NCBI RefSeq assembly: GCF_029813115.1
Contig: NZ_JAPZDS010000027.1
Span: 1-32,077, forward strand
Direction: 5' to 3'
From: Aureimonas sp. SK2
Lineage (GTDB): Bacteria > Pseudomonadota > Alphaproteobacteria > Rhizobiales > Rhizobiaceae
Length of the DNA: 32,077 nucleotides
Positions 1-32,077 of the stretch are shown in pieces; the stretch's first letter is position 1; each line of letters begins with the position of its first letter. The notes under the pieces were generated by a model that was not told where the DNA came from, made no database searches, and was given only the letters and a program-made list of their open reading frames with translations. The translations under genes and the position numbers were made by a program.

Positions 1-1
1 T

Positions 2-454
2 GGTCTCTTCCGCGCCACGGTCGGCAGCGTCCTCGGCGAATTCCTGTCTGAGGCCCGGCCGAGGATCGCAAGGAACGACGGTGAGGACATGGAGGCTTAC
101 CTGAACCGGATCGCGCTCAACCTCATCGGATCCGCCATCCGAGAAGACATCGTGGCTCTCGACCGACTGATGGTCTCGATGATCCCGAAGTTTCCCAACT
201 TGATGAAGACCTACGAGGAGGCGCGGCGCTCGGTGGCCGATCTGATCGTCCCCGTCGTAGCCGAGGCGCAGCGACGTGGGGAACTTCGGGTGGCCGATCC
301 TCAGACCGTCGTGGACCAGTTCCTGGCTTTCGTTGTCACGGAGCGGATGAGGGCGGCGAGCTTCGGTCTCGAGCCCCATCACATCACCGAGTCCGACCGA
401 TCCATCACGCGCGAACGTGTTGTGATATTTCTCTGCGGCTATCGTCCCAGATGA
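2..454 (+). CDS. TetR/AcrR-family regulator, C-terminal part (cut by window edge)
   Basis: The reading frame is open from the left edge and stops at 452-454, so only the ligand-binding half (about 150 residues) is present. The DNA-binding HTH would lie upstream of the window. The visible stretch begins with LFRATVGSVLGEFL and is largely helical. It resembles the C-terminal domain of AefR-like TetR regulators: helices around AYLNRIALNLI, a middle RLMVSMIPKFPNL segment, and a last helix with FLAFVVTERMRAASFG. The internal ATG at 89 is in frame but falls mid-domain and is unlikely to be the real start. The gene ends about 37 bp before the left end of an IS3-family element, so its own 3' end looks intact. 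The target genes cannot be seen. The family call is fairly safe, the ligand unknown. Confidence 0.7.
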   Translation, partial: GLFRATVGSVLGEFLSEARPRIARNDGEDMEAYLNRIALNLIGSAIREDIVALDRLMVSMIPKFPNLMKTYEEARRSVADLIVPVVAEAQRRGELRVADPQTVVDQFLAFVVTERMRAASFGLEPHHITESDRSITRERVVIFLCGYRPR

Positions 455-543
455 GACGGCGATCTCATCTGCATCGTGCCAGTGTCTATGTGGACTTGCC
501 CCGGGAAAGTGGAGAGCTCTTCTGACGGAATGAGGAGCATTTC

Positions 544-1734
544 ATGGGCAAGCCGCAGCGCCGGTTCGGGAAGGAGTTTGAGGCGGAGGCCGTTCGTCTG
601 GTGGAGACGAGCGGACGCACGCAAGCCAAGAGATCGCCGAGGATCTTGGCATCGGGCTTTCGACGTTGCGCCGCTGGCTCGACAAGCGTCGGGAGCGCGA
701 TCTAAAAGCGCCGCCTCCCGAGCGTCAGGAAGACATGGCGGCCGAGCTGAAGCGGCTTCGGCGCGAGAACGAGATCCTGCGCCAGGAGCGCGAACTCTTG
801 AATAGAGCCACGACTTTTTCGCCAAGGAGGATGTCGATGAGGTTCCGCCCCATCGATGCGGCATCGATCAGAGTTCCCCGTCCAGCGTCTGTGCAAGGTC
901 CTCGGCGTCAGTCCGAGCGGCTACTTCGCTTAAAAGGAGCGCCCGGCCTATCACCGTTAGCGTACCGACTTGATGCTGCTCGCCCATGTTCGCGCGGCCT
1001 TTGCCCTATCGAACGGGACCTATGGCAGCCCGCGCATGGTGCACGAGCTACGCGACGCTGGCTTGACGATCGGGCGTCGGCGCGTTGCCCGCCTGATGCG
1101 CCAGAACGGGATGAAGGCGCGGCAGAAGCGGCGCTTCAAGCGCACCACCGACAGCCTGCATGCCTTCCCCCTCGCACCGAACCTCTTGGAACAGGATTTT
1201 ACGGCGACCACGCCGAACCAGAAGTAGCCGATCGGCGCATGCTTGCATGCGCCTGTCGGCTGAGAGGGCGCAGACATCTCCTACGGCTGGACGGGGGAGG
1301 GCTGGCTGTACCTTGCCGTCGTGATCGACCTCTTCGCCCGACGCGTCGTCGGCTGGGCCACCAGTGATCGCGTGCACAAGGAGCTGGCCCTGTCGGCGCT
1401 GCGCCGTGCTATCGCTGTCCGATGTCCCGCTGCTGGGCTCATTCACCACGCGGATCGAGGCAGCCAATACTGCTCGATCGAGTACCAGGCCGAACTGCGG
1501 CGGCACAGCATCCGGATCTCGATGTCTGGCAAGGGAAACTGCTACGACAACGCGATGGTCGAGACCTTCTTCAAGACGCTGAAGGCCGAACTCGTCTGGC
1601 GCTCCGTCTTCAAGAACCGTGCCCAGGCGACCGCCGCCATCGGCCGCTACATCGACGACTTCTACAACCCCATCCGGCGCCATCCAGCGTTGGACTTCAT
1701 CAGCCCGCTTCAGTTCGCGCGACAGGCCGCGTAA
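544..1734 (+). pseudogene. IS3-family transposase (orfA+orfB), multiply disrupted
   Basis: orfA starts at ATG 544 (MGKPQRRFGKEFEAEAVRL). It loses frame near 625-632 and resumes in another frame as STLRRWLDKRRERD with the expected leucine-zipper stretch (AAELKRLRRENEILRQEREL). orfB begins around 837 (MRFRPIDAA), shifts frame near 862-870, and then carries stops at 931 (TAA where Trp is expected after GYFA), 958 (TAG where Gln is expected), 1225 and 1261. The last two stops lie inside a palindromic insertion. The DDE catalytic core is still recognisable: ADISY, then HHADRGSQY, then AMVETFFKTLK. Two frameshifts plus several stops leave no doubt that this is a dead gene. Confidence 0.85.
1225..1268. 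repeat. Small palindromic element (copy A) inside IS3 transposase
   Basis: In orfB the conserved NQKW-V-ADISY stretch is interrupted after NQK (codon 1222-1224) by about 40 extra bases. The coding sequence resumes at GCA 1270. The insert forms an almost perfect hairpin: AGCCGA-TC-GGCGCATGC (1227-1243), a TT turn, and GCATGCGCC-TG-TCGGCT (1246-1262), followed by GAGAGGG. Read on the minus strand it starts CCCTCT and shares the pattern CCGnCAGGCGnnTGC / GCAnnCGCCGA with the insert at 18956-18995. It adds two in-frame stops (1225, 1261). That it is a mobile repeat is inferred from the second copy. Confidence 0.7.
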
Positions 1735-1750
1735 CATCGAAAACGCTCTC

Positions 1751-2582
1751 GGCTCCGTTGCAAACCGCCGAGTGGGGTGCGAACGTCTTCCCTTCGGCAG
1801 CGACGGAAGGGGGCCGGCATGAGCGCAGCGTTCAAGGGCCGGCACTTCGCCCCTGACATCATCCTGCTCTGCATGCGCTGGTACTGCCGCTACGCGCTCA
1901 GCTACCGCGACCTCGAGGAGATGATGGCCGAGCGCGGCCTGTCGGTCGATCACACTACGATCTACCGCTGGGTCCAGCACTACGCGCCTGAACTCGACCG
2001 GCGTGTCCAGTGGTGCCGCGACCGCAACAGTGGCAGCTGGTACGTCGACGAGACCTACGTGAAGGTCAGCGGGCAGTGGATGTATCTCTACCGCGCGATT
2101 GGCGATCGCGGCGAGACACTCGACTTCCACCTGTCGCAGAAGCGGACCAGCAAGGCGGCCAAACGCTTTCTCGGTAAGGCTCTGAGCCGGTCCCCGCACC
2201 ATCGTCCTTCCGTTATCTCGACCGACAAGAACCCGGCCTACAACGAGGCGATCGCCGCGCTGAGGCGGGAGGGAAGGCTCGCACCCCACTGCCGACACCG
2301 GCAGGTCAAGTACCTGAACAACCGTCTCGAGTCCGACCACGGCAAGCTGAAGCAGCGCATCCGTCCGGTGCGGGGCTTCCAGTCGCAGAAGACGGCGCAC
2401 AACGCGATCCGCGGCTTCGAAACGATGCGCATGTTCCGCAAAGGTCAGTTCCGCTCGATGGTCGACAGCCTCGCTGGAGGATCGGAGGCGCGCTTCATCG
2501 GACGACTGTTCCAGGTGTTCATCGCCTGAGAAAAGAACAGAAGGGGATCATTGCGGCCTGATCATCGGTTTGCAACGGAGCC
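1751..2582 (+). mobile_element. IS6-family insertion sequence, copy 1 (832 bp)
   Basis: It is bounded by perfect 16-bp inverted repeats, GGCTCCGTTGCAAACC at 1751-1766 and its complement at 2567-2582. This is the GGCNCTGTTGCAAA-type terminus of the IS6/IS26 family. It encodes one transposase. The 8-bp flanks (ACGCTCTC left, AGACCGAG right) do not match, so there is no target duplication. This fits IS6-type cointegrate formation or adjacent deletion rather than a simple insertion. Its left end truncates an IS3 element and its right end truncates an MscS-type gene. Confidence 0.93.
1819..2529 (+). CDS. IS6-family transposase (236 aa, intact)
   Basis: This is a full-length DDE transposase of the IS6/IS26 family, which joins its IS to new sites by replicative cointegrate formation. 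Visible parts are an N-terminal HTH region (RDLEEMMAERGLSVDHTTIY), the first catalytic Asp in WYVDETYVKV, the second in VISTDKNPAY, and the Glu in NNRLESDHGKLKQ. ATG 1819 is chosen because a strong purine run (GGAAGGGGG) precedes it and the start MSAAFKGRHFAPD matches the two other copies here. The upstream in-frame ATG at 1777 is less likely. All three catalytic residues are present, so it is probably active. Confidence 0.93.
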   Translation: MSAAFKGRHFAPDIILLCMRWYCRYALSYRDLEEMMAERGLSVDHTTIYRWVQHYAPELDRRVQWCRDRNSGSWYVDETYVKVSGQWMYLYRAIGDRGETLDFHLSQKRTSKAAKRFLGKALSRSPHHRPSVISTDKNPAYNEAIAALRREGRLAPHCRHRQVKYLNNRLESDHGKLKQRIRPVRGFQSQKTAHNAIRGFETMRMFRKGQFRSMVDSLAGGSEARFIGRLFQVFIA

Positions 2583-4771
2583 AGACCGAGCAGGATTGCA
2601 ATGATCTCGTCGGCGTCTTCTTCCATTGGAACCGAGAAGGCGATCTGAACACGGCCGAGCGGATTGGCGAGCGTCATGTTGCGCACGCTTTTGGTGATAA
2701 GCTCGGAGTTCGGGATGATCAGCGTCGAGCGGTCGCCGATCTGGATCTCGGTGGAGCGAACGTTGATGCGCTTCACGTCTCCCTCGTCTAAGCCGACCCT
2801 GATCGTGTCGCCAATCTTCACCGGACGTTCGGCCAGGAGGATCAGTCCCGAGATGAAGTTCTGGGTGATTGCTTGGAGTCCGAAGCCGATGCCGACCGAA
2901 AGGGCGCTGGCGAGGAGCGCGAAGCGTTCGAGCCCGATGCCAAGGGTCGAAACGGTCCCGAACACCACAACAACAATGCCCACATAACGCACAATGGTAG
3001 ACGCTGAATTGCGTGCCCCAGCGTCGAGGTTCGTCGCGGGTAGAAACGTGCCGTTCATCCAGCGGTCGATCAGCCGTACGGCGCCGAGCCCGATGAGAAC
3101 CACGGCGACTGCGCGCAACACCGCGCCGGGTCGGATCACGACATCCCCGATCCCGATCGACGTGATGCCCGCCAGTTGAGTGTAGGCCGGGGCCGTGCCG
3201 CCTCCCACGGGTGCAAGGACCGCAGACGCCGCCAGCAGCCAGATGGCCACGCGCAGGATCACCGACAGAACAAGGCCGACCTGCTCGACGGTGTCGCCCC
3301 CAAGTCCGAACGCGCGCGCGACGGACCGACCGACGCGGCTGTCCCGTGACAGGGCGGTGGTGATGAGGTCGTCCGCCGCGGTGGCGACGAGGTAGGCACC
3401 CGACACGACCACGACGGCCCATACCGTTTCGCGGCCGATCAGCAAGGCAAGGTTCACGTTGCCGCGGGCGATCGCCAGGATGCTGACGACGACCGTGACC
3501 CATCCGGCCAAGAGCGCGACCGTGGCAAGCGGCTGCCTTGGCGTGGCCTCGCACTGGTCACGGTCTTGGTCTCGGTCGCCCCGGAGGCTTTGGACGGAGA
3601 CCAAGACGTAAACGAGAAGGGCGGCGTTGAGGATAGCCGTGAACAGGTTCGCGGTGACGTTCGCGGGAGGGCTGGCCCCGACGATCCTGTTCAACTCGAT
3701 CAAGCCCGTACCGATGACCGCAACGATCGCGGTCGCGACCGGGATCGGGCGTAGCCGCCCTGCTGTTCGGTCGTCGATCGGCATGAGGCGCCAGGAGGGC
3801 CGATCGACGAGGAGAAGCGCCTCGCCCATGGAGACGGCCACCGCCCCAAAGACGGACGCCAGCGCAAGGCTCCAAGCCAGTGACGACGCTTGCGGCGTCA
3901 ATGCATCCGCCCATTCCAAGCCCTGGACGAGGATGCTGAGGCCTATGGCGCTCCCGAGCGCCCCGACGACGAGGAACCAAAGGGCGAGACCGGATCGGCG
4001 TGCCCGTGTATGCGGGGCGCGGTCGCGTGCGTAGCGTTCACCCGCTTTCCTCAAGGATATGCGCAGCGGCAGCACGACCAGGAGAGCAAGAGCGGCTGTC
4101 GCGCCGAAGACGGCCGCTCCCCCGGCGCTCATTGCCCCCGCGAGACGGGCGCCTGCGGCGGCGAAGAAGTCGGACAGCCTAGCGAGGTCGAACGGCAGGT
4201 TCTCGTCCACCGCTTTCCAGTAGGTGGCTGTGAAGGGCGACGCGACACGCTCGAGCGTGTCGCGGTTGAAAATGTCCGTCACCGTGCGGTTCACGGTCTC
4301 GACCGTTTCCCGGGCCGTGGTTGCGAGAAGGCGCGCGCGCTTGACATCGGAGTCCAGCGTGTCGCGATCCCGTGTCAGGTCGGAGCGCTGCTCCCGGACG
4401 TCGGGTGCCTCGCCTTCAGCCGGTTCTCCGAGTGTTGCGAGCGTTGCCTGCGCAGCTTCCAACTTGGGTGCCAAGGCATCGGCCGAAGCGGTCGCGGCAA
4501 CCACGACAGCTTGGGCACGCGTTCGCAGTGCATCGTAGTCCTCGTTGGGCACCGCCGACTGGAGTGACGACCGGATCGCCTCAAGCTCGGAAGCGCCCTG
4601 GTCGAGGACCACGACCGCATCGGTCGCATCGGTGTGGACCTGCGCCACAACGATCTGAGGTGTGCAGACGAACAACATCGCGAACAGCATGTCGCGGAAC
4701 GAGCGGTGCAGGGATCTCGCGACAGGCCCGCGTCTCCACATTGCCTCACGGGACCTCACGAACGAGTTCAT
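2519..4771 (-). CDS. DUF3772-type MscS mechanosensitive channel, 3' end replaced by IS6
   Basis: This is an inner-membrane channel that would release solutes under osmotic downshock. Residues 1-43 form a signal peptide ending near VVAQ. A periplasmic helical region (about 60-190) matches the DUF3772 type (TRDRDTLDSDVKRARLLATT). Then come about ten membrane segments, and the MscS pore helix and beta domain (IGFGLQAITQNFISGLILL, AERPVKIGDTIRV, IIPNSELITKSVRNMTL). Native coding ends at 2583. The last about 20 residues (APLQTDDQAAM...FLRR) are read out of the IS6 terminus, so the end of the cytoplasmic domain is missing. The start ATG overlaps the upstream hydrolase stop (ATGA), implying translational coupling. 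The product may be non-functional or altered. Confidence 0.82.
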   Translation of the reverse strand: MNSFVRSREAMWRRGPVARSLHRSFRDMLFAMLFVCTPQIVVAQVHTDATDAVVVLDQGASELEAIRSSLQSAVPNEDYDALRTRAQAVVVAATASADALAPKLEAAQATLATLGEPAEGEAPDVREQRSDLTRDRDTLDSDVKRARLLATTARETVETVNRTVTDIFNRDTLERVASPFTATYWKAVDENLPFDLARLSDFFAAAGARLAGAMSAGGAAVFGATAALALLVVLPLRISLRKAGERYARDRAPHTRARRSGLALWFLVVGALGSAIGLSILVQGLEWADALTPQASSLAWSLALASVFGAVAVSMGEALLLVDRPSWRLMPIDDRTAGRLRPIPVATAIVAVIGTGLIELNRIVGASPPANVTANLFTAILNAALLVYVLVSVQSLRGDRDQDRDQCEATPRQPLATVALLAGWVTVVVSILAIARGNVNLALLIGRETVWAVVVVSGAYLVATAADDLITTALSRDSRVGRSVARAFGLGGDTVEQVGLVLSVILRVAIWLLAASAVLAPVGGGTAPAYTQLAGITSIGIGDVVIRPGAVLRAVAVVLIGLGAVRLIDRWMNGTFLPATNLDAGARNSASTIVRYVGIVVVVFGTVSTLGIGLERFALLASALSVGIGFGLQAITQNFISGLILLAERPVKIGDTIRVGLDEGDVKRINVRSTEIQIGDRSTLIIPNSELITKSVRNMTLANPLGRVQIAFSVPMEEDADEIIAILLGLAPLQTDDQAAMIPFCSFLRR

Positions 4772-5934
4772 TGTCCGCCCAGAGCTCGACCTGCAAGCGT
4801 GAACGGACTGGCGACGGCCGCGCCTGCCGTATTGAACACGTAGGCTCCGGCCCGTCCGATCGATCCCAAGGGACTGCCCTCTGTTGCCATCTCACGTGAT
4901 TGGAGCGTCGCGAACCGAACAAAGCGGTCGTGGCGCGTCCCGTCGCTCGGCTCTACCGACGAAATGTCGATGATTCGAATGTCCGCCCTCCTTGCAACCT
5001 CCTCCAGGTGGGGATCGTCCACGTCAACGGATCCGACCCGCTGTCGGCCTCCGGAAAGGCGTTGCGAGACGGCGAGCGCCCTGTCGTCTTTGGCGACCAG
5101 AATCGTCAGGGGCGGATCGAGGGCGCCGACGACGGCAATCTGCCTCCGGAACACGTCGACATCGATGTCGGGTGCGGCAAGGGCGACCTCGAAACGGTCG
5201 ACGAGACGGTCCCGCCCTTCGAGACGAAGCTGACGCAAGCTCTCCATGACAAGCCATCCTCCCATGCTGTGCCCAACAAGGAAAATCCTTCCCTTCGTCC
5301 TGAGCTCGCCGACGATGCCGAGCAATCTCGCCAGATCGTCGCGAGCGTAGGTCACGGCATCCCGATCCGCGACGTACCCCGCGACCGCCGCTTCGGACGG
5401 CCAAGAGAACAGGATCGGGACCCTGACGCTGGTCGCGTCGGCGGACAGTTGCGCAACCCGGAAGACCGCCTCGGTCAGGGTGTAGTTGTAACCATGGACG
5501 AAAATCCCCGTCGTGCCGTTGCCGCCGCTGCGCAATGCGACCGCCCTTCGAAACGCTTCCTCGTCCAACGTTCGCCGCCGCGTCACGACGAAACTCTTAG
5601 CGGGGTTCCGGGCCGCCGCCTCGGTCCACTCGATGTTTCCCGGCTGGTGACCGGGCGGCACGGATACCGTCAGTTCCTCGTAGCGCAGCGCTGCCCGGCC
5701 GCTTCCGTATCCAACCTGTCGCACGCCATCCGGCGCGCGGTCGGTCGCGACGAACACGGTGACCGGCTTCGCTCCCGGTGCCGATCCTGCGGTGGGAACG
5801 AGAGTATCCGCTCCCGGCCGGGCGGCGCAGCCAGCCACCATGGAACCAGCCAGGAGAAGGAGCGCGAGCATAGCTGTGCGCCAAGTTGGGCATGTGCTGC
5901 GTTTAGACGACAAGGCCGGGGTAAAGATGATCAT
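4768..5934 (-). CDS. DUF900-type alpha/beta hydrolase lipoprotein
   Basis: This is a probable serine esterase/lipase anchored in the envelope (388 aa). The start at ATG 5934 is preferred to an upstream in-frame ATG because it gives a signal peptide with a lipobox (LLAGSMVAGC, Cys36) and has GAAGGG before it. The hydrolase fold shows a TGIFVHGYNYT oxyanion/His-Gly strand, the nucleophile elbow GHSMGG (Ser about 223), an acid-bearing segment APDIDVDVFR, and a DRALAVSQRLSGG stretch shared with the paralogue at 21691-22917. This matches the DUF900 (COG4782) family. The substrate is unknown. It overlaps the downstream MscS gene by 4 bp, so the two form an operon. The C-terminal tail is Gly/Ala-rich. 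Confidence 0.82.
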   Translation of the reverse strand: MIIFTPALSSKRSTCPTWRTAMLALLLLAGSMVAGCAARPGADTLVPTAGSAPGAKPVTVFVATDRAPDGVRQVGYGSGRAALRYEELTVSVPPGHQPGNIEWTEAAARNPAKSFVVTRRRTLDEEAFRRAVALRSGGNGTTGIFVHGYNYTLTEAVFRVAQLSADATSVRVPILFSWPSEAAVAGYVADRDAVTYARDDLARLLGIVGELRTKGRIFLVGHSMGGWLVMESLRQLRLEGRDRLVDRFEVALAAPDIDVDVFRRQIAVVGALDPPLTILVAKDDRALAVSQRLSGGRQRVGSVDVDDPHLEEVARRADIRIIDISSVEPSDGTRHDRFVRFATLQSREMATEGSPLGSIGRAGAYVFNTAGAAVASPFTLAGRALGGQ

Positions 5935-6037
5935 GCTGCACCCTTCGAGGCAGTTGGTCAGCGTTGAGACATCAGCGACGGGCCGACCGATCTCGCCCTG
6001 CCTGTCGGCGGCGGTGATCGGAACAGTGCTCGCTTTA

Positions 6038-6694
6038 TCAGTTGGCGGTCGGGTTCTTGCCCAACATGAGCGTCGGGCCAAGGACGTCGAACAGCCAATC
6101 GATGCGTGCATGGATCTCGTCCTGCGTCGGCGCCGGCGTCCGGCCCAGAAGCGAAGAGAAGAACTGCGGCCCGAGCAAAGTGCCGATCAATAGGTCGGCG
6201 AGGTGCTCCGAGTGTCGGACATCGGTTGAAACGGGCGATCCGATGCGTCGTATCGCCTCTGCAAGCATGGACTGACCCCTGACGACGGCCGCCTCGTAGA
6301 AAATGGAGCCGAGTTCAGGAGAAGCGGGACTCTCCGCCAGGACCAGCCGGGTCAACGCGACCTGTCGAGGGCTCAGGATGAATGCAGCCATGGAGCGCAA
6401 AACATTGCGCAGTAGCAGCTCCCCTTCCAACGTTTGCCCGTCTTTCCAGTCTAGACTAGGTGCGCTTTCCAAAGACAGTGCGACGACCTCGTTGAAGAGT
6501 TGCTCCTTGGTGTCGAACATCTCGTAGACGGTCTTCTTCGACATGCCACAGGCCCGGACGACGTCGTCCATGCTGGCAGCCGAGTATCCCCTGGAGGTGA
6601 ACGTCTCCTCTGCTGCCGCGACGATCCGGCGGCGCCGTTCTTCCTGGGACATGCTGGGTGGGCGGCCACGACGCTTGAGTTCCGTCTGTTCCAT
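6038..6694 (-). CDS. TetR/AcrR-family repressor, divergent from RND efflux operon
   Basis: This 218-aa one-component repressor has a basic N-terminus (KRRGRPPSMSQEERRRRI). The TetR HTH follows at about residues 20-65 (AAEETFTSRGYSAASMDDVV, CGMSKKTVYEMFDTKEQLF), then a helical C-terminal domain of the AcrR/AefR type. The start is set at ATG 6694, which has GGAG six bases upstream; an earlier in-frame ATG at 6745 lies inside the promoter region. It is transcribed away from the adaptor/pump operon starting at 6806. By the usual logic of this gene arrangement, it represses that operon and itself until a pump substrate binds. The palindrome at 6753-6762 is a candidate operator. Confidence 0.87.
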   Translation of the reverse strand: MEQTELKRRGRPPSMSQEERRRRIVAAAEETFTSRGYSAASMDDVVRACGMSKKTVYEMFDTKEQLFNEVVALSLESAPSLDWKDGQTLEGELLLRNVLRSMAAFILSPRQVALTRLVLAESPASPELGSIFYEAAVVRGQSMLAEAIRRIGSPVSTDVRHSEHLADLLIGTLLGPQFFSSLLGRTPAPTQDEIHARIDWLFDVLGPTLMLGKNPTAN

Positions 6695-6710
6695 GCTACT
6701 CCACAAGCGC

Positions 6711-6768
6711 TTGACATTAGGAAACGCTTCAGTCTTCTGATGCAAATCAGAGACTGATCAGTTTTGCA
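6711..6768 (+). promoter_or_regulatory. Candidate efflux-operon promoter and TetR operator
   Basis: The divergent gap holds a consensus -35 box TTGACA (6711-6716) reading toward the efflux genes. The -10 is weak, around 6734-6740. Downstream lies ACTGATCAGT, a perfect 10-bp palindrome (6753-6762), nested in a wider imperfect repeat with arms TGCAAA (6741) and TTTTGCA (to 6768). An operator overlapping the transcription start fits TetR-type repression. This is a sequence-based inference. Confidence 0.5.
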
Positions 6769-6805
6769 AGTCTGCGGCAATGGCCGCCCCGGAGCGTCCC
6801 GCGAG

Positions 6806-7894
6806 ATGCCACGCACATCGCACACAATCGCAGCCAGTCTTGTCTGCCTTACCCTCGTCGGCTGCCAAGCGGAGCAACCGCCGGCGCCTCCGCCGCCGCG
6901 CCCCGTCGCCACCGCCACTGTCGAAGCGGTGCCGTCATCGGAAAGTGTCACCCTGACCGGGTCCATTGCCGCTCAGGTCGAAAGCAACCTTTCGTTCCGC
7001 ACGAGTGGTCAGATTATCGAACGATCGGTGGATGTCGGCGACCGGGTCCGAAAGGGGCAGGTCCTCGCCCGCATCGATCCGAAGGTTCAGCAGGCCGACG
7101 TGGAGTCAGCCAGGGCAGGTACGACGTCCGCGGACGCCGACGTCGAGCAGGCAACGGCTGCCTTCGAACGATCGAGAAGCCTTTTCGATCGAGGCTACAC
7201 AACGCGACGCGAGTTCGATGCCGCCGACCAGGCTTTGAAGGTGGCAGGGGCCAACGCCCTCTCGGCGAAGGCCCGCCTTCAAAGCGCGGAAGAGTCGCTG
7301 TCGTTCACCAACCTGACGGCCGAGGCTGACGGCGTCGTCACGGCGAGGGAACTGGACGCCGGCGAGGTAGCGCAGGCTGCCGCTACGGTCTTTACCGTCG
7401 CCCTGGACGGACCTCGCGACGCGGTGTTCGACATCTATGAGAGCCTCCTTCTGGCAAGCAGTGAACCGCCGCAGGTCAGGGTCGCGCTTGTCGCCGATCC
7501 TTCTGTCAAGGCATCAGGCCGCATCCGACAGGTCTCGCCAACGGTCGACCAGCAAAGCGGGACTGTCAGGGTCAAGGTCGGACTTGAGGCGACGCCGGAC
7601 GCGATGACGCTGGGCGCGGCAGTCGTCGGAACAGCGGAGTTGCCATCCGCAGGCGTCGTTATAGTCCCTGCCGCCGCGGTGACTTCGCTCGACGGGAGCC
7701 CTGCGGTCTGGGTCCTCGATCATGACAGCGGCGAGGTCCAGCCTCGGCGGATCGCCGTCTCATCCTACCAAGCGTCGACCGTGACGGTCCGCGAGGGCTT
7801 GAACGACGGCGATCGCGTAGTCGTCGAGGGCACCAAACTCCTGCGTCCCGGCGAGAGGATCGCCACGTCCAATGAGGAGGCCCCCTCCCGATGA
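6806..7894 (+). CDS. RND efflux periplasmic adaptor (MFP) lipoprotein, first of two
   Basis: This 362-aa membrane-fusion protein would bridge the inner-membrane pump and an outer-membrane channel. ATG 6806 is chosen because it gives a clean lipoprotein signal (SLVCLTLVGC, Cys20); GGAG stands upstream. After a proline-rich linker come the barrel-sandwich/lipoyl half (FRTSGQIIERSVDVGDRVRK, LARIDP), an alpha-helical hairpin (about residues 95-170, RSRSLFDRGYTTRREFDAAD), the second lipoyl half (LTAEADGVVTARELDAGEVA), and a beta-barrel plus membrane-proximal domain. It overlaps the second adaptor by 4 bp. Two adaptors before one pump resembles the TriAB-TriC arrangement of Pseudomonas. Confidence 0.88.
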   Translation: MPRTSHTIAASLVCLTLVGCQAEQPPAPPPPRPVATATVEAVPSSESVTLTGSIAAQVESNLSFRTSGQIIERSVDVGDRVRKGQVLARIDPKVQQADVESARAGTTSADADVEQATAAFERSRSLFDRGYTTRREFDAADQALKVAGANALSAKARLQSAEESLSFTNLTAEADGVVTARELDAGEVAQAAATVFTVALDGPRDAVFDIYESLLLASSEPPQVRVALVADPSVKASGRIRQVSPTVDQQSGTVRVKVGLEATPDAMTLGAAVVGTAELPSAGVVIVPAAAVTSLDGSPAVWVLDHDSGEVQPRRIAVSSYQASTVTVREGLNDGDRVVVEGTKLLRPGERIATSNEEAPSR

Positions 7895-8958
7895 GAACCC
7901 TTTACATCCTTCCCTGCCTCCTCCCTCTCCTCACCGGATGCCAAGGCGAAGAGGCTGCACCCGCCCTGACGGTCCGTCCCGTGAAGTCGATGGTGGTTCA
8001 GCCCTTCGGCGCGCAGCCCGTCAGCTTTTCTGGTTCCGTCGAACCCCAGATCAGCACGGACTTCAGCTTCCGCATTCTCGGACGGATGGTCGACCGACGG
8101 GTCAACGTCGGCGACAGCGTCGCTGCCGGCGCGATTCTCGCCACGCTCGATCCTTCCGTGCAGGAACAAGACGTACAAGCGGCGGAAGCCGCTGTCGTCA
8201 GTGCGCAAGCTTCCCTGTCGAACGCGACGGGGGTCGCCACCCGCCAGCAAGCGCTCAAGGCATCCAACGTCTCGACGCAGGCCGAGGTGGACCAAGCGGA
8301 GCAATCGCTCCAATCGACGAGCTCAGCCGTCCTCCAGGCCGAGGCCGCGTTGGGGAAGGCCCGTGAACAGCTCGGCTACACCCGGCTAGCCGCCGGAACG
8401 CCGGGCATCGTAACGGCCGTATCGGCGGAGGCCGGACAGGTCGTGTCGCCGGGCCAAACCGTCTTGACGATCGCACGGCCCGACCTTCGCGACGCTGTTG
8501 TCGACCTGCCCGACAGTTTTGCAACCGCCCTCGATCTCGGTGCGACGCTTCGTGTCCGCCTCGAACTCGATGAGACGGTGACAGCCGAGGGAATCATCCG
8601 CGAGGTCGCGCCGTTGGCCGACCCCGTGACCCGGGCCCGGCGCGTGAAGATCGCGCTGCGCGATCCTTCCGATGGCTTCCGCCTCGGCTCCATCGTGCAG
8701 GTCGCGCTGCCCATCGGGGCGGAGGAGGCCTTGGCCCTGCCGGCATCCGCCATCCTGCGCCGAGACAGCAAGGCGTTCGTCTGGGTGGTTCCCGATGGAA
8801 GCGACACGGTCTCGCTGCGTCCCGTCGACGTGCGCCAGGAGGCCGACGGCCGCTTCGCTGTCCTGAACGGCCTGAAGGCTGGCGAGCGTGTCGCCGTCGC
8901 CGGTGCCAACACCCTTGCCAATGGCCAGCGCGTGAAGATCGAGGAGGCGTCCCGATGA
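7891..8958 (+). CDS. RND efflux periplasmic adaptor (MFP) lipoprotein, second of two
   Basis: This 355-aa adaptor paralogue starts inside the stop of the first (ATGA overlap). A short signal peptide ends in a lipobox (PLLTGC, Cys17). Domain order is as in its partner: FRILGRMVDRRVNVGDSVAA lipoyl half, a helical hairpin rich in Ala/Gln (about 85-150), LGYTRLAAGTPGIVTAVSAE second half, then barrel and membrane-proximal domains ending VAVAGANTLANGQRVKIEE. In TriABC-type pumps both adaptors are needed and form a mixed assembly, and the same is inferred here. It overlaps the pump gene by 4 bp, so stoichiometry is probably set by translational coupling. Confidence 0.88.
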   Translation: MRTLYILPCLLPLLTGCQGEEAAPALTVRPVKSMVVQPFGAQPVSFSGSVEPQISTDFSFRILGRMVDRRVNVGDSVAAGAILATLDPSVQEQDVQAAEAAVVSAQASLSNATGVATRQQALKASNVSTQAEVDQAEQSLQSTSSAVLQAEAALGKAREQLGYTRLAAGTPGIVTAVSAEAGQVVSPGQTVLTIARPDLRDAVVDLPDSFATALDLGATLRVRLELDETVTAEGIIREVAPLADPVTRARRVKIALRDPSDGFRLGSIVQVALPIGAEEALALPASAILRRDSKAFVWVVPDGSDTVSLRPVDVRQEADGRFAVLNGLKAGERVAVAGANTLANGQRVKIEEASR

Positions 8959-11900
8959 AATCCTTCAACCTCTCCGAATGGGCACTGAACCACCGTTCCC
9001 TGCTCTGGTACTTCATGATCGTCTTCTCGATCCTAGGGTTCTTCTCCTACTTGAACCTTGGACGTGAGGAGGACCCTGCCTTCACGATCAAGACCATGAT
9101 CATCAGCGCGCAGTGGCCCGGCGCTACCGTCGACGACACGATCCGTCAGGTCACCGAGCGGATCGAGAAGAAGCTGGAGGAACTGCCCCAGCTCGACTAC
9201 ACGCGCTCGATGACGACCCCGGGATCCACCGTGATCTTCGTCAACCTGCTCGACACGACAAAAGCCAAGGATGTCCCGGGAACCTGGGTACGTGCACGCA
9301 ACCTCGTCGGCGACATCGTCGGCACCCTGCCGCAAGGGGTCGTCGGCCCGCAGTTCAACGACAACTTCGGCGATGTCTACGGCAACATCTATGCCTTCAC
9401 CTCCGACGGGTTCTCGCAACGCGAGCTGCGCGATTTCGTCGAGGATGCCCGCTCGAAGGTCCTGACCGTACCCAACGTCGGGAAGGTCGACATCATCGGG
9501 GCCGAGGACGAGGTCATCTACCTTGAGTTCTCTCCGAGGCGCCTCGCCGCCTACGGGATCACGCAGCAGAACGTCGTAGATACCCTTCAGGCGCAGAATG
9601 CCGTGACCCCTTCCGGGGTGATCCAGGCGGGTGCCGAACGCATCAGCATCCGCGTCGGCGGACAGTTCACCTCCGAGGCTAGCCTTCGCGACCTCAACCT
9701 GCGGGTCAACGACCGCTTCTTCCGCCTGTCGGACGTGGCCGAGATCCGGCGGGGCTACGTTGATCCACCCTCGAACCTCTTCCGTTTCAACGGCGAGCCG
9801 GCGATCGGCCTTGCGGTCGGCATGAAGGCGGGTGCCAATCTCCTGGCGTTCGGCGAGGAGCTCGGGAAGGAGATGAACCGGGTTGAGGGCGAACTTCCCG
9901 TCGGCATCGGCGTCCATCTGGTTTCCGACCAGCCGCTTGTCGTCGAGGAAGCGGTCTCAGGCTTCACGCACGCTCTCTTCGAGGCCATCGCCATCGTGCT
10001 CGTTGTCAGCTTCGTCAGCCTCGGGCTTCGGGCGGGCCTTGTGGTCGCTGTCGCCATCCCGCTGACGTTGGCCATGACCTTCGTTGTCATGGAGTACCTG
10101 GGCATCTCGCTCCAGCGCATCTCGCTGGGCGCCCTCATCATCGCGCTCGGCCTTCTTGTCGACGATGCGATGATCGCGGTGGAGATGATGGTGGCTCGGC
10201 TGGAGGCCGGAGACTCGATCCAGAAGGCGGCGACCTCGGTCTGGACATCCACTGCCTTCCCCATGCTGACGGGCACGCTCGTCACCGTGGCGGGCTTCAT
10301 CCCGGTCGGGCTCAACTCCAGCGCGGCTGGCGAGTTCACCTTCACCCTCTTCGTGGTGATGGCCGTGTCGCTGATCCTTTCCTGGATCGTTGCCGTGCTG
10401 TTCACGCCGCTGATCGGCGTCGTGATGCTTCCGAAGACGATGAAGAAGCACCACGAGAAGAAGGGCTGGTTCACCCGGGGCTTCGGGGCGCTTCTGCGAC
10501 TTTGCATGCGGTGGCGCTGGGTCACGATCGTGACGACGGTCGCCGTATTCGGGGTGTCGCTTTACGGCATGCAGTTCGTCCAGCAGCAGTTCTTTCCCTC
10601 CTCGGACCGCACCGAACTCATCGTAGACTGGAGCCTGCCCCAGAACGCGTCCATCTCGCAGACGCTGTCGGAGATGTCCCGCTTCGAGCGGGAGCAGCTT
10701 GCTGGCAACGAAGGCGTCGACCATTGGTCGAGCTATGTCGGCCAGGGCGCCCCGCGGTTCGTCCTCTCGCTCGACGTCCAGCCCGGCACGCCAGCCTTTG
10801 GCCAGACCGTGATCGTCACGAAGGACATCGAGACCCGCAACCGCCTGCGAACCGAGTTCTCCAGATACCTCGTGCGCACGTTCCCTAACACGGATGCCTA
10901 CGTGAAGCTTCTCGACATCGGCCCCCCGGTGGGCCGTCCCGTCGCCTATCGTCTCTCCGGGCCCGACATCCAGAAGGTCCGCTCCCTGTCGTTCGAACTC
11001 GGAAGCGTCCTTGCCACGAACACCAATCTTGGCGAGGTCGTCTACGACTGGAGCGAGCCGTCCCGCGTCGTGCGCATCGACGTGATGCAGGACCGCGCCC
11101 GCCAGCTTGGCGTCTCCTCAGAGACGATCGCCTCCACCATCAACGGCATCGTCGGCGGTTCCACGGTGACCGAGGTCCGCGACGACATCTATCTTGTCGA
11201 CATCGTCGGGCGGGCGGTCGCCGCGGAGCGCGGCTCCATCGAGACCTTGCGGGACCTTCAGCTTCCGGCTGGCGACGGGCGGTCCGTGCCACTCGCGGCG
11301 GTTGCCAACTTCCGATACGAGGTCGAGCAGCCGCTCGTCTGGACCCGCTCACGCATCCCCACCGTCACGGTGCGTGCCAGCATCGTCAGCTCTCTACAAC
11401 CCGCGACCGTCGTCCAGCAGGTAACCCCGGCAATGGATGCGTTCGCTGCGAAGCTCCCGGCGGGCTACCGGATGGAGATCGGCGGCGCGGTCGAGGACAG
11501 TGCCAAGGGTCAGGGACCGATCGTCGCCGTCGCGCCACTCATGCTGTTCGCGATGGCGACGATCCTCATGGTTCAGCTCCAGAGCTTCAGCCGACTGTTC
11601 CTCGTCTTCGCCGTCGCGCCGCTTGCGGTCATCGGCGTCGTCGCAGCGCTCCTGCCGAGCGGGGCACCGATGGGCTTCGTCGCTATCCTCGGCATCCTCG
11701 CCCTGATCGGGATCCTGATCCGAAATTCGGTCATCCTCGTCGTCCAGATCGAGGACCACATACGTGACGGGTACGACAAGTGGGACGCCGTCGTCGACGC
11801 GACCGAGCATCGGATGCGACCGATCCTTCTGACGGCCGCGGCGGCCTCGCTCGCCCTGATCCCGATCGCCCGCCAGATCTTCTGGGGGCCAATGGCCTTC

Positions 11901-12050
11901 GCCATGATGGGCGGCATCATCGTGGGAACGGTCCTGACGCTCCTGTTCCTGCCGGCCTTGTATGTCGCTTGGTTCCGGATCAAGGCGCCGCCGCGCGACG
12001 GCCGCGCCACCTCATCCGAAGGCACGCCCGCCGCTGTGCCCGCCCATTGA
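8955..12050 (+). CDS. RND efflux pump, AcrB/TriC-like inner-membrane transporter
   Basis: At 1031 aa it has normal length for the HAE-type RND family, which uses the proton gradient to expel drugs or solvents through a tripartite complex. A first membrane helix (about 14-32) is followed by a large periplasmic porter loop, TM2-6, a second loop (about 550-850), and TM8-12. The TM4 proton-relay pair is visible as Asp-Asp in GLLVDDAMIAVEMM (about residues 403-404). In TM10 the position of the AcrB Lys940 carries Arg in GILIRNSVILVVQ, as in some other RND subgroups. No outer-membrane channel gene follows, so a TolC-type protein encoded elsewhere is presumably shared. The substrate cannot be read from sequence. 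Confidence 0.92.
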   Translation: MKSFNLSEWALNHRSLLWYFMIVFSILGFFSYLNLGREEDPAFTIKTMIISAQWPGATVDDTIRQVTERIEKKLEELPQLDYTRSMTTPGSTVIFVNLLDTTKAKDVPGTWVRARNLVGDIVGTLPQGVVGPQFNDNFGDVYGNIYAFTSDGFSQRELRDFVEDARSKVLTVPNVGKVDIIGAEDEVIYLEFSPRRLAAYGITQQNVVDTLQAQNAVTPSGVIQAGAERISIRVGGQFTSEASLRDLNLRVNDRFFRLSDVAEIRRGYVDPPSNLFRFNGEPAIGLAVGMKAGANLLAFGEELGKEMNRVEGELPVGIGVHLVSDQPLVVEEAVSGFTHALFEAIAIVLVVSFVSLGLRAGLVVAVAIPLTLAMTFVVMEYLGISLQRISLGALIIALGLLVDDAMIAVEMMVARLEAGDSIQKAATSVWTSTAFPMLTGTLVTVAGFIPVGLNSSAAGEFTFTLFVVMAVSLILSWIVAVLFTPLIGVVMLPKTMKKHHEKKGWFTRGFGALLRLCMRWRWVTIVTTVAVFGVSLYGMQFVQQQFFPSSDRTELIVDWSLPQNASISQTLSEMSRFEREQLAGNEGVDHWSSYVGQGAPRFVLSLDVQPGTPAFGQTVIVTKDIETRNRLRTEFSRYLVRTFPNTDAYVKLLDIGPPVGRPVAYRLSGPDIQKVRSLSFELGSVLATNTNLGEVVYDWSEPSRVVRIDVMQDRARQLGVSSETIASTINGIVGGSTVTEVRDDIYLVDIVGRAVAAERGSIETLRDLQLPAGDGRSVPLAAVANFRYEVEQPLVWTRSRIPTVTVRASIVSSLQPATVVQQVTPAMDAFAAKLPAGYRMEIGGAVEDSAKGQGPIVAVAPLMLFAMATILMVQLQSFSRLFLVFAVAPLAVIGVVAALLPSGAPMGFVAILGILALIGILIRNSVILVVQIEDHIRDGYDKWDAVVDATEHRMRPILLTAAAASLALIPIARQIFWGPMAFAMMGGIIVGTVLTLLFLPALYVAWFRIKAPPRDGRATSSEGTPAAVPAH

Positions 12051-12102
12051 GCCGAGCGCGGGCGGTAGCGACCGCCTGCCCATCCACCCGACGGGAACAT
12101 AG

Positions 12103-13392
12103 ATGACTCAGGAACATCGCATTGTCGTCGTTGGCGGCGGCGTCGCAGGGCTCGACATCGCGAGCCACCTCGGCGGGAAACAGTTCGGCGACCGCCGCTT
12201 TTCCGTCACGCTCGTCGACCGTGAACCTGCGCACGTCTGGAAGCCCATGCTCCATACGATTGCGGCCGGAACGCAGGAAGTGACCACGCAACAAACGTCC
12301 TACCTCGTGCAGGCACACAACCGTGGCTTCGCCTACGAGCCCGGCGAGGTCACCTCAGTCGACCGTGAAGGGCGCTCGGTCCGCGTCGCCGCGCTACGCC
12401 TAGGAGGCGACGACGTCCTGCCCGAGCGTTCCGTCGTTTATGACACGCTGGTGCTCGCCGTCGGGAGCGAAGCCAATGACTTCGGAACACCGGGTGTCGA
12501 CGAACATTGTCGCACAATCAATTCGCGGGGCGAGGCCATCGCCTTTAATGACCTGCTCCGCACGCGAATGCTCAAGGCCTTCGCCGCAGGCAAGGCGTTC
12601 TCGGTCGCTATCGTCGGAGGCGGCGCGACGGGCGTGGAGCTTGCTGCCGAGATTGTCCAGCTCGTCGACCTCGTTGAGCACTATGGGATTGCCGACGCCG
12701 GCGAGAAGCTGCGTGTGACGCTGATCGAGTCTGGCGACAGGCTCCTAGGCTCCTTTCCGGAGAGGGTCTCGCGGGAGGTGCGCAAGAGCCTCGAGCAGAT
12801 GGGCGTGCATGTGCGGACGGGTGCCCGCGTAGCCAGGGCGGACGAATGCGGGTTCAGCCTGCCTGATGGAGGATACGTCGAGGCCGACCTGAAAGTATGG
12901 GCAGCGGGCGTCCGAGCGCCGACTCTCATTCGCTCCATCGAGGGCATCGAGCGGACCCCGGCTGGCCAAGTCGTCGTCGGACGGGATCTGGTCTGCGTCA
13001 ACGACCGCAGCATCGTTGCCGTCGGGGACTGCGCCAGCATCCGCGGCGATCCGTTGGGGAAGACCGTTCCGACCACCGCCCAAGCGGCGTCGCAGCAAGC
13101 GGCCTATGTCATCGATCACTTGGCCACGATACTCGATCGCAAGCAGGTGTCGAACTTCGACTACCGAGACTTCGGATCGCTCGTTTCTCTCGGCGGGTAC
13201 GACGCCTACGGCACGCTTGGCCGCTTCGGCCTCTTTAAGGGCGGGTTCCTTCGCGGTCGCGTGGCGCAAATCGGCCACGCTATGCTCTACCGTCGCCACC
13301 AGGTCCGCTTGCACGGCTTGCGACGGGGCAGCCTACTCTGGATCTCCGACATGATCGGTTCGCGGGTCCGTCCTAGAGCACGCCTGTCGTGA
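12103..13392 (+). CDS. ndh: Type II NADH dehydrogenase-like FAD oxidoreductase
   Basis: This 429-aa flavoprotein of the NDH-2 family (COG1252) passes electrons from NAD(P)H to quinone without pumping protons. It has an N-terminal FAD Rossmann motif (VVVGGGVAGLDIASHLGG), a second dinucleotide-binding motif at about residue 170 (VAIVGGGATGVELAAEI), the late FAD-contacting segment VAVGDCASI, and the quinone-side AQAASQQAAYV helix. A basic C-terminal tail (RRHQVRLHGLRRGSLLWISD) fits peripheral membrane attachment. It lies 52 bp after the pump gene on the same strand with no terminator between them. Co-transcription with efflux is therefore likely, though the functional link is unknown. A TetR-type reading frame follows immediately (TGATG junction). 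Confidence 0.85.
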   Translation: MTQEHRIVVVGGGVAGLDIASHLGGKQFGDRRFSVTLVDREPAHVWKPMLHTIAAGTQEVTTQQTSYLVQAHNRGFAYEPGEVTSVDREGRSVRVAALRLGGDDVLPERSVVYDTLVLAVGSEANDFGTPGVDEHCRTINSRGEAIAFNDLLRTRMLKAFAAGKAFSVAIVGGGATGVELAAEIVQLVDLVEHYGIADAGEKLRVTLIESGDRLLGSFPERVSREVRKSLEQMGVHVRTGARVARADECGFSLPDGGYVEADLKVWAAGVRAPTLIRSIEGIERTPAGQVVVGRDLVCVNDRSIVAVGDCASIRGDPLGKTVPTTAQAASQQAAYVIDHLATILDRKQVSNFDYRDFGSLVSLGGYDAYGTLGRFGLFKGGFLRGRVAQIGHAMLYRRHQVRLHGLRRGSLLWISDMIGSRVRPRARLS

Positions 13393-14174
13393 TGGGCACA
13401 GACGTTGATAAGCAAAAGCGACTCACGCGATCGACGGACACGCGAATGGCATCACCAACTCGCCACCAAAGCAAGTGCGATCGGGAGACGAGGCTGGTGG
13501 CAGACGCTCCCATCGAACGGAAAGGAAGGGCCGATCCGGCCCTTCGCGCCGAGCGCAAGAAGCGGCAGATCATGGATGGAGCCCGCCGCGTGTTCCTCGA
13601 CCGGGGCTATTCGGAGGCGTCCATGGACGAGGTCGCCGCAAGCGCGGGCGTGTCGAAGGGTACGGTCTACAAGCACTTCGGAGGCAAGGAAGCGCTGTTT
13701 GAAGCCGTGGTGATCGCCGAGGCCGAGGAGATCGCAGGTTTGCTGCCACAAGACCTGCATGGTCGGGCTGGGGTTCCTACGGAAGTACTAGAAAGCGTGT
13801 GAAACGAGGTCGTGGCGGCGTTTCAAAGCCCTACGGCGCAAGCCTGCCTACGGCTCGTGATGGGCGCCGCCAAACAGGTCCCCGAACTGGAGGATACGTT
13901 CCTCCTGCATGCCGTTGAACCTGTCCTGCGGTCGCTCGTCAATTACTTGGAAGCCGTAGACGAGCCCGGGAGCATGTCGGCGAGAGAGATCCGGATGGAG
14001 GCCGAACGGTTAATACTGAATTGTCTCGGCCTCGCGCTCGCCGATCTCCTAATAAGGAATGTTTCGCCTGACCGCGGTCCCGGTTCAAACCGCCTGTTCG
14101 ACCGAGCCGCAGTACACGTTCGCGAGGCATCTTCATCGCCCGCTAGCGACCGTTCCAGCGTCCGCAAAACCTGA
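13392..14174 (+). pseudogene. TetR-family regulator interrupted by an in-frame TGA
   Basis: The frame starts at ATG 13392, overlapping the ndh stop by one base. A TetR HTH is present (MDGARRVFLDRGYSEASMDE, AGVSKGTVYKHFGGKEALFE). The frame then meets TGA at 13800-13802 after TEVLESV. The same frame continues without break to 14174 and encodes a convincing second half of the ligand-binding domain (AFQSPTAQACLRLVMGAAKQ, LEDTFLLHAVEPVLRSLVNY). A single substitution, for example GGA to TGA, would explain it. Either the regulator is dead, or a short DNA-binding fragment of about 136 residues is made. A sequencing error is also possible. It may once have regulated the efflux/ndh operon it closes. 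Confidence 0.75.
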
Positions 14175-14252
14175 GCTGCGTTTTGAACCTTTAGAGTATC
14201 GTGCAGATAAGTGGACTCGGCAGTATCGCGGCGTCGAGTTGAGTGATTCACT

Positions 14253-15088
14253 GGCTCTGTTGCGAACAGGCGATCGGGACGCAATTATCCCGTTCTGTTC
14301 TTCTGTCAGGCGATAAAGACCTGGAACAGCCGCCCGATGTACCGAGCCTCCGATCCGCCAGCGAGGCTGTCGGCCATCGACCGGAACTGTGCCTTGCGGA
14401 ACATCCGCATGACCTCGAACCCGCGAATGGCGTTGTGCGCCGTCTTGCGGGACTTGAACCCACGCACAGGGCGGATGCGCTGCTTGAGCTTCCCGTGGTC
14501 GGACTTAAGGCGGTTGTTCAGGAACTTCACCTGCCGATGCGGGCAGGTCGGCGGAAGGCGTCCTTCCTTGCGCAGCGAGGCGATCGCCTCGTTGTAGGCT
14601 CGGTTTTTATCGGTCGAGATGACCGAGGGCCGATGGTGCGGCGAACGGTTCAAAGCCTTGCTCAGAAATTGTTTGGCGGCCTTCGTCGTACGGGTTTGCG
14701 AGAGGTAGAAGTCCAGCGTCTCGCCGCCGTCGCCGATCGCACGGTAGAGATACATCCATTCGCCGCGAACCTTCACATAGGTCTCGTCGACATACCAGGT
14801 TTTGGTCTGCAGGGGTTTGCACCACTGGACGCGGCGGTCGAGCTCGGGCGCATAAAACTGGACCCACCGATAGATCGTCGTGTGATCCACCGAGAGATGA
14901 CGCCCGGCCATCATCTCCTCGAGGTCGCGGTAACTCAGCGCGTAGCGGCAGTACCAGCGCATACAAAGGAGGATGACGTCGAGAGCGAAGTGCCGGCCCT
15001 CGAATGCCACACTCATGCCTCATAACCCCAACTGCAGCCGCCTTCAGCACCGAGGCTCGCATCCGCAATGGCTATTCGCAACAGACCC
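14253..15088 (-). mobile_element. IS6-family insertion sequence, copy 2 (836 bp)
   Basis: The ends are GGCTCTGTTGCGAA (14253-14266) and the imperfect complement TTCGCAACAGACCC (15075-15088, one mismatch). It carries one transposase on the minus strand. The 8-bp flanks GATTCACT and GTCCATTG do not match, so there is no target duplication. It has the same orientation as the copy at 26161-26995, so the two could act as direct-repeat boundaries for the roughly 11 kb between them. Confidence 0.9.
14306..15016 (-). CDS. IS6-family transposase with catalytic Glu replaced by Lys
   Basis: This 236-aa full-length transposase shares its start (MSVAFEGRHFALD) and layout with the other two IS6 copies here. 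The two catalytic Asp residues are present (TWYVDETYVKV, VISTDKNRAY). However, the third catalytic position reads NNRLKSDHGKLKQ, whereas both other copies have NNRLESDHGKLKQ. The codon at 14504-14506 is AAG on the coding strand instead of GAG, a one-base change. In IS26 this Glu completes the DDE triad, so this enzyme is predicted to be inactive, although its ends could still be used by the other copies. Confidence 0.85.
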   Translation of the reverse strand: MSVAFEGRHFALDVILLCMRWYCRYALSYRDLEEMMAGRHLSVDHTTIYRWVQFYAPELDRRVQWCKPLQTKTWYVDETYVKVRGEWMYLYRAIGDGGETLDFYLSQTRTTKAAKQFLSKALNRSPHHRPSVISTDKNRAYNEAIASLRKEGRLPPTCPHRQVKFLNNRLKSDHGKLKQRIRPVRGFKSRKTAHNAIRGFEVMRMFRKAQFRSMADSLAGGSEARYIGRLFQVFIA

Positions 15089-15171
15089 GTCCATTGCGTT
15101 CAGCGAGCTGGTGACGCGCCGAAGGTAGGGCGAGTCCAACATTCCAATGAGACGCATCTCTCGCTTTCCCT

Positions 15172-16065
15172 TCAGTTCCAAAATGGCTCGAGTGCGTCGG
15201 CGACCTGGCGCCTGGCGTCCGATCCAAGACCCCGGACCGGCAACGGCGGCTTGGCACTGCTCAGACCCATCAGGTCCAGAAGCGCGTACATGACCCTCAG
15301 GCTTCCGTAGGCCTTGAACATGTCCCACAAGTGGGCCAGCGCCGCATCGAAACGCCGGGCCTCCTCAACGTTGCCGGCCTGCGCGGCTCGGGCGAGTTCT
15401 TGGACCGGACGGGGCAGCGTGCCGGCCAGAACGCTGTAGAAGGCGTCGGCTCCCGCAAGGAACGCGTCCGCAGTGCCCCAATCGCCGCTGTAGCCGATGG
15501 CAAGGTCCGAAGCCTCACGCAGACGACGCAACTCACCGCTGTAGTCGCCGTCCGAGGGCAACGGCATCTTGATAGCTTGGATGGTCTCAATCCGGGATAG
15601 GCGTTCGATCAGCTCCACGGAGAAGGTGAAGTGCGTGGTGCCGGGATTGTTGTAAATGCAGAAGCGCAGCGGCGTCGTGGCCGACACAGCGAGGTAGTGT
15701 TCGTAGGCCTCTTCTTGCGTCAGCGGCGTGTAGGAGACCGGCGCCATGAGGAGAGCATCGGCTCCCGCTCTCGTGGCATCGCGTGCGAGTTCCTGCGCAT
15801 GATCCGTTCGAAGGGCGCCAACACCGACCATCAGGGGAACGCGGCCGTCGACGCATTCGACCGCGGCCTCCACGGCTCGGCGCCGCTCCTCTCGCGAAAG
15901 ATAGGCATAGACGCCAGTCGAACCGAGGAGGCCGATCGAGTCAACACCAGCCTCGCACAAACGCTCAAGAAGGTGGGACAGCGTGTCGGTATCGACGCGG
16001 CCATGGTCGTCAGCCGGCGTGATCGGGAAGGCCAAAAGGCCATGGAAGGGGGACGAAGACGGCAT
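15172..16065 (-). CDS. Dihydrodipicolinate synthase (DHDPS)-family aldolase/lyase
   Basis: This 297-aa class I aldolase-type TIM barrel is of the DapA/N-acetylneuraminate lyase superfamily, which forms a Schiff base with a 2-oxo acid. The start is set at the ATG giving MPSSSPFHGLLAFPITPADD, preceded by GGGAA; another in-frame ATG lies 18 bp earlier. Key motifs are GLLGSTGVYAYLSREER (substrate loop), the conserved Tyr in YNNPGTT, and the Schiff-base Lys in IQAIKMPLPSD. It is a divergent family member, so it is probably not the main lysine-pathway enzyme. It follows two LysE-type exporter genes on the same strand, about 20 bp after the second. The substrate is unknown; an amino-acid or oxo-acid is likely. 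Confidence 0.82.
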   Translation of the reverse strand: MPSSSPFHGLLAFPITPADDHGRVDTDTLSHLLERLCEAGVDSIGLLGSTGVYAYLSREERRRAVEAAVECVDGRVPLMVGVGALRTDHAQELARDATRAGADALLMAPVSYTPLTQEEAYEHYLAVSATTPLRFCIYNNPGTTHFTFSVELIERLSRIETIQAIKMPLPSDGDYSGELRRLREASDLAIGYSGDWGTADAFLAGADAFYSVLAGTLPRPVQELARAAQAGNVEEARRFDAALAHLWDMFKAYGSLRVMYALLDLMGLSSAKPPLPVRGLGSDARRQVADALEPFWN

Positions 16066-16084
16066 CGAGAGTTCCCAAGACATG

Positions 16085-16705
16085 TCAGCGAGACAGGAGC
16101 AGGCGAATGCCGGCTGCGGCGAAGAAGACGGCGAGTACGCCCTCGAACCACCGACGCGCCTTTGCATAGGCACGCACCATCGGCGCTGTTGAGAACAGAA
16201 GGGCGTAGCCCGAGAAGATGAGGATGCCAAGGAGGATGCAACCTGCCAACGCGATCCCGACGGCAGTAGGCGTAGCGTTGGGGCTTACGCCCAGCGACAT
16301 GATGGCAACCCAGGAGAGAACCGCCTTAGGATTGCCGACATGCATAAGCACGCCACGGCGATACAGGATACGGGCGCTCGGTGCGGCGATGACGACGTCG
16401 ATTATCGGCGGGCCTGGCGCAGCGGCCATGCGGGCCGCCTTCCAGGCGAGCCACAGGAGATACAGTCCGCCGCCGATCTCTAGGACCGTCAGCGCATGGG
16501 CGTAGCTGGCCAAAAGCGTCGATACACCCGTGGCCGCGACGCCCCCCCAGACCGTCGACATGGTGATGACACCTGTCGCCATGGCCAGCGCAGCAGGGCG
16601 CCCATGTCGCATGGCCGTGTTCATGATCGCCATGTTGCTAGGTCCGGGGCTCGCAACGGCGATGACGTAGGCGGTCCAGACGAGAAGAAGGTCGTGAAGG
16701 GTCAT
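16085..16705 (-). CDS. LysE/RhtB-family amino-acid exporter
   Basis: This 206-aa inner-membrane protein has about six hydrophobic segments. It begins MTLHDLLLVWTAYVIAVASP and carries the family signature PGPSNMAIMNTAMRHGR. The middle NPKAVLSWVAI segment is also typical of RhtB-type exporters. ATG 16705 has GAGG at good spacing and is preferred to upstream in-frame starts. It sits 17 bp after the ArgO-like gene and just before the aldolase gene, so the three probably form one operon. The exported substrate (homoserine, threonine, lysine or similar) cannot be told from sequence. Confidence 0.85.
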   Translation of the reverse strand: MTLHDLLLVWTAYVIAVASPGPSNMAIMNTAMRHGRPAALAMATGVITMSTVWGGVAATGVSTLLASYAHALTVLEIGGGLYLLWLAWKAARMAAAPGPPIIDVVIAAPSARILYRRGVLMHVGNPKAVLSWVAIMSLGVSPNATPTAVGIALAGCILLGILIFSGYALLFSTAPMVRAYAKARRWFEGVLAVFFAAAGIRLLLSR

Positions 16706-16722
16706 GGAAGACCTCGCAGCGG

Positions 16723-17343
16723 CTAACCGACCACGCCAAGGAGCAGCGAGGCGGCAAGGGTCAACATGACGACGCCAACCAGAGCGTCCAGCATGTGCCA
16801 GGCGGCGGGTCGCGTGAAGACGGGTTGAAGGAGACGCGCACCGTAGCCGAGCGCGGCGAACCAAGTGAAGCTCGCGGTCGCAGCACCCAGGACGAAGATC
16901 GGGCGTAGGGCCTCGGGCTGGGCTGATCCGGCGGTCCCCATCAGCAGGACCGTGTCGAGATAGACGTGCGGGTTGAGGTAGGTAAAGGCGGCGCCCGTCG
17001 CCATGGCGCGACCAAGCGACAGGCTGTTACCAGCTACCGCGGTCATCGCCGAGGTCGAGGCCATGCGGCGGAATGCGGCGATGCCGTACCAAGCGAGAAA
17101 CGCCGCGCCGCCGAGGGCGAGGAGCGTGGTCAATTGAGGGGCGGCCGCGAGGAACGCCCCCATGCCGCCGACGCCGGCCATGATCAGGAGTGCGTCCGAC
17201 AAACCGAAGAAGAGAACGATGGGACCGACGTGCTCACCCCGCAGTCCTTGCCTCAGAACGAAAAGGTTCTGCGCCCCGATCGCCATGATGAGGGCGGCCG
17301 ATAGTGCGAAGCCGGAGAAGAAAGGGGGAGCGAGGTTCGTCAT
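16723..17343 (-). CDS. argO: ArgO-type LysE exporter (arginine/lysine efflux)
   Basis: This 206-aa LysE-superfamily protein is closest in form to ArgO/LysE. It has FFSGFALSAALIMAIGAQN near the start, LFVLRQGLRGEHVGPIVLFF, and FTYLNPHVYLDTVLLMG in the centre, with about six membrane helices. The start is placed at ATG 17343 by comparison with ArgO proteins; another ATG lies 12 bp upstream. It is divergent from an ArgP-like LysR gene, the classic arrangement in which ArgP activates argO/lysE when lysine or arginine accumulates. The regulator pairing strengthens the call. Confidence 0.85.
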   Translation of the reverse strand: MTNLAPPFFSGFALSAALIMAIGAQNLFVLRQGLRGEHVGPIVLFFGLSDALLIMAGVGGMGAFLAAAPQLTTLLALGGAAFLAWYGIAAFRRMASTSAMTAVAGNSLSLGRAMATGAAFTYLNPHVYLDTVLLMGTAGSAQPEALRPIFVLGAATASFTWFAALGYGARLLQPVFTRPAAWHMLDALVGVVMLTLAASLLLGVVG

Positions 17344-17398
17344 GGCAACGCCCATGCCACCATGAAACGAGGAAGGGAAACTTGTTTTTCTAACACTA

Positions 17399-17415
17399 AT
17401 GAAGCATGTCTTCAT
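17399..17415. promoter_or_regulatory. Inverted repeat ATGAAG-N5-CTTCAT, candidate LysR operator
   Basis: A perfect 6-bp inverted repeat with a 5-bp spacer (17399-17404 and 17410-17415) lies in the 77-bp divergent gap between the argO-like gene and the lysR gene. Its size fits the T-N11-A type of LysR binding site. It covers an alternative ATG (17406), which supports the later start of the regulator at 17421. Confidence 0.45.
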
Positions 17416-17420
17416 TCGTG

Positions 17421-18305
17421 ATGGACTATCCAGCCCTTGCCGCCGTTGCGGCCGTCGTTCGTGAGGGCAGTTTCGAGCGCGCTGCCGTATCGCTCGGCAT
17501 CACGCCCTCCGCCGTCTCGCAGCGCGTTCGAGGTTTGGAGGAGAGGGTTGGTGCAATGCTAATTGTACGCGCGCAGCCTTGCCAGCCGACGGACCTCGGC
17601 CATCGCCTCTGTGCCCATTTCGACCGCGTACGCCTGCTGGAAACGGAGCTCACACCCGATCTGCCGGAACGAGCTGAAGCTGAACCGCCCCGGGTCTCTT
17701 TGAAGGTGGCAGTCAACTCCGACAGCCTCGCCACATGGTTCCCGCAGGCTATGTCGGCGTTCAACCTTACTACAGGCATTCCGCTCGACCTGACGCTGGA
17801 CGACGAGTCCCACACGGCCGATCGTCTGCGCTCGGGCGAGGTCATGGCGGCGGTAACTGCCGATCCTAGTGCCGTGCCAGGATGCCGAACGTATTCACTC
17901 GGCGCCTTGCGCTATGCCGCTTGTGCCAGTCCGGCCTTCGTCGACCGCTTCTTTCCCGACGGCGTGACAGCTGTAGCTCTGGCACGAGCACCATGCCTTC
18001 GCTTCGACCGTCGGGACGCGCTGCAAGCGCGATGGGTTAGGGAGACACTCGGGATTGAGCTCAACGCACCCACCTATACCGTCGCCTCTACGCACGCCTT
18101 CCTCGACCTAGCGGCGGCCGGGTTGGCGTGGGGCATGCAGCCGGTCGCGTTGGCGCATCCTTTGCTGGCAAATGGCCGCCTCATCGAACTCAAGCTAGGC
18201 ACTCGGATCGACGTCAGCCTCTATTGGATCGTTGCCCGTCTCCCGGTGGCATCCCTCGATCGCCTGACGAACGCCGTGCGGCAAACGGCAGACATGCTAT
18301 CGTGA
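17421..18305 (+). CDS. argP: LysR-family regulator, ArgP (IciA)-like
   Basis: This 294-aa regulator has an N-terminal winged HTH (ALAAVAAVVREGSFERAAVS, LGITPSAVSQRVRGLEERVG) followed by a LysR effector domain (VSLKVAVNSDSLATWFPQAM, GALRYAACASPAFVDRFFPD). The start MDYPALAAV matches the usual ArgP N-terminus, so ATG 17421 is chosen over 17406. It is divergent from the argO-like exporter. By analogy it senses intracellular lysine/arginine and activates export. The C-terminal half (THAFLDLAAAGLAWGMQPVA) is typical of the ArgP branch. Confidence 0.87.
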   Translation: MDYPALAAVAAVVREGSFERAAVSLGITPSAVSQRVRGLEERVGAMLIVRAQPCQPTDLGHRLCAHFDRVRLLETELTPDLPERAEAEPPRVSLKVAVNSDSLATWFPQAMSAFNLTTGIPLDLTLDDESHTADRLRSGEVMAAVTADPSAVPGCRTYSLGALRYAACASPAFVDRFFPDGVTAVALARAPCLRFDRRDALQARWVRETLGIELNAPTYTVASTHAFLDLAAAGLAWGMQPVALAHPLLANGRLIELKLGTRIDVSLYWIVARLPVASLDRLTNAVRQTADMLS

Positions 18306-18503
18306 ACGTCCGCTTGATTGGGTTGGGTGTTCAGAAACCGAAAGTCCGTAATTCACCCATTCTGATCGTTGTTCGACAGCTGGAGCCGGGCGTGATCGAG
18401 GCGACGAAGGCGAAGGTCACGGAGTGACGTGCTGCCCATTTCCTGGACCGTTTTGAGATTGAAAATTCCAGTTATGAAGGGGGGCCAGGAAGAGGAGCTT
18501 GGA

Positions 18504-18770
18504 ATGAAGAGGTCGAAGTTTTCCGAGGCGCAGATCGCGTTTGTGCTGAAGCAGGCCGAGGACGGCACGAGCGTTGGCGAGGTGTGCCGCAAGACCGGGA
18601 TCAGCGAGGCGACGTTCTACGCCTGGCGCAAGAAGTATGCGGGACTGATGCCGTCGGAGATGCGGCGACTGCGCCAGCTCGAGGAGGAGAATGCCAAGCT
18701 GAAGCGGCTGGTCGCCGACCTCAGCCTCGACAAGGCGATGTTGCAGGATGTCGTCTCGCGAAAGCTCTGA
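18504..18770 (+). CDS. IS3-family transposase orfA (HTH subunit)
   Basis: This 88-aa protein begins MKRSKFSEAQIAFVLKQAED, with an HTH (GTSVGEVCRKTGISEATFY, AWRKKYAGL) and a C-terminal leucine-zipper stretch (MRRLRQLEEENAKLKRLVAD) ending DVVSRKL. This is the IS407-subgroup pattern. A purine-rich AGAGGAGCTTGGA precedes ATG 18504. orfB lies in the -1 frame, so the full enzyme would need programmed slippage near the orfA end. OrfA itself is intact. Confidence 0.88.
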   Translation: MKRSKFSEAQIAFVLKQAEDGTSVGEVCRKTGISEATFYAWRKKYAGLMPSEMRRLRQLEEENAKLKRLVADLSLDKAMLQDVVSRKL

Positions 18771-19661
18771 GGCCTGACCGGCGCCGGCAACTCGTCGACG
18801 ACGTCAGGAGCACGTGGCAGGTCAGCATCCGGCGGGCCTGTGGTGTGCTTCGGGCGGAGCGATCGAGCTACCACTATCGTGGGCGCCGCGCCGATCAGGC
18901 CGATCTGAAGAAGCGAGTGAAGGAGATCGCCGAGACGCGCGTGCGATACGGTTATCCCTCTGGCCGGCAGGCGATTGCTTGCAATCGCCGAGAGGCGTCG
19001 TATCCATGTGCTGCTCCGACGGGAGGGCTGGGATGTGAACGCCAAACGGATCTATCGTCTTTACAAGGAGATGGGTCTGCAACTGCGGCACAAGCCACCC
19101 AAGCGCCGGGTAAAGGCCAAGCTGAGGGAAGGCCGCTGCGTGGCGTCCTGCTCGAACGAAGTGTGGGCCATGGACTTTGTCCATGACCAGCTTGCGACAG
19201 GGCCGAAGCTGCGGATCCTGACCGTCGTGGACACCTTCAGTCGGTTCTCGCCCGCGGTGGTGCCACGCTTCAGATTCCGGGCGCCCGACGTTGTGGATGT
19301 GCTCGAACGTGTCTGCGGTGAGATGGGCTATCCTGCATCGATCCGGGTCGACCAGGGAAGCGAGTTCGTCTCGCGCGAGTTGGACCTGTGGGCCTATACC
19401 CGCGGTGTCGTGCTTGACTTCTCCCGGCCCGGAAAGCCGACGGACAACGCCTTCATCGAGACGTTCAACGGCAAGTTCCGGGCAGAGTGTCTGAACCAGC
19501 ACTGGTTCATGAGCCTGGACGACGCGGTGCGCAAATGCGAGGCTTGGCGTAGAGACTACAACGAGGTGCGACCTCATAGCGCCATCGGCAACAAACCGCC
19601 GATATCGCTGGTGAACCGGTCAGCGGCACATGGCCCGCCGCCACCGGTCGAAGCTGGATGA
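18767..19661 (+). pseudogene. IS3-family transposase orfB, split by a palindromic insert
   Basis: This is the DDE-type integrase subunit. The first part (RQLVDDVRSTWQVSIRRACG to ETRVRYGY) reads in the -1 frame relative to orfA. After GTGCGATACGGTTAT (ending 18955), 40 extra bases intervene. Normal coding then resumes in a different frame as RRIHVLLRREGWDVNAKRIY. Past the insert the catalytic core is complete: WAMDFVHDQL, IRVDQGSEFV, FIETFNGKFRAECL, and the end HSAIGNKPPISLVN. The insert length (40, one more than a multiple of 3) exactly explains the frame change, so this one event broke an otherwise normal gene. Confidence 0.85.
18956..18995. repeat. Small palindromic element (copy B) inside IS3 orfB
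   Basis: This 40-bp insert runs from CCCTCT (18956-18961) to GAGAGG (18990-18995). The core hairpin is GGCGATTGC-TT-GCAATCGCC (18970-18989), with outer arms CCTCT/AGAGG. It shares CCCTCT, CCGnCAGGCGnnTGC and GCAnnCGCCGA, in the same order and spacing, with the reverse complement of the insert at 1225-1268. The bases that differ in one arm are matched by changes in the other arm, so the stem is kept. Confidence 0.75.
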
Positions 19662-19817
19662 CGACCAGCCAAGTGGTCCAGGAACGGGTAGTAGGTCAAG
19701 GCTCTCAAAGCCATACTTCAGGGCGGACCATTTCAATGGGGGGGATCAGTCGTTTTCGCTTAATGCACAGGCGTTCGTATGGAGCTGTGTAGGCGACGAG
19801 TCTAATCTCAGTTCTAA

Positions 19818-20662
19818 GACCGCCTAACAAAACCGCGTTTCGCGCGTTGGTAGGCGATGGGAAGACCTCTTGTTTGCGATGATTTGTGGGCGTCGATCGA
19901 GCCTCTGTTGCCGCCGCCGCCGTCTCGACCGAAGGGCGGGCGCCCGCGCCGCGACGACCGGGCCGCGCTGGGCGGGATCGTGTTCGTTCTGCGGTCGGGC
20001 ATTCCTTGGGAGATGCTGCCCGCCGAGATCGGTTGCTCGGGCATGACGTGCTGGCGCCGCTTGCGCGACTGGCTGGCGGCCGGGGTCTGGGATCGGCTGC
20101 ACCGCGTGCTTCTGGAACGGCTGGCCGATGCTGAACACCTCGACTGGGGCCGCTGCTCGCTTGATAGTGCGAGCGTTGCGGCCAAAAGGGGGGATCGCAG
20201 ATCGGCCCGAACCCGACGGATCGCGGTAAACCGGGGTCGAAGCGCCATCTCGTGGTCGACCGGGAGGGCACGCCGCTCGGCGTGACGCTGTCGGGCGCCA
20301 ACCGGCACGACAGCATGATGCTGGCACCGACCCTGGACGCCGTTCCTGGTGTACGGCGCGGGCGCGGTCGACCGCGTCGTCGCCTCGTCAAGCTGCACGC
20401 CGACAAGGGCTACGATCACAAGCGTTGTCGTCGGGAATGCCGGGCCCGCTCGATTACGCCCCGCATCGCCCGGCGCGGCGTGGAAAGCAGCCAGAAGCTT
20501 GGACGCCATCGCTGGGTCGTGGAGCGGACCTTCGCTTGGCTCGCCCGCTTTCGCCGCCTTGCCGTCCGCTACGAACGCCGCGCCGACATCCACATGGCCT
20601 TCCTCAAACTCGGCTGCGCCCTCGTCTGTCTCAACCAGATCAAACGGTTTTGTTAGGCAGTC
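19818..20662 (+). mobile_element. IS5-family insertion sequence (845 bp) with TAA target duplication
   Basis: The inverted repeats are GACCGCCTAACAAAACCG (19818) and, inverted, GACTGCCTAACAAAACCG (ending 20662), with one mismatch. It is flanked on both sides by TAA (19815-19817 and 20663-20665), the 3-bp TNA duplication typical of the IS1031/IS427 branch of the IS5 family. The clean duplication indicates a recent, simple insertion into the gap between the IS3 copy and the DUF4105 gene. Confidence 0.88.
19857..20656 (+). CDS. IS5-family transposase, two frames joined by probable -1 slippage
   Basis: Frame 1 (from ATG 19857, MGRPLVCDDLWASIEPLLPP) carries the DUF4096-type N-terminal domain and reaches DSASVAAKRG. 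Frame 2, in the -1 phase, continues GPNPTDRGKPGSKRHLVVDR and ends at 20656. It holds a catalytic-core Asp in HADKGYD and the Glu in WVVERTFAWLARFRRL. The join falls at AAAAGGGGGG (20184-20193), a classic slippery run, so the two-frame layout is likely normal programmed frameshifting for this IS branch rather than damage. Both frames are open right through the overlap. Confidence 0.82.
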
Positions 20663-20692
20663 TAATACTGCCGTGATAATAAGGGGTGATAC

Positions 20693-21694
20693 CTATTTTG
20701 GGCTGCCTCGAATGACGTTAGAGTAAGGGGCGTCATTCGGCGCTGCCCGAGCGAGCGCGCTGATCGCAGCTTGCCGACGCAGTTCAGGTTCAGGCAATTT
20801 CGAGACAAGGACATTTTGATCTATAAGGTATCCTGGAAGATAGCCGGACAGGAGGATCCGCCAGTCGGTCGGAAGGCCCGGCTCGATCAGCTGGGCCAAG
20901 TCGAAGATCACCGTGGTGCAGTTGGCGGTCAAAGTGTTGTAGAATGCCGGCTCGCGAGCCAGTTTGTTGCCTGTCTCAACGTAGCGGAGAAACAAAGCGC
21001 GCATCGCTTCCGGCGGTAGGGCAAGCGGGTAGAGGTAGGTGTCTTCGCCCCGCATGTTGGTGCGGAGATACAGGATGTCGCTTTCCTCGGAAGCGATCAA
21101 AGCCAGTTCATAGACCTTAAAGAAGCCCGCGATCGAGGAGAACACCTCGTCCCGCTCGCGCCGGATCTCGACCGAGAAGACCACCCGTCGGCCATCCGAG
21201 AAACCGAAGCTGACGAGCGTGTGCGCGATGGCATCGATGCCCCAGTAGGACAACACGAGGTCGGTCTCGACGAGTTTTGAAAGGTCGTACTTGCGCCAAT
21301 CCCAGCGTTCGTCCGCTTCACTCTCGCTTGTCCAGCGGAAGTCTCGGACATTTAGAAGGGTGACGACGTCGCCCGTCGCGCTCCCGGTAACCGTTCGCGC
21401 GACGTCCGGTGCCCAACTGCGATCCAGTCGTGGCTTGATGGACCACCACCAACCGCTGAAACCAACGGCAAGCAACGCCAGCAGCGCGATGCCGAGACGC
21501 GGCCGCCTTGTCGATAGCCAGCCCGCAGCGAACAGCACGAAAACCCAAAACACGACTGCCGCGGTCCGCCCTGATATGCTTTCACCGGCGTGGAACCACA
21601 GACTCATGCAGCTCCAGATCGACAGCGACAGAAAAGCTAGGAGGAGGACCAGCTTGCCTATCGTTCCAAGGATTGCTGTTAGCGAACTTCTCAT
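20693..21694 (-). CDS. DUF4105 (Lnb N-terminal-like) membrane protein
   Basis: This 333-aa protein has three N-terminal membrane helices (about residues 13-35, 43-60, 66-85). A soluble domain with the DUF4105 pattern follows. Candidate catalytic residues are His in DAIAHTLVSFGF and Cys in LTANCTTVIFD, which fits the Cys/His arrangement of this family. In Lnb, a family member, such a domain takes part in lipoprotein acylation; a similar cysteine acyl-transfer or hydrolase role here is only inferred. ATG 21694 overlaps the stop of the upstream lipoprotein hydrolase by 4 bp, so the two are translationally coupled. Confidence 0.75.
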   Translation of the reverse strand: MRSSLTAILGTIGKLVLLLAFLSLSIWSCMSLWFHAGESISGRTAAVVFWVFVLFAAGWLSTRRPRLGIALLALLAVGFSGWWWSIKPRLDRSWAPDVARTVTGSATGDVVTLLNVRDFRWTSESEADERWDWRKYDLSKLVETDLVLSYWGIDAIAHTLVSFGFSDGRRVVFSVEIRRERDEVFSSIAGFFKVYELALIASEESDILYLRTNMRGEDTYLYPLALPPEAMRALFLRYVETGNKLAREPAFYNTLTANCTTVIFDLAQLIEPGLPTDWRILLSGYLPGYLIDQNVLVSKLPEPELRRQAAISALARAAPNDAPYSNVIRGSPK

Positions 21695-22917
21695 CGCCCC
21701 GTCACGGTCTGGAGGGATCCGCCGAAGTTCCGTCCGGAGTCTTCGATCCGTTCGCGCAGCCGTCGGCGCCCTTCCGGATCCACGATTGCGGACGGGATGG
21801 TCGCCGTTGCCCCGATTGCCGAACCGACGCCCTGCGCGGTGCCAATGGCGGTGGCGCCGATCGTCTCAGCCACGCCGATGCGCGAGTCGGAGATGTTGTC
21901 GCCCGCGATCAGCCGACCACCGATGGCCCGGACGACGTCGGCACTCTCGGCGAACTTCGTGTGATTCAGGCCGTCACCGGCCTGCACACCACTCAGGTCG
22001 ACGACGTCGATGCCGCGAGCGGCGTAGAATGCCTGGACCTCGGGTCGCGTCAGGTCGACCGTGCCTAGACGCTGCACCCCCCCCGCGAGACGACGCGAAA
22101 CAAGTAGCGCGCGGTCGTCCTGCGACGTGAAGATGGTGATACGGTCCTGGGCAGGCCCGATCTCGTCGAGTTGCTCGCGGAAGACGTCGACATCGAGATC
22201 GGGCGACGCCAGTACGATATTGCGAAGCTTCGCGGGCAGATCCCCTCGCCGGATGGCCATCTGCCTGATGGCCTCCATCGCCAGCCAGCTTCCCATCGAA
22301 TGGGCAAGGATCGTGATTTCGTCGACGTCGGGCCTGTCGACCGCACTCTCGATGATCCGCTCGAGGCTGTCCCGGGAGTAGTTGGCCGATTCCCGGTCGT
22401 AGAGATAGCCGAAGATCGAGCCCTGCGAGGGCCAAGTGAAGAGGATCGGCGCCGCGTTGACGCCGGTGTCGTGGCTGATCTGGGCGAAGCGGAACACTGC
22501 CTCTTCGTAGGTCGTGTTGAACCCATGAACGAAAAGTAGGACACGCTTCTTAAGGCCGGCAACGCGACCGTACCAAGACTGCGACTGCGTGGCATCCATG
22601 GAATCGATCTTGAGGGCAACGAACTCGTGGGATGGCTCCCCCGGGTTCTGCTTCGGATAGATAACGGCGCCGGGTTTTCGGACTGCGTCGGGAGGGATCG
22701 AGACCACGATGTTCTCAACGGACAGTCCGATACCTCGATCACCGGCGAAGACGACGCCCGGGACCTGCGACGGGGCTCGCGTGGTAGCAACGAGCATATC
22801 GACGACATGCGCGCCTGGCACGGTCGCTGCGACCGGAAGCAGGGTCGCGTAGGGACGAGAGGCACAGCCGGTCAAACAAAGGGAGAGTAGGAGGGCAAGT
22901 TGAATCGTCTTCGTCAC
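21691..22917 (-). CDS. DUF900-type alpha/beta hydrolase lipoprotein, paralogue
   Basis: This 408-aa protein starts from GTG 22917, chosen because it yields a signal peptide with lipobox (LLLSLCLTGC, Cys18). A longer in-frame reading from ATG 23052 would bury that signal. Hydrolase features are VLLFVHGFNTTYEEAVFRFA, ILFTWPSQGSIFGY, the nucleophile elbow LAHSMGSW (Ser about 207), VLASPDLDVDVFREQ and DDRALLVSRRLAGG. It is clearly related along its length to the product of 4768-5934, and each is followed by a membrane-protein gene overlapping by ATGA. It has a Gly/Ala-rich tail of about 80 residues (ETIGATAIGTAQGVGSAIGA). The substrate is unknown. Confidence 0.82.
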   Translation of the reverse strand: MTKTIQLALLLSLCLTGCASRPYATLLPVAATVPGAHVVDMLVATTRAPSQVPGVVFAGDRGIGLSVENIVVSIPPDAVRKPGAVIYPKQNPGEPSHEFVALKIDSMDATQSQSWYGRVAGLKKRVLLFVHGFNTTYEEAVFRFAQISHDTGVNAAPILFTWPSQGSIFGYLYDRESANYSRDSLERIIESAVDRPDVDEITILAHSMGSWLAMEAIRQMAIRRGDLPAKLRNIVLASPDLDVDVFREQLDEIGPAQDRITIFTSQDDRALLVSRRLAGGVQRLGTVDLTRPEVQAFYAARGIDVVDLSGVQAGDGLNHTKFAESADVVRAIGGRLIAGDNISDSRIGVAETIGATAIGTAQGVGSAIGATATIPSAIVDPEGRRRLRERIEDSGRNFGGSLQTVTGR

Positions 22918-23098
22918 CGGCTGCCCATTTTGCAGAGTTCGGTATTGACCTTGCGGCGAGGCGCACGAGGCCAGCCATCGGCCTTCATTCAGTTCAGGCC
23001 TTTCGCAACTATCGATGCGCTCTGCATCAGCAATCGACCGACGCTCGACCATCGATCGATACGGTCATCTACAATGAGGTATCTCAGAGGCCAATCGT

Positions 23099-23335
23099 CT
23101 ACTTGAGACCTGGTTTACGCTTATAACGCAAGCAAACGCCATGGCCCAAGGATTGATCGTGAATGAATGCGACACCAGCTTGCATGAATACTTGATACAA
23201 AGAATGTAGTTCTTCAACTGAAAGCAAGATTGCATTCTGTTCGAAACGCCGAACGTTATGTACGGGGACTGACGCGCGACGTGCTAGTTTCAGGATGGTC
23301 CAGTCCAAAAGGGCTCGAGCCCCTCTGCATTGCAT
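23099..23335 (-). CDS. Short XRE-like helix-turn-helix protein
   Basis: This 78-aa protein is read from ATG 23335, giving MQCRGARALLDWTILKLARR, then RRFEQNAILLSVEELHSLYQ and a tail GVAFIHDQSLGHGVCLRYKR. The layout follows the small rhizobial HTH proteins that read QCRAARALLDWSQ...LARRAGVS...IRDFE, ending GVEFI...GPGVRLR. The first helix and tail are well kept but the recognition helix is diverged. A longer in-frame start at 23563 exists, but its extra 76 residues show no homology and overlap a better small ORF. The role is probably transcriptional; the target is unknown. Confidence 0.55.
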   Translation of the reverse strand: MQCRGARALLDWTILKLARRASVPVHNVRRFEQNAILLSVEELHSLYQVFMQAGVAFIHDQSLGHGVCLRYKRKPGLK

Positions 23336-23412
23336 ACCGGTGAAAGGCGCATCGAAACCGGGATCAGTTCCAACCGCCACGGTCCCAGGCTGGCTGGCGA
23401 CGAGCGCGTTGC

Positions 23413-23556
23413 TCACGACATGCTCAAGGTACTGGACTCGACCGGGAACCAGTACTGAATGATGGCGTATCCGAAGATGACAGTGCCAATAATCAGGACG
23501 AAGGTTGCAATAATTGTAAGGGCTTGCGAATTCGTGTGTTCGCTCAAACTTTTCAC
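23413..23556 (-). CDS. Small single-span membrane protein (47 aa), unrecognised
   Basis: The reading frame starts at GTG 23556 (VKSLSEHTNS), passes through a strongly hydrophobic stretch (ALTIIATFVLIIGTVIFGYA, residues 11-30), continues IIQYWFPVESSTLSMS, and stops at 23413. The shape is a polar N-terminus, one transmembrane helix and a short tail, plausible for a small membrane protein. No clear ribosome binding site precedes the GTG, and TTG at 23547 is an alternative start. It lies between the HTH gene and the porin terminator on the same strand. No family is recognised. Confidence 0.4.
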   Translation of the reverse strand: MKSLSEHTNSQALTIIATFVLIIGTVIFGYAIIQYWFPVESSTLSMS

Positions 23557-23582
23557 GGTTCAAATATATGGGTAAAAGGGGT

Positions 23583-23610
23583 GGTCCGCCGGACTGGAGT
23601 ACGGCGGACC
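23583..23610 (-). terminator. Hairpin terminator of the Omp25-like gene
   Basis: There is a perfect 9-bp stem (GGTCCGCCG at 23583-23591 with CGGCGGACC at 23602-23610) and a 10-base loop. On the minus strand it lies 35 bp after the porin stop and is followed by ACCCCTTTT. The T-tract is modest but the stem is strong. Confidence 0.6.
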
Positions 23611-23644
23611 ATGAGCGCCTGGACGAAAGCGCTAATGCGGTTGA

Positions 23645-24454
23645 TCAGTTGAAGCGCAGAGACGCCTTTGCCCAGACCGTGTGGAAATCGAGATCGTCGT
23701 TCGACGTCGTCTTGAAGGTCTGCTGTCCGACCGGCAGCGACGGGTTGGTGTAGGAAACGTCGAGCTTCGTCTCACCGATGTCGGTGTAGAGGTATTCGAT
23801 GCCGACGGAGAAGTTCTGGGTGACGAGATAGTCGACCCCACCGCCGACTGCGTATCCGACGTCATCGTTGTCGGACTCGACCGAGGTTCCGAAGCCACGC
23901 GTCGCGTTCAGGACGCCCGGCGTGACGAACTCAACGTCAGTGTCGGCATAGGCGACACCACCGGTGGCGTAGATGGCGAGACGTTCGGTCGGGACGAAGC
24001 CGATCTTGCCGCGGGCGGTCGCGATGAAGTTGATGTCCTGAGAGACGCCGAACGTATCGAATCCGGTGGCGGCGGTGCCGAGCGTGTAGCTCGAGACGGT
24101 CGAAGCGTCGATGTAGTTGATGTCGGCGACGACACCTAGGATCAGACTGCTGATCTGATAGTCAAAACCGACATGGGCACCGCCGACAAAGGCTGCATCG
24201 TCGGAGCTATCCTCGCCGGGCGCGAAGGAGGTGGACGGGAAGAACGCGCCGGTGGTCGGGTTATACTCGACATCACCGGACTCGTTGTTGAATGCCGCGC
24301 CTGCCTGTCCGCCGATGTAAAAGCCATTCCAGGTGTAGGCCGGCGCCAAGGCGACTACCGGTGCCGCCGGCTCTTCGTAGACCACATCGGCCGCAAGCGC
24401 CGGAACCGAAAGCGCAACCAGCGCCGCCGTCGTAAGAAGTGCATGAAGCTTCAT
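23645..24454 (-). CDS. Omp25/RopB-like outer-membrane beta-barrel protein
   Basis: This 269-aa protein has a signal peptide (MKLHALLTTAALVALSVPAL, cleavage after ALAA). It then shows the Hyphomicrobiales pattern PAYTWNGFYIGGQAGAAFNN and alternating beta strands (GFDYQISSLILGVVADINY, ARGKIGFVPTERLAIYATGG, NFSVGIEYLYTDIG). It ends in VWAKASLRFN, a final strand with the terminal aromatic residue recognised by the BAM machinery. This is the eight-stranded OMP_b-brl porin-like family abundant in rhizobia and relatives. Strong SD AGAGGGG precedes the ATG. It has its own promoter, operator-like site and terminator, so it is probably a single-gene unit. Confidence 0.88.
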   Translation of the reverse strand: MKLHALLTTAALVALSVPALAADVVYEEPAAPVVALAPAYTWNGFYIGGQAGAAFNNESGDVEYNPTTGAFFPSTSFAPGEDSSDDAAFVGGAHVGFDYQISSLILGVVADINYIDASTVSSYTLGTAATGFDTFGVSQDINFIATARGKIGFVPTERLAIYATGGVAYADTDVEFVTPGVLNATRGFGTSVESDNDDVGYAVGGGVDYLVTQNFSVGIEYLYTDIGETKLDVSYTNPSLPVGQQTFKTTSNDDLDFHTVWAKASLRFN

Positions 24455-24481
24455 GGTGGAACCCCTCTGTTCAAGCCCAAA

Positions 24482-24525
24482 TGGACCTTTTGGTCTAATT
24501 AAAAGAGCGGCGGGGATGAGGTCAA
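24482..24525 (-). promoter_or_regulatory. Promoter of Omp25-like gene with TetR-type operator
   Basis: On the minus strand, TTGACC (24520-24525), a 17-bp spacer and TTAATT (24497-24502) form a good sigma70 promoter. Directly at its downstream edge lies TAGACC-AAAA-GGTCCA (24482-24497), an inverted repeat of the TAGACCnnnnGGTCTA shape bound by some TetR-family regulators. An operator against the -10 would block transcription. A truncated TetR gene is encoded nearby at 25326. Confidence 0.55.
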
Positions 24526-24784
24526 TCGCTCGCGACCGTTTCTCTGCAACTGTTGCATTTATGTCATGGGAGGAAGTGGGGGACTCTTCAAATTAAAGCC
24601 GAGCTCTATAACTTGGACAGCATGCTATCCTAATATATAAGCAACGTCCATAATTATAAAATATAGTAACGGTGCAACCCGATAGGACGCACCGTTACCA
24701 ATCAGTCGGAATAGCCTAAGTCTAAAGACGAATAAAACCGGATGCGATAGGTAGGCATCCCTGTTTTAGCCAACACAAGAAGCT
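24526..24784. other. Gene-free gap with two hairpins
   Basis: This AT-rich stretch upstream of the porin gene and downstream of the PRC-barrel gene has no credible ORF. It holds a perfect 10-bp inverted repeat (GTAACGGTGC at 24666-24675 with GCACCGTTAC at 24689-24698, 13-base loop) and a second, shorter hairpin at 24740-24760 that fits a terminator. The first hairpin is followed on the minus strand by TATATTTTATA and could be a second terminator or a protein site. Confidence 0.5.
24740..24760 (-). terminator. Terminator of PRC-barrel gene
   Basis: The stem is GGATGC (24740-24745) with GCATCC (24755-24760) and a 9-base loop. On the minus strand it is followed by GGTTTTATT. It sits 25 bp after the stop of the PRC-barrel gene, in the right orientation for its transcript. 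Confidence 0.5.
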
Positions 24785-25138
24785 TTAGCTATTATACTGA
24801 GGAAGTTTCGCCAGTTCTGCAGCGGTGATGTCGACAGTGATGACACCGTTCGTGGTCTTGAAGCGCGAGAGCGGCACAATGAAAGCAGTTTCGCTGTTTT
24901 CAGCCTTGATGACGAGTGCCGTCGGGCCTTGCTCTGCCGTTCCAACGACCTTCTTGATGTCACCCAGTCGATTGCCGGCAGCATCGGTGATGGCCGTGCG
25001 CTCCAGCTTGCCAACGGTCAGGCCAAAAGGCTGGACGATGACATCGCTGCGCAGTTCAACCACTGTCACGACCTGGGCCGAAGCCGGGAGGGCAATGGTG
25101 GCCGTCGCGAGGGAAAGGGCGATCAGGAGAGCTTTCAT
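24785..25138 (-). CDS. Secreted PRC-barrel domain protein
   Basis: This 117-aa protein is read from ATG 25138, which has an excellent SD (GAGGAG, 8 bases). A signal peptide (MKALLIALSLATATIALPAS, cleavage after ASA) is followed by a PRC-barrel-like beta domain. Here AITDAAGNRLGDIKKVVGTA is the conserved G-D/I-V turn, with ALVIKAENSETAFIVPLSRF and VITVDITAAELAKLPQ. PRC-barrel proteins of this type are common in the rhizobial envelope, often stress-induced; the exact role is unknown. It is divergent from the TetR gene at 25326. Confidence 0.78.
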   Translation of the reverse strand: MKALLIALSLATATIALPASAQVVTVVELRSDVIVQPFGLTVGKLERTAITDAAGNRLGDIKKVVGTAEQGPTALVIKAENSETAFIVPLSRFKTTNGVITVDITAAELAKLPQYNS

Positions 25139-25172
25139 ATGGTGACTCCTCAGTTGATTGGTTCGGGCTTCT

Positions 25173-25232
25173 AATCGCTCCACATAGTCGCGCGTTCCAC
25201 CCGGCCGAAAATAAATGGACCAGCAAGACCAT
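25173..25232 (-). promoter_or_regulatory. Candidate ECF (EcfG-like) promoter and ATGGACC-type site
   Basis: On the minus strand GGAAC (25194-25198) and CGATT (25173-25177) are separated by 16 bp. This is close to the GGAAC-N16/17-CGTT promoter of the alphaproteobacterial general stress sigma factor EcfG, placed 35 bp before the PRC-barrel start. Farther upstream ATGGACCAGCAAGACCAT (25215-25232) is an imperfect palindrome sharing GGTCCATTT, on the minus strand, with the operator-like site before the porin gene. Confidence 0.35.
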
Positions 25233-25325
25233 TTTCCGGCGGAGCCGGCGCGGACGGTATGTTGCGAGGGGTAGGAATGCACGATCGAAGGGCGTAAAGT
25301 TGGATCAACCGAGGAGCGAGAACCT

Positions 25326-25994
25326 TTGCCTAGTAGGCCGACCGCCACAACCCGCCGCCGTGGAAGACCCTCAGCGCAGGAGACGCAAGAGATAACAGGG
25401 CATATCCTAACCATAGCGAAAAATTGCTTCCTTGAGTTAGGATACGAAGCAACATCAATTGATGAAATCGTTGATCGAGCAGGAATATCAAATCAGACAT
25501 TCTACAATCGGTTTAGCAATAAGGCATCCCTGTTTGAAGAGATTCTGCGAAAATTCGCAGATTCGCTTTTAGAAGAACGACGTAGAGTTGATTCTGATTT
25601 ACTCAATTTGCCCATCGATGAAGCTCTTTTGAAGTTTTCTGTTAGAGTCCTGCAGCAAATCTCGAACCCTGAACTGCTTGCGCTCGAACGCCTGCTGCTA
25701 TCCACTTTAAAGCAGTATCCGGAAAATGCAGCGATCGTAGTATCTGCCGGCGACGCCCTAACCGAGATGGTTGAAACCCTTTTGATTGGAGCTGAAGTGC
25801 GAGGCGAGATCAAGGTTGAGAATAGGAGGCGCAGTTCTCGCTGGTTCATCGATGGAGCCATCGGTCCTCGCATGAAGCGAAGCTCGCTTGGGCTTGCGCA
25901 ACTCAACCTGACCGATACGGATCTCGACGATATCGAGGCTTATGTTGGTTTCTATCTGCGCGGGCTCTGTTGCAAAGTCCCGAAGGCAGTGTAA
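25326..25994 (+). CDS. TetR-family regulator, C-terminus truncated by IS6 remnant
   Basis: The start is TTG 25326, supported by GAGGAG eight bases upstream and a basic start (PSRPTATTRRRGRPSAQETQ). The HTH is intact (AKNCFLELGYEATSIDEIVD, GISNQTFYNRFSNKASLFEE). The C-terminal TetR domain runs to VGFYLRG, then the IS6 end GGCTCTGTTGCAAAG begins at 25963 and the last residues (LCCKVPKAV) are IS-encoded. Only a short tail is probably lost, so DNA binding may survive. Its middle is more AT-rich than its neighbours, suggesting transfer. It is divergent from the PRC-barrel gene and may bind the ATGGACC-type sites there and before the porin gene. Confidence 0.78.
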   Translation: MPSRPTATTRRRGRPSAQETQEITGHILTIAKNCFLELGYEATSIDEIVDRAGISNQTFYNRFSNKASLFEEILRKFADSLLEERRRVDSDLLNLPIDEALLKFSVRVLQQISNPELLALERLLLSTLKQYPENAAIVVSAGDALTEMVETLLIGAEVRGEIKVENRRRSSRWFIDGAIGPRMKRSSLGLAQLNLTDTDLDDIEAYVGFYLRGLCCKVPKAV

Positions 25995-26065
25995 GCCCTA
26001 CCACAGGGAAGCCTGCGGTCAGCGAGGCCAAGGCATGAGTTTGGCGTCCAAGGCCGGCACTTTGT
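25963..26065 (+). mobile_element. IS6-family remnant (left end only)
   Basis: It begins with the terminal repeat GGCTCTGTTGCAAAG. About 72 bp on, at the same distance as in the complete copies, comes ATGAGTTTGGCGTCCAAGGC, a degenerate start of the IS6 transposase (MSLA-K-G; the full copies have MSLAFKGRHFAPD). The element breaks off within about 30 bp of that start. Plus orientation. It truncates the TetR gene before it. Confidence 0.75.
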
Positions 26066-26160
26066 TGTTGCCCCCGAATGATCGGACAGGATCAGAGGGA
26101 TTGCTGGGACGCCATGAACTCGCGGGGTGAGAGATAGCCGAGCGCCTTGTGCGGGTGAAC
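26066..26160 (-). mobile_element. IS3-family remnant (3' end of orfB)
   Basis: On the minus strand 26160 to 26092 reads HPHKALGYLSPREFMASQQS and then stops. This is the conserved C-terminus of an IS3-family orfB. It is followed by a terminal-repeat-like TGTCCGATCATTCGGGGGCA. The rest of the element was removed where the IS6 copy at 26161 begins. It differs from both other IS3 elements in this window. Confidence 0.7.
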
Positions 26161-26995
26161 GGCTCCGTTGCAAATTGCCGAATAGGCCACAATGATCCCG
26201 TTCTGTTCCATTTTCAGGCGACGAACACCTGAAACAGCCGCGCGATGAAGCGCGCTTCCGATCCACCGGCCAGGCTGTCGACCATCGAGCGGAACTGCCC
26301 CTTCCGGAACATCCGCATCGTCTCGAACCCGCGGATGGCGTTATGGGCCGTCTTCTGTGACTGGAAGCCCCGCACGGGGCGGATCCGCTGCTTGAGCTTG
26401 CCGTGGTCGGATTCGAGGCGGTTGTTCAGGTATTTCACCTGCCGGTGCTGGCAGCTCGCCGCGAGCCGCCCTTCTCGCCGCAGCGATGCAATCGCTTCGT
26501 TGTAGGCCAGGTTCTTGTCCGTCGAGATCACCGATGGCCAGTTGTGCGGCGACCGGTTCAAAGCCCTGACGAGGAGGCGTTTGGCGGCCTTCGTCGTGCG
26601 CTTCTGGGATAGCTGGAAATCGAGCGTCTCACCTCGGTCACCGATCGCGCGATAGAGATACATCCACTCACCGCGCACTTTCACGTAGGTTTCATCGACA
26701 TACCAGCTGCCGCCGTTGCGGTTCCGGCACCACTGGCCACGCCGGTCGAGCTCGGGGGCATAGTGCTGAACCCATCGGTAGATCGTGGTGTGATCGACCG
26801 AGAGTCCGCGCTCGGCCATCATCTCCTCGAGGTCGCGGTAGCTCAGCGCGTAGCGGCAGTACCAGCGCATACAAAGGAGGATGACGTCGGGAGCGAAATG
26901 CCGGCCCTTGAATGCCAAACTCATGCCTCGCAACCCAACTGTAGCCGCCTTCAGCACAGAGGCTCGCATTCCAGATCGCTATTCGCAACAGAGCC
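26161..26995 (-). mobile_element. IS6-family insertion sequence, copy 3 (835 bp)
   Basis: The left end is GGCTCCGTTGCAAA (26161-26174) and the right end TTCGCAACAGAGCC (26982-26995). The 8-bp flanks GGGTGAAC and AAGGAAAG do not match, so there is no target duplication. It is orientated like copy 2 and opposite to copy 1. Confidence 0.92.
26214..26924 (-). CDS. IS6-family transposase (236 aa, intact)
   Basis: Full length, it starts MSLAFKGRHFAPDVILLCMR at ATG 26924. All three catalytic residues are visible: WYVDETYVKV, VISTDKNLAY and NNRLESDHGKLKQ. It is closely similar to the product at 1819-2529 and somewhat less so to the one at 14306-15016. An upstream in-frame extension to 26969 is within the IS leader and not needed. 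It is predicted active and could act on the ends of the inactive copy 2. Confidence 0.92.
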   Translation of the reverse strand: MSLAFKGRHFAPDVILLCMRWYCRYALSYRDLEEMMAERGLSVDHTTIYRWVQHYAPELDRRGQWCRNRNGGSWYVDETYVKVRGEWMYLYRAIGDRGETLDFQLSQKRTTKAAKRLLVRALNRSPHNWPSVISTDKNLAYNEAIASLRREGRLAASCQHRQVKYLNNRLESDHGKLKQRIRPVRGFQSQKTAHNAIRGFETMRMFRKGQFRSMVDSLAGGSEARFIARLFQVFVA

Positions 26996-27080
26996 AAGGA
27001 AAGTGGTCGGCGTATTTTGGAAATGGCCGGACGGGGTCGAAACTTGCCGGTTTACACATGCGTCATCGAGTGTGTTTTGA

Positions 27081-27098
27081 GTATGGGTATGGGTATGG
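27081..27098 (+). repeat. Short tandem repeat, three GTATGG units
   Basis: There are three exact 6-bp units in a row upstream of the membrane-protein gene at 27134. No further units are seen and no function can be assigned. Confidence 0.6.
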
Positions 27099-27133
27099 CT
27101 CGCGTAAACAAGCTGATCGGGCCTTAAGGGATT

Positions 27134-27538
27134 ATGCGCTATCTGTTTGGCCTGCTGGCGCTCGTGCCACTCGTACTGGTCGCGCTTTTGAACGCATACC
27201 ACTGGTTGGCTGGCCGAGGGTTCGAACCAACGGCCGACAATCTGATTTCGTATGTCGTGCTGTTGGTCGTTCTGCTGCCGGCTGCGCTGGTTGTGGGCAT
27301 CCGGTATCGGCTCATGAGAGCGCGGACATCGACCTTTCCAGATAGCTTCATCTACGGGGGAACCGCCGCGCTCGGATCGGGAGCACTTTTGACGGTTGCC
27401 GACTACGCGGACGAATATTTTACGCCAGGAGGCGTTGGGCTCGCGTGGCCTCTTGCAGGCCTGATCGTTGGCTCGGCTTATGGTCTTCTGTTCTGTTTGG
27501 CGCTGCGAATGTCCACCGTTCTGAGGCGGTCTAATTAG
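27134..27538 (+). CDS. Hypothetical membrane protein with about four TM helices
   Basis: This 134-aa protein begins MRYLFGLLALVPLVLVALLN and has further hydrophobic stretches at about 38-60 (ISYVVLLVVLLPAALVVGI), 72-90 (YGGTAALGSGALLTVA) and 103-125 (AWPLAGLIVGSAYGLLFCLA). AAGGG stands close upstream of ATG 27134. I recognise no family. It lies alone between an IS6 copy and a resolvase gene on the opposite strand. Confidence 0.6.
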   Translation: MRYLFGLLALVPLVLVALLNAYHWLAGRGFEPTADNLISYVVLLVVLLPAALVVGIRYRLMRARTSTFPDSFIYGGTAALGSGALLTVADYADEYFTPGGVGLAWPLAGLIVGSAYGLLFCLALRMSTVLRRSN

Positions 27539-27795
27539 GGTGTGCCTTTCGCGGACCGAGCTATCCGCGGTCTCCTAAGCTTACGTGCAACACGTAAAGA
27601 GGACCAACGGCAAGGAGACGACCTTAAGCGGACCACACCGAAGGTCGTTCTCGTGCATGACTCGAATCCCTTGCACCGTTCAGCGAAATTCCGTGTGGCT
27701 GGCTCGATGTCCGCTTCCGGTGGCTCGACAATGCTGCTGCGAACGACCGGCATGGGCGCAAAGCTGCCATACGAGCCGGGTTGCCAGGACCGTAG
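27539..27795. other. Gap with no credible gene
   Basis: The gap between two convergent genes has short frames on both strands, but their amino-acid make-up (Arg/Ser/Pro-rich, no domain pattern) does not support coding. I see no tRNA, terminator or repeat I can defend here. It may be decayed sequence. Confidence 0.4.
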
Positions 27796-28416
27796 TCAGC
27801 TCTCCCGTAGCGCCTCGTCCCTCTCGGCAGCCTTGGATCCTCTGCCTTCGTCCCTGGCGCGCTGGATCGTCTGCCGGCTGACGCCGTAGTCGCGCGAGAG
27901 CTTCGAGACCGAAGCCCCCTCCCCCAGCTTCTCGCGAACCACCTGCTTCTGCGCCTCGGTCAGGCTTCGCGGGCGCCCCAGAACCTTGCCCTGCTCTTTC
28001 GCTCGGCTCAGACCTGCCTGGGTACGTTCGATCAGAAGGTCGCGCTCGAACTCGGCAACCGCGTTGATGACGCTCATGGTCATGCGACCGGTCGAGCTTG
28101 TCAGATCGACACCGCCCAGCGCCAGGCAGTGGACCTTCACGCCCATGCCTGCGAGCAACTCGACCGTCGTCCGCACGTCCATCGAGTTACGGCCGAGCCG
28201 ATCCATCTTGGTGACCACGAGGATGTCGCCCTCCTCCATGCGATCGAGAAGCCGAGCGAACCCTTCGCGCTGGGCAGCGGCCATCGAACCGGAGACCGTT
28301 TCGGAGACAACCCGCCGCGCGTGAATGTCGAAACCGGCCTGTCGGATTTCGCCGATCTGGTTTTCGGTGGTCTGACCGTTGGTGGAAACGCGGACGTACG
28401 CAAAAGTTCGGGACAT
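27796..28416 (-). CDS. Serine recombinase (resolvase/invertase family)
   Basis: This 206-aa site-specific recombinase has its catalytic Ser11 in TFAYVRVSTNGQTTENQ, the active-site arginines in KMDRLGRNSMDV, and the long dimer helix with VINAVAEFERDLLIERTQAG. A C-terminal HTH (about 155-190, EGASVSKLSRDYGVSRQTIQ) contacts the DNA site. Length and layout match TnpR/Pin/ParA-type resolvases, which resolve cointegrates or plasmid multimers. No transposase of the Tn3 type is present in the window. A 22-bp palindrome just upstream could be part of its crossover (res) site and also regulate the gene. Confidence 0.88.
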   Translation of the reverse strand: MSRTFAYVRVSTNGQTTENQIGEIRQAGFDIHARRVVSETVSGSMAAAQREGFARLLDRMEEGDILVVTKMDRLGRNSMDVRTTVELLAGMGVKVHCLALGGVDLTSSTGRMTMSVINAVAEFERDLLIERTQAGLSRAKEQGKVLGRPRSLTEAQKQVVREKLGEGASVSKLSRDYGVSRQTIQRARDEGRGSKAAERDEALRES

Positions 28417-28448
28417 TGGGGCTCGAAACCGACCGAAAACGCTTCGAT

Positions 28449-28470
28449 CTTATAGGACATGTCCGATAAG
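28449..28470. promoter_or_regulatory. 22-bp palindrome, candidate resolvase site
   Basis: CTTATAGGACATGTCCGATAAG forms a dyad pairing 10 of 11 positions, centred on GGACATGTCC, 33 bp upstream of the recombinase start. A second partial half-site (ATAAGACGGATA) continues rightward to 28477. The position and AT-flanked core fit a res subsite or autoregulatory operator. Confidence 0.5.
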
Positions 28471-28590
28471 ACGGATACCTATTATTTGCGCAGAGGCGAT
28501 GCGCCCTGTCCTAAACCGATCGATTTGGCACAGTCGTCTTTATAGATGACGGGTACACGATCGCTGATGCGGCCCCGCTCTCGATCGGGT

Positions 28591-28604
28591 ATATTCGTGA
28601 ATAT
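28591..28604. promoter_or_regulatory. Inverted repeat ATATTC-GT-GAATAT, candidate VapBC operator
   Basis: It is a 6-bp inverted repeat with a 2-bp spacer, 39 bp before the antitoxin start. AbrB-type antitoxins usually bind such short inverted repeats in their own promoter. Confidence 0.4.
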
Positions 28605-28642
28605 GGGATGCGCAAGCCGTTTATGGATGGAAAATCGACGCT

Positions 28643-28948
28643 ATGGAAAATCGGCACACAGCACCAGTGGCCGCAAATGGAAGGATGAACCTTCCTGCGC
28701 CGGTTCGCGCTAGGTTGGAGCTTGAGGGCGGCGGAAAGGTCGTCTTTATCGAGAAGGAGAATGGGGAAATCGAGATCACGACCCTTCGCCGCTCCCTGCA
28801 GCGTGCGCGTGACCTCGTTCGAAAATACATCCCGAATGGCGAAGGCATCGTAGACGAGCTGATCGCAGAACGGCGTGCTGAAGCCGCGCGCGAGGCGGCC
28901 GAGGACAATGGCACCCACGCTGCTGCTGCGCCCCCGGAGGCGAAATGA
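28643..28948 (+). CDS. vapB: AbrB/VapB-type antitoxin
   Basis: This 101-aa protein has an N-terminal AbrB swapped-hairpin domain (VAANGRMNLPAPVRARLELE, GGGKVVFIEKENGEIEITTL). A helical C-terminal part (DLVRKYIPNGEGIVDELIAE, then an Ala/Glu-rich tail) is of the kind that wraps the toxin. The gene overlaps the PIN-domain toxin gene by 4 bp (ATGA), the normal arrangement for such pairs. It would neutralise the toxin and repress its own promoter. An inverted repeat upstream is a candidate binding site. Confidence 0.85.
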   Translation: MENRHTAPVAANGRMNLPAPVRARLELEGGGKVVFIEKENGEIEITTLRRSLQRARDLVRKYIPNGEGIVDELIAERRAEAAREAAEDNGTHAAAAPPEAK

Positions 28949-29358
28949 CTGCTGTGGTGCTCGACACGTCCGCGATCCTTGCGTTCCTGCTGCATGAGCC
29001 CGGAGGGGACGCTGTTGGCTTGATGCTGGAAGACCGTGCTGTCGTTTCAGCGGTCAACGTCCAAGAGCTGCTGGTCAAGCTTGTGGGCAAGGGCATGAGC
29101 CCGATCGACGCACGTCGCACCGTGCGGTCGCTCCACCTCGAATGTCATGCCCACTCGTTGGAGGCGGCCGAAGAGGCGGCTGACCTCGTTGAGCACACAA
29201 AGAGCCGCGGCCTTAGCTTGGGCGATCGAAGCTGTCTGGCTCTAGCGCGAAGGCTCAATATGCCCGCCGTAACGGGGGATCGTGTCTGGTCCGAATTACA
29301 GGAACCACTCGCCATGGAGGTTATCGACATCCGATCGATTTCCCCGGAGGCTAGCTAG
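28945..29358 (+). CDS. vapC: PIN-domain toxin, VapC-type ribonuclease
   Basis: This 137-aa PIN domain opens with VVLDTSAILAFLLHEPGGD (first acidic residue, Asp7). An acidic position follows at about 43 (VSAVNVQELLVKL), then LSLGDRSCLALARRLNMPAV and TGDRVWSEL supply the later Asp residues of the Mg-binding site. VapC toxins cleave tRNA or rRNA and stop translation until antitoxin is restored. Together with the upstream antitoxin it forms a stability/stress module typical of plasmids and islands. Confidence 0.88.
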   Translation: MTAVVLDTSAILAFLLHEPGGDAVGLMLEDRAVVSAVNVQELLVKLVGKGMSPIDARRTVRSLHLECHAHSLEAAEEAADLVEHTKSRGLSLGDRSCLALARRLNMPAVTGDRVWSELQEPLAMEVIDIRSISPEAS

Positions 29359-29414
29359 GTTCCACCACTTTACGGTCGTTAGCCGCCTCCCGCCGTTAGG
29401 ACAGCTAGTCTCGC

Positions 29415-29603
29415 TTACGGTCTGCCTGCCAAATCAAACGACAAATCCACTTCGGCTGGCTTGGTCAGGGCGACATCGCCCGCAACGCCGCCGAAGTCCT
29501 CAACCGGCGCATGAGCGAATTTTGGAGCGCCGTTGACCGCGAGGTAGCTGCCAAGAACGCCACCAGCGAGAGCGACAAGCAAAGGTATCGTGAAAATCGG
29601 CAT
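29415..29603 (-). CDS. Small hypothetical protein with N-terminal membrane segment
   Basis: This 62-aa protein begins MPIFTIPLLVALAGGVLGSY (a hydrophobic anchor or uncleaved signal), then has a polar, periplasm-like tail (APKFAHAPVEDFGGVAGDVA, LTKPAEVDLSFDLAGRP). CAGG lies eight bases before ATG 29603. It is convergent with vapC. No family is recognised. Confidence 0.5.
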   Translation of the reverse strand: MPIFTIPLLVALAGGVLGSYLAVNGAPKFAHAPVEDFGGVAGDVALTKPAEVDLSFDLAGRP

Positions 29604-29825
29604 GGGCGGACCTGAGTTATCGTAAGGGATGCAACGTTTTGTCGTTCGCGTATGGTGCGACGACGGAGCGCTATATCAGTCCATCGCATCCCGTCCCTCA
29701 ATCTCGCCTTCCGGTTTCCTTTGGAAATGTTCGATGATTACCTTAACGCGCGCTATTAACCACTTCCTTCACCGGCTCTGATGTCGGATAAGAGGGAATG
29801 GATTGCGTAACGTCAGGTTGAACGT

Positions 29826-30455
29826 ATGAGTCTCTCTCCATTCTCGCAGACGACCGCAGATGGTGGTGATGAGGACGAAGCCGTTGCGGCGTTTCGCACT
29901 GAGTTGTCTCGGCGCGGCAAACCGGTTGCCCATCTCGAATGGTATGTCGATCGCGGGATGAACATCAGCGACTACATCGGGGAGTTCAGCCCGCAACCGA
30001 CGCTATGGCGAACGGGTTGGATGGTCGGAACCCGTCCGATCTATCGCTTCAAGACCCAAGGCTTCAGCTCCTGGCTTTTTGAGCCATTCGCTCAAACCCG
30101 TGCGGTTATCGGTATATCTGCCGTCACCCGGACGAACGCGCCGCTCAGCACCCGCGAAATCGCCGAAGCAATCCTCGGTGTTCGATATGAGCACGCCGAT
30201 CAAGTCAAGCAGGACGCGATCGACTTGGTGGAGGCCGAGGTCGAGCGCTTAGGCCAACGCAACAGCCTCTTTGGCATAGAGGAGCTGGAGATGGCGTTTT
30301 ACTGCGAATACCGGTTCTATCCAGAACTTGGTCCCGGCATCTACGGCTTGCCGACTTTCACCCCGAAAGGCGCAGCCTATGCGGCCGTCAGGGGGTTCCG
30401 CGCTCAGCCCTTCGAGATTGAATGCCGTGAGGGGGAGTGGAGGTGGACCGAATGA
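29826..30455 (+). CDS. Hypothetical soluble protein (209 aa)
   Basis: It begins MSLSPFSQTTADGGDEDEAV and has no signal peptide or membrane helix. It is rich in aromatic residues, with blocks such as AHLEWYVDRGMNISDYIGEF, IYRFKTQGFSSWLFEPFAQT, LEMAFYCEYRFYPELGPGIY and a terminal CREGEWRWTE. A charged helical stretch (YEHADQVKQDAIDLVEAEVE) sits in the middle. I recognise no family. Codon use and GC agree with the core genome, so it is probably a real gene. The 222 bp upstream (29604-29825) may hold its promoter; nothing decisive is visible there. Confidence 0.6.
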   Translation: MSLSPFSQTTADGGDEDEAVAAFRTELSRRGKPVAHLEWYVDRGMNISDYIGEFSPQPTLWRTGWMVGTRPIYRFKTQGFSSWLFEPFAQTRAVIGISAVTRTNAPLSTREIAEAILGVRYEHADQVKQDAIDLVEAEVERLGQRNSLFGIEELEMAFYCEYRFYPELGPGIYGLPTFTPKGAAYAAVRGFRAQPFEIECREGEWRWTE

Positions 30456-30567
30456 ACCCCCGCTAAGCAGCGTGCGTCGAAACACACGAGAGTAAGAGGC
30501 AGGGCCGCCCGTCTGACGGGCTTCCAAAGGGAGAGCGAGGCTTTCCGGCCCGTCGATGGAGATCGAC

Positions 30568-30993
30568 ATGGGCCTCGACCCGAAACGCTTCCCACGCGTC
30601 CCCGCACAAATCCTCGCCGGCATCAGCCAGCCCGACGTCCTTCTGACGGTCGGGCCGGGCTCGATCGCCATCCTGCGTGTCCCGACGCCCCAGGCGTCGA
30701 GCACCTGGTCCGGGTTCTCGCCCGATGACGCTCCCGAGCTGATCGAGCTGGCGAGCAAAGCCGGCGCCACCGTGATCGATGCCCGTAAGTGCTGCGAGGA
30801 CGCCTATCGGCACCTCGTCATCACCGGGCCGATGGTCGAGGTTGGCGGCCTGAAGTCCCTTCGTATCACGGGCGAGCGCCATGCGATGGGAACCGTCTCG
30901 ATCGCAGATTACGCGCCACTCTATGCGGCGATCGGCGCGATCGTCCACAACATGCCGGCTCCGACGGGCGAGCCCGCGGAGATCGCGGCATGA
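30568..30993 (+). CDS. Hypothetical protein, first gene of a small operon
   Basis: This 141-aa protein is read from ATG 30568 (MGLDPKRFPRVPAQILAGIS), preferred because GGAG lies seven bases before it; an ATG 12 bp earlier lacks a site. It contains SIAILRVPTPQASSTWSGFS, an Ala/Glu helix (APELIELASKAGATVIDARK), and GGLKSLRITGERHAMGTVSI. No membrane span. No family is recognised. It overlaps the next gene by ATGA. A short hairpin (GCCCGTCTGACGGGC, 30506-30520) lies upstream. Confidence 0.6.
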   Translation: MGLDPKRFPRVPAQILAGISQPDVLLTVGPGSIAILRVPTPQASSTWSGFSPDDAPELIELASKAGATVIDARKCCEDAYRHLVITGPMVEVGGLKSLRITGERHAMGTVSIADYAPLYAAIGAIVHNMPAPTGEPAEIAA

Positions 30994-31253
30994 GCGAGAT
31001 CCCCGACGCCCCGCTCCTCGATCCCGAGACCGTCGCGCGCATCGAACGCGAAAACTCGACCGTTGGCCAGTACGAGCGCCTCGCCGGCATCGGGCAGAGC
31101 CATGCGGAACGGCTCGCCTTCTGGCTCAAATACGGCAAGCACCCGGACGGAAGTGAGAGCATCCGCCTTGCGATGAACGAATGCCGGCGCCGCATCGGTT
31201 TGCCCCAGCGGCCGCCTCCAGGGACCAAGGCGAAGCCCCGGCGCACGAAATGA
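30990..31253 (+). CDS. Hypothetical small basic protein (87 aa)
   Basis: It starts at ATG 30990 inside the stop of the previous gene, giving MSEIPDAPLLDPETVARIER, a helical middle (AGIGQSHAERLAFWLKYGKH) and a very basic, proline-rich end (GLPQRPPPGTKAKPRRTK). The charge suggests nucleic-acid or protein contact, but I know no family. It is translationally coupled to the gene before it, so the two products probably work together. Confidence 0.55.
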   Translation: MSEIPDAPLLDPETVARIERENSTVGQYERLAGIGQSHAERLAFWLKYGKHPDGSESIRLAMNECRRRIGLPQRPPPGTKAKPRRTK

Positions 31254-31380
31254 CGGATCGCCGCTCCTTACAACTTTACGGATCGCGCGTGGCCCCGTCT
31301 GCGTTGAAGATGCCGAAACCCATTGGCGCTAGGCTCGAACTCGGAGCTTCGACTTCACCGCGCACATCGAGGAGATCAGC

Positions 31381-31569
31381 ATGGGCACCTACATCGCATT
31401 CCTTCTCCTTGGCGGCCTGGTGGCCCTATTCAGCATCATGGGGCTGAAGGAGTTGGGGCTTCACCTGTCGGAAGGCGCATCGATGGCGCTGATCGCTGCC
31501 TCGACGCTCTACTCGGCCGAGCTGTTCAAGTTCCTCGAGCGCCGCATCGGCCGCTACCCGCGGCCTTAA
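31381..31569 (+). CDS. Small membrane protein (62 aa), unrecognised
   Basis: It begins MGTYIAFLLLGGLVALFSIM (one clear helix), with a second weaker hydrophobic segment (GASMALIAASTLYSAELFKF) and a basic end LERRIGRYPRP. A textbook SD, GAGGAG, stands six bases before the ATG. Two short helices with a basic tail are seen in holin-like and other small membrane proteins, but nothing identifies it. A strong terminator follows. Confidence 0.6.
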   Translation: MGTYIAFLLLGGLVALFSIMGLKELGLHLSEGASMALIAASTLYSAELFKFLERRIGRYPRP

Positions 31570-31592
31570 CGTAACTCTATAATATCTGGCAG

Positions 31593-31625
31593 AAGGCGTT
31601 CCCTTTTATGGGGGCGCCTTTTCTA
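31593..31625 (+). terminator. Rho-independent terminator
   Basis: The stem AAGGCG (31593-31598) pairs with CGCCTT (31615-31620), extended by TCCC/GGGG pairing, with a TTTTA loop and TTTTCT after it. It ends the unit containing the small membrane-protein gene. Confidence 0.75.
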
Positions 31626-31647
31626 ATTCTCCATAAAGCAGGCCGGT

Positions 31648-32077
31648 ATGCGGATTTGGGAGTCCATAAAAGACAAGTGGCTGGCAGTCTATACAGTCTG
31701 GGAGATTTTTCGGGACTCAAGTTGGCAAGTCAAGGCTAGCTTATTCGTTTGCGCCTTTGTGGTTGCATCGTTCTTCACTGTAACATTCCTGGCAGCGTTG
31801 GGTGTATTATTTGGTGGATTGGCGTCCATTTGCGCCATCCATGAAGAATACGATGCCTCCAAGGTGTTTACGGCAATTGGCACCGTCATTGCAGTCGCAG
31901 CGACAGCTTGGGGTGTCATAGTTGTAACACCTAAGATCAATCAGGCGCTTCGTATATATACGGAAACCACAGCATTTCAGGCAGCTCCAGAGTCTAGATT
32001 AGACCACCAACAAAGCGCAAGGGCTATCCGGGTTATTCAGGTATGCGGGAACAGCCAGTCACGACTGCTAATGGGCT
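31648..32077 (+). CDS. Partial membrane protein running off the right edge
   Basis: The frame from ATG 31648 is open to the end of the window (143 codons, no stop): MRIWESIKDKWLAVYTVWEI, then two hydrophobic spans at about 31-55 (ASLFVCAFVVASFFTVTFLA) and 73-93 (VFTAIGTVIAVAATAWGVIV), and a polar tail with QALRIYTETTAFQAAPESRL. Base content is visibly more AT-rich than the genes to the left, suggesting a different origin. The start has only a weak purine stretch before it. No family is recognised. It follows the terminator at 31593-31625, so it is a separate unit. Confidence 0.55.
   Translation, partial: MRIWESIKDKWLAVYTVWEIFRDSSWQVKASLFVCAFVVASFFTVTFLAALGVLFGGLASICAIHEEYDASKVFTAIGTVIAVAATAWGVIVVTPKINQALRIYTETTAFQAAPESRLDHQQSARAIRVIQVCGNSQSRLLMG

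Follow-up and report, generated by a model that had tools for sequence, protein, structure and literature searches.

Copies A and B are one hairpin

Two transposase genes in the window (the whole stretch of 32,077 nucleotides of Aureimonas sp. SK2 DNA that was analyzed) are each broken by about 40 extra bases, and the question that this locus raises is whether the two inserts are one mobile element and, if so, what moves it. Copies A and B represent the same hairpin, and each interrupts the transposase gene of an IS3-family element (Table 1). They align with a score of 14, against a maximum of 6 among 5,000 pairs of mononucleotide shuffles, and the core CAGGCGNNTGCNNGCANNCGCC, searched without mismatch, occurs at exactly two places in the 4.56-Mb genome, both in the window, as parts of A and B. 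Relative to the host gene, A lies antisense and B sense. As single-stranded DNA, copy A folds at -16.2 kcal/mol (z = -4.95), which none of 200 shuffles equaled, and the fold of copy B is moderate and not striking alone (-10.2; z = -1.51; 12 of 200 shuffles as good). An earlier note on this DNA had proposed that a small structured repeat, lacking any gene, had inserted twice, and the alignment of A with B, the fold, and the empty sites described below bear this out. It also called the two host elements unrelated; both match the IS3-family model NF033516, yet they are different IS3 elements.

Copy A splits OrfB of its host, with NQK(W) before the element and ADISY after it. The right part of this host matches NF033516 (IS3 transposase) with an E value of 7e-56, and the host is decayed, with further stops and frame breaks; in-frame stops were also seen by eye within copy A itself. 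The palindrome does lie at 1225-1268, where the earlier note had placed the element, whereas uninterrupted relatives give a shorter net insert (Table 1), the ends of which are ambiguous by one base (1227-1265 fits equally). The covariance model matches at 1226-1267. Directly 3' of the decayed IS3 is an IS6-family transposase gene (1777-2529; NF033587, E = 1e-81).

The coordinates first given for copy B were exact. The right part of its host matches NF033516 with an E value of 1.2e-54, and the copy shifts the frame of OrfB by one base. It is the sole break seen in that OrfB, and the translated stretches on both sides are open. Among the records matched in a plasmid search with this IS, 184 of 1,849 match it at one place over at least 80% of its length; of the 15 relatives listed, 11 are exactly 40 bp shorter, three are 41, 42, and 50 bp shorter, and one matches in two pieces. 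An IS5-family transposase (19857-20726; first part NF033580, E = 1.8e-31), apparently in two frames, lies directly 3' of this IS3.

Table 1. Positions in the window of the two hairpin copies and their host genes
Feature	Position	Strand	Evidence
Copy A, 39-bp insert	1228..1266	-	Empty sites L224, L225, and L231; filled relatives L223 and L229
Central hairpin of copy A, GGCGCATGC AA GCATGCGCC	1234..1253	-	Fold and pattern match
IS3-family OrfA/OrfB, host of copy A	544..1734	+	Translation, NF033516, uninterrupted relatives aligned
Copy B, 40-bp insert	18956..18995	+	Empty sites L206, L207, L208, L210, and L211; model match 18956-18997
Central hairpin of copy B, GGCGATTGC TT GCAATCGCC	18970..18989	+	Fold and sequence
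OrfA of the IS3-family host of copy B	18504..18770	+	ORF list and sequence; start read from sequence
OrfB of the IS3-family host of copy B	18740..19661	+	Translation; left edge is the reading start, not a known start

Empty sites and precision of insertion

Both sites are empty in other IS copies within the genus (Table 1), and these uninterrupted relatives rule out that the hairpin is a fixed part of all copies of the IS, one of two findings that the earlier note had named as fatal to its proposal; the other, an absence of further copies, is contradicted by the copies in related genomes. Filled and empty forms of sites A and B differ by 39 to 40 bp, seamlessly and without target duplication, as is expected of insertion of the IS200/IS605 type. 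The Shinella pair is as precise: a filled copy (L331) and the annotated IS3 transposase of S. zoogloeoides (L340) are exactly 40 bp apart at 95.1% identity, and the junction, GGTTAT^CGCAAGC, shows no duplication or loss of target and falls on the codon boundary of site B. Separate IS3 lineages, and Shinella as well, have the element at this boundary, YGY^RRI. The target often resembles (T/C)C^(G/C) (about 14 sites by eye, several of them lacking a sequenced empty site), with only a loose fit at site A and at the LW sites. The Pseudosulfitobacter junction is not clean, and that of L115 may include a duplication of 3 to 4 bp (by eye, at a site with no empty counterpart). We also considered whether the letters of the stem guide the element to its target, as the stem type tracks the site in Hyphomicrobiales (ATTGC at B and CATGC at A); this idea was dropped because the Mangrovicoccus stem type AATGC sits in both IS21 and IS256 genes (L105 and L113).

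A dispersed family of palindromic elements

A dispersed family of such palindromic elements is present in Alphaproteobacteria. The scan pattern CCGRCAGGCG-N12-CGCCGANAGG, in which the inner stem is unconstrained, matched at least 119 stretches in the genome collection and 6 in viral contigs. Among the 128 matches listed (125 loci), 64 have all five inner-stem pairs, 18 have four, and 6 have three, followed by 11 with two, 16 with one, and 13 with none. As the inner stem was left free, this bimodal pairing is unbiased evidence for a structured family. Three of the 82 listed matches with four or five pairs are on viral contigs (L199, L202, and L203), and the rest come from records whose titles name Alphaproteobacteria, chiefly Rhodobacterales and Hyphomicrobiales; the one exception, L169, is titled only Proteobacteria.

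The consensus unit is S-CC-GRCA-GGCGNNTGC-NN-GCANNCGCC-GANA-GG-S', and a short 5' tail resembling CTCTYR or CCNYTG comes before it; that is, a 9-bp hairpin with a 2-nucleotide loop stands on the symmetric internal loop GRCA/GANA, which is closed by S-CC/GG-S'. The element is about 38 to 42 bp long and carries no gene. In an alignment of 80 distinct rows (A1; L175 and duplicates left out), 98.5% of cells are paired, compared with 28 to 42% when slid, and none of 500 shuffles reached the covariation score, figures that are partly by construction since the rows were picked for pairing. The closing pair S-S' (columns 8 and 41) played no part in the search or in the choice of rows, and it is formed in 68 of the 80 (GC 31, CG 30, AU 4, GU 2, and UG 1; 12 unpaired), and in 35 of those 68 the pairing is kept by change on both sides. 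Rfam 15 gave no match at the gathering score in the five sources searched (the window, L135, L082, L123, and L106).

Intergenic copies from Salipiger, Leisingera, and a Rhizobium MAG have an extra hairpin between tail and core. The copies L082, L123, L120, L131, L146, and L165, which are intergenic and bear this extra hairpin, make up a structured repeat of greater size, which may be a three-way junction, and some Salipiger copies have a third hairpin as well.

Recognizable copies, with their contexts read, are present in at least 6 of 21 genomes of the genus (G000, G001, G002, G010, G019, and G020); matches in three others (G008, G016, and G018) look like chance and lie within coding sequence. 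Model matches were found in 11 of 121 genomes drawn from the family, the genome of the window included. Copy number is low, at 1 to 25 model matches per genome in 28 genomes chosen as carriers, with the highest counts in Mangrovicoccus ximenensis (25), Poseidonocella HB161398 (18), and Mangrovicoccus HB161399 (18).

Copies lie in transposase genes and intergenic DNA

By eye, 46 of the 82 listed copies lie in mobile-element genes, namely, those of IS3, IS5, IS21, IS66, IS91, IS256, IS481-like, and IS1182 elements and of a tyrosine recombinase. The 36 elsewhere comprise 30 intergenic copies, the 3 on viral contigs, 2 that are ambiguous (L087 and L196), and 1 that is probably a chance match (L175). 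None of the 82 was recognized by eye in an ordinary cellular gene. When the most convincing coding stretch within 600 bp was picked by eye, about 21 of the 30 intergenic copies lay 3' of it. In Aureimonas, all 17 copies examined are in transposase or recombinase genes, one of them decayed, and none is intergenic; this count leaves out one model match each in G174 and G175. Transposase genes of many IS families are thus a home for a smaller mobile sequence.

Profile searches agree with the reading by eye. NCBIfam models matched singly to eight flank peptides gave the same hosts (L112, L117, L126, L129, L143, L169, L172, and window copy A), and with one flank peptide for each of 81 of 86 copies the overlapping counts were 19 for IS3, 16 for IS481, 7 for IS21, and 5 for IS66. 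Pfam placed rve in 13 of the same 81 peptides, HTH_21 in 10, and DDE_Tnp_IS66 in 5. The chance matches of the scan served as a control: of these 46, 45 were used (one overlapping row was dropped), and the 25 listed of 53 Pfam families included no transposase. Six plasmid copies, from 58 and 63 matching records, lie within or next to transposase sequence of IS3, IS5, or IS30 (by eye), five of them flanked on both sides and L332 on one side only.

Two assignments were revised. The host of the copy at L106:3583, taken for istB, proved to be IS5-like sequence, and at L135, read as a gene flanked by two elements, one copy is within a gene for a tyrosine recombinase and the second within a transposase gene of the IS91 type (by eye). 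A copy in L353 (G191:C185) interrupts an IS110-like (DEDD) transposase, also by eye.

Recurrent insertion and its effect on the host gene

Recurrence is demonstrated, as are the family and the precision of its insertion. A tree of site B was built from the seven filled and five empty copies that passed a rule on pattern and length (further known copies, both filled and empty, fell out), and on it the filled and empty states require four changes, gains or losses, of which starred branches force at least three. Shuffling gives a mean of 4.0 as well, which means that filled copies are clustered on the tree no more than by chance. On branches of about 0.04, window copy B is joined to two empty copies (support, 94/95), and some insertions are probably recent. 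In the OrfA region of IS3, different species show two distinct junctions that are about 4 bp apart; the OrfA tree is weak, with a false row (L053), three rows from another site (the L129 group), and long branches, and was used for junctions only.

A single IS66 copy of Thioclava indica (L280) holds four elements in tnpB and tnpC, at 4229, 4544, 6140, and 6521, three of them found by the model and one by eye. The same IS66 element also holds an IS110-like element (by eye). Another site that appears to recur is in an istA-like gene of IS21, where the same codon boundary is occupied in two genomes (L093, L350, and L351; by eye).

The seven inserts at site B are 38 to 40 bp long, and five of them, at 38 or 40 bp, shift the frame. 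The Aureimonas pseudogalii insert of 39 bp is in frame and open, and two IS remnants there are 97.6% identical over 589 bp. The Pseudosulfitobacter insert, with a net length of 42 bp, is likewise in frame and open; two IS copies in one plasmid are 97.7% identical over 1,140 bp, each with other lesions. In both cases the IS multiplied with its insert, in trans or by itself.

How the hairpin may move

Genes for the obvious candidate enzymes are scarce in carriers. For the usual enzyme, a transposase of the Y1 HUH type, a search with Y1_Tnp (PF01797) had no match in any of the 18 element-bearing genomes or of the 21 genomes of the genus (the two sets probably share two genomes) and was positive in 5 of 14 control genomes. 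Y2_Tnp, of the IS91 type, was found in 3 of 21 genus genomes and 2 of 6 Aureimonas carriers and in 0 of 14 controls, so this search had no positive control. RVT_1 was found in 6 of 21 genus genomes; it was over the cutoff in 1 of 6 Aureimonas carriers and weak in one more.

We favor, with a probability of roughly 60%, a non-autonomous REP-like palindrome that is inserted as a folded single strand by a trans-acting enzyme. Because Y1 was not found and RVT_1 and Y2_Tnp are missing from most Aureimonas carriers, the enzyme would act in trans and not be resident in most of them; it may be a single-stranded-DNA-processing enzyme supplied, for example, by a passing plasmid or phage. By analogy, the element would move as a folded single strand, and the seamless insertion of a strong hairpin points to such a strand being joined into a short target, presumably one resembling (T/C)C^(G/C). 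Copies would also spread with their host IS. The bias toward transposase genes probably reflects both a genuine preference for certain sites and the persistence of insertions where the DNA is dispensable. The single-strand route, the enzyme, and the cause of the bias are inferred. The failure to find an enzyme, the low copy number, the weakness of the fold of B relative to shuffles, the unclean Pseudosulfitobacter junction, the possible duplication at L115, the loose fit of some sites to a target motif read by eye, and losses, which could explain some of the changes between filled and empty, count against this explanation.

More tentatively, and with odds clearly below even, the hairpin could be a hyperparasite of IS elements, a 39-bp sequence homing into conserved transposase positions of many unrelated IS families by a new class of single-stranded-DNA integrase that its carriers do not encode. 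Equally doubtful is random insertion across the genome, with copies outside IS genes and intergenic DNA selected out. The absence of recognized copies from ordinary cellular genes among the 82 would follow from such selection, and a motif as weak as (T/C)C^(G/C) would be common, yet intergenic DNA is presumably the larger neutral space and all 17 Aureimonas copies are in transposase or recombinase genes; the occupation of one codon boundary in separate IS lineages also argues against randomness.

It is unlikely that the hairpins are immobile now, with a few old insertions having spread with IS elements that were mobilized in trans or remained active when the insert was in frame. The insert-bearing IS did multiply in the Pseudosulfitobacter plasmid and in A. 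pseudogalii, both in frame, but window copy B stands among empty copies only a few percent diverged, and the empty Shinella site and the two junctions in the OrfA region likewise speak against old insertions alone. Insertion through RNA, by a reverse transcriptase or in the manner of a group II intron, is very improbable: it would suit a strong hairpin inserted without target duplication, but not the rarity of RVT_1 in the Aureimonas carriers or the occurrence of both orientations relative to the host gene.

The earlier note had linked the repeat to a RAYT/TnpA-Y1 enzyme, and this link finds no support here; we give a REP/RAYT system very little chance. In the available text of the sources (PMC6006769, PMC2817692, and PMC8266576), REPs of the RAYT/TnpA-REP type resemble the hairpin in a length of 20 to 40 bp, an internal mismatch, the lack of a gene of their own, and many intergenic copies 3' of genes, and a palindrome of 20 to 40 nucleotides with a mismatch or bulge is indeed what the hairpin is. 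However, no carrier or genus genome searched had a Y1/RAYT gene for the repeat to flank, and neither strand has the GTAG or GGAG foot, there being no conserved GTAG beside the stem (A1, by eye). Nor are the copies extragenic and numerous as REPs are, with more than half of the 82 in mobile-element genes and few per carrier.

Least probable of all is a tolerated intervening sequence that leaves the transposase functional, either by translational bypass or as an in-frame peptide as in the Rickettsia palindromic elements: in Pseudosulfitobacter and A. pseudogalii the insert keeps an open frame, but most inserts at site B shift the frame, copy A has in-frame stops, and bypass is rejected on the grounds that the element occurs in either orientation and has no suitable landing codon (by eye, copy B has none matching the take-off codon).

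Relation to known palindromic repeats

Rickettsia palindromic elements are palindromes inserted in reading frames, sometimes in frame; they are longer and lie in ordinary genes, whereas the hairpin is about 39 bp and lies in transposase genes. Byps of Magnusiomyces mitochondria are short mobile GC-rich hairpins that are bypassed inside reading frames. In contrast to them, the hairpin occurs in both orientations, lacks take-off and landing codons at B, and mostly shifts the frame at site B. The portions of the literature searched held no description of this hairpin element, and the word transposase does not occur in the available part of the RepRanger paper (PMC12306157).

The closest described group is that of the CGTC repeats. 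According to the available text of PMC3733652, these are short palindromes, mostly of Alphaproteobacteria, that seem to lack a dedicated transposase and have few and fortuitous associations with transposase genes; some are intragenic, and two families correspond to the Rickettsia palindromic elements. They have a CGTC, TGTC, or CCTC foot, a stem of 8 to 9 bp starting with a complementary AT, a loop of 4 to 5 nucleotides, and a CCA tail (PMC3733652). Both groups are thus short alphaproteobacterial palindromes for which no dedicated transposase has been found, whereas foot, stem start, loop, and tail differ (alignment A1 compared with PMC3733652). That some short palindromes have no resident RAYT is a recognized puzzle, as the CGTC repeats illustrate in the same text (PMC3733652). 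Here, precise, probably recent, and repeated insertion, together with empty sites at about 95% identity, makes the missing enzyme and the target rule directly searchable. Two copies of the Rhizobium MAG (L128 and L174) have the two-hairpin form within sequence resembling a CGTC-type repeat (GTCATTCCGGG...CCCGGAATCC).
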